Positions 1-64,000 of a stretch of 64,000 bases of DNA are shown here, in pieces (the stretch's first letter is position 1; every line of letters starts with the position of its first letter). Source of the DNA: Elusimicrobiota bacterium. Its GTDB lineage: Bacteria; Elusimicrobiota; Elusimicrobia; 2-02-FULL-39-32. Below the pieces are notes generated by a model that saw nothing but the letters and a program-made list of their open reading frames with translations, ran no database searches and was not told where the DNA came from. Location of the stretch: contig JACPBF010000001.1 of assembly GCA_016180425.1 (NCBI GenBank), forward strand, positions 140,744 through 204,743, written 5' to 3'. The position numbers and the translations under genes are program-made.

Positions 1-1
1 T

Positions 2-325
2 AGAATCCCTTTGGCGCAAGCAGTCGCCTATATCGCCTCAGCTCCTAAATCCAATGCCTCTACCCTTGCCATTGGAAAAGCTCTAGCAGAAGTAAAAAAT
101 GGCAAGGCCAGGCAGGTCCCAGCCCATCTTAAAGATTCAAATTTAGACAAAGAAACAAGAGGCCATGGCAAAGGATATCTTTACCCGCACAATTTTCCCA
201 ATCACTGGGTGAAACAAGAATATATGCCTGAACCAAAGATTTTTTATGAGCCCCAGGATCAAGGAAAAGAAAAGGAAATTAAGGAGCGTTTAAAATTTTG
301 GAGAACGCATGCGTCAGAAACTTGA
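2..325 (+). CDS. rarA: RarA/MgsA-type AAA+ ATPase, C-terminal part (cut by window start)
   Basis: The reading frame is open from the first bases and ends at TGA 323-325, so only the last ~107 residues are present. The segment RIPLAQAVAYIASAPKSN matches the conserved C-terminal tetramerisation region of the RarA/MgsA/WRNIP1 family, where the pattern LAQAV.Y.A.APKSN is typical, and the later GYLYPHNFPNHWVKQEYMP also fits that family. RarA acts at stalled replication forks as an ATPase related to clamp loaders. The ATPase core lies outside the window. The last 17 bases overlap the next gene, which suggests translational coupling. Family assignment rests on the C-terminal motifs only but these are distinctive. 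Confidence 0.88.
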   Translation, partial: RIPLAQAVAYIASAPKSNASTLAIGKALAEVKNGKARQVPAHLKDSNLDKETRGHGKGYLYPHNFPNHWVKQEYMPEPKIFYEPQDQGKEKEIKERLKFWRTHASET

Positions 326-905
326 AATAATTAAATCACAAATTAGAAAAAAGTACAAAAAAATTAGGTCCCAAATCCCTAAACCAGAACAGAAAATTTT
401 AAACCTAAAAATAGCAAAACAGCTTTTTAAAATAAAAGAATTTAAAAAATCAAAAAGGTTGGGAATCTATTTAAGCAAAAATAATGAGGTCAGCACTTTT
501 TTAATTTTTAAAAAATCGCTTGCTCTAGAAAAAAAAGTTGCGGCTCCCAAAATAAATTCAAATAAAAAAATAAATATGGAATTTTTTCAAATTAAAAATT
601 TAACAAAAGATTGTAAAGAAGGAACCTACGGCCTCTTAGAGCCAAAAGATTGTTGTCCCCATGTGAGTAAAGAAAAATTAGAACTAATCCTGGTCCCAGG
701 AATTGTTTTTGACTCTCAAGGCTTTCGCTTAGGCACAGGCATTGGGTTTTATGACCGGTTCTTAAAAAAATGCGCCTCCTCCTTAACAATTGGACTGACC
801 TTTGACAAAACTTTTGTTCCCTCTTTACCGCATGAAAAAAATGATATTCCAGTGGATATGGTCATAACAGAAAAAAAAGTTTATCGAACTCCCCATGGCA
901 GATAA
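309..905 (+). CDS. 5-formyltetrahydrofolate cyclo-ligase
   Basis: A 198-residue protein of the MTHFS/YgfA family, which converts 5-formyl-THF to 5,10-methenyl-THF using ATP in the cytoplasmic folate cycle. The C-terminal half holds the family signature: LVPGIVFDSQGFRLGTGIGFYDRFL around residues 128-152, then HEKNDIPVDMVITE near the end. The usual glycine-rich RLGYGGGYYDR is here RLGTGIGFYDR, a mild variant. The N-terminal half is very lysine-rich, with helices K(I/K)RSQIPKPEQ typical of the family start. The gene begins inside the end of rarA (17 bp overlap) and its end overlaps xseA by 11 bp, so all three are probably one transcript. Length is normal for the family. Confidence 0.9.
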   Translation: MRQKLEIIKSQIRKKYKKIRSQIPKPEQKILNLKIAKQLFKIKEFKKSKRLGIYLSKNNEVSTFLIFKKSLALEKKVAAPKINSNKKINMEFFQIKNLTKDCKEGTYGLLEPKDCCPHVSKEKLELILVPGIVFDSQGFRLGTGIGFYDRFLKKCASSLTIGLTFDKTFVPSLPHEKNDIPVDMVITEKKVYRTPHGR

Positions 906-2241
906 AAATCCAAAAATTTATACAGTCAGCGAATTAAATGGGTTAGCCCAAAAACTTCTAGAGGAAAATTTCTCAACTGTTTGGCTAGAGGGAGAAATTT
1001 CTAACTTTCGGGGCATCGCAAGTTCCGGCCATTGTTACTTTTCTTTAAAAGATGAAAACAGCCAAATAGAACTTGTCGCATTTAGAAGCGTCATGAATTC
1101 TTTAAAATTCCGTTTAGAGGATGGTTTAAAGGTTCTAGTGCAGGGTAGAATCTCCCTCTATACTCAAAGAGGCAGGTTTCAGATGATCGCTAACTTGCTT
1201 GAACCTAAAGGCGCAGGAGCCTTAGCTTTAGCCTTTGAGCAGCTCAAAAAAAAGCTGGAGGCTGAAGGACTGTTTGACCTTACAAGAAAAAAAGCGATTC
1301 CTTCTTTGCCGCAAAAAATTGGAATTGTCACGTCTCCTCAAGGCGCCGCTTTAAAAGACATGCTCACCATCATTAACCGCAGATTTGCCAATGTGGAGAT
1401 TCTGATTTACCCTGTTAAAGTGCAAGGAGTTGGAGCAAAAGAAGAAATTGAGGATGCGATCCGCACTTTAAATGAAAATTACAAAGAACTGGATGTTCTT
1501 CTAGTGGGGCGCGGGGGCGGCTCTATTGAAGATCTCTGGGCTTTTAATGAAGAGTGTGTAGCCAGAGCCATTGCCGGGTCAAAAATTCCAATCATTTCCT
1601 GCGTGGGGCATGAAATTGATTTTACCATTGCTGACTTTGTGGCAGACTTAAGGGCTCCCACACCCTCTGCGGCTGCAGAACTGGTAGTAAAAAATAAGAT
1701 TGAACTTCAAAACCAGTTAATAAACCTCCATGCCAGATTAAAACAAAACATTTTTTCTTGCTTAGAATTTGCTTTTGAACAAATTAAAGGATTTGCAAGA
1801 ACTTCACTTTTTACGCGCCCCCAAATTTTGTTTGAAAACAATTTGCAAAATTTAGATGATCTTTTTGCAAAGATGGATGCCCGCCTGAATCAATCCATCA
1901 ACCAAGGAGAAGGCCAACTTCAAGTTTTAAAATCAAAACTCTGTCTTCTTTCTCCTTCCTTAAAACTGGAAGAAAAAATGAACCTCGCCTTTTACAAAGT
2001 TCAAAATTTAGAAAATACGATTCAGAAAAAAATTCAACAATTAAAAGAATCTCTCCATGCTTTAGCGGGAAAATTGGAGGCATTATCTCCTCTAGCAGTG
2101 CTCTCACGAGGTTATGCGATCGCCTACTTACAAACGAACAATAAAATTATAAAATCGAGCTTACAGGTTGTTCAGAAAGACTTGATTCGCGTCAAATTGC
2201 ATCAGGGTGAAATAACAGCTAGTGTGCAAGATATAAATTAG
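895..2241 (+). CDS. xseA: Exodeoxyribonuclease VII large subunit
   Basis: A 448-residue protein with the full domain order of XseA: an N-terminal OB-fold (about residues 1-100, with VWLEGEISNFR and SSGHCYFSLKDE), the catalytic core, and a long coiled-coil C-terminal region. Core motifs are GRGGGSIEDLWAFNEE (about 205-220) and CVGHEIDFTIADFVADLRAPTPSAAAE (about 237-263). With XseB it forms exonuclease VII, which degrades single-stranded DNA in both directions to oligonucleotides and acts in mismatch repair and clearance of damaged ssDNA. It overlaps the folate gene by 11 bp and is followed 63 bp later by xseB, its partner. Length is typical. Confidence 0.96.
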   Translation: MADKNPKIYTVSELNGLAQKLLEENFSTVWLEGEISNFRGIASSGHCYFSLKDENSQIELVAFRSVMNSLKFRLEDGLKVLVQGRISLYTQRGRFQMIANLLEPKGAGALALAFEQLKKKLEAEGLFDLTRKKAIPSLPQKIGIVTSPQGAALKDMLTIINRRFANVEILIYPVKVQGVGAKEEIEDAIRTLNENYKELDVLLVGRGGGSIEDLWAFNEECVARAIAGSKIPIISCVGHEIDFTIADFVADLRAPTPSAAAELVVKNKIELQNQLINLHARLKQNIFSCLEFAFEQIKGFARTSLFTRPQILFENNLQNLDDLFAKMDARLNQSINQGEGQLQVLKSKLCLLSPSLKLEEKMNLAFYKVQNLENTIQKKIQQLKESLHALAGKLEALSPLAVLSRGYAIAYLQTNNKIIKSSLQVVQKDLIRVKLHQGEITASVQDIN

Positions 2242-2263
2242 TTTAGCTTAAGAATGCTTTTTT

Positions 2264-2281
2264 AACCGAGATTATGCATAA
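2264..2281 (+). repeat. AACCGAGAT(T)ATGCATAA motif upstream of xseB
   Basis: This 18-base word lies between xseA and xseB and matches 16 of 18 bases with 52082-52099 upstream of clpC; the two differing positions are T/G and A/T. In both places an AAATGAG follows within about 10 bases. Function is unknown; it could be a regulator site or a remnant of a mobile palindrome. Confidence 0.4.
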
Positions 2282-2304
2282 ACTTAAATGAGGAGAAATG
2301 TTTT

Positions 2305-2613
2305 ATGACTAAAAAAGAAGCTGCACAACTATCTATGAACATTAAATTTGAAGAGGCGCTTAAAAAATTAGAAAAAATTGTGGAAAAATTAGAGGGGGGC
2401 GATGTTCCTTTAGAGGATTCTTTAGCCCTTTATGAGGAGGGGATCTCTCTTTTTCGCCATTGCTCTTCCAAACTGGAAGAGGCTAAGAAAAAAATAGAAA
2501 TCTTAAGTAAAAAGGGACCGGGAGGCGCTCTAGAGCCAGAACCTTTTCAAAAAGAAAAATATGGTTTGGCTGAAGAAGGAGAAGTTTTAGAAGACAAGGA
2601 TGACCCTTTTTAA
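2305..2613 (+). CDS. xseB: Exodeoxyribonuclease VII small subunit
   Basis: A 102-residue XseB protein; the family core is about 60-80 residues. The diagnostic part is KFEEALKKLEKIVEKLE, then PLEDSLALYEEGISLFRHCSSKLEEAKKKIE at about residues 12-65, forming the helical hairpin that binds the XseA coiled coil. The acidic tail after GPGGALEPE is extra and poorly conserved in the family. The start at 2305 is supported by an AGGAG ribosome site at 2291-2295; an internal ATG at 2335 (MNIKFEE) would give a more standard length but has no better ribosome site. It sits directly downstream of xseA, as expected for the complex. Confidence 0.93.
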   Translation: MTKKEAAQLSMNIKFEEALKKLEKIVEKLEGGDVPLEDSLALYEEGISLFRHCSSKLEEAKKKIEILSKKGPGGALEPEPFQKEKYGLAEEGEVLEDKDDPF

Positions 2614-2665
2614 AGAATGAATCAAATTCTTTTTTTAAAAGAATATTTCTTTTGAAAAAACAATT

Positions 2666-2694
2666 TTGACAATGTTTTAAAAAAATAACACTTT
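2666..2694 (+). promoter_or_regulatory. Promoter for ispA, giving a leaderless transcript
   Basis: TTGACA (2666-2671), a 17-base spacer, and a weak -10 CACTTT (2689-2694). The expected start of transcription, about 7 bases after the -10, falls on the ispA ATG at 2700. No Shine-Dalgarno sequence precedes that ATG. The -35 is consensus; the -10 is poor, so this is a moderate call. Confidence 0.5.
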
Positions 2695-2699
2695 CGCCT

Positions 2700-3605
2700 A
2701 TGACAAACCAATTAAAAGAATATTTGCAAAAGTGGAAGAAAATTGTAGATCAAGCTCTCAACAATTTTCTACCCCCAGCTTCTTCCAAACCAATTTTAAA
2801 AGCAATGAGATATTCGGTTTTTGCTGGAGGAAAAAGGCTAAGACCCATTTTAGCCATTGCCGGAGCTGAAATCTGTAATTTAGATGGAAAAAAAGCGCTG
2901 CCTACAGCTTGCGCCCTAGAGATGATCCATACTTATTCCCTTATCCATGATGATCTTCCAGCCATGGATGATGATGACCTGCGCAGGGGACGGCCCACCA
3001 GCCACAAAGTCTTTGGCGAAGGCATCGCTATTTTAGCCGGGGATGCTCTATTGACCTATGCTTTCGACTTGATCGCAAAAAATGGTAAAATGTTAGGCCA
3101 AAATTGCAGGTTAGCTTTTGTGGTAGAGAGCATTGCCCAAGGCGCTGGATTTAAAGGCATGGTAGGCGGACAAGCCCTTGACCTGGAAATGGATGAAGGG
3201 CGTTGGTTAAAACAAAAACCAAAAAAACAGATTGAAATTTTAAAAAAAGTTCACGAATCTAAAACCGCAAGTTTAATTGAGGCAAGTTTAGTTTCCGGAG
3301 CTTTTCTAGCAAATGCAAGTCAAGACAAAATTAAAAAACTTTTATCCTATGGAAAAAAAATCGGGCTTGCGTTTCAAATAGCGGATGACATTCTTGACCT
3401 GATTGGGGATAAAAAATTACTGGGGAAAAAAGGCTCTGATTTAGAAAATAAAAAATTGACCTTCCCGGCAATTTTTGGAATAGAAAAATCTAAATCAAAA
3501 GCAACCCAACTCATTCAAGAAGCCAAAGAGGAACTAAAAATTTTTGGAAAAAAAGCTCAAATCTTAAAAGATCTGGCGGATTATATTGTAGAAAGAACTT
3601 ACTGA
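2700..3605 (+). CDS. ispA: Polyprenyl synthetase (farnesyl/geranylgeranyl diphosphate synthase)
   Basis: A 301-residue trans-isoprenyl diphosphate synthase that condenses DMAPP/IPP into farnesyl or geranylgeranyl diphosphate, the precursor for undecaprenyl phosphate and quinones. Both aspartate-rich motifs are present: DDLPAMDDDDLRRGRPTSHK (from about residue 84; first DDxxD with a two-residue insertion as in bacterial FPP synthases) and FQIADDILDLIGD (about 224-236). GGKRLRPIL near residue 43 binds IPP. Product chain length cannot be read safely. It is immediately upstream of dxs, another isoprenoid gene, with a short 10-base gap containing the dxs ribosome site, so the two are coexpressed. 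Confidence 0.94.
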   Translation: MTNQLKEYLQKWKKIVDQALNNFLPPASSKPILKAMRYSVFAGGKRLRPILAIAGAEICNLDGKKALPTACALEMIHTYSLIHDDLPAMDDDDLRRGRPTSHKVFGEGIAILAGDALLTYAFDLIAKNGKMLGQNCRLAFVVESIAQGAGFKGMVGGQALDLEMDEGRWLKQKPKKQIEILKKVHESKTASLIEASLVSGAFLANASQDKIKKLLSYGKKIGLAFQIADDILDLIGDKKLLGKKGSDLENKKLTFPAIFGIEKSKSKATQLIQEAKEELKIFGKKAQILKDLADYIVERTY

Positions 3606-3615
3606 AGGGGTGGTC

Positions 3616-5496
3616 ATGAATATTTTACCTATCATTAAAAAACCTGCAGATCTAAAAGCAGTTAAAAAAGAACTGCTGCCGCAACTCTGCAAAGAAATAA
3701 GAGAAAAAATTTTAGAGGTGGTATCTAAAAAAGGCGGACACCTGGGAGCTTCCTTAGGAGCCGCTGAAATTACTGTTGCTTTACATACTGTATTTGACGC
3801 TCCCAAAGATAAAATTATTTGGGATACAGGCCACCAGGCATATGGACATAAACTCTTAACAGGCCGTTTTGAAAAGTTCGAGACCCTTCGACAATATGGA
3901 GGAATTTCTGGTTTCTTAAGCAGAAAAGAATCAGAATATGATGTTTTTGGAGGAGGACACGCTTCCACAGCTATTTCAGCGGCTCTTGGCATTGCTGCTG
4001 CCAGGGACCATAAAAAAGAGGATTTTAAAGTTGTGGCAATAGTTTCTGACGGTTGTATTACAGGCGGAATGGCTTATGAAGGTTTACAAAATGCAGGAAA
4101 CATTGGCGCTGATCTTCTTGTGGTATTAAACGATAACCAAATGTTCATATCTCATAGAGTCGGGGCCATGGGTACTTTTCTTGCAAAGCTATTAACTTTA
4201 GGCATTGTTACTAAATGGGAAAAAAGATTGGAAAAATTTTTGGCAAGGGTCCATTTTTGGGGATCAGCTTTAGTGCGTTTAGGCAAAAGATTAAAAGTGC
4301 TTCTTTTTCCAGGGATTCTTTTTGAAGAAATGGGTTTTGCTTACTTTGGTCCAGTGGACGGCCATGATATTTTCCGCCTTATGGAGGTTTTGGAAGCTAT
4401 TAAAAAAACTAAAGGCCCCTCCCTGCTCCATATTATTACTAAAAAAGGAAAAGGTTATGAACATGCGGAAAAAGATGTTTTTGGCTGGCATGCTCCAGGA
4501 AAATTTGATGTGGCGACTGGAGAGATACAAAAATCTGGAGGAAGCCCTACGCCTTACACGAAAATATTTGGAGAAACATTGGTCAGGCTTGCAAAAGAAG
4601 ATCAAAGAATTGTGGCAGTGACTGCTGCCATGCCAGAAGGTACTGGCACAGACCTGATGCGGGATCAATTTCCAGAAAGATTTTATGATGTGGGTTTAGC
4701 TGAACAACATGCTGTTACTTTTGCAGGAGGCATGGCTGCTGAAGGGTTACGCCCAGTGGTTGCCATCTACTCCACTTTCTTGCAAAGAGCTTTTGATCAA
4801 ATGGAACATGACATCTCTTTACAAAATCTGCCTGTGGTCTTTATCTTAGATCGTGGGGGAATTGTAGGGGATGATGGACCAACGCATCATGGAGTCTTTG
4901 ATTATTCTTATATTCGAATGTTGCCTAATTTTATTATCATGGCGCCAAAAGATGAAAATGAGCTTCAACATATGCTCTATACTGCTTTAAAGTATGATAA
5001 AGCTCCTGTTGCTCTACGCTACCCCAGAGGTCCAGGATATGGAGTTCCTTTAGATAAAGAATTTAAATTAATCCCTATTGGCCAAGGAGAAATAGTAAAA
5101 GAATCTCCTGATTCAAGCATCGCTCTTTTATCCATAGGCAGCACAGTTGTTCCTTGTTTAGAAGCAGCTAAACTTCTGCAAAAGGAAGGGATTCCTGTCA
5201 CTGTAGTTAACATGCGCTTTGTAAAACCAATTGATAAAAATTTGTTAATCAAACTCCTTGAAAAAGGGAACCGAAAATGGATTACAGTAGAGGAGAATGT
5301 TTTAGCAGGAGGTTTTGGCAGCGCTATCATGGAGAGTATGGAGGGTCAACCTGTGACGATTACTAGAATTGGCATTGGAGACCACTTTGTAGAACATGGA
5401 ACTCAAAACATTTTAAGAGATAAGGAAGGGCTTTCTGCGGAAAAAATAGCGGAAAAAATTAGAACTCTGGAAAGCCAAGAATCCGTTAGAATTTAA
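3616..5496 (+). CDS. dxs: 1-deoxy-D-xylulose-5-phosphate synthase
   Basis: A 626-residue DXS, the first enzyme of the MEP isoprenoid pathway, condensing pyruvate and glyceraldehyde 3-phosphate with thiamine diphosphate. Seen in order: WDTGHQAYGHKLLTGR (substrate/TPP histidine), FGGGHASTAISAALGIA, the TPP/metal loop around residue 144, the catalytic glutamate in GLAEQHAV (Glu363), then the transketolase C-terminal domain. The TPP loop reads SDGCITGG instead of the usual GDG, an uncommon substitution at residue 144. I chose ATG 3616 because GAAGGGG at 3604-3610 lies 5 bases before it; a GTG at 3610 overlaps that site and is less likely. It follows ispA directly, and tlyA follows. Confidence 0.94.
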   Translation: MNILPIIKKPADLKAVKKELLPQLCKEIREKILEVVSKKGGHLGASLGAAEITVALHTVFDAPKDKIIWDTGHQAYGHKLLTGRFEKFETLRQYGGISGFLSRKESEYDVFGGGHASTAISAALGIAAARDHKKEDFKVVAIVSDGCITGGMAYEGLQNAGNIGADLLVVLNDNQMFISHRVGAMGTFLAKLLTLGIVTKWEKRLEKFLARVHFWGSALVRLGKRLKVLLFPGILFEEMGFAYFGPVDGHDIFRLMEVLEAIKKTKGPSLLHIITKKGKGYEHAEKDVFGWHAPGKFDVATGEIQKSGGSPTPYTKIFGETLVRLAKEDQRIVAVTAAMPEGTGTDLMRDQFPERFYDVGLAEQHAVTFAGGMAAEGLRPVVAIYSTFLQRAFDQMEHDISLQNLPVVFILDRGGIVGDDGPTHHGVFDYSYIRMLPNFIIMAPKDENELQHMLYTALKYDKAPVALRYPRGPGYGVPLDKEFKLIPIGQGEIVKESPDSSIALLSIGSTVVPCLEAAKLLQKEGIPVTVVNMRFVKPIDKNLLIKLLEKGNRKWITVEENVLAGGFGSAIMESMEGQPVTITRIGIGDHFVEHGTQNILRDKEGLSAEKIAEKIRTLESQESVRI

Positions 5497-5503
5497 CAAT
5501 TTT

Positions 5504-6316
5504 CTGGCAACTCTATCCCCGCCTCTTTTCAATAAAAAAAAAATCGTTAAAAAACGATTAGATTGTCTTCTTGTAGAAAGAGGAATCGCGGATTCAAGAA
5601 ACAAAGCACAAAGACTTATTTTAGCAGGCCAAATTAAAGTAAAAAATCTTCCCATTCTTTTAAAAACAGCCACTCTGGTTAAAGAAAATTCAGAGATTGA
5701 ACTACTCTCCCTGCCAAGATATGTTTCCCGCGGCGGCGAAAAATTAGAGGCTGCTCTAAACCACTGGAAAATAAACCCGCAAGATCGGATTTGTTTAGAT
5801 GTAGGCTGCTCTACAGGAGGCTTTACAGACTGCCTTTTGCAAAAAGGAGCTAAAAAAATTATTGCTGTGGATGTAGGCCATGGCCAATTCCATTATAAAT
5901 TAAGAGAAGATCCGCGTATCTCCCTATATGAAAAATGCCATATCCTAAAATGGATACCTCCTTGGAACAATTTAAAAGAGCTCCCTTCCTTAATAGTAGT
6001 AGATCTTTCTTTTATTTCTTTAACTAAAATCTTAAAAAAAATTCATGAAATAATTCATCCAAATTGGGCAAATTCCAATTTAGATCAGCTGACCATTGAT
6101 CTTTTTGTCCTCATTAAACCGCAATTTGAAAGTGAAAGAAAATGGATTAAAAAAGGAATCTTAAAAGACCAAAAGATCCGTGAAGAGATTATTGAAAAAA
6201 TTGTGGGGCATTCTAAAACTTTAGGTTTTGAAATAAAAGAGCATTTTCCCTGTCCAATCTTAGGGTTAAAAGGAAATAAGGAAGAGTGGCTCTATCTTGT
6301 GACAAAAGTCACATGA
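5504..6316 (+). CDS. tlyA: TlyA-type rRNA 2'-O-methyltransferase, non-canonical start
   Basis: The frame encodes an S4 RNA-binding domain (RLDCLLVERGIADSRNKAQR, then AGQIKV) followed by an FtsJ/RrmJ-type SAM methyltransferase fold (YVSRGGEKLEAAL, LDVGCSTGGFTD, AVDVGHGQ, VVDLSFISL, LIKPQFE). That is the architecture of TlyA, which 2'-O-methylates cytidines in 16S and 23S rRNA. The conserved sequence begins near 5555, yet no ATG, GTG or TTG occurs in this frame between the frame's last stop at 5447 and the conserved domain. Possible starts are CTG 5504 (used here) or ATC 5543; TTG 5837 would delete the whole S4 domain. A run of ten A residues at 5534-5543 lies just before the domain. The gene follows dxs after 7 bases. 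Confidence 0.82.
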   Translation: MATLSPPLFNKKKIVKKRLDCLLVERGIADSRNKAQRLILAGQIKVKNLPILLKTATLVKENSEIELLSLPRYVSRGGEKLEAALNHWKINPQDRICLDVGCSTGGFTDCLLQKGAKKIIAVDVGHGQFHYKLREDPRISLYEKCHILKWIPPWNNLKELPSLIVVDLSFISLTKILKKIHEIIHPNWANSNLDQLTIDLFVLIKPQFESERKWIKKGILKDQKIREEIIEKIVGHSKTLGFEIKEHFPCPILGLKGNKEEWLYLVTKVT

Positions 6317-6324
6317 AAAATTGC

Positions 6325-6352
6325 TTGACAATTTCTGCAATTGCTTTATAAT
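6325..6352 (+). promoter_or_regulatory. Promoter of the giant-protein/PorV/FecR operon
   Basis: TTGACA (6325-6330), 16-base spacer, TATAAT (6347-6352), with a second overlapping TATAAT at 6353-6358. It predicts a leader of roughly 80 bases before the ATG at 6442, which carries an inverted repeat (6378-6413). It begins 9 bases after the tlyA stop, so the surface operon has its own strong promoter. Confidence 0.75.
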
Positions 6353-6377
6353 TATAATAAACGACCTTTATATCTTA

Positions 6378-6413
6378 AATCCGAATAGCGTTAAAAAATG
6401 GAATATTCGGATT
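6378..6413 (+). repeat. Short palindrome AATCCGAATA...TATTCGGATT in the operon leader
   Basis: Arms of 10 bases at 6378-6387 and 6404-6413 are perfect inverse complements with a 16-base loop. It lies in the predicted leader of the giant-protein mRNA. The ends resemble the AACCYGAAT palindromes at 54681, 60371 and the half-site at 42477. Confidence 0.6.
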
Positions 6414-6441
6414 GTAAAAATTTTTTAAACATTAAATCTAA

Positions 6442-9400
6442 ATGAGCAAATTTTTATTAAAAAAGAAATCTATTGCTTTTTATAAGATAAAGCTGATTAG
6501 TTTATTTTTTATAGCTTTTATTTTTTTTATTTTTCAACCAAAATCAGCTCTTTCAGCCCCGCAAAATGACAATTTTGTTAATGCTTCCACCATGACCCAT
6601 ACCAGCACCACAACTGCTGGGGGATTAAAATATAATTTTACTCACTCCACTGCTACACTAGACGCATCCACAGAAACTACTACCTCTGAACCTATCCCAT
6701 CTTGCGATTACGGCATTTCCGGAAATTTTAAAAGTATTTGGTACAAATACTTATCAACAGCTGCCATGTCAGCTACAGCCGATACCTTTGGTTCAAGTTT
6801 TGATACAGTCTTACAATCTTATAAAGCAGGCAGCCCAGACAATGATATTACAAAACTTACTCAAGATACCTGCAACGACGATTTTGTGGCGACCAATCTA
6901 CAATCCCAAATTCAATTTAACCTTTCAAAAGGCGTTACTTACTATTTTCAAATCACATCTAAAGGAAATAGCGGATCTGGTGGAACCACTGTTTTTAGCA
7001 GCACATTTAGTCTTAGAAATGTGGATGAAACAGTCCCAACTGTATCCATCAGAGAACCCTATGAAGGAACATTCCCTACTTTGTCCAGTCTGCTTGTCAT
7101 CTCAGGCACATCCACAGATAATGCTGGTGTAAATTCTGTAGAACTAACCATCTCCAGTGGCGGCACAAATGGTCAAGGAACAGGCAGCAGTTATTGGAGC
7201 GGCGCAACCTGGGGTTCTACGGTTAGCGTCAATAGTTTTCTAAAAAATTATGGTTCAAGCTCCACGCTTTGGGATTACACCACTTTGCCTCAATGGGTCA
7301 ATGGAACCACTTACTATATTCGAGCAACCGCGATTGACTCATCTAACAACAGTTCTACTGTGAACCTTAGCTCATTTTCATTTTTCGCGCCAACCGTAAC
7401 AAATGACGATTATTCTAATAGCAATGTAACTGTAATTGATTCTTTAAATTTTACAAGCCAATCCACTACCACAGCAGCAAATTTTGCCATTCAAAAAACT
7501 CCTTCCTGTGAGTATGGGGCTGGAAACAGAGATGTCTGGTTTCGCCATGTTTCCACAACCACAAAAGGTGTAGAAGTGAATACCAACAATTCTGATTTCA
7601 ATACGATTCTCACTGTTTGGAAAAGCACTGGTGGAACTGACCCAGTCCCAGGCGCAAATGCAACAGAAGTTGGTTGTAACCACCCCTATCATACAAATGC
7701 CACAGTAAAATTTAGCATGGAAAATGGAGCAACCTATTATGTTCAAGTAATGTCTGATTATGGTTCTGGAGGAATTCTGCGATTTCAATTTAAAGAACTG
7801 GCTGGAGATAACTCTGCGCCAGATCCTGTAACAAATCTAACTGCAGCTGCGGATATAGAATATGGTGCAGTAAAACTTACATGGACTTCTCCGGGAGATG
7901 ACGCCAGAGATGGCACAGCCACATCCTATGATATCCGTTTCTCTACAAGTGAACTAATTAATAATGATTTAAATTATAGCACCGCTGTAAAAATCACAAA
8001 CTCCCCAACTTTGGTAGGAACACCGCCCAATGATGCCCTAACAGTGCCGCAAGTCGCATATACGGTCCAAACACAATTAATTAAAAATCTTACTCAAAAT
8101 ACCACTGTTTGGTTTGCAATGAAAACAGTAGATGATGTTTTCAATCTTAGCGCTTTATCTAATGGAGCAACTATTTTTGTTCCTGGTTCAGCTATAAACT
8201 CTTCCAATGATAATTCTGTAAATGCAACAACTATTACTGCCATCCCTTTCTCTAATGAGATTATCACTACAAATATCAACAGTTTCGCGGAAAAAGCCCC
8301 CACATGTAATACAACTAAATTTACAACTATACAGACCTCTTACGATGTATGGTATCGGTTCCTTTCTACGGCAACGCGAAATGTTACAGTCAACACCTTT
8401 AATTCAAGTTTTGATACGATCCTGCAAGTCTGGAGAGGAAGCGAACCCATTGTAGTTGGACAACCCATTGATTGTAATGATGATGCAAGCAGTTCAATTT
8501 TGCAATCTAAAGTATTTGTTCCATTATCTGCTGGCACAACTTACTTTTTTCAAATCCTTGGAGCAAACAACGCCAAAGGCACATTAAGATTTCAATTAAG
8601 CGATCCTGACAGCGCAAAACCTTCTCAAATCAATGATCTAACTGCTACACCCGGAGGAGCATCTGATCCAATAGGATCTGTTAATCTAACATGGACAGAA
8701 CCTGCAGACGATGGGAGTGATGCTCTAAGCGGCTCAATCACTAAATACCATATAAGATACTCATCCACCACTGGGATCACAACCTCAAACTGGTCTAACG
8801 CGTTAAGCTCATCAGGAATTGTGCTGGATATAGAAGCTAACCCAGTAAAACAGGTTCCTCCTTCTCCTACAACGGTTGGAGCCAACAGATCTTATCAGAT
8901 TAAAAATCTAACTGCTGGGGTGACTTATTGGTTCTCGGTAAGAGCGCAAGATGATGCTGGCAATCTTGGAGACCCTTCTAAAAGTCCTTTTACCTCTGCG
9001 AAACCCTTCACTGCTCAAGCAGGGGATGGACAAGGCACAGTTCAAATTTTTGATGTCAGCAATCTTACCCAGTTAACCAGTGTTCCAATTAGTTCACTTA
9101 CAACTATAAATCTTCATTTTACAGTAGGAGCCTCTTCCATGACTGACGGGGCTAAAATCTCTTTTCGTATTCCAGATTTTTGGTCCAAACCAACGTTGAC
9201 CAATCAAGGGGACAACGGTTTTGTAAATGCTAGCACCATTACCCCAACCGCGCAATTAAAAAACCTATCTTTAAGTATAGATCCAAATGATAATCGAGTG
9301 ATCATTGCCAGCGTAACTACGAATGGAAAATTTAATTCTGGGGACGTCTTAAATTTTAAATATAAAGGTCTCACTGCTCCATCCACAAAATCTGGGGTTC

Positions 9401-12400
9401 AATTTGCAATTAAATCCCAAGCCTCTAACAATGGAGTACTGACATCTATTTTAGTTCAACCTTCTATAAATATCACAGCAGGCAATGCTACAAATGTTGG
9501 ATTTCCTCTTGGTTCATCCAACATAACCATAGTTTTAAGCAGCGGCCAATCTTCCCCGCCTCTATTCTTAGAGCCCATGGACGCCTCAGCTCAACCAACC
9601 ACAGCGCATAAAGATCTTAAAATCAGGATATTTACTCTTCATAAGGATACAAATAGTTATACCTATGCTTATGACAATACAGGACAGATTTCAAGAGACA
9701 ATTTTACAACAGTCCTAGCTTCTGCTACAATTTCAACTTCTGCCTTCAAAGCCACTCAAGCTCCAAACTATTTCTATAGTCTTACAAACACTAATTTTGC
9801 AACTTATTATGCCTTGACTATTCCAAATGGATCCAGAGGTGAAAATATATATTATAAAACTAATACCATAGGAGAGAATGCTCTTTGGTTAGAATGGAAC
9901 GATGATTTTGATAAAGGTGCAAGTACCAACACTACTTTTCAATCCATAAAAATTCGCGCTGACTCATTTGGATTTAATAATTTTCAAGTAGTTCCTGCCA
10001 CTATGACCCCTGATGGGGATGGAATTGATGACTTTGCCACAATTCAATTTACACCTTCAAATAACGAAACTTATTGGAGAGTTCGAATTGGAACAGACCC
10101 AATCCTCTCTCAACTTTCTCAAATTCCTATCACAATCTCCAGTATTACCCCTATGTTTGAGTTCTGGAATTTTGGACAGCCTCAAGGATTAAGCTGGTAT
10201 GGCAATGACTATCTAGGCAGCATTGTGCAAAGTTCAACCAGTTCAGGCACAAATAGCACTTATGTGGTCCGATTAGAAGATGCCTCTGGAGGAAACATTT
10301 CTACAACAACGATCGGAGTACAGTCTAATTATTTGGATGTATTTGTAACTACAGGAAACTCTGGCTGCACCAGTTGTGTTCCACTTGGTCTTAGCGGAGC
10401 TCTTGTAGAAGCTAATGGTCAGAGCGGAAAAGGTTTTGTCTATAGATCACAAAAAACTGGAAGCGACGGCAAAACAAGGATTTGGGGCTTAAAATCTGGC
10501 GCTGCTTATAGTCTTAAGGCAAATTATTTTGATCCAACTACTTACAAAATTTTTGACGGCAATCGTGCGAATCAAACAGCAGGAAATCCTCCAACTTCCG
10601 CAAGCACCATTACCTTTAGCCCGCCCATTCAAATTAGAGTACATGCAACTATTCCACAAACTGCTGTGGAAGCAAACTATGACAACTGGGGATTTATAAA
10701 TGTTGTGAATAATTCCAATGGATTCCCATCTGGTTTTGGATCCCTTCGATTTTCAGCAGGCTCTCAAGAATCTGACAGCGGTTACACTAACACTGGAGTC
10801 AGCACCTGGACAGCGATCACTGTTCCGCCTAGCGGAACCTATAAAGTACGGGCTGAACTTAGAGGCTTTAGCTCCACTGAAACCATTGTGACTGCAGGAG
10901 ATAGCGGCACTACAGACATTAATTTCACCTTTACTAAAAAACCAAGAGTTTTTGGTTATGTTGTTCTCCCATCCACCCAACAGTTTGGCACATGGGTCTC
11001 GGTTGAAGGAACTAAATCCGGGGATAAATTCCCAACCTCTTGGGGTGGCGCTTTTATTCAAGGTATAAACAGTTTTAGAGAAGCATCCACAACAGGAGCT
11101 TTTGTATTGGATTTAGATACTGGAACCTACACAATTAGAGCGCGCGCTTTTGGAATTGGAACAGTTTCTTCAGCCTCAGTCCCTGTGGGAGCGAATGGAG
11201 TAGGGTCCTTAATTTCCGGCGATCTTTTCCGAGGAGATGCAGTAATCCAAAATGGCTTGACCTTGGCATTCAGCACAACGATTGCGCAAGGGATCAGCGG
11301 CGCCATTAGCGTGGAAGGGGACACTTCAAGAATTCCCGGCATAGTCAATAGTTCTTTTACTCTTTACATTAATGCTTTTAGTCCAGTTAATTACTCCTAT
11401 AACTCAACTCAATTCCAGCTTCTTGGAAAAGAAGGAGATAGCTCTATAACAAGCGGTAACTACAGTATTAAAGGTGTTGAGGATGGAATCTACAATGTTC
11501 ATACTTATTTACAAGGATTTGAGTCAGACCCTCCAGGCCCAAAAACTGTCACTGTTACAAATGGGGTGGGCACTCGGGACCTAAAACTTAAACGTTATGG
11601 AGGGAAAATTGCCTCAGTTATAACTATTCCAAACCAAGACTATGAAAATGTTTCCTTAACAATAGAGGGGCCTGGTGTCTCCAGCACAAGCGCAAGTATA
11701 TCTCAATCCACAGTTACCAGTCCAAACATTGGAACTGGTTTTTATAGAGTGGAAGTTAACTACAAAACTACTAATCAATTTAAGAGTCAGATGGTGAATG
11801 TGATCAATGGACAAACCTCTACTGTTACTTTTAACCTTGTAGCCACAACTTTTACTGTTAAAGGCACAGTCAAGGTACAACCTTTTAAATTTGGACAAAC
11901 CTCTTCCAATTCTGGAGGAGTAGAAATTAATACAGTTAGCGATCTGGTTACCAAACTAGGATATGAAAATATCAATATTGGTACAGGTAGTGGTAGTTTT
12001 CCTATTGCCAGAATTGAAGCCTATCCTAAGGATGGAACCAACTTTGAAGAAGGATTAAGAAACTTTGCGGAAATAGATTCTGGTCTTGGCGGAGGAGGGA
12101 GCTTTGGTCTGGATAGAGGAAAAAAATCTGGTTTTGGCCAAGTGCTAAGCGCAGCTATCACTTCCAGTGGAACTTGGGCTATTAATCTGCCTGCAGGAGT
12201 TTATATTTTAAGACATCCTGTAAATTTAGACCCTACTGCGCAATATTACAATAACACTAGTTTTAATCAAGGTTATGAACCAAACACGAGCGATGTTGCC
12301 AATGAAGAAAAAGTGATTCTTATTACTGAAAATGGAACCGTACAAGTCATTAGCCCTGTTAACGGCAACTTAGAATTTACCTATTCCGCAGGATCCTCTA

Positions 12401-15400
12401 TCAGCGGAAAAATAGATGTGCCTCAAGGAGCCTCTGCCGATACAGTTTTTCTCTTTCTTAAAGTTTTAAATGACAGGAATGAGATTGTCAATTGGCAGCC
12501 AGTTTATCTAAATGGAACCACGGCTAATTATTCAGTGTCTAATCTCTCTAACGGCATCTATACGCTTATACTAGAGGAGATGATGAGCTACAACTTCCTT
12601 ACTGGAAAAATAGAAAGAAAATTCGTAAGCAAACCATTAAGGGTTACAGTTTCTGGATCCAATGTAACCAACCAAAATTTTCAGTTGTTTAAACCAGCTG
12701 CAATTGAAGGTAAACTAGCTGTAGTCCGCATTTCAACAGATGGAACTAAATCTACAGAACTAATTACATCTAACAATAACTCCCTCTTACCTAGCAATTT
12801 TAGAATTAGCGCTTTTGCTCCTGGAGCAGGATCAGGCAGTTCAGCGGATGGAGCAGGAGGCGCAGGTCAAGGAGGCTTTGGTGGCGGCAGCAGTTTTATT
12901 AATATTGATTCAACTAAAGGAACTTTCAAAATTTCTAACCTTATTCCAGATACGGAATATACTGTTTCATTTAAACAAGACCAGTTCTCCATGGCAACTT
13001 CAGCTGAAAGTTTGCTGGGACAGGGAAAACTAAATTTAGTGGCTGAAGAAAAATCTGGAATCTCAGTCCCGCCAGGACAAACATTTGATCTTGGAACAGT
13101 AGAACTTTTAGTAGGTATTTCCATGACAGGATCAGTGGTTGATTCCTCTACCCAACCCATTGCCAATGTTAGAATTGTGGCGCGTCCAGCAGGAGTTGGA
13201 ACCAAAGATTCCCGTGACGCTGAGGTTAGAGCATTCACTGATGAACGCGGATCTTATACCCTTTCCGGATTAAGCTATGATTTACGCTATTACAACGTTA
13301 CTTTTGCGGAACGAGACCGCTCTGACGCGTTCCTATTTAATCCAGGCAATTTTGAAACTCGCTACGCTGAATTAGTAAAAAAAAGCGTGGATGTGAGAAA
13401 ATCTTCTGTGCCATTAAACGTTACGCTTGAACTGGGTCCAGCATCTATTATAGGAAAGGTGGTTACCTCAGATGGGGGAGCTCTAAAAAATCCATTTGGA
13501 GAGGGAGGCAAAAGTGTTGGATTCCCAATCGCGGTAATTGTGGCTAATAAGCAGGGAAATATCCCAACTAAAAACCCCATAGGAGATATTGAAATTCCAA
13601 CCAATCTAGATGGCACCTTTACTCTGGATCGTTTAGCTGCTGGAACCTATGACATTTATGCTTTTAGTTCAGGCTATGGAGTAATGAAAATTTCTCAAGC
13701 TGTAACTAATTCACAGGTAAATGTGGGCAATATCACACTATCAGTGGGTCTTTCTCTTTCCGGAAAAATTTTAAAGCCCGATGGTTCTAAACCCAATACC
13801 AATGAAGTGGATGTTCTGGCAGCAGCCAATGATGATTTTTCAGAACTAACCATCGCATCTGTACAGACCAATGATCAAACCAGCACTGTGGATGGTTATA
13901 CCTTGGCTGGACTAAAATCAGGCACAACCTATAACCTAATTATCTTTACTCCTGAAGATGAAACTTTTATTCCTTCTGAACGATATCCATCCAACGGCAA
14001 TGGAGTATCTATAACCACGGATGTTGCAAATTTTAATTTAACCTATACCCAAACTAAACCAGAAGTTTTCTTAAAAGGAACAAAAACAGGAACTAAGGTA
14101 GGCGGAATTGATCAATATAAATTTGAATTTGAATGTACCCAAACGCTTAGAAACAGCACTTTACAGGAAAAATCTGACGACTATTGGAAAAGCGTTGTTT
14201 CTATTTTCTCTAGCGTAGGCGGAGATGGAACCATTTCTCAAGATCCAGAAGATTCTAATCCTATCAGCCCAAACAGAAAAAAACTAAATATTTTATATCT
14301 TCCCACAGCTGATACAAAACGGGTCACATTTAGATTCACATCCCCAACCTCTGGACTACAGCCCGGAACAACCTCAAACTTTACAGTAGATTCTTTCTTT
14401 GAATTTCCTTTGGGTCTGGAAGGTCAAGAATTCGCAAGATATAACCATATGCGCGGGGTAAGAGCGGAAATTAGAGGGGATCTCTCGCAAGTAGTTATTC
14501 CAGGAGGCGCTCTTAAAAAATCAGATGGCGCTAATTTAGAGGTATCTTCCAATGTAAGTGTAGGCATGCAAAAAGCGAATGATGTCGCTACAGCCACAAC
14601 CTCTGTAAAAAGTGGAGCGCCATCCTTAAGAGGGTCTCCATCCCTTGCAAATGGAACTCCTTCAGAAGAAAGCAACCTGCCATCTCATCTCTTCAAAGCT
14701 ATACAAGCGATGAAGCAGATACAATCTGAGATTGCGTCTAAAAAATCACAAAGCTCAAACTCAAATAATTTAAAAGGCGCCCCAATGGGAGCTGCCTCAA
14801 ACGCATCCGAAGTGGCAAATAATGTGATGGGATCTTTTTATGATTTCTTCCTGCCTTCTGGCATACGCAGGAATTTAGCCAAAAACGCAACTTTAAAACT
14901 TTCTTATAGCTCAGGTGTTACAAGCGCAGATTCAATTAATGTCTATTTTTACAATGACACAAGCTCCACAGTTACAACCACAAGCGGAGAATCAGTGCCT
15001 CCTGGATCTTATGGGTTAGAAAGTTCTAACAAGTCTGTAGATCTAACTAACAAAACAATTACTGTAGATGTGAACCACTTTACAGTCTATGTGGTGGTGA
15101 ATGCGACTTCAACAGTGCTAGGCGCTTCCTCTGTGGTTGCGTTATCTTCAACTACAAGCGCAACTCCAGACACAACAGCGTTCAATGGATCAGAAATTGA
15201 AATCTTTAATTTCCCTAATCCTTTCAACGCAACTGTGAGAGGCTTTAACTTTACAGGCACAAAAACTAATGGCCAACAAACATTAAGAGCAACTGGCGCC
15301 ACAGCTTTGCGTTATGCTCTGCCTAAAAATTTAGGAGACACTCCAGTTGAAGTCACTCTTTATATTTATGATGTTTCTGGAGATTTAGTAAAAACACTAA

Positions 15401-15555
15401 ACTTCGGAAAACAAGCTACAGGCAAATATCATTATGATGATTGGGACGGCAAAAATGAAGATGGCCAGACTGTAGCCAGCGGCGTTTATATAGGAAGATT
15501 AAAAATTGAAGGTTCTACCAGAACCAAATTCTTAAAAATGGCAGTCATAAAATGA
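6442..15555 (+). CDS. Giant secreted multidomain protein with PPC-like, Fn3 and FlgD-Ig-like C-terminal domains
   Basis: A 3037-residue exported protein. It begins with a basic stretch and a hydrophobic signal segment (about residues 15-40, ending ALSA-PQ). Three related PPC-like modules follow at about 40-192, 320-452 and 585-720; each starts ND(N/Y), contains a W(Y/F)(K/R) strand, SSFDT(V/I)L and a TYYFQ segment. Fn3-like domains lie between and after them (about 457-590 and 726-852; DLTA...VxLTWT...YxIRYS). The long middle is a series of beta-rich carboxypeptidase-regulatory-like repeats with a Gly/Ser-rich stretch near 2128-2152. The end (about 2920-3037) has FPNPF, then VTLYIYDVSGDLVKTL, a W-D-G-(K)-N-(E)-D-G motif and SGVYIGRLKI, the FlgD-Ig/type IX-like sorting end. 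No enzyme motif was recognised. It is likely a surface or adhesion protein. Its stop overlaps the PorV-like start (ATGA). Confidence 0.85.
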   Translation: MSKFLLKKKSIAFYKIKLISLFFIAFIFFIFQPKSALSAPQNDNFVNASTMTHTSTTTAGGLKYNFTHSTATLDASTETTTSEPIPSCDYGISGNFKSIWYKYLSTAAMSATADTFGSSFDTVLQSYKAGSPDNDITKLTQDTCNDDFVATNLQSQIQFNLSKGVTYYFQITSKGNSGSGGTTVFSSTFSLRNVDETVPTVSIREPYEGTFPTLSSLLVISGTSTDNAGVNSVELTISSGGTNGQGTGSSYWSGATWGSTVSVNSFLKNYGSSSTLWDYTTLPQWVNGTTYYIRATAIDSSNNSSTVNLSSFSFFAPTVTNDDYSNSNVTVIDSLNFTSQSTTTAANFAIQKTPSCEYGAGNRDVWFRHVSTTTKGVEVNTNNSDFNTILTVWKSTGGTDPVPGANATEVGCNHPYHTNATVKFSMENGATYYVQVMSDYGSGGILRFQFKELAGDNSAPDPVTNLTAAADIEYGAVKLTWTSPGDDARDGTATSYDIRFSTSELINNDLNYSTAVKITNSPTLVGTPPNDALTVPQVAYTVQTQLIKNLTQNTTVWFAMKTVDDVFNLSALSNGATIFVPGSAINSSNDNSVNATTITAIPFSNEIITTNINSFAEKAPTCNTTKFTTIQTSYDVWYRFLSTATRNVTVNTFNSSFDTILQVWRGSEPIVVGQPIDCNDDASSSILQSKVFVPLSAGTTYFFQILGANNAKGTLRFQLSDPDSAKPSQINDLTATPGGASDPIGSVNLTWTEPADDGSDALSGSITKYHIRYSSTTGITTSNWSNALSSSGIVLDIEANPVKQVPPSPTTVGANRSYQIKNLTAGVTYWFSVRAQDDAGNLGDPSKSPFTSAKPFTAQAGDGQGTVQIFDVSNLTQLTSVPISSLTTINLHFTVGASSMTDGAKISFRIPDFWSKPTLTNQGDNGFVNASTITPTAQLKNLSLSIDPNDNRVIIASVTTNGKFNSGDVLNFKYKGLTAPSTKSGVQFAIKSQASNNGVLTSILVQPSINITAGNATNVGFPLGSSNITIVLSSGQSSPPLFLEPMDASAQPTTAHKDLKIRIFTLHKDTNSYTYAYDNTGQISRDNFTTVLASATISTSAFKATQAPNYFYSLTNTNFATYYALTIPNGSRGENIYYKTNTIGENALWLEWNDDFDKGASTNTTFQSIKIRADSFGFNNFQVVPATMTPDGDGIDDFATIQFTPSNNETYWRVRIGTDPILSQLSQIPITISSITPMFEFWNFGQPQGLSWYGNDYLGSIVQSSTSSGTNSTYVVRLEDASGGNISTTTIGVQSNYLDVFVTTGNSGCTSCVPLGLSGALVEANGQSGKGFVYRSQKTGSDGKTRIWGLKSGAAYSLKANYFDPTTYKIFDGNRANQTAGNPPTSASTITFSPPIQIRVHATIPQTAVEANYDNWGFINVVNNSNGFPSGFGSLRFSAGSQESDSGYTNTGVSTWTAITVPPSGTYKVRAELRGFSSTETIVTAGDSGTTDINFTFTKKPRVFGYVVLPSTQQFGTWVSVEGTKSGDKFPTSWGGAFIQGINSFREASTTGAFVLDLDTGTYTIRARAFGIGTVSSASVPVGANGVGSLISGDLFRGDAVIQNGLTLAFSTTIAQGISGAISVEGDTSRIPGIVNSSFTLYINAFSPVNYSYNSTQFQLLGKEGDSSITSGNYSIKGVEDGIYNVHTYLQGFESDPPGPKTVTVTNGVGTRDLKLKRYGGKIASVITIPNQDYENVSLTIEGPGVSSTSASISQSTVTSPNIGTGFYRVEVNYKTTNQFKSQMVNVINGQTSTVTFNLVATTFTVKGTVKVQPFKFGQTSSNSGGVEINTVSDLVTKLGYENINIGTGSGSFPIARIEAYPKDGTNFEEGLRNFAEIDSGLGGGGSFGLDRGKKSGFGQVLSAAITSSGTWAINLPAGVYILRHPVNLDPTAQYYNNTSFNQGYEPNTSDVANEEKVILITENGTVQVISPVNGNLEFTYSAGSSISGKIDVPQGASADTVFLFLKVLNDRNEIVNWQPVYLNGTTANYSVSNLSNGIYTLILEEMMSYNFLTGKIERKFVSKPLRVTVSGSNVTNQNFQLFKPAAIEGKLAVVRISTDGTKSTELITSNNNSLLPSNFRISAFAPGAGSGSSADGAGGAGQGGFGGGSSFINIDSTKGTFKISNLIPDTEYTVSFKQDQFSMATSAESLLGQGKLNLVAEEKSGISVPPGQTFDLGTVELLVGISMTGSVVDSSTQPIANVRIVARPAGVGTKDSRDAEVRAFTDERGSYTLSGLSYDLRYYNVTFAERDRSDAFLFNPGNFETRYAELVKKSVDVRKSSVPLNVTLELGPASIIGKVVTSDGGALKNPFGEGGKSVGFPIAVIVANKQGNIPTKNPIGDIEIPTNLDGTFTLDRLAAGTYDIYAFSSGYGVMKISQAVTNSQVNVGNITLSVGLSLSGKILKPDGSKPNTNEVDVLAAANDDFSELTIASVQTNDQTSTVDGYTLAGLKSGTTYNLIIFTPEDETFIPSERYPSNGNGVSITTDVANFNLTYTQTKPEVFLKGTKTGTKVGGIDQYKFEFECTQTLRNSTLQEKSDDYWKSVVSIFSSVGGDGTISQDPEDSNPISPNRKKLNILYLPTADTKRVTFRFTSPTSGLQPGTTSNFTVDSFFEFPLGLEGQEFARYNHMRGVRAEIRGDLSQVVIPGGALKKSDGANLEVSSNVSVGMQKANDVATATTSVKSGAPSLRGSPSLANGTPSEESNLPSHLFKAIQAMKQIQSEIASKKSQSSNSNNLKGAPMGAASNASEVANNVMGSFYDFFLPSGIRRNLAKNATLKLSYSSGVTSADSINVYFYNDTSSTVTTTSGESVPPGSYGLESSNKSVDLTNKTITVDVNHFTVYVVVNATSTVLGASSVVALSSTTSATPDTTAFNGSEIEIFNFPNPFNATVRGFNFTGTKTNGQQTLRATGATALRYALPKNLGDTPVEVTLYIYDVSGDLVKTLNFGKQATGKYHYDDWDGKNEDGQTVASGVYIGRLKIEGSTRTKFLKMAVIK

Positions 15556-16526
15556 AAATAATAACTATACTTATACTTTTATTCTTCTCATCAAATACAT
15601 TTGCCGCTTTTAGCGCTAAATCTGCTGGCACGAGCGGCGCAGCATTTTTAAAAATAGGCGCTGGAGCCAGACCCCAAGCTTTGGGGGAAGCTTACACTGC
15701 TGTTGCGGATGATGCAAATGCAATTCATACCAATACCGCGGGGCTCGCCTTTCTCAAAAAAAATGAATTTGTGGCTATGAGAGCCCAGCTTTTCCAGGAT
15801 TTACAATATCACTTTTTTGCTTTTGCCCATCCTACAAAATCTTATGGAACCTTTGCTTTTGCTTTAAATAACCTTCTTATCTCTGACATAGAACGAAGAA
15901 CTGCTGATACCGATAATCCAGATTCTACCTTTTCCTCTAATGATTCTGCCTATACCCTTGCCTATGCCCAAAAATGGGATGATTCTCTTTCTTTTGGCGC
16001 TGGGTTTAAATATATTCGGCAAGTTCTTGCAGATGATGCTGCAAATTCCTATGGGATAGACTTAGGTTCACTCTATAAATTTAGCGAGATGCCTCTAGCA
16101 ATAGGATTTTCAGTACAGAATTTAGGATCAAAAGTAAAATTTAAAGATGAGTCAGATTCTCTACCCCTCACAATAAAATTAGGCACCAGCTATCGCCTAG
16201 GAAAAAATTGGAAGATCAGCGGTCAAAATGGAGAAGGAATAGAAAAGAAAGGACTTTTGCTTTCCATGGATGGAAATTTTCCAAGGGACAATGATCCTTC
16301 CTTAAGAGTTGGCTCAGAATTTACCAAAACCTGGTTAAAAGAGGATCTCTCCACCTCTATTCGAGCAGGTTATCAGACTGGAAGAAACCGCCAAATTGAA
16401 GGCACTGGGATTGGGGTAAGCGCAGGCACGGGAATAACATATAAATTCTTTTCCTTTGATTTTGCCTGGATGCCATTTGGCAATTTAGGCAACACTTTTA
16501 GATATTCAGTTAGACTGGAGTTTTAA
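15552..16526 (+). CDS. PorV/PorQ-like outer-membrane beta-barrel protein
   Basis: A 324-residue protein with a cleavable signal peptide (hydrophobic residues 3-18, ending TFAA-F). The mature N-terminus AGTSGAAFLKIGAGARPQAL followed by GEAYTAVADDANAIHTNTAGLAFL is the hallmark of the PorV/UPF0164 family of FadL-like barrels, and the protein ends with an aromatic residue (RLEF) as beta-barrel proteins do. In Bacteroidota, PorV is a shuttle for type IX secretion cargo. Here it overlaps the giant-protein gene by 4 bases and so is translated with it, which fits a dedicated partnership. Whether it truly serves a type IX-like system is inference; other T9SS core genes are not in the window. Confidence 0.82.
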   Translation: MKIITILILLFFSSNTFAAFSAKSAGTSGAAFLKIGAGARPQALGEAYTAVADDANAIHTNTAGLAFLKKNEFVAMRAQLFQDLQYHFFAFAHPTKSYGTFAFALNNLLISDIERRTADTDNPDSTFSSNDSAYTLAYAQKWDDSLSFGAGFKYIRQVLADDAANSYGIDLGSLYKFSEMPLAIGFSVQNLGSKVKFKDESDSLPLTIKLGTSYRLGKNWKISGQNGEGIEKKGLLLSMDGNFPRDNDPSLRVGSEFTKTWLKEDLSTSIRAGYQTGRNRQIEGTGIGVSAGTGITYKFFSFDFAWMPFGNLGNTFRYSVRLEF

Positions 16527-16690
16527 AACTATGTCCACACTTGAGTTTACCAATAAATTATTTCTTTTGGGGCTCACTGGGCTTGGCACTCGCATTCTGC
16601 CAAGCCCAGTGCATAGCGAGCCCGCAGGGGCGAGCGACCCCAAAAGAAATAATTTATTGGTAAACTCAATATATAAACATAGTTTTAAAA
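16521..16690 (+). repeat. Large palindromic element with nested hairpins at the FecR gene start
   Basis: Three nested inverted repeats: outer 13-base arms 16521-16533/16678-16690, middle 30-base arms 16543-16572/16638-16667, and an inner hairpin of 14-base arms 16575-16588/16598-16611. All are perfect. A smaller GCCC/GGGC stem lies near 16619-16631. Folded, it gives a stem with two hairpins at its tip. The interior (about 16573-16637) is strikingly GC-rich compared with the AT-rich flanks. The left end covers the stop of the PorV-like gene; the right end lies just before the FecR signal peptide. This looks like an inserted palindromic element. Confidence 0.9.
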
Positions 16691-18519
16691 AATTTATTAT
16701 TAGCTCTATAGTTTGCCTTTATTTTGGGCATGTTTCAGATGCGCTTGCGCGCCAAGCGATATTGATTAATTCATCAGGCAGTGTAGAAATTCAAGAACCA
16801 ACATCCGGCCTTTGGAAAAAAGCAAATAAAAAACAGGTTTTAAAGCAGGGAGAAAAAATTCGCACTGGAAAAAGTTCAAAAGCAATCCTAATCTTTGACG
16901 ATGGTTCAAAAACCATGCTTTCTGCAGATACGGTTCTCTTATTAAGCCAGTTAATAGCGCCTATCCAACTTTCACAAGAATCTGGCGCGACTCGCAACAA
17001 AGTAAAAAAAACAGGCAAGGGATTTATGCTGCAAACTCAAACTGCGGTCTGTTCAGTTAGAGGCACAGATTTTTCAGTAGGGGTTGGAGAGAATGGAACC
17101 ACTCAATTAGATGTATTTGAAGGGGTGGTCAATGGTTTAAAACTAGCTACTGGTGAAGATAAAGATGTGAGAGAAGGCGAATCTCTGATCTTTACAGAAA
17201 ATCCAACGCCGCTTGGCTCTCCTCAACCCATAGAGCCCTCTGGAGATGAATCCAGCATTAAACAGCTGGCTAGAAAAGAAGTTGGGTTAGACATGACTCG
17301 CGAAGAATTTCAAGCTGCTGTGGCAGAAGAGATGAAACTGGCAGAGTACCAAGAAGGAAAATCCATGATAGATGTCAATGGCATTAGGGTTCGGATCGAA
17401 GAATATATTTTAAGAAAACCTAAAGATGTAACTCTAGCTGACCGAGAAAAAGCATTTAAATTTGTGGTCTTAAACTTAAGAGAAACCAGAATTGATTTTT
17501 TTACCTACAAAGGTATTTTTAATAAAAAATTGCCAGAAGATCTCTCAGTAGCTTTAAGAAATGTAACTGGAAAACATATTGGCAGTGAACCAGAATACTA
17601 CTTAAGATCTTATGAAATGACCCAATCTAATTTTACAGATGCAATTAAAGACATGGCTGATGGAGGGCATTTGGTAGAGGTGCGATATAATGCGGATGGA
17701 AGTTTTACGCTTATTCCACATACTGTAAATTCAGATGGCACAGCAGGAAACATAGCAGCAGGAGACAGCAATACTACCATAACTCCAAATTCTAACGGTC
17801 TAGTCAGTGGTAAAGTCTATGATCCAATTGCAGATATTTACAAACAGGAGGGAGCTTCTTTGGATGGAGTATATGATTCTGCTAACGATACATTTAAACT
17901 GCTTAAAAAAGGGGAAACCCTTTGGAGAACTGTATTTAACCGTTATGCGCATCTACTTGGCCCATCTAAGGACCTTGCATCTTTAACCCTTGACAATATC
18001 CCTTCTAGCACTCTCACACAGCCATGGTTCCAAACCTATACTCCTAAAACAGGTGTTACCAATATTGCTTCTTTAGATCAAACCGCGACTTTAACCTCAG
18101 ATGGCACAGTCTCTTCCAGAGGAAAAACTCTTACCCTTTATACAGACCAAAATATTGGAGATGGAAGTTTCAAATATTTAAATGGCCATTACGCGTTTGA
18201 CTCCTACTTTCCAGACGCGTCTAATCCAGATTCACCTACTTTTAGCGATAAAATTCATCAGCGTTTAATCACTTATTACCCTAATTCATCCAACACAAAA
18301 GATATTCCCTATGAACAATATGATACCTATATTATTTCTGATGAAGGTAAAATCGCTAAAATTTCCGCATTTGCAAATGTTACCTCAGGCAAAGCATTTA
18401 AAGAAGAGCTGATTAAATGGAACTACCAACAAATCACAAAATCTTCTGCCTATGGAGACCGCACCATAGACATTGTGGTTGAACCTAAAATCCTGATCCG
18501 TTCAGGCCTTATAAAATAA
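16531..18519 (+). CDS. Secreted FecR-domain protein
   Basis: The open frame from ATG 16531 gives 662 residues, but the first ~49 are encoded by the palindromic element (16521-16690). A normal signal peptide (HSFKKFIISSIVCLYFGHVSDALA, in two parts HSFKKFIISSIV and CLYFGHVSDALA) follows, so the ancestral start was probably near 16657 (in-frame TTG) or was displaced by the insertion. Residues about 74-200 form a FecR domain: ILINSSGSVEIQ, GEKIRTGKSSKAILIFDDGS, TAVCSVRGTDFSVGV, LDVFEGVV. The rest, about 200-662, matches nothing I recognise. Standalone secreted FecR proteins are common in surface operons. It is the third gene of the giant-protein operon and converges with trxB. Confidence 0.8.
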   Translation: MSTLEFTNKLFLLGLTGLGTRILPSPVHSEPAGASDPKRNNLLVNSIYKHSFKKFIISSIVCLYFGHVSDALARQAILINSSGSVEIQEPTSGLWKKANKKQVLKQGEKIRTGKSSKAILIFDDGSKTMLSADTVLLLSQLIAPIQLSQESGATRNKVKKTGKGFMLQTQTAVCSVRGTDFSVGVGENGTTQLDVFEGVVNGLKLATGEDKDVREGESLIFTENPTPLGSPQPIEPSGDESSIKQLARKEVGLDMTREEFQAAVAEEMKLAEYQEGKSMIDVNGIRVRIEEYILRKPKDVTLADREKAFKFVVLNLRETRIDFFTYKGIFNKKLPEDLSVALRNVTGKHIGSEPEYYLRSYEMTQSNFTDAIKDMADGGHLVEVRYNADGSFTLIPHTVNSDGTAGNIAAGDSNTTITPNSNGLVSGKVYDPIADIYKQEGASLDGVYDSANDTFKLLKKGETLWRTVFNRYAHLLGPSKDLASLTLDNIPSSTLTQPWFQTYTPKTGVTNIASLDQTATLTSDGTVSSRGKTLTLYTDQNIGDGSFKYLNGHYAFDSYFPDASNPDSPTFSDKIHQRLITYYPNSSNTKDIPYEQYDTYIISDEGKIAKISAFANVTSGKAFKEELIKWNYQQITKSSAYGDRTIDIVVEPKILIRSGLIK

Positions 18520-18537
18520 GATTTGGGTTTAAAAAAA

Positions 18538-19455
18538 CTACTGGTGAGATTCTAAAAAGCGTTCTGCTTCTAAAGCTGCCATACAGCCAGTTCCTGCTGC
18601 GGTCACTGCCTGACGATAACGTAAATCCATCACATCTCCACAAGCAAAAACACCAGGCACATTGGTTCGGGTCCTGCCATCTGTAACAATATACCCTTTT
18701 TCATCTAATTGAATTTGTCCTTTAAAAACATCTGTATTAGGTTTATGGCCAATCGCTACAAAAAAACCTTTGCAAAAAATCTTAAAAGTTGAGCCATTTT
18801 TTAAATTCTTTACCTTTATTCCCTCTACAATTTCATTGCCAAAAACTTCTTCCACGGTTGAACTTAAAACAAAATTAATTTTTTCATTCTTTTTAGCCCG
18901 TTCCTGCATAATTTTAGAAGCTCTAAATTCATCCCGGCGATGAATCAAAGTTACCTTGCTTGCAAACTTGGTTAGAAAAAGAGATTCTTCCATGGCAGTA
19001 TCCCCTCCGCCCACAACACAGACCTCTTTTCCTTTGTAAAAAGCAGCATCGCACACTGCACAGGCTGAAACCCCTTTCCCTAAGAACCTCTTTTCTGATT
19101 CAATGCCCAGCCATTGCGCGGTAGCTCCTGTGGCAATGATCATGGTCTGGCTTTGGAATGTTTCTCCATTGCCAGTCACAACTTGAAAAAGTTTTTCTTT
19201 CAAAGAAACCTTCTCCACAAAATCGCCTAAAATTTTAGTTCCAAAACGTTCAGCCTGAGCTTTCATCTTATCCATCAATTCCGGCCCAAGGATCCCTTCT
19301 GGAAACCCTGGATAATTTTCCACGTCGCTGGTCAGCATCAACTGGCCCCCAGTCTCAACCCCTGAAATCATAAAAGGCTCTAGATTTGCGCGCGCAGTAT
19401 AGATAGCTGCTGTATATCCAGCGCAGCCAGAACCTATAATTAAAACTTTATTCAT
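18538..19455 (-). CDS. trxB: Thioredoxin-disulfide reductase
   Basis: A 305-residue low-molecular-weight thioredoxin reductase, which transfers electrons from NADPH through FAD and a redox disulfide to thioredoxin. Motifs in order: FAD-binding IIGSGCAGYTAAIYTARA at the N-terminus, the redox centre CAVC in GVSACAVCDAAFYKGKE, the NADPH site VVGGGDTAMEESLFL, and the C-terminal GVFACGDVMD with a QAVTAAGTG segment. I set the start at 19455 (MNKVLIIGSG); the open frame extends 13 codons further, to 19494, but the extra residues are not conserved and would overlap the leuS promoter. It is convergent with the FecR gene (18-base gap) and divergent from leuS. Confidence 0.96.
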   Translation of the reverse strand: MNKVLIIGSGCAGYTAAIYTARANLEPFMISGVETGGQLMLTSDVENYPGFPEGILGPELMDKMKAQAERFGTKILGDFVEKVSLKEKLFQVVTGNGETFQSQTMIIATGATAQWLGIESEKRFLGKGVSACAVCDAAFYKGKEVCVVGGGDTAMEESLFLTKFASKVTLIHRRDEFRASKIMQERAKKNEKINFVLSSTVEEVFGNEIVEGIKVKNLKNGSTFKIFCKGFFVAIGHKPNTDVFKGQIQLDEKGYIVTDGRTRTNVPGVFACGDVMDLRYRQAVTAAGTGCMAALEAERFLESHQ

Positions 19456-19484
19456 TAGAAATTTTATCTTAGCAAATAGAGATT

Positions 19485-19513
19485 TTGACTTCAAGATTTC
19501 CTTGTGATAGAAT
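19485..19513 (+). promoter_or_regulatory. Promoter of leuS-lptE-holA, near-leaderless
   Basis: TTGACT (19485-19490), 17-base spacer, TAGAAT (19508-19513). The expected transcription start, about 19520, is only ~4 bases before the leuS ATG at 19524. No Shine-Dalgarno sequence precedes that ATG. Confidence 0.7.
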
Positions 19514-19523
19514 AAAAATTCTT

Positions 19524-22115
19524 ATGCATAGCCAGACTTACGACTTCAAAAATATTGAAAAAAAGTGGCAAAAAATTTGGCAAGAAAATGAAACATTCTT
19601 AACCAAAGAACCATCCTCTAACCCGCTGCAAAAAAAATTTTATTGTCTGGTCATGTTTCCTTATCCTTCTGGAAAAATCCATATGGGCCATGCGCGCAAC
19701 TATTGCATAGGAGACGTGATTGCGCGCTATAAAAAAATGAAAGGATTCAATGTTCTTCACCCCTTAGGCTGGGATGCTTTTGGCTTGCCAGCGGAAAACG
19801 CGGCGATTGAGCACAGGATAGCGCCAAAGGAATGGACGAAAAATAATATTAAAGATATGAAACAAGATATCCAATCTTTAGGGATCTCTTATGATTGGAC
19901 CAGGGAATTTGCCACCTGTGATCCGGAATACTATCGCTGGAACCAGTGGTTTTTTATTGAAATGTTTAAAAAAGGGCTTGCTTTAAGAAAAAAATCCTTT
20001 GTCAACTGGTGCTTAAAATGTCAAACAGTTTTGGCCAATGAACAGGTGCATGAAGGAGCTTGCTGGAGGTGCCACACCCCTGTAACCCCAAAAGAGCTGG
20101 AGCAGTGGTACTTAAAAATTACAGATTACGCTGAAAAATTACTGGCAGATCTAAAACTCTTGGAAGGCAAATGGCCGGATGAAGTGATTTTGATGCAAAA
20201 AAATTGGATAGGAAAATCAGTTGGAGCAGAGGTAGAGTTTAAGATTGATCTAGACCATCAATTTTTAAGTTCAATAAAAATTTTTACAACCCGTCCAGAT
20301 ACTCTTTATGGCTCAACCTTTCTTGTTTTAAGTCCAGAACATAAGCTGGTTGAAAACTTTCAAAAAATATTAAAAGAAAAAGGGGATGAGAAAACTTCTC
20401 AAGCGCTTAAAGCATATTGTGAGCAAGCTAAAATGAGATCCAAAATTGAAAGGAGCGCTCAAAATAGGGAAAAAACCGGGATCCCTACCGGCTTTTTTGC
20501 AATTAATCCTGTGAATGAATCTAAACTCCCTATCTGGATTGCGGATTATGTTTTAGCGGATTATGGCACAGGAGCAATCATGTCAGTGCCTGCCCATGAC
20601 CAAAGAGATTTTGAATTCGCCAAAAAATTTGGTTTAAAAATTGTGGAGGTTATTAAAAATCCAGAGCCTAAACAAAATTCTTTGCAAGCTGTTTATGAAG
20701 GAGACGGGGAGATGATCCATTCTGGAATTTTTAATGGAATGAATTCATCAGAAGGCAGAGAAAAAATAACTGAATGGCTGGAGAAGAAAAATTTCGGAAA
20801 AAAAACTGTTACTTACAGATTAAAAGATTGGACAATCAGCCGGCAGCGCTACTGGGGAACCCCCATACCCATGATCCTCTGCCCAGACTGCGGAATCGTC
20901 CCTGTAGAAAAAAAAGATTTGCCAGTAACTCTTCCTGAACAATTTCAATGGAAAGATAAGACCACCCCTGTTACAGAATTCGGCGGAGGATCTCCTTTAG
21001 CTCAAGTGGAAAGTTTTTTTAAAACCCAATGTCCAAAATGCAAAAAAGAGGCAAAAAGAGAAACAGATACCATGGATACTTTTATAGACTCTTCTTGGTA
21101 CTATTTACGTTATTGCGATCCTCAAAATGAAAAGAGCGCTTTTGATAAAAATAAAGTAAAAGTATGGGCGCCGATTGATCAATATATCGGCGGAATAGAG
21201 CATGCCTGCATGCACTTGGTTTATTCCCGCTTCTTTTACAAAGTGTTAAAAGATTTAGGTTTGGTTGAAACAGAAGAGCCCTTTGAGAAACTTTTGACCC
21301 AAGGCATGGTTACGCTTGGGGGCTCTGCCATGTCTAAATCTAAAGGGAACATTGTTGCAGTGGAGGAAATGGTGCAAGCATTTGGAGCTGATACAGCCCG
21401 GCTTTTTATTCTATTCGCTTCTCCTCCTAAAAATCAATTAGAATGGTCCGAGGAAGGGGTACAGGGAGCCTTTCGGTTCTTAAACAGAATCTGGAGGTTA
21501 GCTGAAAAAATCAGCGGGGAGATAAAAAATAAAGGGTCAGCCTTGAAAAAAGAATTCCCTCCTACTTCACAGGCAAAAATAGAAGGTGAAAAGACAGCCC
21601 ATATCCCAGATCAAACCAGCCAACTGGAAAAAAAAACCCACCAGACCATAAAAAAGGTAGAAGAAGATATTGAGAGGGACTTTCAATTTAATACAGCGAT
21701 TGCAGCTCTTATGGAACTTTTAAATAGTTTGTCTAGTTATCCTAATTTAGGAGATCCATCTTCCATCGCTGCTTTTAAAACTCTGCTTTTACTTCTTTTC
21801 CCCTTCTCTCCCCATTTAAGCTCTGAGATTTGGGAAAATTTGTTTCCAAATGAAAAAGCGCTTTCTCTGCAACTCTATCCAAAATATAGCGATGCCTTGG
21901 TAGAAGATAAAAACACAGAAATTGTGATCCAGCTCAATGGAAAAATTCGAACAAAAATCACTTTACCCACCGAAGATGGATTAAAAGTTGAAAAGGTTTT
22001 AGCTCTGGCCATACCTGCTTTGGAAAATAAAATTCAAAATTTACCGCGAATGGAAAGCGCTTTTTTTAAAAATTATAAATTTGTGCCTGGAAAAATCATC
22101 AATTTTGTCACTTAA
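19524..22115 (+). CDS. leuS: Leucyl-tRNA synthetase
   Basis: A class I aminoacyl-tRNA synthetase of 863 residues, the usual size for bacterial LeuRS. The HIGH motif appears as HMGH in [14 protein letters not shown] and the KMSKS motif as AMSKSKGN. The editing domain ([25 protein letters not shown]) and the leucine-specific YDWTREF and [13 protein letters not shown]-like segment (here [13 protein letters not shown]) are present. Start at 19524 gives [16 protein letters not shown], matching the family N-terminus; the longer open frame from 19485 runs through the promoter. It is followed after 27 bases by lptE and then holA, the same order as in Escherichia coli. Confidence 0.97.
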
Positions 22116-22142
22116 AGAAAAGAAAAAATTGAGGTAAAAAAA

Positions 22143-22742
22143 ATGAAAAAAATTAACCTATTCTATTCCCTTTTATTTTGTTCCGGTTTTTTTGGTTTAA
22201 TCGTCTTAACTGGCTGCCCTTATGCCTATACTCCATCCACGATTCTCTTGCCTCAACATATTAAAAAAATCGGCTTAAGGCCAATAAAAAATGACACTGC
22301 ATTCTTTGGTTTGGAAGATAAATTAACTTTAAGATTGCAGGAAGAATTTACTAGAGGGGGAACGTATCCTTTAGTAAAAGAAGAAGATGCGGACGGGGTT
22401 TTAATCGCTGTGATTAACCGCTATATTAATCAGCCGGTCTCCTACGATGAGAATTTAGTGGCGCAGGAAAGAAAACTTTGGGTTTTGGTCAATATTTATT
22501 TTTGGGATAAAGTTGAAAATAAAATCATCTGGTCAGAACCTAATTTACAAGCCATTCACCGCTATTTTGTAGAGACAAGCGCTTCTGGGATTACCGAAGA
22601 ACAGGCCAAGGAGATTGTCTGGGATAAACTTTCCAGAGATATTTATAAGCGTACCATAGAAGGTTTTGGCTCTGTCACAGGAGAACTGGGTCGTAAGGCG
22701 CCTGTGTCTGGACCTGCGGGCAAAAAAGAGATAAAACCATAA
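22143..22742 (+). CDS. lptE: LptE-like LPS-assembly lipoprotein
   Basis: A 199-residue lipoprotein. It starts with a lipoprotein signal (hydrophobic segment then LTGC; Cys about residue 28). The mature part (IKKIGLRPIKNDT, LEDKLTLRLQEEF, DADGVLIAVINRY, followed by a VxVxIYFWD-type strand) has the alpha/beta pattern of LptE/RlpB, the plug of the LptD channel that inserts LPS in the outer membrane. Sequence similarity in this family is low, so position carries weight: leuS-lptE-holA is a conserved order in Gram-negative bacteria. A GAGGT ribosome site lies upstream of the ATG. Confidence 0.75.
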   Translation: MKKINLFYSLLFCSGFFGLIVLTGCPYAYTPSTILLPQHIKKIGLRPIKNDTAFFGLEDKLTLRLQEEFTRGGTYPLVKEEDADGVLIAVINRYINQPVSYDENLVAQERKLWVLVNIYFWDKVENKIIWSEPNLQAIHRYFVETSASGITEEQAKEIVWDKLSRDIYKRTIEGFGSVTGELGRKAPVSGPAGKKEIKP

Positions 22743-22758
22743 ATCTTAAAAGCCCAGT

Positions 22759-23688
22759 ATGCCATCCATAGATTCTTCTCAATTCTTCAAAAGTTTAAAA
22801 AATTTAGCAGAACTTCCTTGCATTTTACTCATTATAGGCGAAGAAGAGACTTTAATTGAAGAAAGCATTAAAGCCGCTGAAAAAAAATTCTTTAACTCTG
22901 TTGGCAATGAGAGGCTTGAATTTAATTTTGAAAAATTAGATGGGGGAAAAGATGATGCCCAAAAAATGTTTGATTCCTGCAGCACCCTCCCTCTCCATTC
23001 CAAAAAAAAACTGGTCCTGGTGAGCCATTTTGAGAAATCTTCCCAATCAACAAAAAACGCTATCAAAGAATATTCCAAATCCCCTAACCCCAACACCTGT
23101 TTAACCCTCTTGCATCAATCTAAGCCGAATACTCAAATTCTAAAGTGTGAGTGGGTAGAAGAAATCTCTAAGATAGGAATGGTGGTTAAATGCTCGAGAC
23201 TTTCTAAAGATAAAAGGCAGGAATGGATAAAACAAGAAACTGAGAAACTTAGGGTACAAATCTCTCTTGAAGCCTCTCAATTACTTTCTGAAAAGGGAGG
23301 GGAATCTCTTTTAGAACTAAAATCAGAAATTGAAAAAGCCGCTCTTTACTCTTTTGATAAAAATAAGATCGAAGTTGAAGACATAAAAAAAACTTTAAGC
23401 TTTAAGAAAAATGAGACGATCTGGGAACTTAAAAATTTACTAGAAAAAGGAGAGCTTAAAAAAGCAGGATGCCTGCTGGAACAATGTTTGGATCAAAAAG
23501 AAGAGCCCATCAGAATCCTCCACCAAATAGCGCAAGGGGCGAGAGCTCATCTTAAGAAAGCAAATTTTAGGAAATCTCTGCGCTTCTTAAAAAAAATAAA
23601 ACAAACAGATCTTAGACTAAAAACAGGGGAAGAAATTGAATCTAGTATTTTTGAGCAGCTGCTGCTCTCTTGCAAAGAATTAATATAA
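22759..23688 (+). CDS. holA: DNA polymerase III delta subunit
   Basis: A 309-residue HolA-type protein. It begins with the short strand/helix pattern CILLIIGEEETLIEESIKAAEKKF (in family: L.Y.G.E..L..E) and has FEKLDGGKDDAQKMFDSCSTLPLHSKKKLVLV, typical of the AAA+-like domain I of the clamp-loader delta subunit, which opens the beta clamp. The later KGGESLLELKSEIEKAALYS corresponds to the family segment with G.DL..L..EIEKL. No Walker A is expected in this subunit and none is present. It follows lptE after 16 bases and ends at a hairpin terminator. Confidence 0.88.
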   Translation: MPSIDSSQFFKSLKNLAELPCILLIIGEEETLIEESIKAAEKKFFNSVGNERLEFNFEKLDGGKDDAQKMFDSCSTLPLHSKKKLVLVSHFEKSSQSTKNAIKEYSKSPNPNTCLTLLHQSKPNTQILKCEWVEEISKIGMVVKCSRLSKDKRQEWIKQETEKLRVQISLEASQLLSEKGGESLLELKSEIEKAALYSFDKNKIEVEDIKKTLSFKKNETIWELKNLLEKGELKKAGCLLEQCLDQKEEPIRILHQIAQGARAHLKKANFRKSLRFLKKIKQTDLRLKTGEEIESSIFEQLLLSCKELI

Positions 23689-23690
23689 TA

Positions 23691-23720
23691 AAAAATTTTC
23701 TATAAGAAAATTTTTCTCTT
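23691..23720 (+). terminator. Hairpin terminator between holA and rpsT
   Basis: Perfect 11-base arms 23691-23701 and 23705-23715 with a 3-base loop; the arms themselves are A/T runs, giving a U-rich 3' end in both directions. It lies between convergent genes holA (plus) and rpsT (minus) and may serve both. Confidence 0.7.
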
Positions 23721-23762
23721 ATGATACTTTTAAAAAAAGAATTGACTTTAAGATTGTGGTTT

Positions 23763-24053
23763 TTAAGCTGCTTTAGGAGCAACCTGACTTATTTTATAGG
23801 AGAGTTGAGCCTTTTTCCTAGAGGCAGCGTTTTTATGAATCAAACCAACCTTTGCAGCCTTATCCCATGCTGAAAAACATTCTGGCAATATTTTTTTCGC
23901 TTCATCGCTGTTTTTATTTGTGATCGCAATTTCCACATTCTTTGCCAGATTGCGAATCTTCTTTTTTAACGCGCGGTTGGCAGATGTCCTTCTTACTGCC
24001 TTGCGAAATTCTTTAATTGCTGAGGTATGACGTCCGGTTTTAAGCTTTGCCAT
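23763..24053 (-). CDS. rpsT: 30S ribosomal protein S20
   Basis: A 96-residue, strongly basic protein with the S20 pattern: a helical N-terminus rich in K/R (MAKLKTGRHTSAIKEFRKAVRRT), NRALKKKIRN, DEAKKILPECFSAWDKAAKVGLIHKNAASRKKAQLS. The segment DKAAKKGVIHKNTAARKKSRL is the conserved S20 C-terminal core. S20 binds 16S rRNA early in small-subunit assembly. The gene is alone on the minus strand, divergent from murJ with 13 bases between start codons, and has its own promoter lying across the murJ start. Confidence 0.95.
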   Translation of the reverse strand: MAKLKTGRHTSAIKEFRKAVRRTSANRALKKKIRNLAKNVEIAITNKNSDEAKKILPECFSAWDKAAKVGLIHKNAASRKKAQLSYKISQVAPKAA

Positions 24054-24061
24054 AAAAAATA

Positions 24062-24090
24062 ATTATATGAGAAAATTAGAGATAAGTCAA
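24062..24090 (-). promoter_or_regulatory. Promoter of rpsT overlapping the murJ start codon
   Basis: Read on the minus strand: TTGACT (complement of 24085-24090), 17-base spacer, TATAAT (complement of 24062-24067). Transcription should begin near 24055, leaving a leader of about 2 bases before the rpsT ATG at 24053. The -10 covers the first base of the murJ ATG at 24067. Confidence 0.75.
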
Positions 24091-25695
24091 TCTTCCTATA
24101 ACTTTGCAAAACGGATTAGAAAATTTTCCCTTGCAACTCTTTTTTCCAGAATCTTAGGTTATGTTCGGGACGCTTCTGTAGCCTATTGTTTTGGGGGAGG
24201 TCAAATCACAGACAGCTTCTATACTGCGTTTAGAATATCCAATTTCTTTCGCACTGTCTTAGGAGAAGGGGCTCTCTCCTCTTCTTTTATACCTATTTTT
24301 TCCAAATCTTTAAAAGAAAAATCAAAGGAAGAGGTTCAAAAATTTTTGAACGCTCTATTTACCCATCTTTTTATTATCTTAGTTCTACTGACCAGTTTAG
24401 GAATCTATTTTGCCCCAATCATTACCCAATGGATCGCTCCTGGTTTTGTCTCTTTTCCCTCAAAATTTAATATGACGGTTTCCCTCACCCGATGGACGTT
24501 TCCTTTTTTTCTTTTTATTTCATTGGCGGCATTGGTCAGCGCTATCTTAAATACGTTAAAACATTTCTTTTTGCCCGCGCTTGCGCCGGCCATGCTCTCT
24601 GTAGCTGAAATCAGTTATCTTATCCTCATCCTGCCTTTAACTATTTATTATTTGCCTCATTTAAGTCTTGAATCGCAAATCATTGGCTTATCTATAGCCG
24701 TGGTTTTAGGAGGAGTAGGCCATTTTCTTATTCAACTCCCTCTTCTTTATAAAGAAAATTTTTCTTTAAAATTTAATTTTCACTTAAAAAATCCTGATGT
24801 GATGAAGGTAAGAAAACTGATGCTCCCCTCTCTCATTGGTCTTTCAGCAGATAAATTAAGCGCTTTTGTTAATTCTATATGCGCAACGCTTTTGGTTGAA
24901 GGCTCAGTGACCGCGCTTTATAACTCTAATCGTTTAATGCAGCTGCCCTTAGCTCTTTTTGGAGTGGCTATTGCAAGCGTATCTTTACCCATGCTTTCAG
25001 ATCATACTGCTGAAAATAATTACAAAAAATTGAGCGCCACTGTGAATGAATCCTTAAGGACAGTGATATTCGTTGTCCTACCTGCTTCCTTGGGTTTAGC
25101 TGTTTTAGCCCGTCCTATTGTTTCTCTTCTTTTTGAGCATGGAAAATTTACAGCTCTTTCCACTTCTTTAACTACGCATGCGCTGCAAGGTTATGCCTTA
25201 GGGTTAGTGGCCTACTCTGCTATAAAAATTTTAGCCAATACCTTTTACGCTTTCCAAGAGCCTAAAATCCCAGTTAAAATTGCAATTTCCTGTGTTGCCT
25301 TAAATATTTGCCTTAATATTATCTTAATGGAACCTTTGGGGGTTGGCGGGCTCGCGTTAGCAACCTCTATCTCTTCCTGGGTGAACGTCATCTGGCTATA
25401 TTTTTTGCTGCAAGCGCGTTTAAAAAAATATGGAGAAATTCTGGAAAACTCTGGAACAAGAAAGCTAAGCGATACTCTTCTAAAAACTTTTGTTTGTTCA
25501 GGAATCATGTTAATTTATCTTTATCTGATTTATTTCTTGGAACCTTGGATTGGAAGAGGAGGTCTGGTAGGCTTAGGAGTTGTGGGAGGTTCTTTACTCT
25601 ATTTAATTTGCGCAAAATCTTTAAAAATGGAAGAGCAAAAATTAATCTCAATCATGATTGGGCAGCAAGCCATCCCATCGGATCTTGACGAATAA
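24067..25695 (+). CDS. murJ: Lipid II flippase MurJ
   Basis: A 542-residue polytopic membrane protein of the MviN/MurJ family (MOP superfamily), which flips lipid II across the inner membrane for peptidoglycan synthesis. The N-terminus has the family signature SLATLFSRILGYVRDASVAYCFGGGQITDSFYTAFRISNFFRTVLGEGALSSSFIPIFS, here cited in part: SRILGYVRDA, AFRISNFFR, LGEGALSSSFIPIF. About 13-14 hydrophobic segments follow, and the repeated RLMQLPLALFGVAIA and ALGLVAYSAIKILANTFYA are also diagnostic. It overlaps the start of uvrC and is divergent from rpsT. Confidence 0.95.
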   Translation: MRKLEISQSSYNFAKRIRKFSLATLFSRILGYVRDASVAYCFGGGQITDSFYTAFRISNFFRTVLGEGALSSSFIPIFSKSLKEKSKEEVQKFLNALFTHLFIILVLLTSLGIYFAPIITQWIAPGFVSFPSKFNMTVSLTRWTFPFFLFISLAALVSAILNTLKHFFLPALAPAMLSVAEISYLILILPLTIYYLPHLSLESQIIGLSIAVVLGGVGHFLIQLPLLYKENFSLKFNFHLKNPDVMKVRKLMLPSLIGLSADKLSAFVNSICATLLVEGSVTALYNSNRLMQLPLALFGVAIASVSLPMLSDHTAENNYKKLSATVNESLRTVIFVVLPASLGLAVLARPIVSLLFEHGKFTALSTSLTTHALQGYALGLVAYSAIKILANTFYAFQEPKIPVKIAISCVALNICLNIILMEPLGVGGLALATSISSWVNVIWLYFLLQARLKKYGEILENSGTRKLSDTLLKTFVCSGIMLIYLYLIYFLEPWIGRGGLVGLGVVGGSLLYLICAKSLKMEEQKLISIMIGQQAIPSDLDE

Positions 25696-27034
25696 AAATC
25701 TGTCCTTTTTACCCCAAACTCCAGGGGTCTATTTAATGAAAGATGCCAAGGCAAAAATCCTTTACATTGGCAAAGCTAAAAATCTTCAAAAACGAGTTTC
25801 CTCCTATTTTCAAAGAAATCAGCTTTCTCCAAAGATTAAGCTGCTAGTCCCTTTAATAATCCAGATTGATTATATCCCAACCAATTCTGAACAAGAATCC
25901 CTTTTATTAGAACAAAAACTGATCCGTCAAAACCAGCCTTTTTACAACACGCTCTGGCGGGATGACAAGTCTTATCCTTATCTTAAACTCACTCTAAATG
26001 AAGACTATCCTTGTTTATTCTTTACAAGAAGCAAAAAAAAAGACGGCTCAAAATATTTTGGACCCTACCCCCAAGTCAATCTGATTAAAAAACTGATTCA
26101 TTCTTTATGGAGAAAAAAAATGTTCCCCTTAAGGCCCTGCAAGTTTGATTTCAAGGAAGATGAGATTTTAAAAAAAGGGGGGCTGCAAAACAATAACCCA
26201 AACCTCTATAAAAAAGTTCAATCTTGCATTTACCTCCATACAGGAGAATGCCCAGCGCCTTGCGTTGGCAGAATCTCAAAAAAAAATTATGGCGCGATTG
26301 CGGAAAAAACAAAACTTTTTTTTGAAGGAAAACTTATTTTTTTAAAAGAGAAATTAGAAAAAAATATGAAACAATTAAGTCAGTCGCTCCATTTTGAAGA
26401 AGCGGGAAAACTAAGGGATCAGATTCAGGCCATTAATTATATCTTTCAAAAGGTAACTGTTAAAAAAATAGATCAAGAGAGTATCTTAAAAGAAATAAAA
26501 GTCACCCGCTCTTTAAGAGAACTGCAAAAGTGTCTTAGGCTTAAAATCCCGCCAATCCGCATTGAAGCCTTTGATATCTCAAATATTCAGGGCCAGGAAC
26601 CCGTCGCATCCTTAGTGGTCTTTGAAAAAGGGAAACCTTTAAAATCAGATTATCGAAAATTTAAAATAAAAACTGTAAAAGGTCCAAATGATTTTGCCAT
26701 GATACGGGAAGTAGTGGAACGGCGTTACAAGAGAGTGATCAATGAGGGAAAAAATCTTCCAGATCTAATTTTAATTGATGGGGGCAAAGGCCAACTTTCT
26801 AGCGGCTTGGAAGCCATAAACAATATCCGCGATAAGCGTTTACAAAAAGTGCCAGTGATTTCTCTGGCTAAAAAAAATGAGGAAATCTTTCTGCCTAACC
26901 AGCCTGATCCTATTCAACTGCCATTAGATTCAACTGCCCTGCATATTTTACAATGGATTAGGGATGAAGCCCACCGGTTTGCTATCACCTTTCATCGAAA
27001 ACGTTTTAAAAAATTTCTCTTAAATAACCCGTAA
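25685..27034 (+). CDS. uvrC: Excinuclease ABC subunit C, short form lacking the C-terminal HhH domain
   Basis: UvrC makes both incisions in nucleotide excision repair. Seen in order: GIY-YIG nuclease domain (PQTPGVYLMKDAKAKILYIGKAKNL at residues about 10-35), a cysteine-bearing linker (CIYLHTGECPAPC), a UVR motif (LHFEEAGKLRDQIQAI), and the RNase H-like endonuclease domain (RIEAFDISNIQG, DLILIDGGKGQLSSG, RDEAHRFAITFHRKR). The protein stops right there at about 449 residues, whereas typical UvrC is about 600 and continues with tandem helix-hairpin-helix motifs. The bases after the stop do not encode that domain. TTG 25685 is the likely start (MTNKNLSFLPQTPGVY); TTG 25658 is an alternative. It overlaps murJ by 11 bases. 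Confidence 0.9.
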   Translation: MTNKNLSFLPQTPGVYLMKDAKAKILYIGKAKNLQKRVSSYFQRNQLSPKIKLLVPLIIQIDYIPTNSEQESLLLEQKLIRQNQPFYNTLWRDDKSYPYLKLTLNEDYPCLFFTRSKKKDGSKYFGPYPQVNLIKKLIHSLWRKKMFPLRPCKFDFKEDEILKKGGLQNNNPNLYKKVQSCIYLHTGECPAPCVGRISKKNYGAIAEKTKLFFEGKLIFLKEKLEKNMKQLSQSLHFEEAGKLRDQIQAINYIFQKVTVKKIDQESILKEIKVTRSLRELQKCLRLKIPPIRIEAFDISNIQGQEPVASLVVFEKGKPLKSDYRKFKIKTVKGPNDFAMIREVVERRYKRVINEGKNLPDLILIDGGKGQLSSGLEAINNIRDKRLQKVPVISLAKKNEEIFLPNQPDPIQLPLDSTALHILQWIRDEAHRFAITFHRKRFKKFLLNNP

Positions 27035-27058
27035 ATTTCTACAGACAAAAATTTTCTA

Positions 27059-27087
27059 TTGATTTTATTGGAAATGTCTGTTAGACT
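27059..27087 (+). promoter_or_regulatory. Promoter upstream of the lytic transglycosylase gene
   Basis: TTGATT (27059-27064), 17-base spacer, TAGACT (27082-27087). Predicted transcription start about 27094, giving a leader of about 7 bases before ATG 27101, and no Shine-Dalgarno sequence. Confidence 0.5.
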
Positions 27088-27100
27088 TTAATTGTTCTAT

Positions 27101-27853
27101 ATGAAATTGAAAAAATCTCTTTCTATCTTATTATGTTCTTTCATCTTAATTCTTCTCCAAAATTACAACCTGCATGCCAAACCTGGAAAAATATTTTTTA
27201 GCCCTCAAGAATGGATCAAAGGAGATATTGATCTCTGGAAAAATGAATCAGGAAAAGAAATTCTTCTGATTAAATTAGATTTTGGTTCTCTTACGATCCC
27301 CAAATCAAAAATTTACAAGTTCGAATATGATCCCGGAGAGCTCTTTTCCAATCGCCAAACAAAAAAACAGGTTCCAGATGAAGGGGACTCTTCCTCTTCT
27401 CCAATTCTCTACGAGCCTTATATCCGAATTGCATCAGCTAAACACCAGTTAGACCCAGAACTAATAAAAGCTGTAATTAAGCAGGAATCAAACTTTAATT
27501 TTAAAGATGTTTCTCAAAAAGGAGCGGAAGGACTCATGCAGCTCATGCCAGACACAGCTAAAAAACTAGGGGTTAAAAATTCATTTGACCCGTGGGAAAA
27601 TATTCAAGCTGGAACCCGGTATTTAAGGATCATGCTGGAAACTTTTAATGGGGATATAAACAAAGCTCTGGCTGCTTATAATGCCGGCCCCGGAGCTGTT
27701 AAAAAATATGGAACCATCCCTCCCTATAAGGAAACTCAAGGGTATGTAAAAAATGTTTTGCTTTACTACAAAACTTATAAAGGGATTAATCTCTATTCCT
27801 TTGAAGATGGAAATGGCAAACTTGTATTTACAGATATGCCCTACCTCCCTTAA
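27101..27853 (+). CDS. Exported lytic murein transglycosylase (SLT family)
   Basis: A 250-residue exported protein: signal peptide of about 27 residues (KKSLSILLCSFILILL, ending LHAK). The C-terminal half is a goose-lysozyme-like SLT domain: AVIKQESNFNFKDVSQKGAEGLMQLMPDTA with the catalytic Glu at about residue 129, then NIQAGTRYLRIML and KALAAYNAGPGAVKKYGTIPP. It cleaves glycan strands of peptidoglycan to 1,6-anhydro products. The last residues (YSFEDGNGKLVFTDMP) resemble a DUF4124-like short motif often attached to such proteins. I prefer ATG 27101 over the in-frame TTG 27092 because it gives a clean signal peptide. Confidence 0.9.
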   Translation: MKLKKSLSILLCSFILILLQNYNLHAKPGKIFFSPQEWIKGDIDLWKNESGKEILLIKLDFGSLTIPKSKIYKFEYDPGELFSNRQTKKQVPDEGDSSSSPILYEPYIRIASAKHQLDPELIKAVIKQESNFNFKDVSQKGAEGLMQLMPDTAKKLGVKNSFDPWENIQAGTRYLRIMLETFNGDINKALAAYNAGPGAVKKYGTIPPYKETQGYVKNVLLYYKTYKGINLYSFEDGNGKLVFTDMPYLP

Positions 27854-27854
27854 A

Positions 27855-28202
27855 TTGCGAATCCCAATTACCATTAAAAATAAAATAAAAAAATATCCTA
27901 TTTTTTATCAAAAGGTTTGGCTGGAATGTCTAAAAATTCCCATGGGTCAAACCAGAACCTATGGCTGGATTGCAAAAAGAATTGGCAGTCCAAACGCAGC
28001 CCGGGCAGTTGGGCATGCCCTTGCCAAAAACCCATTTGCGCCTTTAGTCCCCTGCCATAGAGTGATCTGCTCCAATGGCTCGTTAGGAGGCTATTCAGGA
28101 ATAGGGGGAAGCCTTAAAAAAAAAGAGATGCTATTGAAAGAATTTAGAAAGAGTTCCCAATCTTCTAAGATAAGAAGCTTTTTCCCTTTTAAGGCGCTTT
28201 GA
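27855..28202 (+). CDS. Methylated-DNA--protein cysteine methyltransferase, minimal form
   Basis: About 115 residues comprising only the DNA-binding/active-site domain of MGMT/Ogt. Motifs: QKVWLECLKIPMGQTRTYGWIAKRIGSPNAARAVGHALAKNPF, given in part as IPMGQTRTYGWIA and ARAVGHALAKNP, and the active site PCHRVICSNGSLGGYSG with the acceptor cysteine at about residue 67. The cysteine is present, so it is not an alkyltransferase-like (ATL) variant that lacks it. The N-terminal domain of full-length MGMT is missing. The start is uncertain: TTG 27855 lies one base after the transglycosylase stop; an ATG at 27753 would overlap that gene by 100 bases. Confidence 0.85.
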   Translation: MRIPITIKNKIKKYPIFYQKVWLECLKIPMGQTRTYGWIAKRIGSPNAARAVGHALAKNPFAPLVPCHRVICSNGSLGGYSGIGGSLKKKEMLLKEFRKSSQSSKIRSFFPFKAL

Positions 28203-28267
28203 GAATTTGCTGAAAACAGCTCTAATGAAACTTGAATGTACCATATCTTTTGGAAGAATTAAAAAGT

Positions 28268-28297
28268 TTGACATTAAAGTAAAATTAATAATAGAAT
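28268..28297 (+). promoter_or_regulatory. Promoter of cspA
   Basis: TTGACA (28268-28273), 18-base spacer, TAGAAT (28292-28297). It predicts a leader of about 60 bases before GTG 28363. The leader contains GCGAAG...CTTCTCG, which may fold weakly; a structured leader would suit a cold-shock gene but is not demonstrated. Confidence 0.65.
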
Positions 28298-28362
28298 ACA
28301 CGCCATAAGCGCGAAGCGACACTTCTCGTGAGATGACTTGATAAAGGCAGGTGACATAAAGA

Positions 28363-28575
28363 GTGAAAGGCAAAGTAAAATGGTTCAGCGATCAAAAAGG
28401 ATTCGGCTTCATAGCTAAAGATGATGGTTCAGGAGATGTATTTGTTCATTTTTCTTCCATAGCAGGCGATGGTTATAAATCCCTCTCTGAAGGAGAAGCT
28501 GTTGAATTTGACATTGTAGATTCCGATAAGGGACCAAAAGCAGCTAACGTAGTAAAAGTAAATCCAGCAAAATAA
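28363..28575 (+). CDS. cspA: Cold-shock domain protein
   Basis: A 70-residue single cold-shock domain. RNP1 ([19 protein letters not shown] contains K-G-F-G-F-I) and RNP2 (VFVHFSSI) are intact, and the protein starts with [12 protein letters not shown], standard for CspA-type RNA chaperones that melt mRNA structure. It starts with GTG at 28363; AGGTG at about 28349-28353 is the probable ribosome site. It has its own promoter and a strong terminator, so it is a single-gene transcript between the MGMT gene and secA. Confidence 0.95.
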
Positions 28576-28629
28576 AAGATTCTTTAGAGCCGCTCTTTCT
28601 TTAGAAAAGGTGAGGACTATCTTTTAAAG

Positions 28630-28662
28630 AAACCCCCATATAAAAAGGGGGTTTTCTTTTTA
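28630..28662 (+). terminator. Rho-independent terminator of cspA
   Basis: AAACCCCC (28630-28637), 9-base loop, GGGGGTTT (28647-28654), followed by a T-rich tract (TTCTTTTT) to 28662. Standard GC stem plus U-run. Confidence 0.88.
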
Positions 28663-28697
28663 TGACCATTCTGATAAAATAAATTTGAACCCTTTAA

Positions 28698-31409
28698 ATG
28701 ATTAAGCTAATTCTGCAAAAAATTTTTGGATCAAGCAACGAAAGATTTCTAAAAAAATTCTCTCCTCTAATTCAAGAAATTAATAATTTTGAGCCTGAAA
28801 TTTCCAGCCTTAAAGACCAAGAACTCCAAAAAAAAACAACTGAATTTAAAGAAAGACTAAGCCAAGGGGAAACTCTGGACAATCTCCTGCCAGAGGCTTT
28901 TGCTGTGGTAAGAGAAGCCTCTAAAAGAGCCATTGGGCTTAGACACTTCGACACTCAAATGATGGGAGGCATTGTTCTTCATCAAGGCAAAATAGCAGAG
29001 ATGAAAACAGGAGAGGGAAAAACGCTCGTGGCAACTTCCGCTGCTTATCTTAACTCTCTTACAGCTCTTGGGGTTCATATCGTCACTGTCAATGATTATT
29101 TGGCAAAACGGGATCGCTTTTGGATGGGGCCTGTATATGAATTCTTAGGGCTGACGGTTGGGTTTGTGCAGCATGATATGTCTAATGAGGATAGAAAAAA
29201 AGCTTATGCCTCAGACATTACCTATGTGACTAACAATGAAATTGGATTTGATTATCTTCGGGACAATATGGTGATTAGGAAAGAAGATAGAGTTTTAAGA
29301 CCTCTTTCTTATGCCATTGTGGATGAGGTTGACTCCATCTTAATTGATGAAGCTAGAACCCCTTTAATTATTTCAGGGCCCGCAGAGGAAAGCACGCAAA
29401 AATATTATGTGATTAATCGGATCGTGCCTCGGCTCTTAGGGAGATTTATTACAGAAAAAGAAGAGGTGGAAGCCAAATATAGCGGTGAAAAATTGGAAGT
29501 TGGGTTTGATTTTATTATTGATGAAAAAGCTCATACCGTTACCTTAACAGAGCAGGGAGCCTCAAAATGCGAAAAACTGCTTGGCTTAAAAAATCTCTAT
29601 GATGATCTTTCCGGCGAATGGGTACACCACATAACACAGGCATTAAGGGCTCACCATTTATACAAAAAAGATGTGGATTATGTGATCAAAGATGGAGAAG
29701 TCATGATTGTGGATGAATTCACTGGACGGCTCATGCCAGGGAGAAGGTGGTCGGAAGGGTTGCATCAAGCGGTAGAAGCCAAAGAAAATATGCGCATTGC
29801 AGAAGAAAATCAAACCTTAGCGACCATTACCTTTCAGAACTATTTTAGAATGTATGAAAAACTTGCCGGGATGACAGGCACAGCCCTTACAGAAGCTGAA
29901 GAATTTTGGGAGATTTACAAACTGGATGTGATTGAAATTCCAACTCATAAACCCATGATTCGAGTAGATTATCCGGATGTGATCTATCGCGGTGAACGGG
30001 AAAAATTTGAAGCGATCCTTCTGGAGATAGAAACTCTTTGGAAACAGGGAAGACCAGTGCTGGTCGGCACACGCTCCATTGAAAAATCTGAAAAATGCGC
30101 CTCCATGTTAAGACGCAAAGGGATCCCTCATCAAGTTTTGAACGCAAAATTTCATGAACAGGAAGCGATGATCATCTCCCAGGCAGGAAAAAAAGGAATG
30201 GTGACCATTGCAACCAACATGGCGGGCCGTGGAACAGATATTGTATTGGGTGGAAATCCTCCAAAATTAGAAGAGGCCCAAGATATTATAAAAGCAGGGG
30301 GATTGCATGTCTTGGGCACGGAAAGACATGAAGCCAGAAGAATAGATAACCAATTAAGAGGCCGTACAGGGCGGCAAGGAGATCCAGGCTCTTCCAGATT
30401 TTATCTTTCCTTAGAAGATGAACTCTTGCGGCTCTTTGGAGGAGAAAAACTTTCTCAATTTATGGATTCAAAATTTTTGCAAACCTTGGGAGGAAGCTGG
30501 AATGAAGGCGAAGCTATTGAGAGCAAGCTCCTCTCCAGACAAATTGAAACCGCGCAAAGAAGAGTAGAAGCCATGAATTTTGACATCCGCAAACAGCTTT
30601 TAGAATTTGACAATGTGATGAATAAACAAAGAGAAGCGATTTATGATTTGCGCAATGATATTTTAGACGGCACAGAATTCTCTCAACAAATAAAGGACAT
30701 GATTGAAGAATCTGTTTCTGAAAAATTGGACCTATGGTGTTCAGAAAAAACTTATCCGGAAGAATGGGATTTAGAAAGCCTTTTTCTTTGGTTAGAACGT
30801 TCTTTTTCTATTCATAAAACTCGAGAGGATATTGCCAAAGATGGATCCAGAGAAAATCTTAAAAATTTGATTGAACAAGAAATCCTACAGGCTTATAAAA
30901 CTAGAGAAGAACAATTAGGCAATGATCTCTTACGGGAAATGGAGAGAATGATTTTACTGCAAATGATGGATACAGCATGGAAAGAACATCTCTATGATCT
31001 AGACCACTTAAAAAAAGGCATTAACTTAAGAGCTTACGGCCAAAAAGATCCTAAGATTGAATATCAAAAAGAATCGTTTTATCTATTTGAACAGATGATG
31101 TCTAGAATCAGAGAAAGTTCTCTAGAATATATCTTTAAACTAAATGTGGTTCCTTTGGTTCAAAGAGGAACTGTGAACAAAACCCAGACAAAAAAAGATG
31201 AATTTTCTATTTCAAGCGTTAAAAGCGCTGAACCAGTTTCTGAAAAACAAGTAGATTTTGCCAGCGCTCCATCCTCACCCCAAAGCCCATTACAAAGATC
31301 CTCTTTTATTCAAAAACCATCCAACTTTGAAGTTCCTAAAAAAATTGGCCGCAATGATCCTTGTTTTTGTGGAAGCGGAAAAAAATACAAAAAATGTTGC
31401 GGAAAATAG
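28698..31409 (+). CDS. secA: Preprotein translocase ATPase SecA
   Basis: A 903-residue SecA, the motor of the Sec pathway. Seen: [23 protein letters not shown] with the Walker A at about residues 102-109, the DEAD-type box [20 protein letters not shown], the preprotein cross-linking region, [30 protein letters not shown], and [30 protein letters not shown], cited in part. The C-terminus has a zinc-binding tail [20 protein letters not shown] that binds SecB or phospholipid. Length is normal. A -10-like TAAAAT lies just upstream but I see no convincing -35. lnt follows after 20 bases. Confidence 0.98.
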
Positions 31410-31429
31410 TTGAGCCTATTTTTTTATAA

Positions 31430-32914
31430 GTGCACCGCCTGTTTTTAATTTTGGCTGGAAGTGTTTTAACAACCCTTTCTTTTCCCAATTGGAATTTTGA
31501 TCTTTTAGCATGGATCTGTTTAGTTCCGATTTTTCTTGCAACTCATAATCTGCCATTTAAAAAATCATTCTTTATTGGCTGGAGCTCAGGAACCCTTAGC
31601 TTTATAGGCATCCTTTACTGGATAGCGCCTACTTTTAGAGCAGCTGGTTTAAACTCTATTTTTGGCCTATTAACCTTATCTCTCTTAGCAAGCTATATTG
31701 GATTATATTACGCTTTTTATTTCGCTCTAACAGGACTTTTTTTAAAAAATCTTTCAGAATTCTTCTCACTTCTATTTTGTTCAACTCTTTGGATAAGCTT
31801 AGAACAGCTTCGCAACTATTTATTAACTGGTTTTCCTTGGGGACTACTGGGGTACTCTCAATGGCAAAAGCCGTCTTTTATTCAAATTGCGGAATTTACA
31901 GGAGTTTATGGGGTTTCTTTTATCCTTGTTTTTTTCAATGCTCTTGTTTTTCTTTGGATAAAAAATAAAAGAATAGGGTACTTCTCAGTTCTCTTTTTCT
32001 TAGCTTTGTTTTCCACTAATTTTTTTATACTCTCTTTAAGAAAAAATTCAAGCGCGAAAACAGAAAACAACTTTTCCGTTACTCTTCTGCAAGGAAACAT
32101 TGACCAATATAAAAAATGGGACTCTGCATTTATAAATGAAATCTTAAACACCTACAAAAATTTGACGGAATCTGCCTCAAAAAATTCACAACTTATGATT
32201 TGGCCGGAAACCGCTGCGCCGGGATGGATTCCCAATGACCCATGGTTAATGGAGCAGCTAAAACGTATTGTTAGTCCTACAAAAACTTTTCACCTTGTTG
32301 GCGCTGTCACAAGTCAAAATAAAAACTATAACTCTGCTTTCTTATTTAATCCAAAGGGTGAAATTCTAGCCAGATATGATAAAACACACTTGGTGCCATT
32401 TGGAGAATTTGTTCCCATGCATAATTTTTTAGAGAAATGGATAAAAGTCTTAAACCAATTAGGAGGTTTTGATTCAGGCAAAGAAACCAACTTACTGACA
32501 ATAAAGGGACTAACACTAGGCACAAGCATTTGTTATGAAGCGATTTTTCCAAATCTAATTAGACAACAAACTTTAAAAGGGGCAGAGGTTCTAATCAATA
32601 TCACTAATGACGGCTGGTACTTAAAAACTGCTGCTCTTCCGCAACACTTTTCCATGAATATTTTTAGAGCTATTGAAAATCGCCGCACTCTCATCCGCTG
32701 CGCGAACACAGGAATATCGGGCGTGATTAAACCAAGCGGGGTTATTTCCAAAAAAAGCGAGTCTAACAAACAAGAGATCCTGGAGGATGTGATAGATTTG
32801 AGTTCTCAAATTACATTTTATACTAGGCATGGAGACCTGTTTGCATGGTTGTGCAATTTTGCTAGTCTCCTCACACTATTTATTTATAAAAAGAATCGTA
32901 CCTTAACTCATTGA
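31430..32914 (+). CDS. lnt: Apolipoprotein N-acyltransferase
   Basis: A 494-residue inner-membrane enzyme that adds the third acyl chain to lipoproteins. The N-terminal ~190 residues form about six to seven membrane segments (SFPNWNFDLLAWICLVPIF, GFPWGLLGYSQW), followed by a periplasmic nitrilase domain. The catalytic triad is visible: Glu260 in IWPETAAPGW, Lys318 in YDKTHLVPFGEFVP, Cys368 in GTSICYEAIFP. A last membrane helix closes the protein. It begins with GTG. Together with lolC/E and lolD it shows a full outer-membrane lipoprotein route. Its stop codon is covered by the left arm of the prfB promoter palindrome. Confidence 0.95.
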   Translation: MHRLFLILAGSVLTTLSFPNWNFDLLAWICLVPIFLATHNLPFKKSFFIGWSSGTLSFIGILYWIAPTFRAAGLNSIFGLLTLSLLASYIGLYYAFYFALTGLFLKNLSEFFSLLFCSTLWISLEQLRNYLLTGFPWGLLGYSQWQKPSFIQIAEFTGVYGVSFILVFFNALVFLWIKNKRIGYFSVLFFLALFSTNFFILSLRKNSSAKTENNFSVTLLQGNIDQYKKWDSAFINEILNTYKNLTESASKNSQLMIWPETAAPGWIPNDPWLMEQLKRIVSPTKTFHLVGAVTSQNKNYNSAFLFNPKGEILARYDKTHLVPFGEFVPMHNFLEKWIKVLNQLGGFDSGKETNLLTIKGLTLGTSICYEAIFPNLIRQQTLKGAEVLINITNDGWYLKTAALPQHFSMNIFRAIENRRTLIRCANTGISGVIKPSGVISKKSESNKQEILEDVIDLSSQITFYTRHGDLFAWLCNFASLLTLFIYKKNRTLTH

Positions 32915-32955
32915 CTGATTTTGATTTGAATTCATAAAATAGTCATTTGAGTTAA
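32903..32955 (+). repeat. Imperfect palindrome enclosing the prfB promoter
   Basis: Left arm 32903-32916 (TTAACTCATTGACT) and right arm 32941-32955 (AGTCATTTGAGTTAA) pair with a one-base bulge and one mismatch. The left arm contains the lnt stop codon and the -35 hexamer; the -10 hexamer lies in the loop. Confidence 0.6.
32911..32940 (+). promoter_or_regulatory. Promoter of prfB
   Basis: TTGACT (32911-32916), 18-base spacer, TAAAAT (32935-32940). Predicted leader about 24 bases, containing AAGGAG (32957-32962) 8 bases before ATG 32971. Confidence 0.6.
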
Positions 32956-32970
32956 CAAGGAGCCCATACT

Positions 32971-34117
32971 ATGAAAACCATAAAGGAACTTTCCACTGAA
33001 CTAATGGAGATAAAAAACAAAATCGAAGAATTAGGGAGGTTTCTTTGAAATTGAAGCAAAAGAAAAAAAAATCTCTGAACTAGAAGAAGAAGCCAGCCTT
33101 CCAAAATTTTGGGAAATGAACCTCAATGCCCAAAAAGTGATGTCAGAACTTGCTCTTAATAAAGAAATCGTAGCTCGCTGGAAAGGTCTTAAAGAAAACC
33201 GGGAAGATTGTTTTGCTCATATTGAACTTCTTGAGGAAGCTCAAAAAAATCCCAATTTCCTTAAGAGTGATCAACCTTTTCAGACAGATCATGAATTAGA
33301 GGAAATTGAAAAAAATTTAAAAAACCTAGATTCTAAATTTTACTCCTTAAATTTAGAATCTAAACTAAATGGGGAAAATGATCTCTCCAACGCCATTGTT
33401 TCCCTCCATTCCGGAGCTGGAGGAACAGAAGCCTGTGACTGGACGGAAATGTTATTAAGAATGTACAAACGATGGGCTGAATCTAAGGGTTTTAGCACTG
33501 AAATTATTGACATATTGCCAGGTGAAGAAGCCGGAATCAAAAGCATTACTTTTTTAATTCAAGGCCGATATGCTTACGGTTATATAAAATCTGAAATTGG
33601 GGTGCATCGTCTTGTGCGCATATCCCCATTTGATGCCAATAAAAGAAGACACACTTCCTTTGCTTCCTGTGATGTCATTCCAGAAATCCAAGATGAAATT
33701 AAGGTGGAAATCAATGAAGCTGATCTAAAAATAGACACCTACAGAGCCTCTGGTCATGGCGGACAACATGTGAATAAAACTGATTCAGCCGTACGAATCA
33801 CTCACCTGCCTTCCGGTCTTGTGGTTGCCTGTCAAATAGAAAGAAGCCAATTAAAAAATAAATTAATGGCCATGAAACTTTTACGAGCTAAACTCTATGA
33901 ATTGGAACAGGAAAAAAGAAGAGCTGCTTTGGAAAAACATTATGATGATAAAGGAGATATTTCCTGGGGGAATCAGATCAGGTCTTATGTCTTCATGCCT
34001 TACCAGTTAGTAAAAGATTTAAGAACTGGGATGGAAACAGGCCAAGTTCAAAAGGTGATGGATGGAGAGATTGATCTATTTATCCATGCCTATCTTTCCC
34101 TAAAAGAAAAAAAATGA
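32971..34117 (+). CDS. prfB: Peptide chain release factor 2, with programmed +1 frameshift
   Basis: The gene is read as join(32971..33045, 33047..34117), about 381 residues. Translation from ATG 32971 (ribosome site AAGGAG) meets an in-frame TGA at codon 26 (33046-33048); shifting +1 at CTT-T-GAA continues into [16 protein letters not shown] and the rest of RF2. The recoding site is complete: AGGGAGG internal Shine-Dalgarno (33033-33039), then TTT CTT TGA. The main body has the class I release-factor motifs: SPF tripeptide in [16 protein letters not shown] (RF2 type, recognising UGA/UAA) and GGQ in [18 protein letters not shown]. The frameshift lets RF2 regulate itself: abundant RF2 terminates at the UGA. 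Confidence 0.97.
33033..33048 (+). promoter_or_regulatory. prfB +1 frameshift site (internal SD, CTTTGA)
   Basis: AGGGAGG at 33033-33039, three bases, then CTT TGA at 33043-33048. Spacing and the UGA at codon 26 are the same as in the known Escherichia coli prfB site. Confidence 0.95.
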
Positions 34118-34133
34118 TATTATTTATATTTCT

Positions 34134-35111
34134 ATGAATAAATTTATCTCACAGCTCTCCCCAGAACTTGCGCAAAAATTCTATCTTTCCTTACTCCGAT
34201 GCAGAAAATTTGAAGAAAAAATAGTTGAGCTTTATCCACAACAGGAAATGCGCTGTCCAACCCATTTGTCTCTAGGCCAGGAAGGGGTTGCAGCTGGGGT
34301 TTGCAGCGCTTTAGAAAAAGAAGATTTAATATTTAGCACTCACCGATGCCACAGCCACACCATAGCTAAAGGCGCGGACTTAAATGTATTGATGGCAGAA
34401 CTTTACGGAAAAAAAACAGGATGCTCTAAAGGAAAAGGGGGTTCCATGCATTTTCTTCAGCCAGAAATAGGGGCCATGGGAGCTTCTGCGATTGTGGGCG
34501 GAACCATTCCACTTGCCATAGGTGCTGCATTAGCTTTAAAGATGAAATCTAAAAACCATGTGTCAGTAGCTTTTTTTGGGGATGGGGCTATTGAACAAGG
34601 AACATTCCATGAAGGTCTAAATTTCGCCTCCTTAAAAAAATTGCCTGTTCTTTTTATTTGTGAAAATAATGGGTTAGCCACCTGTACTCCTATTTCTTCC
34701 AGACAGCCTTTTCCCGATATTTATAAAAGAGCAGAAAGTTATATGATCCCGGGAATACAAGTGGACGGGAGAAACGTGCATGAGGTCTATCAAGCTGCTG
34801 CAATTGCAGTGGAGAAAGCAAAAAAAGGAGAAGGCCCTACCCTGATAGAAGCACAATGTTATCGTTGGAGAGAACATGTAGGCCCAAATTTTGATTATCA
34901 ATTAGGATTTCGCAGTAAAGAAGAGGTGGAAAAAGCGATTGAAAAATGTCCTATAAAATTATTGGAAGAAAAAATAAAAAATGAAAAAATCCTTTCCAAG
35001 GAAATTTTATTGGAAATTTCTGACTTGGTTACAAAAGAAGTTGATGAGGCAGTGAACTTTGCAAAAGAAAGCCCATTCCCTGAACCTGAAGAAATCTTTA
35101 TGAACATATAA
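34134..35111 (+). CDS. Thiamine-diphosphate-dependent dehydrogenase E1 alpha-type protein
   Basis: A 325-residue protein of the pyruvate/acetoin dehydrogenase E1 alpha family. It has SLGQEGVAAGVCSAL, the THRCHSHTIAKGAD segment, KGKGGSMHF and the TPP motif GDGAIEQG followed about 27 residues later by ENNG (GDG-X-NN pattern). The family decarboxylates a 2-oxo acid and passes the acyl group to an E2 lipoyl protein. No E2 or E3 gene is nearby; instead it opens a sugar-type gene locus, so it may act in a biosynthetic carboligation rather than in central metabolism (inference). The partner beta subunit follows after 5 bases. Confidence 0.85.
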   Translation: MNKFISQLSPELAQKFYLSLLRCRKFEEKIVELYPQQEMRCPTHLSLGQEGVAAGVCSALEKEDLIFSTHRCHSHTIAKGADLNVLMAELYGKKTGCSKGKGGSMHFLQPEIGAMGASAIVGGTIPLAIGAALALKMKSKNHVSVAFFGDGAIEQGTFHEGLNFASLKKLPVLFICENNGLATCTPISSRQPFPDIYKRAESYMIPGIQVDGRNVHEVYQAAAIAVEKAKKGEGPTLIEAQCYRWREHVGPNFDYQLGFRSKEEVEKAIEKCPIKLLEEKIKNEKILSKEILLEISDLVTKEVDEAVNFAKESPFPEPEEIFMNI

Positions 35112-35116
35112 AATTT

Positions 35117-36160
35117 ATGAGAGAACTAAAATATAAAGAAGCGATTAGTGAAGCTCATGTTCAGGCGATGTTAAAAGATACTAACATCTATATGATGGGA
35201 GTAGGAGTAGCTGATCCCACAGGAATTTTTGGAACTACACTTGAGGCAAGTAAACGTTTTGGAAAAGAAAGAGTTTTTGATACCCCACTCTCAGAAAACA
35301 GCCTTACTGGCATTGGCATAGGGTCTGCCATATGTGGTTTAAGACCTGTACTTATTCATGCAAGGAACGATTTTCTTCTTCTTACCATGGATCAAATTGT
35401 AAATCATGCCGCAAAATGGAACTATATGGCAGGAGGAAAACTCCCTATCCCTTTTTTAATTCGCGCCATTATTGGCAGAGGTTGGGGACAAGCTGCGCAG
35501 CACTCTCAAAGCCTGCAAGCGCTATTTGCTCATATCCCTGGCTTACAGGTCATCATGCCTTCCAGCCCCTATGATGCAAAAGGATTAATTTTAAGCAGCA
35601 TGGAAAGTGATAAAACCACAGTATGCATTGAACACCGTTGGTTATATGAAAAATCCGGGCCTGTTCCAGAAGAGCCCTACGCTATCCCTTTTGGCAAAGG
35701 AACACTTCTACGTAAAGGTAAGGATATAACCCTGGTTGCTATTTCACATATGACACTGGAAGCAAAAGCAGCTGCTGAGGAATGCGCAAAGGAACAGATT
35801 GATGTTGAAATTATTGATCCAAGATCCTTAAGACCTTTAGATGAAGATTTGATTCTTTCTTCCATTAAAAAAACAGGACGTCTCATCATAGCGGATGCTG
35901 CCTGGAAAATGTGCGGTATGAGCTCTGAGATAAGCGCTTTAGCTGCTGAAAAATGTTTTCCATATTTAAAAGCTCCTATACTAAGGATTACTCTGCAAGA
36001 TACTCCTACGCCTTGCAGTTCTGTTCTGGAAACAGTTTATTATCCCACTGCTATGAATATCGTTAAAGCTGCGCGCTCTCTGGTCTCTGGAAAACCAAAG
36101 GATGTGACCAAAGAATTTATTGCGGCTAAATCAGAACGGGATTTTTCAGGTCCTTTCTAA
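35117..36160 (+). CDS. Thiamine-diphosphate-dependent dehydrogenase E1 beta-type protein
   Basis: A 347-residue transketolase-like E1 beta protein (pyrimidine-binding plus C-terminal domains). The segments YKEAISEAHVQAML, FDTPLSENSLTGIGIGSA (glutamate that activates TPP), GLQVIMPSSPYDAKGL and a C-terminal DPRSLRPLDEDLI match E1 beta/DXS-like proteins. The usual R-P-(V/I)-x-E/F stretch reads GLRPVLIHARNDFLLL, where canonical E1 beta often has E(I/L)QF; this departure supports a specialised role. It forms an alpha2beta2 enzyme with the upstream gene. Neighbours downstream are a glycosyltransferase and sugar-modifying enzymes. Confidence 0.83.
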   Translation: MRELKYKEAISEAHVQAMLKDTNIYMMGVGVADPTGIFGTTLEASKRFGKERVFDTPLSENSLTGIGIGSAICGLRPVLIHARNDFLLLTMDQIVNHAAKWNYMAGGKLPIPFLIRAIIGRGWGQAAQHSQSLQALFAHIPGLQVIMPSSPYDAKGLILSSMESDKTTVCIEHRWLYEKSGPVPEEPYAIPFGKGTLLRKGKDITLVAISHMTLEAKAAAEECAKEQIDVEIIDPRSLRPLDEDLILSSIKKTGRLIIADAAWKMCGMSSEISALAAEKCFPYLKAPILRITLQDTPTPCSSVLETVYYPTAMNIVKAARSLVSGKPKDVTKEFIAAKSERDFSGPF

Positions 36161-36172
36161 TCCACTATTCTC

Positions 36173-36880
36173 GTGCCTACTACCCTTACCGCGATTGTAC
36201 CAGCCTTAAATGAACAGGGAAATATTGAAAGCACCATTGAGGGCATTGTTCCTTTATTAGAAAAATCTTTTAAAGATTATGAGGTGTTAATTTTTAATGA
36301 TTGCAGCAGTGACGAAACAGGAACTCTGGCTGAAAGACTTGCATCCAAAAACAAAAATATCAAGGTAATTCATAATCCCATAACAATGGGATTGGGTTAC
36401 AACTATAAAAGAGGGGTGGAAATTGCCACAAAAGATTATATTATTATGATCCCGGGGGACAATGAAATTACCATTGAGTCATTTGAAAACATGTTTAAAA
36501 AATTAGGGGAAAAAGAAATAATCGTCCCTTACACAGTCAATATGGAAATACGACCATTTTCTAGACGAATCCTTTCAAAAACATATACCTGGTTAATTAA
36601 TTTACTTTTTGGCACTCATCTTAAATATTTTAATGGGCCTGTAATTCATAAACGAGAGCTAATTCAGACCATACCTATACACACCAATGGTTTTGCTTAT
36701 CAAACAGAATTACTTCTAAAAATGATCAAATCTGGACATAATTATTTAGAGTTAGGGATGGTCCTAAAAGATCGGAATTCTGGAAAATCCAAAGCTTTGC
36801 TTTTAAAAAATATCATTCGAGTCTCTAAGTCAATTTTCCAACTTTTTTATAAAATAAATATTAAAAAAGATTTTAAATAA
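36173..36880 (+). CDS. GT2-family glycosyltransferase (dolichol-phosphate-mannose synthase-like)
   Basis: A 235-residue soluble GT-A glycosyltransferase. It starts at GTG 36173. Features: TAIVPALNEQGNIESTIEGIV at the N-terminus, FNDCSSDETGTLAERLA (UDP/GDP binding), NPITMGLGYNYKRGVE and IMIPGDNEI in the place of the DxD metal site, and the later FNGPVIHKRELI. The pattern is that of polyprenyl-phosphate sugar transferases lacking membrane helices; the C-terminus is basic. The donor and acceptor are unknown. It follows the E1 pair after 12 bases and precedes an intergenic stretch with a fresh promoter. Confidence 0.82.
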   Translation: MPTTLTAIVPALNEQGNIESTIEGIVPLLEKSFKDYEVLIFNDCSSDETGTLAERLASKNKNIKVIHNPITMGLGYNYKRGVEIATKDYIIMIPGDNEITIESFENMFKKLGEKEIIVPYTVNMEIRPFSRRILSKTYTWLINLLFGTHLKYFNGPVIHKRELIQTIPIHTNGFAYQTELLLKMIKSGHNYLELGMVLKDRNSGKSKALLLKNIIRVSKSIFQLFYKINIKKDFK

Positions 36881-36939
36881 TTTAAAATTTTCCAAATAAT
36901 AATAAAAACATTCAAAAAATCAGGTTCTATTTTTTTATC

Positions 36940-36968
36940 TTGACAATAGAGGAATCTCTTGATATATT
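36940..36968 (+). promoter_or_regulatory. Promoter of the radical SAM/sugar gene cluster
   Basis: TTGACA (36940-36945), 17-base spacer, TATATT (36963-36968), a near-consensus promoter. Predicted leader about 79 bases; it holds TAAGAT...ATCTTA (a small stem) and the half-palindrome TATTCGGGTT just before the ribosome site AAAGGA of the ATG at 37054. Confidence 0.75.
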
Positions 36969-37053
36969 TTATTAAACTCAAATATTGCATTAGGGTATTA
37001 GACCTAAGATGAATGCCATAATCTTAATCTAGTATTCGGGTTAAAGGAAAAAT

Positions 37054-38736
37054 ATGATAATAACTGAAGATAAATTTGGACTGCGCGGGCTGCGTGTTAT
37101 GTTTATTGAAATGATCGTAGAATTTATTGATCCCATGCAGATCGAGCTGCTTTCCGCTTTAGCCAGGGAAAGAGCGAATTGCACCACCTTTTTTTCTGTA
37201 GAACAGGAGCATGATGTCCCTGCTGACCTTAAACGCATCCAACCCCATATTGTTGCCCTTTCCGCTAAAACCGGCGGATACCCCATCACCCTTAAATATG
37301 CGCGTTGGGCTAAACAGAATAACCCCAACACCATTGTAGTTGTAGGAGGTCCTCACTGTACTTTTGATCAGAGCCTGATTGAATATGAGGATGTGGATGC
37401 AGTAGTTGCTGGGGAAGGAGATGATGCATGGGTTGAGCTTTTACTCAATATTATGGCAGGAAAAAGTATTGATAACATTCCCAATATTTTTACTAAAAAC
37501 AATTGGGAACATAAGTTCAAAAAATCTACGCAAATAGAACGTTGGCAGCATATGGCTGATCGGTTAGTAGATCTAGACAAACTACCTTATTTAGATAGAG
37601 AAATTGTTTATACCCGAGTTCCCCATATTGCTAAATTCCCAATGCGCTCTTTTATGACTTCTCGCGGTTGTCCTTATCAATGCACTTACTGTTTTGAACC
37701 AAAATATAATGAGATGTACCGTGGCAAGGGAAATGCCTACCAACGCTATAGTCCTGAACGGGTCATAGAAGAATTAAGATATACGATTGAACGTTACCCC
37801 ACTCAGTTTATTAAATTTTACGATGATATTTTTTGGATTCATAAGCATTTAGACATGGAACCATGGCTAACAGAATTCGCCAAGCTCTATGGTAAATACA
37901 TCAAATTACCCTTCTTCCTTCTAACACGTTGCAATATTCTAACAGAAGATCATCTAAAACTTTTGAAACCCGCTGGATTGCATTCTTTGACCATGTCTAT
38001 TGAAGCTGGGAATGACTATGTTAGAAACGAAATAATAAAACGCCACATGTCTCGCGAAGATATCATACGAGCCTTTCATCTGTGCGACAAATATGGAGTT
38101 AAAACTTTTGCCAATACAATCTTAGGAATTCCAGTAATGCCAGAAATTTTAAAAGAACAACAAAAAACTGCCATTTCCTTTGACATTGAGTCAGTGCTGA
38201 TTAATGTGGAAGCAAAAGTCACATTTGGAGAATTTACGATCATCTACCCTTATGCAGGTTGTAACTTTAGCGACTATGTTGAAAAAAACAAGTGGTTTAA
38301 CACCAAAGATTTTGACAAATTGCATCATTCCTACCAAAGCTGGAGTCCTTTAAATTGTTTTACAAAAGAAGAAAAAATCCAACAGTTAAATCTTTCCAAC
38401 CTTGGCACTGTCTGTCTAGCACTGCCATGGTTAACCCCATGGGTGATAAAATATCTCATGAAAACGAAATGGGTCTGGGTACATAAATATATTTATCATT
38501 CACTCTATTTCATAGCAAAGGGCTACTTATTGATGTTTAAGATATATCCATTAAATTTGGGTATAAAAAGTTTTTGGCGCATAGCGCTGCGAGCGTGGAA
38601 AAATGAAATTAAAAAACGTTCTCCAGGCCAAAATTTCTATGATACTCCTAGTAATAAAACCATTGAAAGTACAAATCCGATCAATAAATCTTCTAAAAAA
38701 ATAACAGTTCGAATCCCTGTTACTCAAAGCCTGTAA
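37054..38736 (+). CDS. B12-binding-domain radical SAM protein
   Basis: A 560-residue protein. The N-terminal ~150 residues have a Rossmann-like cobalamin-binding fold (PHIVALSAKTGGYPITLKYARWAK, TIVVVGGPHCTFDQ, VVAGEGDDAWVELL), without the DxHxxG cobalt-ligand histidine motif, which is common in this class. The radical SAM cluster is CX3CX2C: Cys206, Cys210, Cys213 in RGCPYQCTYC. After it come FYDDIF and SIEAGNDYVRNEIIKRHMSREDI, standard for class B radical SAM enzymes. The C-terminal ~150 residues are not recognised. Such enzymes methylate or rearrange unreactive carbons; here the substrate is probably made by the surrounding sugar locus (inference). Confidence 0.85.
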   Translation: MIITEDKFGLRGLRVMFIEMIVEFIDPMQIELLSALARERANCTTFFSVEQEHDVPADLKRIQPHIVALSAKTGGYPITLKYARWAKQNNPNTIVVVGGPHCTFDQSLIEYEDVDAVVAGEGDDAWVELLLNIMAGKSIDNIPNIFTKNNWEHKFKKSTQIERWQHMADRLVDLDKLPYLDREIVYTRVPHIAKFPMRSFMTSRGCPYQCTYCFEPKYNEMYRGKGNAYQRYSPERVIEELRYTIERYPTQFIKFYDDIFWIHKHLDMEPWLTEFAKLYGKYIKLPFFLLTRCNILTEDHLKLLKPAGLHSLTMSIEAGNDYVRNEIIKRHMSREDIIRAFHLCDKYGVKTFANTILGIPVMPEILKEQQKTAISFDIESVLINVEAKVTFGEFTIIYPYAGCNFSDYVEKNKWFNTKDFDKLHHSYQSWSPLNCFTKEEKIQQLNLSNLGTVCLALPWLTPWVIKYLMKTKWVWVHKYIYHSLYFIAKGYLLMFKIYPLNLGIKSFWRIALRAWKNEIKKRSPGQNFYDTPSNKTIESTNPINKSSKKITVRIPVTQSL

Positions 38737-38758
38737 TCACTAAAAAAATAGGTTTAAA

Positions 38759-39241
38759 ATGAAAGTTAGTGAACATCTACTCTATGGCGGCGCTGCTTCT
38801 TTAGCCTTAATCCCTGCCTTTGGAAATAAATCACTCTTCTTTTTTTTAGGATCCATTTTAATTGATCTGGACCACTATATTGATTTTCTCTACTATAGTC
38901 GTTTTAAAAATTGGAGTATAAAAAAAATGTTCAAATTTCATGGAACTATGTCTAGTTGGAAGTATAGACCCAATATTCTAGCTCTGGAAGCTTTTCACAC
39001 AATGGAATTTCTTTTAATATTTTTTTTTATCAGTTTCTTAACTCATTCTAAAGAACTCTCTCTTTTTTGGTTTGGAATGATCTTTCATCTGGGCTTAGAT
39101 GTCATTAGATTACAACAGTTAAAAATTGTAAATAATAGAGCTCTTTCTTTTATCGAGTACTGGATACGAGCAAAAAAAATGAAAAAAACAGGGAACCATC
39201 CTGAAAAAATATTTGAAGAAGTTTATCGAACGATAAAATAA
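38759..39241 (+). CDS. Small integral membrane protein of unknown function (YdjM-like motif)
   Basis: A 160-residue membrane protein with three to four hydrophobic segments. Early on it has FLGSILIDLDHYIDFLYYSRF and later LFWFGMIFHLGLDVIRLQQ; the DxDHxxD and HxxxD arrangement recalls YdjM-type membrane-bound metal-dependent hydrolases, where histidines and aspartates bind metal. That link is weak and no function is assigned. The C-terminus is basic and soluble. It begins 22 bases after the radical SAM gene and ends 20 bases before an epimerase gene, so it belongs to this operon. Confidence 0.65.
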   Translation: MKVSEHLLYGGAASLALIPAFGNKSLFFFLGSILIDLDHYIDFLYYSRFKNWSIKKMFKFHGTMSSWKYRPNILALEAFHTMEFLLIFFFISFLTHSKELSLFWFGMIFHLGLDVIRLQQLKIVNNRALSFIEYWIRAKKMKKTGNHPEKIFEEVYRTIK

Positions 39242-39261
39242 AGAAATTCAATAAAAATTTT

Positions 39262-40248
39262 ATGAAAACATTAGTAACAGGCGGAGCAGGCTTTATTGGA
39301 AGCCATTTAGTAGATCGTTTAATATCTGAGGGTCATTCCGTAACGGTTTTAGATAATTTTTCTACTGGCAGAAAAAAAAATCTGGATCATCATAAAAATA
39401 ATCCAAATTTACAAATTTATAATGCCGACATCTCTTCTTTCGAAGAAATTGAAAAATTTTTTAAAGGAATTGATTGGATTTTTCATATTGCCGCTTTAGC
39501 GGATATTGTTCCTTCCATACAAACCCCGCTCAATTATCATAAATCCAATGTGGATGGCACAATCTCAGTATTAGAAGCCGCAAGAAAATATGAAATTAAA
39601 AAAATAATCTATGCTGCCTCTTCATCCTGCTATGGAATCCCTAAAGGCTATCCTACTCCGGAAACATCTCCCATTCAACCCCAATACCCTTATGCCTTAA
39701 CAAAAAATCTGGGAGAACAAATTCTGATGCATTGGGGGAATGTCTATAAACTTCCAGTCATCTCTTTAAGATTTTTTAATGTATTTGGGCCAAGATCCAG
39801 AACCACAGGGACTTATGGCGCTGTTTTTGGAGTTTTTCTAGCTCAAAAATTAAACGGACAACCTTTTACAGTGGTTGGAGATGGCACACAAACCAGAGAT
39901 TTTACATTTGTGAGTGATGTGGTGGATGCTTGTGTTGTTGCCTCTCAATCCAAACTTCAGCAAGAGGTTTTTAATGTGGGCTCTGGAAGGGCAGTGAGCG
40001 TAAACCATCTAGTCAAATTACTAGGAGGGCCGGTCATTTATATTCCTAAAAGGCCTGGTGAGCCGGACTGCACTCAGGCAGACATCTCAAAAATAAATAA
40101 AATTTTAAACTGGAAACCAAAAGTCTCTTTTGAAGAAGGAGTAACTATTCTTTTAAAAAATATTTTGGATTGGAAAGAAGCGCCTGTTTGGACAAAAGAA
40201 ACGATTCAAGAAGCTACAAAAGAATGGTTTCAATATCTTTCCAGATAA
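39262..40248 (+). CDS. NAD-dependent sugar-nucleotide epimerase/dehydratase (extended SDR)
   Basis: A 328-residue extended short-chain dehydrogenase of the GalE/WbpP/RmlB group. Rossmann motif GGAGFIGSHLVDRL at the N-terminus, DNFSTGRKKNL, catalytic SSSCYG with YPYALTKN (YxxxK), RFFNVFGPRS and VGDGTQTRDFTFVSDVVDA. This set points to a UDP-hexose 4-epimerase or a related decarboxylase/dehydratase; the RDFTFV(S/D)D segment fits UDP-GlcNAc 4-epimerases well. Substrate is not proven. It lies between the membrane protein and the kinase/nucleotidyltransferase fusion with gaps of 20 and 12 bases. Confidence 0.85.
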   Translation: MKTLVTGGAGFIGSHLVDRLISEGHSVTVLDNFSTGRKKNLDHHKNNPNLQIYNADISSFEEIEKFFKGIDWIFHIAALADIVPSIQTPLNYHKSNVDGTISVLEAARKYEIKKIIYAASSSCYGIPKGYPTPETSPIQPQYPYALTKNLGEQILMHWGNVYKLPVISLRFFNVFGPRSRTTGTYGAVFGVFLAQKLNGQPFTVVGDGTQTRDFTFVSDVVDACVVASQSKLQQEVFNVGSGRAVSVNHLVKLLGGPVIYIPKRPGEPDCTQADISKINKILNWKPKVSFEEGVTILLKNILDWKEAPVWTKETIQEATKEWFQYLSR

Positions 40249-40260
40249 AGCTTAAAAACT

Positions 40261-41808
40261 ATGCTTAAAAATAATAATAACCCTACATCTCAATCTAAAA
40301 TAGTAGCTCTTCCAGTACTAGAAAAAATTATTCATACCTTAAAGAAAAAAGGCAAAACCATTGTGCAATGTCATGGGGTATTTGATCTTTTGCATCCCGG
40401 ACATATTCTTCACTTTGAAGCAGCCAAACAACAAGGAGATATTCTGATTGTTACCTTAACTAAGGATGAGTATGTGGGAAAAGGCCCTGGCAGACCTGTT
40501 TTTAATCAAAGATTAAGAGCTGAGGCGATTGCCTCTTTAGGTTGTGTTGACTATGTTGCCATCAATGAATGGCCGCATGCGACAGAAGCGATCAAAAAAT
40601 TAAAACCCCATGTCTATGTAAAGGGCAGCGATTATGAAAAAACAGAAGATGATCTTACTGGAAAAATCAGTGAGGAAGAAGAGGCGATCCGTAACGTTGG
40701 GGGCAGAATTTATTTTACTCATGAAATTTCATTTAGTTCCACAGAAATTCTAAACCGTCATTATATGGTCTATCCTGACCAAGCGCAATCTTACCTAGAA
40801 AAATTCAGAAAAAAATATAGTGTTGACAAAGTGATCCAAACCTTAAAAGATTTAGGAGATTTAAAAGTATTAGTGGTTGGGGACACGATTATTGATGAAT
40901 ATCATTTTTGCCAGCCCATGGGAAAATCCCCAAAAGAAAGCATTGTGGCTTCCCGTTATTTAAGTGAGGAGGCTTTTACTGGCGGCATTTTAGCCTGCGC
41001 TAATCACCTGGCAGGGTTTTCTAATCATGTAGATATGCTCACTTGCTTAGGCAAAACTAACTCCAGGGAAGATTTTATCCTTGAACATCTTAAACCTCAT
41101 GTAAAGCCATTCTTCTTTTTTAGGGAAGACGCGCCTACCGTTGTAAAAAGACGCTATGTCTGGGATCCTTTCTTAGTCAAATTATTTGAAATCGTTTTCC
41201 TAGATGATCGTCCTTTACCTTCTAAAGTAGAAACTGAAATTTTAGCCATGCTAAATAAAAAAATTAAGGAATACGATCTTGTTTTAGTAGCGGATTATGG
41301 ACATGGTTTTTTAAGTCCGGCAATTATTAACTGTTTAGCTAAAAAATCAAAATTTCTTGCAGTCAATACCCAAACCAATAGCGCGAATACCGGTTATAAT
41401 ACAATCTTAAAATATCCTAAAGCAGATTATGTCTGCATTGATGAGCCAGAAATGAGATTGGCGCATCAAAGCAAATTCGGCAAATTGGAAGATTTAATTC
41501 TTAAAACCGCCAAAACGCTCCAGTCTCAATATATTACAGTAACCAGAGGCCATCTTGGCTCCTTAAGCTATTCAAAAAAATATGGTTTTTTTGAAACCCC
41601 TATTTTTTCCAAAGAGATTGTGGATCGGGTAGGAGCTGGAGACGCGTTTTTAGCGATTACCGCTCCTTGTGTGACTAAAGGAGTTCCGCCTGATTTGATT
41701 GGATTTATTGGCAATACAGTTGGAGCATTAGCAGTTAAGATTGTAGGCAATAGAACCCCTGTGGAACCAATTCCTTTATTTAAATTTGTAACAGCGCTTC
41801 TAAAGTAA
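40261..41808 (+). CDS. HldE-like fusion with reversed order: nucleotidyltransferase then PfkB kinase
   Basis: A 515-residue two-domain protein. Residues about 15-165 are a cytidylyltransferase-like domain (VQCHGVFDLLHPGHILHFEAA with the HxGH site, VNVKGSDYEK-like VYVKGSDYEK, ending in a SSTEIL segment). Residues about 190-510 are a PfkB-family sugar kinase (VLVVGDTIIDEY, TGGILACANHLAG, VADYGHGF, and DRVGAGDAFLA at about 456-466). HldE/RfaE of heptose synthesis has the same two parts in the opposite order (kinase first). It most likely phosphorylates and nucleotidyl-activates a heptose-like sugar; the adjacent GmhA-like isomerase supports this. The exact nucleotide is unknown. Confidence 0.85.
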   Translation: MLKNNNNPTSQSKIVALPVLEKIIHTLKKKGKTIVQCHGVFDLLHPGHILHFEAAKQQGDILIVTLTKDEYVGKGPGRPVFNQRLRAEAIASLGCVDYVAINEWPHATEAIKKLKPHVYVKGSDYEKTEDDLTGKISEEEEAIRNVGGRIYFTHEISFSSTEILNRHYMVYPDQAQSYLEKFRKKYSVDKVIQTLKDLGDLKVLVVGDTIIDEYHFCQPMGKSPKESIVASRYLSEEAFTGGILACANHLAGFSNHVDMLTCLGKTNSREDFILEHLKPHVKPFFFFREDAPTVVKRRYVWDPFLVKLFEIVFLDDRPLPSKVETEILAMLNKKIKEYDLVLVADYGHGFLSPAIINCLAKKSKFLAVNTQTNSANTGYNTILKYPKADYVCIDEPEMRLAHQSKFGKLEDLILKTAKTLQSQYITVTRGHLGSLSYSKKYGFFETPIFSKEIVDRVGAGDAFLAITAPCVTKGVPPDLIGFIGNTVGALAVKIVGNRTPVEPIPLFKFVTALLK

Positions 41809-41821
41809 AAGGGGGAACAAA

Positions 41822-42421
41822 ATGAACGACTCAAACACGCTCAATTATTTTAAAGGTTTTGGAGAATTGCTTCTTAAAATTGAAGTGACTAATCTAAAGG
41901 GTGAAAAAATGATGTTGGAAGAAGGCATGGAAGAAGCGATTGCAAAAATCGTAAAACATACTAACAACAAAAAAAATAAAATTATATTTATAGGAAATGG
42001 TGGAAGCGCTGCGATCGCAAGCCATCAATCTGTTGACTATTGGAAAAATGGAAAGATGCGAGCCATTGCATTTAACGATACCAGCCTGTTAACTTGTATT
42101 GGCAATGATTATGGGTATCCTTATGTTTTTGAAAAACCAATTGAGATGTTTGCTGATCCAAATGATTTAGTGATCGCCATCTCCAGCTCTGGTAAATCAG
42201 ACAATATTTTAAATGGGTCAAAAATGGCCAAGGCTAAAAATTGTTTTTTAATCACCATGTCTGGATTTAAAAATGATAATCCTTTGCGATCTTTAGGAGA
42301 TTTAAACTTTTATGTTCCAGCCCCAACAGGCGCTTATGGATTTGTGGAAATTGCCCATCTCACCTTATGCCATGCTTTTTGCGATCTAATCATTGATCGG
42401 AAATTAATTAGTTCATTCTAA
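41822..42421 (+). CDS. SIS-domain phosphosugar isomerase, GmhA-like
   Basis: A 199-residue single SIS-domain protein. The phosphosugar-binding loop is GNGGSAAIASHQSVDYW (about residue 58 on) and the second loop ISSSGKSDNILNG; NDYGYPYVFEKPIEMF also matches GmhA (sedoheptulose 7-phosphate isomerase), which makes D-glycero-heptose 7-phosphate. It has AIASH where many GmhA proteins have ADAQH. It directly follows the HldE-like fusion, with a GGGGG ribosome site (14-base gap), completing three typical steps of heptose activation. Its last codons, including the stop, form the left arm of a 25-base perfect palindrome. Confidence 0.83.
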   Translation: MNDSNTLNYFKGFGELLLKIEVTNLKGEKMMLEEGMEEAIAKIVKHTNNKKNKIIFIGNGGSAAIASHQSVDYWKNGKMRAIAFNDTSLLTCIGNDYGYPYVFEKPIEMFADPNDLVIAISSSGKSDNILNGSKMAKAKNCFLITMSGFKNDNPLRSLGDLNFYVPAPTGAYGFVEIAHLTLCHAFCDLIIDRKLISSF

Positions 42422-42479
42422 TAAAGTCATTTCTGCTCAAGGTTTTAGCTTTTGGACTTTATTAGAATGAACTAATTAA
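42404..42479 (+). repeat. Perfect 25-base inverted repeat over the stop of the SIS gene
   Basis: Arms 42404-42428 and 42455-42479 are exact inverse complements around a 26-base loop. The left arm holds the last codons and the TAA of the SIS gene. No U-run follows, so it is not a standard terminator. Right after the right arm comes CCCGAATAATTAGG, continuing the AACCCGAAT half-site seen elsewhere. Confidence 0.9.
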
Positions 42480-42531
42480 CCCGAATAATTAGGATTATTT
42501 TTTACAAATTTAAGGAGGTTTTTTTCTTCAA

Positions 42532-43635
42532 ATGAAAGTTAAATTTTCTTATTTATCAGAACAGTTTTCAAATCCTGATCCAATCCTCAAAAAAATAAAA
42601 AAAGTAGTAAAAACAGGAAATTTTACTCTTGGACCAGAAGTAAAGGCGCTGGAATCTCAATTTGCAAAAGCCTGCGGAACCTCTTATGCGGTTGGAGTTA
42701 ACTCAGGAACAGATGCTCTTTTTTTAAGTCTTAAAAGTTTAGGGATTGCTCAAGGAGATGAGGTCATTACCATGCCCAATACCTTTATTGCCACAGTAGG
42801 CGCAATTGTGGCTTCTGGGGCAAAACCTATTTTTGTAGATTGTGACAATGAATATCTGATTGACATTGATAAAATTGAATCAGCCATTACTTCTAAAACC
42901 AAAGCGATCCTGCCTGTGCATTACGCAGGCCACCCTGTGGACATGATTAGAATTTTAAGAATAGCCAAGCGTCATAACCTTTATGTGATAGAAGATGCCT
43001 GTCAGGCGATTAGCGCTGCGATCAATGGAAAAGTTACAGGATCTTTTGGAATTACAGGGGGATTCAGCCTTCACCCTTTAAAAAATATCAATGTTTGGTC
43101 TGATGGAGGAATCATCACTACTAATTCTAAAGAAACCTATGAAAAACTTCTTCTCCTGCGTAATCATGGAATGAAAAATAGGGATGAATATTCTATTTTT
43201 GGATATAATTCCCGCTTGGATACTGTCCAGGCTGCGGTAGGCCTTAGTTTGATTAAAGACCTTAAAAAAATTACGGACAAAAGAATTGAAAATGCATCTC
43301 TATATGATCAGGCGTTTTCAGAACTCAAAGAATTTATAACTGTTCCTCCCAGAAGAAAAAACGCTAAATATGTTTTTCATCTCTATATTATTCAAGTAAA
43401 AGATAGGGATCAACTGCTTTCTTTTTTAAACAGCCAGGGGATTGAAGCAAAAGTGCATTATCCGATTCCCTTACATTTACAGGAGTGCTCTAAATCTTTA
43501 GGCTATAAACCAGGGGATTTCCCAATGGCAGAGACACAAGCAAAAAATATTATCACCTTGCCGGTCCATCAACACCTATCCAAGAAACAGATTCTCTATT
43601 GTATTGATCAGGTCAAAAAATTCTATAAAAAATAA
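42532..43635 (+). CDS. DegT/DnrJ/EryC1/StrS-family aminotransferase (copy 1)
   Basis: A 367-residue PLP-dependent sugar aminotransferase. Seen: EVKALESQFAKACGTSYAVGVNSGTDALFLSLKSLGI (cofactor phosphate region, cited in part as GVNSGTDALFLSL), VITMPNTFIATVGAI, VIEDACQAISA, and the Schiff-base lysine in FSLHPLKNINVWSDGG (Lys184). These enzymes transfer an amino group from glutamate to a keto-sugar nucleotide, giving 3- or 4-amino sugars. It has AGGAGG 5' of the ATG, giving a strong ribosome site after the palindromic spacer. A close paralogue lies at 44661-45758, on the far side of an SDR gene. Confidence 0.9.
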   Translation: MKVKFSYLSEQFSNPDPILKKIKKVVKTGNFTLGPEVKALESQFAKACGTSYAVGVNSGTDALFLSLKSLGIAQGDEVITMPNTFIATVGAIVASGAKPIFVDCDNEYLIDIDKIESAITSKTKAILPVHYAGHPVDMIRILRIAKRHNLYVIEDACQAISAAINGKVTGSFGITGGFSLHPLKNINVWSDGGIITTNSKETYEKLLLLRNHGMKNRDEYSIFGYNSRLDTVQAAVGLSLIKDLKKITDKRIENASLYDQAFSELKEFITVPPRRKNAKYVFHLYIIQVKDRDQLLSFLNSQGIEAKVHYPIPLHLQECSKSLGYKPGDFPMAETQAKNIITLPVHQHLSKKQILYCIDQVKKFYKK

Positions 43636-43662
43636 AACCATAAACATTCTAGGAGAAAACTC

Positions 43663-44664
43663 ATGAAAACAGTTCTCATTACAGGCGGGGCAGGTTATGT
43701 AGGCAGCATACTAGTGCCGAAATTGCTTAAAAAAAATATTAATGTGATTGTGCTAGACACGCTCTTTTTCACAGAACTTGGGTTAGAGAAGGTAAAATCT
43801 AATCCCCAACTTCAAATCATTGAGGGGGATATTCGCAATCCTCAAACCTTAAAAAACTCTTTAAAAGGAGTGAATGCGGTCATCCATTTAGCCTCAATTT
43901 CTAATGATCCATCTTCTGATTTAGATCCTCAGTTGACCATTGAGGTAAATTTTGACGCAACTCTCAATCTTGTTAAAATCGCTAAAGAAAGCGGGGTGCA
44001 AAGATTTATCAATGCTTCTACCAGCAGTGTGTATGGAATTAAAGAAGCCCCTAATGTCACAGAAGATCTTCCACTTGAACCTCTCACAATCTATTCTAAA
44101 ACCAAAGCTGATGCAGAACCATTTGTTTTAAAAGCGAATGGCCATGGTTTTGTAACGGTCAATATTCGCCCGGCAACGGTTTGCGGTTACTCGCCAAAAA
44201 TGAGGTTGGATCTTACAGTCAATATCCTAACCATGCATGCTCTAAACAAAGGAAAAATCACGGTCTTTGGCGGCAACCAAAAAAGGCCCAATATTCATAT
44301 TGAAGACATTACAGATTATTATGTTCAGTTGCTTGAATTGCCTGAAGAAAAAATTGCAGGGAAAACTTTTAACGCGGGGTACGAAAATTTTACAGTCCTC
44401 AATATTGCTGAAATGGTTAAAGAGATTGTAGGTAAGAATGTTGAAATTGAAGTCACTCCTACCAATGACAATCGTTCCTATCATATCTCCTCTAGCAAAA
44501 TCGAAAAAGAATTGGGCTTAAAGCCCAATAAAACAATTAAAGATGCTGTTTTGGATATAAAAAATGCTTATGAAAAAGGTCTTTTGGATTGGAACAACAT
44601 AAACTTTTACAATGTAAAAAAAATGAAATTTATCTTAGAACAACAGCCTCTCCTTTCTAAATGA
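43663..44664 (+). CDS. NAD-dependent epimerase/dehydratase (extended SDR), second copy type
   Basis: A 333-residue extended SDR. Rossmann motif GGAGYVGSILVPKLL, INVIVLDTLFF, GDIRNPQTL, HLASISNDPSSDL, catalytic Ser-Thr segment ASTSSVYG with YSKTKADAE (YxxxK), and NIRPATVCGYSPKMRLDL. The NDPS and SPxMRxDL segments are usual in a subgroup of NAD-dependent epimerases found in glycan loci, distinct from the gene at 39262. Reaction unknown; a keto-sugar product would feed the two neighbouring aminotransferases. It overlaps the next gene by 4 bases (ATGA), indicating coupled translation. Confidence 0.85.
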   Translation: MKTVLITGGAGYVGSILVPKLLKKNINVIVLDTLFFTELGLEKVKSNPQLQIIEGDIRNPQTLKNSLKGVNAVIHLASISNDPSSDLDPQLTIEVNFDATLNLVKIAKESGVQRFINASTSSVYGIKEAPNVTEDLPLEPLTIYSKTKADAEPFVLKANGHGFVTVNIRPATVCGYSPKMRLDLTVNILTMHALNKGKITVFGGNQKRPNIHIEDITDYYVQLLELPEEKIAGKTFNAGYENFTVLNIAEMVKEIVGKNVEIEVTPTNDNRSYHISSSKIEKELGLKPNKTIKDAVLDIKNAYEKGLLDWNNINFYNVKKMKFILEQQPLLSK

Positions 44665-45758
44665 AGGTACCTTACGTTAATCTAAAAGAACAATGCTCTC
44701 TTTTAAAAAAAGAGATTTTATCCAAAATTGAAAAAATCTTTAAAGATGGGGATTTTATTCTGGGTAAAGAAGTAAAAAACCTAGAAGAAAATTTTGAAAA
44801 ATATTGCGGAGTAAAATACGCAGTGGGGGTGAATTCCGGGACAGATGCCCTGTTCCTTGCCTTAAAAAGTTTGAATATTGGCCAGGGAGATGAGGTGATC
44901 ACAGTCCCCAATTCATTTTTAGCCACAGCCACAAGCATTATTGCCTCTGGCGCAAAACCGGTTTTTGTAGATGTAAGGGAAGATCTGAACATAGATCCCA
45001 ATGGCGTGGAATCTAAAATCACCAAAAAAACCAAAGCGATCCTGCCTGTGCACCTCACAGGTAAACCTGCGGACATGTTTTCCTTACAACAAATCGCAAA
45101 GAAATATAAGCTCCATATTATTGAAGACGCGGCTCAAAGCATAGGAACTGAATATCATGGAAAAAAAACAGGATCTTTTGGCATTGCAAATTGTTTTAGC
45201 CTGCATCCCTTGAAAACTTTAAATGCGTTTGGGGATGGAGGGATTGTGACCACTGACAATCGTTCTATCTATGAAACGCTCATCCAATTTAGGAATATAG
45301 GGCTTAAAAATCGAACCGAATCAGATCTTTGGGGGTATAACTCCAGGCTGGATAGTCTGCAGGCGGCGATTGTCAATGTTAAATTTAAATATCTCAATGA
45401 TTGGATTAAAAAAAGAAGGGAAAATGCCAACTATTACCGGCAATGCCTTTCAGATGTGGTGCAATGTCCAAAAGAAGGAGAAAAAGAAGTTTGCTCCTAC
45501 CATCTTTTTGTGATCCAAACAGAAGAAAGAAACGCTTTACAAAACTATCTGGAACAAAATGGGATTGAAACAAAAATTCATTACCCTATTCCCATCCATC
45601 TGCAAAAATGCGCTAAAGAGTTAGGTTACAAAAAAGGGGATTTTCCAAACGTGGAAAAACAATCCGAAACCATTTTAAGTCTGCCGATTCATCAAAACTT
45701 AAAAAAAACTCAGCTTGATTTTGTAATTGAAAAAATTAGAAAATTTTTTAAAAATTAA
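44661..45758 (+). CDS. DegT/DnrJ/EryC1/StrS-family aminotransferase (copy 2)
   Basis: A 365-residue protein closely similar to the aminotransferase at 42532: GVNSGTDALFLALKSLNIGQGDEVIT is shared almost word for word (cited in parts), VIEDA/IIEDAAQS replaces VIEDACQA, and the lysine lies in FSLHPLKTLNAFGDGG (Lys185). C-terminal regions are also alike (IHYPIPIHLQKCAKELGYK). Two copies may act on different keto-sugars or positions. The first 4 bases overlap the preceding SDR. Its end overlaps the convergent LhgO-type gene by 11 bases. Confidence 0.9.
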   Translation: MKVPYVNLKEQCSLLKKEILSKIEKIFKDGDFILGKEVKNLEENFEKYCGVKYAVGVNSGTDALFLALKSLNIGQGDEVITVPNSFLATATSIIASGAKPVFVDVREDLNIDPNGVESKITKKTKAILPVHLTGKPADMFSLQQIAKKYKLHIIEDAAQSIGTEYHGKKTGSFGIANCFSLHPLKTLNAFGDGGIVTTDNRSIYETLIQFRNIGLKNRTESDLWGYNSRLDSLQAAIVNVKFKYLNDWIKKRRENANYYRQCLSDVVQCPKEGEKEVCSYHLFVIQTEERNALQNYLEQNGIETKIHYPIPIHLQKCAKELGYKKGDFPNVEKQSETILSLPIHQNLKKTQLDFVIEKIRKFFKN

Positions 45759-47064
45759 AATTTTCCATTATCTCTTCATAATCCCAAAAACTTTTTAAAC
45801 CTATTTTTCTCTTTTTTAAAACCTTTAAAAACCCTTTCTTTTCCAACTTATTTATAAGAAACGCGGTGTAAGCAGGAGCGCCTGTGGCTCCGGGCGAATT
45901 ATAATTTAAAATATGGTATGAGGTGGGACATTCTAACTCTATCACTTCTTTTGCAAAGCAGCCATTCTGGTCAATGACTGAACTTCTCACCCCAGCCGAT
46001 CCTTTTTGAATGAGAAAATTAGATTTTAAATGTGGAATAAATCTTTGCACCCTTTTTAACATATTTTGTTTAGAGATGGAGCTCATCCATTCTTCTTTTG
46101 CAAGTTTTAAAAATTCTGGATTTATAAACAGTTTAAATTTATTGGTCATGGGCTTTTCAAAAATCTTCTTCAATAGCTCTCCTATACTATTAAAAAAACC
46201 AGAATAAGTTTCTGCTCCAGAAACCAAAACCGCGTTGGGACCAATCTCCCTTCTTCCATCAGACCTAACGATCCAATGAGGATCTAAAAAAGGAAGCTCT
46301 TTATGCCGCGGCACAGAGTAAATATTTCTCTCAATAGATTTTGCCTGGTCTGGGTGGACTTGCCAATATTCACCCCTAAAATGAAGATCCGTATATTCCA
46401 TTCCGACCCTCATCTTGTGCGCGCAATCCATGGCCTGGCCTCCCAAACAATTAATTAAAAATTTCGTCTCTATTATTGAACCATCTAGAGAGTTAACGAT
46501 CTTCAAGAGTTCATTTTCCACAAAAATTTTTCCAACCTCAAAATTAAATAAAAAATCTACTCCTTGGTCTTTTGCTTCTTCTTTAATAGAAGAAGTAAAA
46601 CTCTTATAGTCCACAGAAGTGTCTGTTTTCGAGAAGACTGCTCCTAAACAATGAACATAGGGCTCTTTTGCTTTAACTTGCTCTCCGGATAAATATTCGA
46701 CTTCTGACTCATCCATTCCATTTTGTAAAGCCCATGACATATATTTCTCTAAAGTCTTAAGCTCCTCTTTTTCTACTGCCACCTCAATGGTGCCGATCTC
46801 TTTCCAAGGAAGATTCCTTAATAACGCGTACTTTTTCCATAAGTGATATGAAATTTGAGCAGACCTTGCAAAAACCTTCTTTTTTTCTGGATTTAGATAA
46901 AAAGGTCTGTGAATAACTCCTGTATTCCTGCCGCTGGTATGGAGCGCCACATCCTTTTCCTTTTCTAAAACTGCGATTTTACCTTCGTAAAGCAAGGAAA
47001 TCCAATAGGAAAGACAAGTCCCTAGAATCCCTCCGCCCAAAATAGTAAGATCGAATTTTTCCAT
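45748..47064 (-). CDS. FAD-dependent oxidoreductase, LhgO (L-2-hydroxyglutarate oxidase) family
   Basis: A 438-residue DAO-fold flavoprotein. N-terminal FAD site LTILGGGILGTCLSYWIS, then KEKDVALHTSGRNTGVIH (conserved in LhgO), RGEYWQV, and a C-terminal GSAGVRSSVID and NYNSPGATGAPAYTAF. LhgO oxidises L-2-hydroxyglutarate to 2-oxoglutarate. It could be a housekeeping metabolite-repair enzyme or could oxidise a 2-hydroxy group in the glycan pathway. It is transcribed against the sugar genes and starts 155 bases from the receiver-protein gene. 2-Oxoglutarate is linked to the aminotransferases only by inference. Confidence 0.85.
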   Translation of the reverse strand: MEKFDLTILGGGILGTCLSYWISLLYEGKIAVLEKEKDVALHTSGRNTGVIHRPFYLNPEKKKVFARSAQISYHLWKKYALLRNLPWKEIGTIEVAVEKEELKTLEKYMSWALQNGMDESEVEYLSGEQVKAKEPYVHCLGAVFSKTDTSVDYKSFTSSIKEEAKDQGVDFLFNFEVGKIFVENELLKIVNSLDGSIIETKFLINCLGGQAMDCAHKMRVGMEYTDLHFRGEYWQVHPDQAKSIERNIYSVPRHKELPFLDPHWIVRSDGRREIGPNAVLVSGAETYSGFFNSIGELLKKIFEKPMTNKFKLFINPEFLKLAKEEWMSSISKQNMLKRVQRFIPHLKSNFLIQKGSAGVRSSVIDQNGCFAKEVIELECPTSYHILNYNSPGATGAPAYTAFLINKLEKKGFLKVLKKRKIGLKSFWDYEEIMENFNF

Positions 47065-47139
47065 AGGATTTAAAAGATACGAAAAAAATCATCTTTTAGC
47101 AAATAAAGCAAACCAAAAGCAGCTATTCTAGGGATTTAC

Positions 47140-47168
47140 TTGCTTGCAGAATGGAAAAGTGATATGAT
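47140..47168 (+). promoter_or_regulatory. Promoter of the receiver-protein gene
   Basis: TTGCTT (47140-47145), 17-base spacer, TATGAT (47163-47168). Predicted leader about 45 bases, with GGGGGT before ATG 47220. Confidence 0.5.
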
Positions 47169-47219
47169 TTTCCCTCTAATGACCTCAAATTTAACCGGTA
47201 GAACTGGGGGTAGATACTA

Positions 47220-47588
47220 ATGGCAAAAGTGATGGTTGTGGATGATGAAAATGATGTGGTTGAGCTGATTAAATTCATGTTGGAAAAAGATGGCCACCAA
47301 GTGGTCACTGCCTCCAATGGCCAGGAAGCTTTAGATAAAGTAGAAGTTACAAGACCGGAATTAATTATTTTAGATATCATGATGCCTGAAATGGATGGAT
47401 ATACAGTTAATACTCGTTTGCAAGAAAAAGAAGATACCAAAACCATCCCGGTCATTATCCTGACTGCAAAAGGCCAGATGAAAGATCTATTTGAATTAGG
47501 AAGTAACGTGGTTGCTTTTATGGAAAAACCATTTGATCCACGGGGTTTGAGAGATAAAATTAGAGAAATTCTTGCTTCAAAAAAATAA
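47220..47588 (+). CDS. Stand-alone response-regulator receiver domain
   Basis: A 122-residue CheY-like receiver with no output domain. The acidic pair is in VVDDENDVV, the phosphorylated aspartate is Asp52 in IILDIMMPEMDGY, the conserved Thr is in IILTAKG, and Lys is in FMEKPFDP. No histidine kinase gene is near. It sits between lhgO (divergent) and lysS and has a GGGGG ribosome site. Possible roles are phosphorelay or control of motility or secretion; the partner cannot be told from this window. Confidence 0.9.
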   Translation: MAKVMVVDDENDVVELIKFMLEKDGHQVVTASNGQEALDKVEVTRPELIILDIMMPEMDGYTVNTRLQEKEDTKTIPVIILTAKGQMKDLFELGSNVVAFMEKPFDPRGLRDKIREILASKK

Positions 47589-47651
47589 TTTTAAATTGAA
47601 TTTTAAGATTAAAGAACTAATGTAGCTCACCCCCATTTTAAAAATCCTTTC

Positions 47652-49178
47652 ATGAACTCTCCCCAAATTGCGCCGCAAAATGAATCCTGGGATCAAAATA
47701 CTGACCCAGCTTTAATCCAAAATAAAAAAGAAAAACTTCTTAAAATAAAATCTCTTCAGATTAATCCATTCCCGGCAAAAGATTCCATACTGCAAAAAAG
47801 AGTTTCCACTCTGCAAATAAAAGAACAATTTAAAACTATTGAAAAAGAGGAATCAGAAGAAAACGTGCATCTTTGCGGCAGAATGATAAGGCGCCGAGAC
47901 ATGGGTAAAGCTTCTTTTGCCCACATCCAAGATTTTTATGGCCAGCTTCAAATCTATGTGCGCCAAGATCTACTGGGAGAGCCAGAATATGAAATGTTTT
48001 CTAAAAATTTTGATTTGGGGGATATCCTCAGTGTGGAAGGTAAAATGTTCCGTACTAAAACAGGGGAACTTTCTCTTAAAGCAAAAAAAATTGTTTTACT
48101 GGCTAAATCCTTGCGTCCCTTGCCGGAAAAATGGCATGGGTTAAAAGATATTGAGCTCTGTTATAGATATAGGGAGTTAGATTTAATCTCTAATCCAGAA
48201 TCAAGAACACTTTTTGAAATGAGAGCAAAGATCATTCAATCTTTACGCTCCCTGCTCTATAAAGAAGGCTATTTGGAAGTGGAAACTCCCATGATTCAAG
48301 CTCTTGCCGGCGGGGCTGTAGCCAGGCCATTTGAAACTTTTCATCATGCTTTAAACCAAAAATTCTACTTAAGGATCGCTCCAGAACTTTATTTAAAAAG
48401 ATGTTTGGTAGGAGGTTTTGAAAAAGTCTTTGAATTGGGCAGGGTTTTTAGAAATGAAGGGATTGATACTCTGCACAATCCGGAATTTACAATCCTGGAA
48501 GCGTATGAAGCTTATGGGAATATGGAAAGCATGATGGAGCTCACTCAAAAATTAATTTTAGAAACTGCTAAAAATGTCTCTTCCCCTAACCTGAATCTGC
48601 TTAAAACTCCCTTTGAATCTTATACCATAGGAGAACTTTTTCAAAAACATGTAGGCAGTGAAGAAGCGATCTGGGTCAAAGAACAGAACTGGAAAAAATT
48701 TAGCGAAAAATATTCTAATGAATTCAAAGAAATAGAAGAGTATAAGATATTCGATCGCCTTTTCTCAGAAAAAATTGCTCAGCATCTAGTGAATCCAACT
48801 TTTGTGACAGAATTCCCTGCGGACTTTTCTCCCTTAGCCAAATGCAAGGAAGGTTCCACTCAGATGGCAGAACGTTTTGAACTTTATATTCAAGGGGAAG
48901 AGCTGGCTAACGCCTATTCTGAATTAAATGATCCTATGGAACAGAAACTAAGAATAGAAAAATATAGGGAGCTAAAGCTGTCTCAAAATAAGACAAAAAA
49001 AGAAAACTCTGCACAAAGTGAAGAAGGAGTTGTGCTGGATAATTCTTTTATAGAATCTTTGGAAATTGGCATGCCTCCTGCTGGAGGATTAGGCATTGGA
49101 GTGGACCGATTAGTCATGTTCCTTACAGGACAAAATTCTATTCGAAACGTGCTTCTTTTTCCAACCCTTAAATCTTAA
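47652..49178 (+). CDS. lysS: Lysyl-tRNA synthetase, class II
   Basis: A 508-residue class II LysRS. The OB-fold anticodon-binding domain (VHLCGRMIRRRDMGKASFAHIQDFYGQLQIYV, cited in part as GRMIRRRDMGKASFAHIQD) comes first, then the catalytic domain: motif 1 region VETPMIQALAGGAVARPF, motif 2 FELGRVFRNEGIDTLHNPEFT, motif 3 GLGIGVDRLVMFLTG. It charges tRNA-Lys. It is followed 4 bases later by the lolC/E gene, a pairing seen in many Gram-negative bacteria. Confidence 0.97.
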   Translation: MNSPQIAPQNESWDQNTDPALIQNKKEKLLKIKSLQINPFPAKDSILQKRVSTLQIKEQFKTIEKEESEENVHLCGRMIRRRDMGKASFAHIQDFYGQLQIYVRQDLLGEPEYEMFSKNFDLGDILSVEGKMFRTKTGELSLKAKKIVLLAKSLRPLPEKWHGLKDIELCYRYRELDLISNPESRTLFEMRAKIIQSLRSLLYKEGYLEVETPMIQALAGGAVARPFETFHHALNQKFYLRIAPELYLKRCLVGGFEKVFELGRVFRNEGIDTLHNPEFTILEAYEAYGNMESMMELTQKLILETAKNVSSPNLNLLKTPFESYTIGELFQKHVGSEEAIWVKEQNWKKFSEKYSNEFKEIEEYKIFDRLFSEKIAQHLVNPTFVTEFPADFSPLAKCKEGSTQMAERFELYIQGEELANAYSELNDPMEQKLRIEKYRELKLSQNKTKKENSAQSEEGVVLDNSFIESLEIGMPPAGGLGIGVDRLVMFLTGQNSIRNVLLFPTLKS

Positions 49179-49182
49179 AACC

Positions 49183-50427
49183 TTGAAAAATCAACCCCTA
49201 CTTCATTCTTTTGAACTTGCCATTGCTCTAAGATATTTAAAAGCAAGGCGGCACGGCCTATTCGCTTTTATTACTACATTGATCGCTATTAGCGGCGTGA
49301 CTTTAGGAGTCGCATCTTTGATTGTAACTTTATCTGTGATGAATGGCTTCAGGTCTGATATTCAAAAAAAAACATTAGGCATTCAGCCGCATATTGTGCT
49401 CTTTGGAACTGAAAAAGACTCACTCATCATGTTAGATGCTCTAATAGATAAAACCAAACTTATTCAAGATATTAATTCAGTCTCTCCTTTTATCTTAGGA
49501 CAAGCCCTCTTAAAGTCCAACCGCACCACTCAAGGAATTGTTTTAAAAGGGATCCTGCCGGAAAAAGAATTTAATGTTACGGAAGTTCAAAAAACATTGA
49601 TTTTTGGAAATTGGAACGCTCTTTTTGAAAAAAGCCCTTGCCTTATTTTAGGAAATGAGCTGGCCAGAAATTTAGGGGTTTCAGTGGGGGATCATCTCTT
49701 GGTCATATCTCCTGAAGAAAGCGCGGCTTTGGGAGCCATGGGGAATATCCCAAAAATCGCGCAATTTAGAGTGACTGGTATTTTCCAATCTGGAATGTAT
49801 GAATTTGACGCTAACATGGCCTTTACCTCTTTAGACCAGACTCAAAAATTATTTGGTATCCCCGGGGTTACAGGGTTAGGAATAAAAACTAAAAACCTGG
49901 AAAAAGCTGATATGATTGCCCAAAAATTCGCGGAAAAAGCGGGTTCCCGTTATTGGGTAAGATCATGGCAGTCCATGAACCGCAATCTTTTTCAAGCCCT
50001 AAAATTAGAAAAAATCGTTATGGCTATCATCCTTACAATGATTATTCTGGTAGCTTCTTTTACGATTATTTCAATTCTTATTTTAATCTCAATCGAAAAA
50101 TTGAGGGACATAGGAATTTTAAAGGCCCTGGGAGCCACGCGTAAAACAATTAGAAAAATATTTCTCTATGCTGGCATGACCTTAGGGTTCGCAGGAATTT
50201 CATTGGGAACATTTTTAGGAGTCCTGATTGCAACCATCCTAGAAAAAACAAAATGGATTAAGCTGCCTCAAGATGTTTATTATATTGACCGTTTACCGAT
50301 TCAACTCTCATTCTTAGACATATCGCTCGTGATGGCTGCTACATTTTTAATCACCATACTTTCTAGCATCTATCCGGCTACTCAAGCTGCAAGAGTAAAT
50401 CCAGTGGACGCGATCAGATACGGGTAA
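49183..50427 (+). CDS. Lipoprotein-releasing ABC transporter permease (LolC/LolE family)
   Basis: A 414-residue permease with the MacB/FtsX-like fold: one N-terminal membrane helix (FAFITTLIAISGVTLGVASLIVTLSV, cited in part), a large periplasmic domain, then three C-terminal helices (IVMAIILTMIILVASFTIIS and LVMAATFLITILSSIYPA). Family signatures: ALRYLKARR at the start, VMNGF and NPVDAIRYG at the end. Together with LolD it extracts lipoproteins from the inner membrane. A single permease gene is present, so the complex may be a homodimer (LolF-like) rather than LolC plus LolE. It starts with TTG. Confidence 0.9.
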   Translation: MKNQPLLHSFELAIALRYLKARRHGLFAFITTLIAISGVTLGVASLIVTLSVMNGFRSDIQKKTLGIQPHIVLFGTEKDSLIMLDALIDKTKLIQDINSVSPFILGQALLKSNRTTQGIVLKGILPEKEFNVTEVQKTLIFGNWNALFEKSPCLILGNELARNLGVSVGDHLLVISPEESAALGAMGNIPKIAQFRVTGIFQSGMYEFDANMAFTSLDQTQKLFGIPGVTGLGIKTKNLEKADMIAQKFAEKAGSRYWVRSWQSMNRNLFQALKLEKIVMAIILTMIILVASFTIISILILISIEKLRDIGILKALGATRKTIRKIFLYAGMTLGFAGISLGTFLGVLIATILEKTKWIKLPQDVYYIDRLPIQLSFLDISLVMAATFLITILSSIYPATQAARVNPVDAIRYG

Positions 50428-50431
50428 AAAA

Positions 50432-51208
50432 ATGGCGCCGCTTCTAAATATGAAAAATGGTTCCAATAGCCGTCATGGAGGCAGGATCACAGAATCCAAA
50501 AACCAAATGCCTGAATTCGCAATTGAAGCAAAAGGAATAGAAAAAATTTATTTTGAAGGTGAAAAAAAACTACAAGTTTTAAAAGGAATGGATTTGATGG
50601 TTAAAAATGGGGAAATTCTAGCGATTGTAGGTCCTTCTGGAGCTGGAAAATCCACGCTCCTTCATATTCTAGGCCTGATGGATGAAGCTTCCTCTGGAAA
50701 TTTAATGATCCTAGGCTGGAATACGGATGAGCTCAAAGAAGAAGAAAAAGACGCCTTAAGAAATAAATATATTGGATTTTTGTTTCAGTTTCATTACCTG
50801 CTATCTGAATTTACCGTTCTGGAAAATGTAATGATGCCTCTTCAAATTTTAGGGATCAGTTGGAGTGAAGCTAAAGATAAAGCTGAAGGACTTTTAAATG
50901 CAGTGGGACTTAAAGAAAGAATCTCCCACTTTCCATCCCAAATATCCGGAGGAGAACAACAAAGAGCTGCCCTTGCTAGAGCCATGGTCAATGCTCCAGC
51001 TCTTTTAATCTGCGATGAACCTACTGGAAATTTAGATATTGAAAGGGGTGAGGAAATAAAAGATCTCATTTGGAGAGTTGCTCGTTCCCAGCACACAACT
51101 GTTTTAGTCGCAACTCATAATCCAGAAATTGCTAAAAGCGCGGATAGGATCATTCACATCAGCGATGGCAGGATCAGTCAGTTTTTAGATAGCCCTATAG
51201 GAGTTTAA
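50432..51208 (+). CDS. lolD: Lipoprotein-releasing ABC transporter ATPase LolD
   Basis: A 258-residue ABC ATPase: Walker A GPSGAGKST, Q-loop FQFHYLLSEFTVLENVMMPL (cited in part), signature ISGGEQQRAALARAM, Walker B LLICDEPTGNLD, and switch His ATHN. The Q-loop region FQFHxLLxEFTxxENVxMP is LolD-specific and couples to LolC/E. The N-terminal ~25 residues (MAPLLNMKNGSNSRHGGR...) are not conserved; ATG 50507 (MPEFAIEAKGIEK) would give the standard start, but no clear ribosome site decides between them. It follows the permease after 4 bases. Confidence 0.93.
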   Translation: MAPLLNMKNGSNSRHGGRITESKNQMPEFAIEAKGIEKIYFEGEKKLQVLKGMDLMVKNGEILAIVGPSGAGKSTLLHILGLMDEASSGNLMILGWNTDELKEEEKDALRNKYIGFLFQFHYLLSEFTVLENVMMPLQILGISWSEAKDKAEGLLNAVGLKERISHFPSQISGGEQQRAALARAMVNAPALLICDEPTGNLDIERGEEIKDLIWRVARSQHTTVLVATHNPEIAKSADRIIHISDGRISQFLDSPIGV

Positions 51209-51209
51209 A

Positions 51210-52082
51210 ATGAAAATATATCTCAATGGAAAATTTTACGCAAAAGATCAAGCAAAAATATCAGTTTTTGATCATGGTCTCTTATATGGAGATGGGGTCT
51301 TTGAAGGCATTCGAGCCTACAATGGCAAAGTTTTTAAACTTAAAGAACATCTAAAGCGCCTTTACCATTCTGCTCGGGCTATCACTTTAAATATCCCTTT
51401 AAAAATGGATGAGCTTGAAAAAACAATCCTAGAAACTTTAAAAATAAATGGTTTAAAAGATGCTTATATCCGCTTAGTCATCACGCGGGGCGAAGGGGAT
51501 TTAGGATTAGATCCTCGTAAATGTCCAAAATCTTCCATACTCATCATCGCAGATAAAATTACCCTTTATCCAGAAAAATTATATAAAAAAGGATTGGATC
51601 TGGTGACTGTAGCCACAAAAAGAAATATTTCAGAAGCGCTAAATCCCTGCATAAAATCCTTAAATTATCTGAACAATATCATGGCTAAAATCGAAGCTAA
51701 TAGAGCCAATGCCCCGGAAGCAATTATGTTAAATAAGGATGGTTATGTAGCGGAATGCACAGGGGACAATATTTTTATTGTGATGAATCAGTCCCTGATC
51801 ACACCTCCCTGCTGGGCAGGAGCTTTGGATGGAATTACCCGCGCCACTGTGATTGAATTAGCAAAAAATAAACTAAAAATCCCAACCAAAGAAGAACTGT
51901 TCACCCCTTACAATATTTACACTGCGGATGAAGTTTTTCTTACTGGCACTGCGGCAGAAGTTATTCCAGTCACTAAAGTGGACAATCGCATCATTGGGGA
52001 AGGGCAACCTGGAAAAATAACTCAAAAACTAATTCAGGAATTCAAAATTCTAACTCGTAATTCTGGCACACCTATTTATTAA
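51210..52082 (+). CDS. ilvE: Branched-chain amino acid aminotransferase
   Basis: A 290-residue class IV PLP aminotransferase. VFDHGLLYGDGVFEGIRAYNGKVFKLKEHLKRL (cited in part as FDHGLLYGDGVFEGIR), PCIKSLNYLNNIMAKIEANR holding the Schiff-base lysine, AECTGDNIFIV and DGITRATVIELA are all typical of IlvE. It catalyses the last step of leucine, isoleucine and valine synthesis. It starts 1 base after lolD stops, in the lysS-lol transcript. Its stop codon TAA runs into the repeat motif TAAACCGAGAT at 52080-52099. Confidence 0.93.
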   Translation: MKIYLNGKFYAKDQAKISVFDHGLLYGDGVFEGIRAYNGKVFKLKEHLKRLYHSARAITLNIPLKMDELEKTILETLKINGLKDAYIRLVITRGEGDLGLDPRKCPKSSILIIADKITLYPEKLYKKGLDLVTVATKRNISEALNPCIKSLNYLNNIMAKIEANRANAPEAIMLNKDGYVAECTGDNIFIVMNQSLITPPCWAGALDGITRATVIELAKNKLKIPTKEELFTPYNIYTADEVFLTGTAAEVIPVTKVDNRIIGEGQPGKITQKLIQEFKILTRNSGTPIY

Positions 52083-52099
52083 ACCGAGATGATGCATTA
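52082..52099 (+). repeat. AACCGAGAT(G)ATGCATTA motif upstream of clpC
   Basis: This 18-base word matches 16 of 18 bases with 2264-2281 before xseB. It begins in the ilvE stop codon. The shorter GAACCGAGACGAAAAAG inside the palindrome at 54708-54725 shares the first eight bases. Function unknown. Confidence 0.4.
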
Positions 52100-52157
52100 G
52101 GAAATGAGAACCGAAACTAAAAATATGAAATTTCTGTCAGCTCTAATAAAGGTGAGG

Positions 52158-52186
52158 TTTACAGAAATAGCTTTTCATGCTATACT
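52158..52186 (+). promoter_or_regulatory. Promoter of clpC
   Basis: TTTACA (52158-52163), 17-base spacer, TATACT (52181-52186). Predicted leader about 11 bases, with GGTG before ATG 52204. No CtsR operator (GGTCAAANANRGTCAAA type) is seen. Confidence 0.7.
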
Positions 52187-52203
52187 AATTTCGGTGAAAA
52201 AAA

Positions 52204-54684
52204 ATGTCTAATCGTTTTACCGAACGCGCCCAAAGAGTCATCCTCATAGCACAAGAAGAAGCTAAACGTCTGAACCATGATTATGTGGGAACAGAACATA
52301 TTCTTCTTGGTCTTATTGCTTTAGGAGAAGGCGTGGCTGCCCAGGTTCTTTCTAATTTAGGAGTAGATCTAAGAAGAGTCCGCTCTGAAATTGAAAAAAT
52401 CGTAGGCACTGGCGACAATGTAATGCTTTTAGGAGAAATCCCTTTTACGCCCAGAGCTAAAAAAGTTTTAGAACTTGCAGTAGAAGAAGCTCAAAGCATG
52501 GCCCACAACTATGTGGGAACGGAACATCTTTTATTAGGACTGATTAGAGAAGAAGAGGGCGTGGCTGCCCGTGTCCTAGAAAATTTAGGCTGCAGACTGG
52601 ATGTGGTGAGAGAAGAAGTCATCTCTCTTTTAGGTGAAACACCCAGACCCCATCCCACACAAACCCGAGCTCCCGCTAAATCAAAAACTCCTACTTTGGA
52701 TGAATTTGGCAGGGATTTGACCCAGCTGGCTAGAGAAACAAAATTAGACCCTGTGATTGGCAGAGGAGATGAGATTGAACGTCTAATCCAAATTCTTTCC
52801 AGAAGAACTAAAAATAATCCTGTTTTAATTGGAGATCCTGGAGTAGGAAAAACTGCGATTGTAGAAGGTCTAGCTCAGAAAATCGCCTCCAATGATGTCC
52901 CAGAAATTCTGGGAGGCAAAAGGGTGATGACTCTAGATTTAGCCGCAGTTGTGGCAGGAACAAAATATCGCGGTGAATTTGAACAAAGACTTAAAAACAT
53001 TATGGAAGAGATCCGCAGAGCTAAAAATTCCATTATTCTTTTTGTAGATGAACTTCATACCGTGATTGGAGCTGGAGCAGCAGAAGGGGCCATTGATGCT
53101 TCCAATATGCTTAAACCCGCGTTGGCTAGAGGCGAATTACAATGTATTGGAGCCACCACATTAGATGAATATAGAAAATATATTGAACACGACGCTGCTT
53201 TAGAAAGAAGATTTCAGCCCATTCATGTAGATCCGCCATCCATTGAAGAGACGGTTCAAATCCTGCATGGATTAAAGGAAAGATATGAGACGCACCACAA
53301 AGTAAAATACGCTGATAACGCTTTAGAAGCAGCTGCAGAGCTTGCGGAACGTTACATTACAGATCGTTATTTGCCGGATAAAGCGATTGATTTAATTGAT
53401 GAGGCTGGATCTCGAGCCAGAATGCAATCCACCCAACTTCCGCAAGAATTAAAAGAAAAAGAAACTTTAATTGAAACTATTTCCAAAGATAAGGATCAAG
53501 CAATCGCGTCTCAGGAATATGAAAAGGCAGCTAGACAAAGAGACAAGGAAAAAGAACTGCGCAAAGCTCTGGAAGAAGCAAAGAAAAAATGGAGAGAAAA
53601 AAGAGAGACGCAAGTGCCTTCCATTACAGAAGAAGAGATCGCCACTGTTGTTTCCAAATGGACTGGAATTCCAGTGAATCGCCTAACAGAAAAAGAATCA
53701 GAAAAACTGATTCATATGGAGGATGAAGTCCATAAAAGGATCATTGGGCAGAATGAGGCGGTCTCAATTGTTTCTCAAGCGATTCGGCGTTCAAGAACCG
53801 GGCTTAAAAATCCAAAAAAACCAATTGGATCTTTTATTTTTCTAGGGCCTTCCGGAGTGGGCAAAACAGAATTAGCCAGAGCCTTGGCAGAATTCATGTT
53901 TGGCGATGAAGAAGCCCTGATCCGAATTGACATGTCTGAGTATATGGAAAAATTTTCAGTTTCCCGTCTCATTGGAGCTCCTCCAGGTTATGTTGGATTT
54001 GAAGAAGGGGGACAGCTGACAGAAGCGGTTCGAAGAAAACCATATTCCGTAGTTCTTTTAGATGAAATTGAAAAAGCTCATCCAGATGTATTCAATATCT
54101 TACTGCAAATGATGGATGACGGCATTTTAAGCGATAATTTAGGCCATAAAGTTAACTTTAAAAATACAGTTATTATCATGACTTCCAATGTGGGAGCTCG
54201 GATGATATCTCAAGGAAAATCTTTAGGATTCCTTATTCAGGAAGAAACGACTGCGAAAGACTACTCTGCCATGAAAGATACTGTGATGGAAGAGGTTAAA
54301 AAAGCCTTTAATCCTGAGTTTATCAATCGCTTGGATGAAATCATTGTGTTTCATCCTTTAAATAAAGAGGATATAACTAAAATTTTAGATCTCATGCTCT
54401 CCAGAGTAAATGCAAAACTAGAATCCCAAGGGTATAAGGCTGATTTTTCCCAAGCTTGCAAGACTTTTATTTTAGAAAATGGTTTTGATCCAAAAAATGG
54501 CGCAAGACCCTTAGCCAGAACCATTCAACGCTTCATTGAAGATCCTTTGGCTGAAGAAATCCTGGCTAAAAAAATTCATGCTGGTTCCTCTGAGCACCCT
54601 ACTTTAATACAAATATCCTTTGATCCGGAACTTAAAAAAATCACATTTTCCTCAGCGCCCCTGCCAAAATCCATAAAAAATTAA
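52204..54684 (+). CDS. clpC: ATP-dependent Clp protease ATPase subunit ClpC
   Basis: An 826-residue Hsp100 protein. Two Clp-N repeats fill residues about 1-145 ([27 protein letters not shown] then [10 protein letters not shown]), then AAA-1 with Walker A GDPGVGKT (about 211), a UVR-containing middle region ([19 protein letters not shown], about 440), and AAA-2 with GPSGVGKT (about 549). Short ClpC-like length and the UVR motif separate it from ClpB and ClpA. It unfolds substrates for ClpP; no ClpP, McsA/McsB or CtsR gene is in the window. Its stop codon is covered by the left arm of the 168-base palindrome. Confidence 0.96.
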
Positions 54685-54848
54685 CCCGAATCATTCAGTT
54701 GCTTATGTGAACCGAGACGAAAAAGATGGCCATTTTTTCGAAACAAAAAAGTTCAAGCATACTTTTAAGTATGTGCGAACTTTTTTGTGAAGGAAAAATG
54801 GCCATATTTTTCGTCGAATTCCATAAGCAACTGAATGATTCGGGTTAA
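54681..54848 (+). repeat. 168-base near-perfect palindromic element between clpC and tamB
   Basis: Outer arms of 27 bases (54681-54707 and 54822-54848) are exact inverse complements. Inside, about 45 further bases on each side pair with a few mismatches, and a central CATACTT/AAGTATG hairpin closes the structure at about 54759-54774. The left end covers the clpC TAA; the ends read TTAACCCGAAT/ATTCGGGTTAA. It encodes no obvious protein. It looks like a MITE-like or REP-like element, though it may also stop transcription. Confidence 0.92.
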
Positions 54849-54855
54849 ATCTCCT

Positions 54856-54877
54856 TTATTCTTCGAGTGAAGAATAA
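54856..54877 (+). promoter_or_regulatory. Palindrome abutting the tamB promoter (possible operator)
   Basis: TTATTCTTC (54856-54864), GAGT, GAAGAATAA (54869-54877): a perfect 9-base inverted repeat ending one base before the TTGACA of the tamB promoter. The size and position fit a dimeric regulator site. Confidence 0.45.
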
Positions 54878-54907
54878 TTGACACTAAACTTCATTTCGTT
54901 TTATACT
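54878..54907 (+). promoter_or_regulatory. Promoter of the tamB-bamA-skp-lpxD series
   Basis: TTGACA (54878-54883), 18-base spacer, TATACT (54902-54907). Leader about 35 bases to ATG 54949. Confidence 0.7.
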
Positions 54908-54948
54908 ATTAAAAATGATCCATTTCATTTAACCGTTGCCTTTCTTTT

Positions 54949-57900
54949 ATGAAAATCTATAAGAATAAATCCTTTTTATTTTTTGGAAGTTCTTTAATCT
55001 TAATCCTCTCTTTATTCCTTATCGTTCAACGGGGCATGGAAATGCTAAGAAATCAAATTGAAAAACAGATAAAAAATAACCTGCCCAACCATGAGATTGC
55101 GCTAGAAAAAGTCTCCACAAATTTCCTTAATTCCATTTCTTTACACTCTTTAAAAATTTCAAACGCCATAGGCTTTAATCATGGGGTTTTTTTTCAAGCT
55201 GAAGAGGTTAAACTAAAAACAAATCTCTTACAATGGATTCAAAGATTAGTTGTCCCTGGCCAATCTAAAGAAAAAAATGAAATCGCCACTATTCAAATCA
55301 TAAAACCAGAAATTCATTTAACCCATAAAAATCAATCCTGGAATATCCCAAAAATTAAACAAGCAAAAGAGAGCCTTCCTTTTTTAAAAATTCTTGTGAC
55401 TGAAGGAAAACTAAAATTTGAAGGGGATTCGGAAAAAATAAAACATTTAAATATAGAAAAATGTTCTGGCTTTCTTCATACCAATCTTAATGCTTCACCT
55501 TTATTTCAAATTTCTGGAGAAACTAAGCTGAACGAAAGCTTTGAACTAAAAGGAGTGTTGGACACACCCACCACCTGTAAAATAAGTTTAAACGGCAAAA
55601 ATATACAATTAGAAAATTTTAAAAATCCTATTCTAAATAATTCTAGGATATCCTTAAAAGGGGGGCTGGACATAGAACTTCTGGCCAATTTAAAAGATTT
55701 TCCATCCTGGATAAAAAACAAAAAAGGAGATTTTAATGCCCAAGTTAAACTAAAAGATTCCAGGACTCTCTCTTTTACCTCTTCCCAAAGAACCATTCCT
55801 GTTTCTTTAAAAACATCCATTTCCTTAACTCAGGAAAAAATTGAAATTGAATCTTGTGAACTTCGCTCAAGCAGCTCCCAGATTAATCTTTCAGGCAGGA
55901 TCTCTTCCTGGGATAAGAGTCCTCAAATCCAATCCAAAATTTTAGCCCAATGTGATCTGAGAGAATTGGATGGAATCTTCAATCACAATACCCCGCATCA
56001 AGGAAAACTAGAGCTAACTTGTGACCTCTCTGGAAATTTAGCGAATCCTGATCTCAACGGTTCAGTGAGCATTAAAGATGGTTTGATTGGTTCTTTACCT
56101 TTTAGCGGTGAGGCTAAAATTTCCTACCTTTTGAACACCCTCCAAATTAAGGCATTTCAAATGAGTTCAGAAGAAAGCTGGGTCAAAGGTAAAGGAACTT
56201 TTTCCAAAAATAAAGTTCTCTGGGACATGGCAATTCATCATCTTCCTTTGGAACAATTTTTTGTCTCTGGCGCAAATAAAATTTCAGGGAAGCTTTCAGG
56301 TAAGCTCCTTGGGTTTGGAACCATGGAACGCCCACTTTTAAGTGGAACATGCGCCTTAAAAAATTTTTCTATTTTTTCAAAAAAAATTGGAAATCTTTCC
56401 GGCAACATTCATTTAAATAAAAAAAGATTTGGTTTCAATCTTAATTCCTCCAATTTAAAAAACCAGATTGGAATCGCAGGTGAAATAATTGAAAAAAAAT
56501 TAAAACTTCAAAATATTTATATCGCCTTAAATGGCGAAGAAAAATTAAATTCTGATTTAGAAATTGATTTGAATTCCAAAGAAATAGTTGGGAAAGTTAA
56601 AGCATCTGCCCTGCCTTTCTCCATGTTTAGAAACCAAATTAAATCCTTGTCTTTACTAGACGGCAGGCTTACTCTAGACGGCAAGCTAACAGGACTCGTT
56701 TCTAATTTTAAATGTGAGGGCAGCCTTAAAGCGCGCAAACTCTCTTCTAAAGTAAAGGAAAAAGAAAATTCTAAATTTGAAAATTTTAACTCAAAACTAG
56801 TTTGGGATAGGGAATCGTTTCAACTTTTAAATATTGACATTGGAAAATCTTTTAAAGGTTCATTTCAATATTGGAAAAAACCCAAAACAAAAATAAAGGT
56901 TGAGGTTCTGGCAAAAGAGGGCGATCCAAACATTCTGCTTAATCTTATGAACATCTCTGCAGAGCTCTCAGGCAAAATGAGCGGAAAGCTTTCTCTCACA
57001 AAAACCAAGGAACCAAAATTGGAGAAACAAGAAATGGCTTGGGAGGGAGGAGGGAATTTCATGATTGAAAACGGCAATTGGTCAAAAATTCCTTTTGAAA
57101 ACCTAAAAATTAATTATCTTTTTGATTCTCAGGGCCTAAAGGTTAAAGAGTTTGGAATAAAACAAAAAGAAGGATCCTTTAATTTAAAGGCGCAAACAAT
57201 GCAAAACTCTAAAATAAATCCTTTAACTGTTCAGGTGATCCTGCAAAATTTTAAAGTTGCTGACGCTCATCTTGCGGGTAATTTTGAATTTATTGGGAAT
57301 TATTTAATTGAAAATGGCCAATCTCTTCAGGGCAACCTAAAATCAAAAAATTTTACCTTTAATCGTCTGGAGGCTGGGTTCTTGGAAGCTTCTTTAAGCT
57401 TTTCCAGAAATATTTTAGAGCTAGAAAAGGTCAGGTGGGGGAATTTTATAAATGGAACTTGCCAAATTTTATTTAACCAACCAAACTATGAGTCTCCTAA
57501 AATAAAAGGGGAATGGCAATCAAGCATGAGTCAGCTGAGAGAATGGTTTAAAGCGGCTCATTTAGAAAACCTCCCTTTTCAAGGGGATCTAAATCTCTCT
57601 GGTCACCTTACAGGCAATTTAAAAAAAATGGTTTTTTTTCTAATTGCAAAATTTTCTAATCTTCAAACTAGTTCAGTTCAAATTAAAGACCCTAAAAAAG
57701 AATTAGAAATTTTCAATGGAAATGGAACAGCGCTTTTTTCTGAAAGCGAACTGAGCTCACTCTCATTAAGATTGAATTCAAATCAAGGGGGAAAACTAAA
57801 AGTAGCTGGCAGCCTTGACTTAAAATCAGAATCTCTAAATTTAGACAGCTCCTTTTCGCAAATCAATGCGGATCTTTTTTTTAGAGCATTTAACTGGAGT

Positions 57901-60351
57901 GTGATGGATGGTAAATCTGACGGCGCTCTTAAGATGACGGGAAATTGGTATTCCCCTACGATCAAAGGAGAATTGCGCGGTGGATCGGGAATCTTAGGTT
58001 CTATCTCCCTAGATTCTTGGGAAATTGCGGGAGTTTTTAAGGAAAAAGAGCTGTTGCTTTCCCGTTTAAATTTTTATGGCAGAAAAGGATCCTGGAGGTT
58101 TAGCGTCTTAGAGGATAGCTGGGTGCGCTTAAGCCCTGAAAAAGGGCTGGGGACATATCGCATAGCCGCTGATTTTGCGAATATCCCCTTAGGGCCTGTT
58201 TTTTTTGTCGGGGATGGGGTTTTAGAGGGTTCATGGAAAAAGGATTTAGATTCTGAAACTCCGGTTTTTACAACCATGGTCAAAATGAATCAATGCATTG
58301 CCAATCAATATGAATTAGAACCTTTTCAATTAAATTTAGAATTTAAAAAAAATAAACTTAAATTTAACCCAAACCCTATCAACGAGGGTCAAAAAAAAGC
58401 AGATTTAAGAGGTGAGATTTCATTTGCTAAATGGCCGGCTGTTGTTTTTAATCAATTTGAAATTTTTGAAGCCAATAAAAAAATATTTTATTTAAACGGA
58501 GAATATGACCTTAAGAAACCAGCCTTTACCATGGAAGGGGATCAAATTGACGCGGCTTTTCTTTCTGGTATTTTTAAAAGCCCAATTCTCCTTTCTGGAA
58601 AAAGTAATTTTAAAATAACGGGGTCGCACGCGCAGCAAAAACCATCCTTACAAGGAAATCTTTCCGTTCATAATGGAACTATGGAAGAATTTCCATTGGA
58701 ATCCTTAAATACGGAATTTAGTTCTACCGGCGATCAGCTCTCTTTAACCGCATTCAAAGCAAAAACTAAAAAATTATTTGAACTTGAAGCTCAAGGAACT
58801 TTACCCATAAAAACAAATAACAATGTTGGCTCTAACCCGAAAATAAATTTAAAGATTAAAATTCGAGATTCTGATCTGGCGATTCTTAATTTTTTAAAAA
58901 CAGAGTTGATTAAAAACGCAAAAGGTTCTTTGACTGGCGACCTTTCTTTTTCCGGAGTTGCGCAAAATCCAGAAATTAATGGAAATTTTAAACTATCGGA
59001 TGGGGAATTTAACTCTTCCTACCTTCAAAAAAAGGCTTCAGACGTGAACCTGAATATTAAAATCCAAAGGAATCAATGCACTATTGAAAAAGCAGAGTGT
59101 TCCATAGGACAGGGTCGGCTAAAAGCTAGAGGAAAATTAAGAACCTTGCTTGAAGATGAAATCCTCTGGGATGATTTTGACCTTACTTTTGAAACCATTG
59201 GCAAACATGGCTTAGCCATCCAGTTTCCTGAAATTCCTCTTGTAGAAGAAAAATTAGGCATCCCCTCTGTTCCTTCCAGAGGAGCTCCGCTCTTTTTTGT
59301 TCGCATATTAGGAAAAAAAGAAAAACCCAGTATTTCAGGATGGATTGAACTTAAAGAGACTCTATTTTCTTACGCGCCTTCAAAAAAATTTAAAGGACAG
59401 CTCCCTTGGCTGGAAAATGTGGATTGGGACTTTAAAATAAAAAGCAGCGATCAAACTATCTTTCAAAATGAATATGCCTATGCAAAAATTAAAGGCGCAT
59501 TTCATCTGTTAGGCAGCAAGGAAAATTTCTCTGTTACAGGAAAAATGAATTCGACTGAAGGCACCATGACCCTTTATGGCGCAAAATTTAATTTGAAAGA
59601 AGCGGAGCTGGAAATTCTACAACCCCCAAGTTTAACTGTAGAAAAGGGAAAACTGACTATTGGAGAAAATAAAAATATGGTTTATCTTTCTTTAAAAGCA
59701 GAACAAAATAGTTTTGTTCCCTCCCAGCAAGGAGGAGAAAGGTTCCCAGATACCATTACTTTATCTTTAGAACGAACAGCTCTAACTCAAGAATTTGATT
59801 CTAAAAAGCTCAGTTTCCGTTCTTCGCAAGATCCAACTCTAAATTCTGAACGCGCTGCCATGCGCGCAGGATTAGGGATCAATTTGGAAGGTTTAAAAAC
59901 CGAGGAAAAAGATTTACAGATCCGACAAGGAGTGGCGCGGCTGCTGGATGCAAAATTAGCCTCTCCTCTTGCCCGGGCTTTAATTCAAAGAACGAAACTA
60001 ATAGACAAAGTAGAAATTAGCCAGGATGTAAGCTCCCTGCGCACCCGCGAGTTAAGAGGAGAACTTCCCTCGAGCTTAGATCCTTTGATTGGTCAATCCA
60101 TTCTTTTAGAAAAAACCTTTGGGACTAAATTAGGGATTGGCTATAAAGCAACTTTGGATAGAATTAAAGATAAAGCGGACTTAATTCACCAGCTGCAGCT
60201 CCGTTATCCTTTTTATAAGGGCATCTGGTTTTATGGATCTACGGAATTAGATTCAAAGGAAAACTTGGGCAGAGATCCAGAAAGAAAAGGGGGCATACAG
60301 ACAGAATTTAAATTTGACCCTTCCAACTGGTTTAAAAAAAGTTCTCCTTAA
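54949..60351 (+). CDS. tamB: TamB-like translocation and assembly module protein
   Basis: An 1800-residue protein with an N-terminal membrane anchor (LFFGSSLILILSLFLIVQ) and a long repetitive beta-rich region of the AsmA/TamB/DUF490 type, built of LxGxLxxxG... strands. The C-terminal ~300 residues hold the DUF490/TamB domain (SFAK, KARGKLRTLL, GKMNSTEGTMTLYGAKFNLKEAELE, and at the end SRIPQLELRYPF-like QLQLRYPFYKG). These proteins span the periplasm and are thought to carry phospholipids or help outer-membrane protein assembly. It lies just upstream of bamA, here the likely partner instead of TamA. Length exceeds the Escherichia coli protein (about 1260). Confidence 0.85.
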   Translation: MKIYKNKSFLFFGSSLILILSLFLIVQRGMEMLRNQIEKQIKNNLPNHEIALEKVSTNFLNSISLHSLKISNAIGFNHGVFFQAEEVKLKTNLLQWIQRLVVPGQSKEKNEIATIQIIKPEIHLTHKNQSWNIPKIKQAKESLPFLKILVTEGKLKFEGDSEKIKHLNIEKCSGFLHTNLNASPLFQISGETKLNESFELKGVLDTPTTCKISLNGKNIQLENFKNPILNNSRISLKGGLDIELLANLKDFPSWIKNKKGDFNAQVKLKDSRTLSFTSSQRTIPVSLKTSISLTQEKIEIESCELRSSSSQINLSGRISSWDKSPQIQSKILAQCDLRELDGIFNHNTPHQGKLELTCDLSGNLANPDLNGSVSIKDGLIGSLPFSGEAKISYLLNTLQIKAFQMSSEESWVKGKGTFSKNKVLWDMAIHHLPLEQFFVSGANKISGKLSGKLLGFGTMERPLLSGTCALKNFSIFSKKIGNLSGNIHLNKKRFGFNLNSSNLKNQIGIAGEIIEKKLKLQNIYIALNGEEKLNSDLEIDLNSKEIVGKVKASALPFSMFRNQIKSLSLLDGRLTLDGKLTGLVSNFKCEGSLKARKLSSKVKEKENSKFENFNSKLVWDRESFQLLNIDIGKSFKGSFQYWKKPKTKIKVEVLAKEGDPNILLNLMNISAELSGKMSGKLSLTKTKEPKLEKQEMAWEGGGNFMIENGNWSKIPFENLKINYLFDSQGLKVKEFGIKQKEGSFNLKAQTMQNSKINPLTVQVILQNFKVADAHLAGNFEFIGNYLIENGQSLQGNLKSKNFTFNRLEAGFLEASLSFSRNILELEKVRWGNFINGTCQILFNQPNYESPKIKGEWQSSMSQLREWFKAAHLENLPFQGDLNLSGHLTGNLKKMVFFLIAKFSNLQTSSVQIKDPKKELEIFNGNGTALFSESELSSLSLRLNSNQGGKLKVAGSLDLKSESLNLDSSFSQINADLFFRAFNWSVMDGKSDGALKMTGNWYSPTIKGELRGGSGILGSISLDSWEIAGVFKEKELLLSRLNFYGRKGSWRFSVLEDSWVRLSPEKGLGTYRIAADFANIPLGPVFFVGDGVLEGSWKKDLDSETPVFTTMVKMNQCIANQYELEPFQLNLEFKKNKLKFNPNPINEGQKKADLRGEISFAKWPAVVFNQFEIFEANKKIFYLNGEYDLKKPAFTMEGDQIDAAFLSGIFKSPILLSGKSNFKITGSHAQQKPSLQGNLSVHNGTMEEFPLESLNTEFSSTGDQLSLTAFKAKTKKLFELEAQGTLPIKTNNNVGSNPKINLKIKIRDSDLAILNFLKTELIKNAKGSLTGDLSFSGVAQNPEINGNFKLSDGEFNSSYLQKKASDVNLNIKIQRNQCTIEKAECSIGQGRLKARGKLRTLLEDEILWDDFDLTFETIGKHGLAIQFPEIPLVEEKLGIPSVPSRGAPLFFVRILGKKEKPSISGWIELKETLFSYAPSKKFKGQLPWLENVDWDFKIKSSDQTIFQNEYAYAKIKGAFHLLGSKENFSVTGKMNSTEGTMTLYGAKFNLKEAELEILQPPSLTVEKGKLTIGENKNMVYLSLKAEQNSFVPSQQGGERFPDTITLSLERTALTQEFDSKKLSFRSSQDPTLNSERAAMRAGLGINLEGLKTEEKDLQIRQGVARLLDAKLASPLARALIQRTKLIDKVEISQDVSSLRTRELRGELPSSLDPLIGQSILLEKTFGTKLGIGYKATLDRIKDKADLIHQLQLRYPFYKGIWFYGSTELDSKENLGRDPERKGGIQTEFKFDPSNWFKKSSP

Positions 60352-60370
60352 AAAGACAATAAAAATTAAG

Positions 60371-60404
60371 TAACCTGAATAATTCAATCAAATTATTCAG
60401 GTTA
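60371..60404 (+). repeat. Perfect 14-base palindrome TAACCTGAATAATT...AATTATTCAGGTTA
   Basis: Arms 60371-60384 and 60391-60404 with a 6-base loop, 20 bases after the tamB stop. No U-run follows. Its ends match the AACCYGAAT type of the larger palindrome at 54681. Confidence 0.8.
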
Positions 60405-60475
60405 ACGACCTCCAGCACCAACATGTGGTTAAAAGAATGATAAGGGTTTAAAATTGCGCTTTCAACCGCATATTT

Positions 60476-60484
60476 TGGTAAAAT
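60476..60484 (+). promoter_or_regulatory. Extended -10 promoter of bamA, near-leaderless
   Basis: TGGTAAAAT at 60476-60484 is an extended -10 (TGnTAAAAT). The predicted start of transcription, about 60491, is one base before the TTG start at 60492. A clear -35 is not seen. Confidence 0.45.
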
Positions 60485-60491
60485 ATTTAAC

Positions 60492-62801
60492 TTGCGTAAA
60501 TATAAGGTACTTCTATCCATAGGAATAAGTATTTTAATCTCTCAAGTTTTAGACTTTTCTTTTGCTTTGACGCCGCCTTTAAAGGTAAAAGTGATAAAAG
60601 AAATAAAAATAACAGGGACTAAAAACTTCAAAGAAAGAGCGGTGCGTGAGCTGATAAAAACCCGTCCAAAGGATCTCTATTCCGAAACCAATTTACGAGA
60701 AGACGTGCAATCTATACTTGCTTCTGGAAATTACGAAGACGCGCAAGTGGAGACCGACGATTTAGATGGAAAAATTAGAGTCGTTTTTAAAATAAAAGAA
60801 AAACCATTGATAAAAAGAATTGATTTTACAGGCAACAAAAAAATAGGTAAAGGCAAGTTAAAAGAGGAGATTTCTCTAAAGATAAAAGAAGGTTATGATT
60901 CCATAAAACTTTCCAATGACGTAAAAAAAATTCTATCTCTTTATGGGGAAAAAGGATATCCGGACGCGAAAGTAGAGCCTTTTACCACTTTTAATGAATC
61001 TTTAAACCATGTCTCTGTTCATTTTATAATTAAAGAGGGAAATAGAATATTAATAGAAAAAATTGAGTTTAAGGGCGCCGCCAGTTTCTCACAAAAAAAA
61101 TTAAGACGATTAATAAAAACTAAAAGGCGTAAAGTGTATGATTCAGAAAAACTAAAAAAAGATTTAGAGGAGATTGAAAAATTCTATAAGAATAATGGTT
61201 ATGCAAAAGTTAAAACTAACGAGCAGCAAGTCGCTTATAACCCGGAAAGAACAAAAATAACCCTGACCATTCCAATAGAAGAAGGCATACGTTATGTGGT
61301 AGGAAATCTTGAATTTACAGGAAACACGGTCTATACCTCCAAGCAATTAGAAAAAGCCATAGAGCTTAAAACCGGTAAACTCTATCATCAAGAAAAATTT
61401 GAAGAGACGCTGCAAAATTTAAGAGAACTTTATCTGGAAAAAGGATACCTTTACTCCCAAATAATACCTGAGGAGCTTATAGAAAATAATAAAATCAATT
61501 ATCAAATCCATATTGAAGAAGCCAGCATCATCTATATAGATAGAATCTTTATTGAAGGAATTAAAAAAACAAAAGATAAAGTTATCCGCAGGGAAGTCTT
61601 GCTTAAACCCGGGGATCCTTTTTCTTCTTCTAAATTAAGGCGCAGTCAAGAAAAAATCTTTAACCTAGGTTTTATTGATGATGTAAAACCCGATATCCAG
61701 CCTGCTAGAGATCCGAATAAAGCAGACCTGATCATGGAAATTGTGGAGGGTAAACCAGGCAGTCTTTCAGCAGGCGCGGGATTCTCTTCTACAGATGGTT
61801 TAGTTGGACAGGTGCAGCTCTCTCATTCTAATCTTTTTGGTTTGGCTCAACGTTTAAATTTGATGTGGGAATTTGGTTCCAGAAAGCAAAACTATGAAAT
61901 CAATTGGACTGAACCATGGATACTCAATAAACCGGTTTCTTTTGGCGTAGATCTATATAATACCATCCGGGAACGACTGTTCAACTCTGACTCTAGCGCT
62001 GACTATACAGAAACAAGACGCGGAGCAGGGGTTCGCATTGGACCAAGATTCTCTGATATTTATACTCTTTTATTTTCCTATTCTTTTACCAGCGTTGGAA
62101 TCAATAGAATCAAAGAGGAGTTTAAGAGCCAAATCAAAGAAGAAACCAATACCACCTCCGCTTTTCTAACTGAATTAAGCCGAGATACACGCGACTATTT
62201 TTTTGATGCCACCCGGGGAAGTAGAAATTCAATTGCGGGCCAAATAGCTGGAAGCCCTGTTTTTCAAGGAGATGTTCATTTTCTTAAATCCCTATTCAAC
62301 ACAAGCTGGTTTTGGACTACTTTTAAATTAGGGAATTATCCCTTTGTATTTTCTGTAAATGGCCGTTTTGGAGCGGTTCAAGAATTTAAACCTTCTGACA
62401 CAGTCCCAATTTTTGAACGTTTTTTTGTAGGCGGGTCAGATTCAATAAGGGGGTATCAAGCCCGGGGAGAAATTGGCCCAATTGAAGGAGGCAGAGTTTA
62501 TACTTTAATGAACGCAGAATATAAAATTCCGCTCTATGTGGAAAACAAAAGAAGGATACTGCAATTAGTGCTTTTTGCTGATATAGGAGGAGCTTGGAGA
62601 AGTTCACAAGAAATGTATCTGGATGTTGGCTCAAGCCCAATTGAAAGTGAAAATGGAAGATTCTTAAAATCCTCTATTGGCTTTGGAATGAGGATTACTA
62701 CGCCAGTATTCCCAATTCGGCTGGATTGGGGTTATGGTTTAAACCACAGAGCTGGAGAAGAGGTAAGTCAAATTCATTTTACTTTAGGAAATCTCTTTTA
62801 A
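60492..62801 (+). CDS. bamA: Outer-membrane protein assembly factor BamA
   Basis: A 769-residue Omp85 protein. A signal peptide (KVLLSIGISILISQVL, ending SFA-LT) is followed by five POTRA domains, about residues 30-380 (VKVIKEIKITGTKNFKERAV, IKRIDFTGNKKIGKGKLKEEI, IEKIEFKGAASFSQKKLRRLI, VVGNLEFTGNTVYTSKQLE, IYIDRIFIEGIKKTKDKVI; cited in part) and a C-terminal 16-strand barrel with SIRGYQARGEIGP (the L6 (V/I)RG(Y/F) motif) and a terminal aromatic F in FTLGNLF. It inserts beta-barrel proteins in the outer membrane. TTG start; no better start is present. It precedes skp and lpxD as in Escherichia coli. Confidence 0.95.
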   Translation: MRKYKVLLSIGISILISQVLDFSFALTPPLKVKVIKEIKITGTKNFKERAVRELIKTRPKDLYSETNLREDVQSILASGNYEDAQVETDDLDGKIRVVFKIKEKPLIKRIDFTGNKKIGKGKLKEEISLKIKEGYDSIKLSNDVKKILSLYGEKGYPDAKVEPFTTFNESLNHVSVHFIIKEGNRILIEKIEFKGAASFSQKKLRRLIKTKRRKVYDSEKLKKDLEEIEKFYKNNGYAKVKTNEQQVAYNPERTKITLTIPIEEGIRYVVGNLEFTGNTVYTSKQLEKAIELKTGKLYHQEKFEETLQNLRELYLEKGYLYSQIIPEELIENNKINYQIHIEEASIIYIDRIFIEGIKKTKDKVIRREVLLKPGDPFSSSKLRRSQEKIFNLGFIDDVKPDIQPARDPNKADLIMEIVEGKPGSLSAGAGFSSTDGLVGQVQLSHSNLFGLAQRLNLMWEFGSRKQNYEINWTEPWILNKPVSFGVDLYNTIRERLFNSDSSADYTETRRGAGVRIGPRFSDIYTLLFSYSFTSVGINRIKEEFKSQIKEETNTTSAFLTELSRDTRDYFFDATRGSRNSIAGQIAGSPVFQGDVHFLKSLFNTSWFWTTFKLGNYPFVFSVNGRFGAVQEFKPSDTVPIFERFFVGGSDSIRGYQARGEIGPIEGGRVYTLMNAEYKIPLYVENKRRILQLVLFADIGGAWRSSQEMYLDVGSSPIESENGRFLKSSIGFGMRITTPVFPIRLDWGYGLNHRAGEEVSQIHFTLGNLF

Positions 62802-62802
62802 G

Positions 62803-63534
62803 ATGAGAAATAAAATCCCTGGAAGCGATATTGGATTGTGGAAGAGAAGGAAAAAATTAAGTTTTTTTCTTACATTTATTGGGTTCCTCCCAATAGCTCT
62901 TCAACTCCATGCAATTGAAATCCCTTTGGATGGCATAGACGGCAAAACTAAGGTTGCGTATGTGAACATGCACAAGATTTTTGAAACCTTCTCTGAAACA
63001 GAAAAAGCCAGGATCGAACTCTATAAAACGATTGAAGAAAAGAGAAATTTAATCACAGAAAAAAAAGAAGAGGTTACAAAATTAAAAGGGGAAATCGAGG
63101 CTTTAAAAAAACAAATTTCTATGCAAACTTCTACGGTTTCTGTGCAAAGTTCAACATCTCCTTTGATAAAAAGCGATGAAACGCTTAAAAAATCTTCAGA
63201 TAGTTTATCTGCTAGTTCCCAGCCCTTAAATCTTTCAACAGCCACAGTTCAAATTTCAACAACAGCAAAAATTTCTGAATTATTCATGCAGGAAAAAGAA
63301 GCTCTCTTGATTCGTAAAGAAGGAGAACTTGAAACTTTTATTGGTTTAGCAGAGCAAGAAATCCGGGATATGGAAGAAGGTAAATCCATGGTTCTTTTAG
63401 CAAAAATATATAAAACCATACAAGAAATTGCGCTTAAATATGGTTATTCTATTGTGATTGATAAAGAGAATACGGTCTATGGCGAAAAGGTCGCGGATAT
63501 TACTCAAAAAGTGCTGGACAAATTAGGCTCTTAA
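62803..63534 (+). CDS. skp: Skp/OmpH-family periplasmic chaperone
   Basis: A 243-residue protein with an N-terminal hydrophobic signal segment (LSFFLTFIGFLPIALQLHA) and the OmpH start KVAYVNMHKIFETFSETEKAR, followed by coiled-coil charged helices. A Ser/Thr-rich insert (about residues 107-160, rich in STSPLIKSDETL and SASSQPL) sits in the middle, making it longer than ordinary Skp (about 160). The C-terminus (IQEIALKYGYSIVIDKENTVYG) is the usual OmpH end with a strand. It keeps outer-membrane proteins soluble in the periplasm. It begins 1 base after the bamA stop. Confidence 0.88.
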   Translation: MRNKIPGSDIGLWKRRKKLSFFLTFIGFLPIALQLHAIEIPLDGIDGKTKVAYVNMHKIFETFSETEKARIELYKTIEEKRNLITEKKEEVTKLKGEIEALKKQISMQTSTVSVQSSTSPLIKSDETLKKSSDSLSASSQPLNLSTATVQISTTAKISELFMQEKEALLIRKEGELETFIGLAEQEIRDMEEGKSMVLLAKIYKTIQEIALKYGYSIVIDKENTVYGEKVADITQKVLDKLGS

Positions 63535-63549
63535 AAAAAATAAAATAAA

Positions 63550-64000
63550 ATGAAATTAACTGCTAAAGAGATATCTGAAAGGGTGGGCGGGGAACTGATT
63601 GGAAATTCAGAATGCGCCATTACGCAAGTAGCTCCATTTGAAGAAGCCACATTCAATGATCTTTCTTTTGTCAACCAAAATGAATATTTAAAAAATCTCT
63701 CATCTTCTAAAGCAGGGATCCTCTTGGCGCCAAAGGGAACTCCTGTAGAAAATCGAACAGCCATTTTAGTAGAACAACCCCAGATCGCTTTTTTAAAAAT
63801 TTTAGAAATATTTGCTAAAGAAAAAAAATTTAATTCTGAAAAAGGAATCCACCCCACAGCCTTTATTGGCAAAGGAGCAGAGATTGACCCTCAAGTTTCC
63901 ATTGGCCCTTATTGCGTTATAGAAGCTGGCGCGCGCATAGGAGAAGGAACAGAAATTAATGCCTTCTCATATGTGGGTCAAAAAGCTATTGTGGGTAAAG
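63550..64000 (+). CDS. lpxD: UDP-3-O-acylglucosamine N-acyltransferase, N-terminal part (cut by window end)
   Basis: The first ~150 residues of LpxD: MKLTAKEISERVGGELIG, FEEATFNDLSFV, AILVEQPQIAFLKIL, then left-handed beta-helix repeats beginning GIHPTAFIGKGAEIDPQVSIGPYCVIEAGARIGEGT (hexapeptide pattern, cited in part). LpxD adds the second acyl chain in lipid A synthesis. The gene continues past base 64000. bamA-skp-lpxD is a conserved order, and this gene confirms a lipid A-bearing outer membrane. The start ATG 63550 lies 15 bases after the skp stop. Confidence 0.93.
   Translation, partial: MKLTAKEISERVGGELIGNSECAITQVAPFEEATFNDLSFVNQNEYLKNLSSSKAGILLAPKGTPVENRTAILVEQPQIAFLKILEIFAKEKKFNSEKGIHPTAFIGKGAEIDPQVSIGPYCVIEAGARIGEGTEINAFSYVGQKAIVGK

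Follow-up and report, generated by a model that had tools for sequence, protein, structure and literature searches.

The nested palindrome at the start of the FecR gene is very probably the product of a recent insertion: a short, non-autonomous mobile palindromic element of an Elusimicrobiota-wide family appears to have landed right after the FecR start codon, to be read in frame and to have been kept matched and flipped by template switching since then. In the proposed course of events, a core of ~65 nt with two hairpins and long inverted arms would have inserted directly after the start codon, as empty sites indicate. The frame remains open, which would place 48 extra residues before the signal peptide. 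This leader would probably be tolerated, signal peptidase cutting it off together with the signal peptide. After the insertion, template switching between the arms during replication would keep these identical and invert the core.

Structure of the palindrome and its insertion site

The sequence analysed (the window) is a stretch of 64,000 nt from the genome of an Elusimicrobiota bacterium (G000; 98.5% complete). A repeat search of the window shows that 16521-16690 is built from three inverted repeats nested in one another, all perfect, whose arms measure 14, 32 and 14 nt. An earlier reading made from the sequence alone had recognised the three repeats, although with arms of 13, 30 and 14 nt. 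The unit measures 129 nt across the ends of the main arms and 170 nt including the outer arm, and other copies are similar in length. Its predicted RNA fold has an energy of -97.8 kcal/mol compared with a mean of -38.1 for shuffled sequences (z = -15.9; 0 of 200 shuffles as low). The core has a G+C content of 0.70, against 0.18 for the arms and 0.40 for the flanks, in agreement with the earlier description of an interior richer in G+C than its surroundings. In each copy the ~65-nt core consists of two hairpins and, with the closing arms, forms a T-shaped three-way junction. P1 is the long closing stem, the P2 loop is conserved across copies (ACTCGCATTCTG, ACTTTCTTACGG and similar) and P3 reads GCGAGCCC..GGGCGAGCG. 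Two-sided compensating changes are found in 20 of the 41 predicted pairs. The window contains a single copy of the element, with the following features:

15552-16526, + strand: PorV-like gene upstream of FecR, whose end lies within the outer arm
16521-16690, no strand: whole nested palindrome (repeat search and fold)
16521-16534, + strand: left outer arm, which is host sequence and holds the stop codon of the upstream gene
16531-16533, + strand: native FecR start codon ATG, kept
16531-18519, + strand: FecR-domain ORF of 662 aa, with the element as residues 2-51
16534-16683, no strand: segment missing from the sister species, where TTGCTA or similar fills the gap between ATG and TTTAAAAAA
16541-16572, + strand: left main arm of P1, 32 nt, perfect
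16569-16641, + strand: G+C-rich mobile core (70% GC), common to other loci and genomes
16575-16588/16598-16611: inner 14-nt inverted repeat (repeat search)
16575-16611, + strand: hairpin P2, a 14-bp stem with the conserved loop motif ACTCGCATTCTG
16616-16636, + strand: hairpin P3, GCGAGCCCGCAGGGGCGAGCG (fold and alignment)
16638-16669, - strand: right main arm of P1, 32 nt, perfect
16657-16659, + strand: in-frame TTG codon (residue 43), proposed earlier as an alternative start
16677-16690, - strand: right outer arm, in which TTTTAAAA is host-like and CATAG mirrors the left flank
16684-16749, + strand: signal peptide FKKFIISSIVCLYFGHVSDALA, assigned by eye (AxA-type site)

Just upstream of the PorV-like gene and FecR, the window encodes a 3037-aa protein (6442-15555) with carboxypeptidase-regulatory, fn3 and type IX secretion-like C-terminal domains.

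The ATG at 16531, 4 nt past the stop codon of the upstream gene, is followed immediately by the insertion. In a sister species of the same genus (G001; Elusimicrobia bacterium RIFCSPLOWO2_02_FULL_39_32) the site is empty: it reads TTTTAAAAATATG TTGCTA TTTAAAAAA, and FecR begins MLLFKKFIISS. In G000 the initial M is followed by 48 additional codons and then by FKKFIISS. The proteins, which are 97% identical, are 614 aa long in G001 and 662 aa here. This gives 48 added residues, close to the ~49 of the earlier reading, which had also noted correctly that the open frame crosses the element (16531-18519 is unbroken across the palindrome). FecR of G003, G005, G006 and G007 carries no insert either, the start codon being followed directly by the signal peptide. 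Judged by these comparisons with G001 and the four outgroup genes, all without the element, the insertion is the derived state. The natural start had been thought to be missing; it is ATG 16531 itself, since G001 and the four outgroups use the same start.

For the copy at C18:238843, too, the G001 site is empty (TTTGAG-CATA-CTCAAA). Neither of these two sites shows a direct target-site duplication. At both, 4-5 nt of the left host bases reappear to the right of the insertion as a mirror image (CTATG/CATAG and AATA/TATT). Scored for palindromic character, the empty sites reach 7 and 6, values exceeded at 1.8-4.8% and 6-14% of background positions. They are weakly palindromic, but two sites are too few for targeting of host palindromes to be more than suggestive, and too few to claim an inverted target duplication either.

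Dispersal of the element family

A 186-nt query retrieves a second copy of the core from G000 at C18:10038-10130 with 93% identity. Using covariance models built from six copies (R1) and from 23 copies (R2), we identified at least six clear copies in this genome (FecR, C18:10038, C18:238843, C25:12856, C25:21807 and C25:66256), together with a shortened additional copy at C32:9475. Copies are also present in G001 and in three more genera of family f1 (G003, G004 and G005), and a scan of 199 genomes of the phylum Elusimicrobiota revealed weaker relatives in families f16 and f27. The sequence-only reading had proposed such a search of the genome and its relatives, and the core is clearly not restricted to FecR: within genomes it recurs at unrelated loci with 74-95% identity, and it is shared across genera. 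Viral contigs gave no match to the element.

The arms behave differently in different groups. In G003, eight cores average 95% identity; arm positions 14-39 score 0.54 and 0.51, compared with 0.55 for shuffled arms. Being no more alike than shuffled sequence, the outer arms (beyond 13 nt) are specific to the locus in that genus and form no part of what moves. Copies in G000 partly share the inner ~24 nt of the arm. Copies from f16, unlike those of f1, have arms in common. Three loci of this family (L103, L104 and L107) are distant core relatives with shared arms, and their host genomes hold several Y1_Tnp genes.

All genomes used were assembled from metagenomes, and palindromes can be put together wrongly in such assemblies. 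Two G001 contigs, C8 and C9 (L132 and L134), both end within the element palindrome; because the assembly breaks at these elements, copy counts are minimum values. Another G001 copy (L078, C22:33091) occurs at a synteny break, the flanks mapping to G000 contigs C35 and C41 with no element there. Several other matches were discarded. Those outside Elusimicrobia (Actinobacteria, Verrucomicrobia, Omnitrophota and others), found by an exact-pattern scan of genome contigs, are without the element architecture. An 88% match to the arm at C1:18379 is within an unrelated gene and was judged to be due to chance, as were the matches of the long hairpin in Rfam, all to sub-threshold microRNA families.

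In-frame reading, core inversion and arm matching

Three G000 genes carry the element between the start codon and the signal peptide: FecR and the genes at C18:10038 and C32:9475. The latter two contain no ATG, GTG or TTG between core and signal peptide, so at least part of the element is translated if these proteins are exported from ordinary starts. The G000 core at C32:9475 has lost 24 nt; this number is divisible by three, and the frame continues uninterrupted. Outside the insert, dN/dS (omega) is 0.11 for FecR (G000 versus G001), which indicates purifying selection; the other values are 0.15 and 0.21. In G004 the element lies in frame in CobB, in the linker between CbiA (ending at residue 192) and GATase_3 (starting at 280), and this insert is missing in four relatives. 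In G005, two copies are located inside one DEAD-box ORF. Other copies are intergenic. The same CobB linker in G005 (L165) carries a different in-frame repeat (FPRKRESR...DSRFRGND).

The element peptide GLTGLGTRILxSPVHxEPAGASxP is found in two genes, and copies that are flipped or diverged encode different peptides. To judge from the open frame, the element is probably read as 48 extra amino acids ahead of the FecR signal peptide. As a counterpoint, a hairpin of -98 kcal/mol just behind the start codon should hinder initiation.

Five loci are shared between G000 and G001. At four of these (C18:10038, C25:66256, C25:12856 and C25:21807) the core points the opposite way in the two species when the flanks are held fixed; at C32:9475 it does not. 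A position-by-position comparison of the arms covered three shared loci, selected because their arms align gap-free (the G001 arms of C18:10038 and C25:21807 are less perfect). Seven changes are present in both arms. At C25:12856 another four seem to affect one arm, but each is an exact exchange of left and right carried along by the inversion, which places the inversion breakpoints within the arms. Only two changes at the three loci are truly one-sided, both in the outermost part of C25:66256. When a polymerase switches template between inverted repeats, the arms are known to become homogenised and the spacer inverted (PMC8604942), and we infer from this published work that such switching would explain both the flipping and the arm matching seen in the two-species comparison.

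An unrelated 25-nt perfect palindrome at 42404-42479, overlapping a gene end, also has arms with matched changes in G001, and a different spacer. The process therefore acts on G000 palindromes generally, and arm matching is no proof of element function.

Alternative explanations and known systems

It is possible, but we think unlikely, that only the T-shaped core and ~13-24 nt of arm move. The core would then land in the middle of palindromes of the host, terminator hairpins among them, or would build long arms after landing, by snap-back copying of one host flank onto the other; the arms would thus be made by the locus and the core would flip freely. The hairpin ends of parvoviruses, which flip and flop, provide an analogy. 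If true, core-only movement would be a kind of transposition that duplicates its target in inverted and not in direct orientation. The simple form of this idea, with all arm sequence an inverted copy of the local flank, was rejected: the FecR arm is missing from the empty site in G001, and the inner arms are alike between copies. For the outer arms it may still apply. A palindrome formed locally, either as a transcription terminator or as a quasipalindrome grown by template switching, and not mobile at all, is very unlikely in view of the core identity at unrelated loci and across genera and of the two clean empty sites in G001, even though other long G000 palindromes (for example, 42404-42479) also have arm-matched changes and some outer arms resemble host terminators. 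For the core, its sharing rules out local formation; for the outer arms it may hold. Least credible of all is an assembly artefact. The two contigs ending inside an element would fit one, but related cores are present in independent assemblies from other genera, and the copy at C18:10038 is found in two species at one and the same place, its sequence having diverged.

The earlier reading had offered two further possibilities. One is a functional leader RNA, in which translation would start at TTG 16657 and the hairpin would control FecR expression. We consider this improbable: the native ATG is kept, the insert is missing in all relatives compared, and the core is followed by no ATG, GTG or TTG in the two further genes arranged in this way. 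The TTG is in frame and would yield a clean signal peptide behind a very stable hairpin, so that the proposal is feasible for FecR but is not general. The other is a REP/BIME-type unit moved by a RAYT (TnpA_REP) transposase, to which we give little credence. In REP/BIME units the hairpin has a GTAG or CGTC tag at its foot (PMC3733652), and inspection by eye of the 23-copy alignment showed no conserved tag of this kind. No Y1 transposase (PF01797; RAYT) is found in G000, G001, G004 or G005, all of which carry the element. Y1_Tnp genes do occur in some f1 genomes and in f16 and f27, the families with distant core relatives, and the element is, like REP/BIME units, palindromic and mostly between genes; no element was present within 1.5 kb of the seven genes examined from f16 and f27 or of four from G003, G006 and G007. 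An autonomous parent with matching ends was not seen, the transposase search covering PF01797 only. Since neither a transposase partner nor a direct target-site duplication was found, the evidence for mobility is that insertions are polymorphic and that unrelated loci have near-identical cores.

The closest parallel in the way the element works is with the Rickettsia palindromic elements and the protein-coding palindromes of Wolbachia, stem-loops of ~105-150 bp found in frame in unrelated proteins (PMC10969869, PMC2229807). These are likewise long stem-loops, non-autonomous, both intergenic and in frame in unrelated genes, and tolerated by the protein. The likeness, already suspected in the sequence-only reading, is borne out by the dispersed copies, the empty sites and the in-frame genes, and the element agrees with the Rickettsia type in length, stem-loop form and in-frame and intergenic locations. 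What distinguishes it is its unrelated phylum, the T-shaped two-hairpin core, the largely locus-specific arms, the flipping of the core between sister species and the presence, in one genome, of three copies between start codon and signal peptide. With bacterial MITEs it shares small size, the lack of its own gene, terminal inverted repeats and a mostly intergenic location, but it differs in that the two empty sites show no direct target duplication, no transposase was found and the outer arms are not common to the copies. It resembles REP, BIME and REPIN sequences in being a palindromic repeat between genes; it is several times longer than a REP, lacks a conserved tag and occurs in this form in genomes without a RAYT. 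Arm homogenisation and spacer inversion are both known from template switching at inverted repeats (PMC8604942, PMC8794818), although the published yeast spacer inversions involve a few bases and here a structured core of ~65 nt is inverted.

A literature search, with most subscription journals outside its reach, found no reports of such elements in Elusimicrobiota. Protein-coding palindromes have been described before in Rickettsia and Wolbachia; the present family is independent and has clean empty sites, which suggests that bacteria repeatedly acquire palindromic insertions in frame, and that these are readily tolerated when they land between the start codon and the signal peptide. Arm matching and core inversion are recorded naturally in the G000/G001 pair, in which the role of template switching in hairpin upkeep can be tested directly.

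The window also includes other palindromes and indels. Directly after the stop codon of a gene, a nested palindrome at 54681-54848 (27-nt perfect outer arms; 49-nt inner arms, 84%) is missing in G001; it ends in TTAACCCGAATNATT and belongs to a different family. The motif TTAACCYGAATNATT occurs five times with one mismatch allowed (0.16 expected), at 42476, 54681, 54848, 60370 and 60405, all palindrome ends, and probably marks where members of a second family of mobile palindromes end. Indels relative to G001 at 36881-37048 and 52106-52153 comprise a G000-specific stretch ending in TATTCGGGTTAA and a G001-specific stretch of ~168 nt with repeated hairpins (CCTAAAGGACGAGAGTG).
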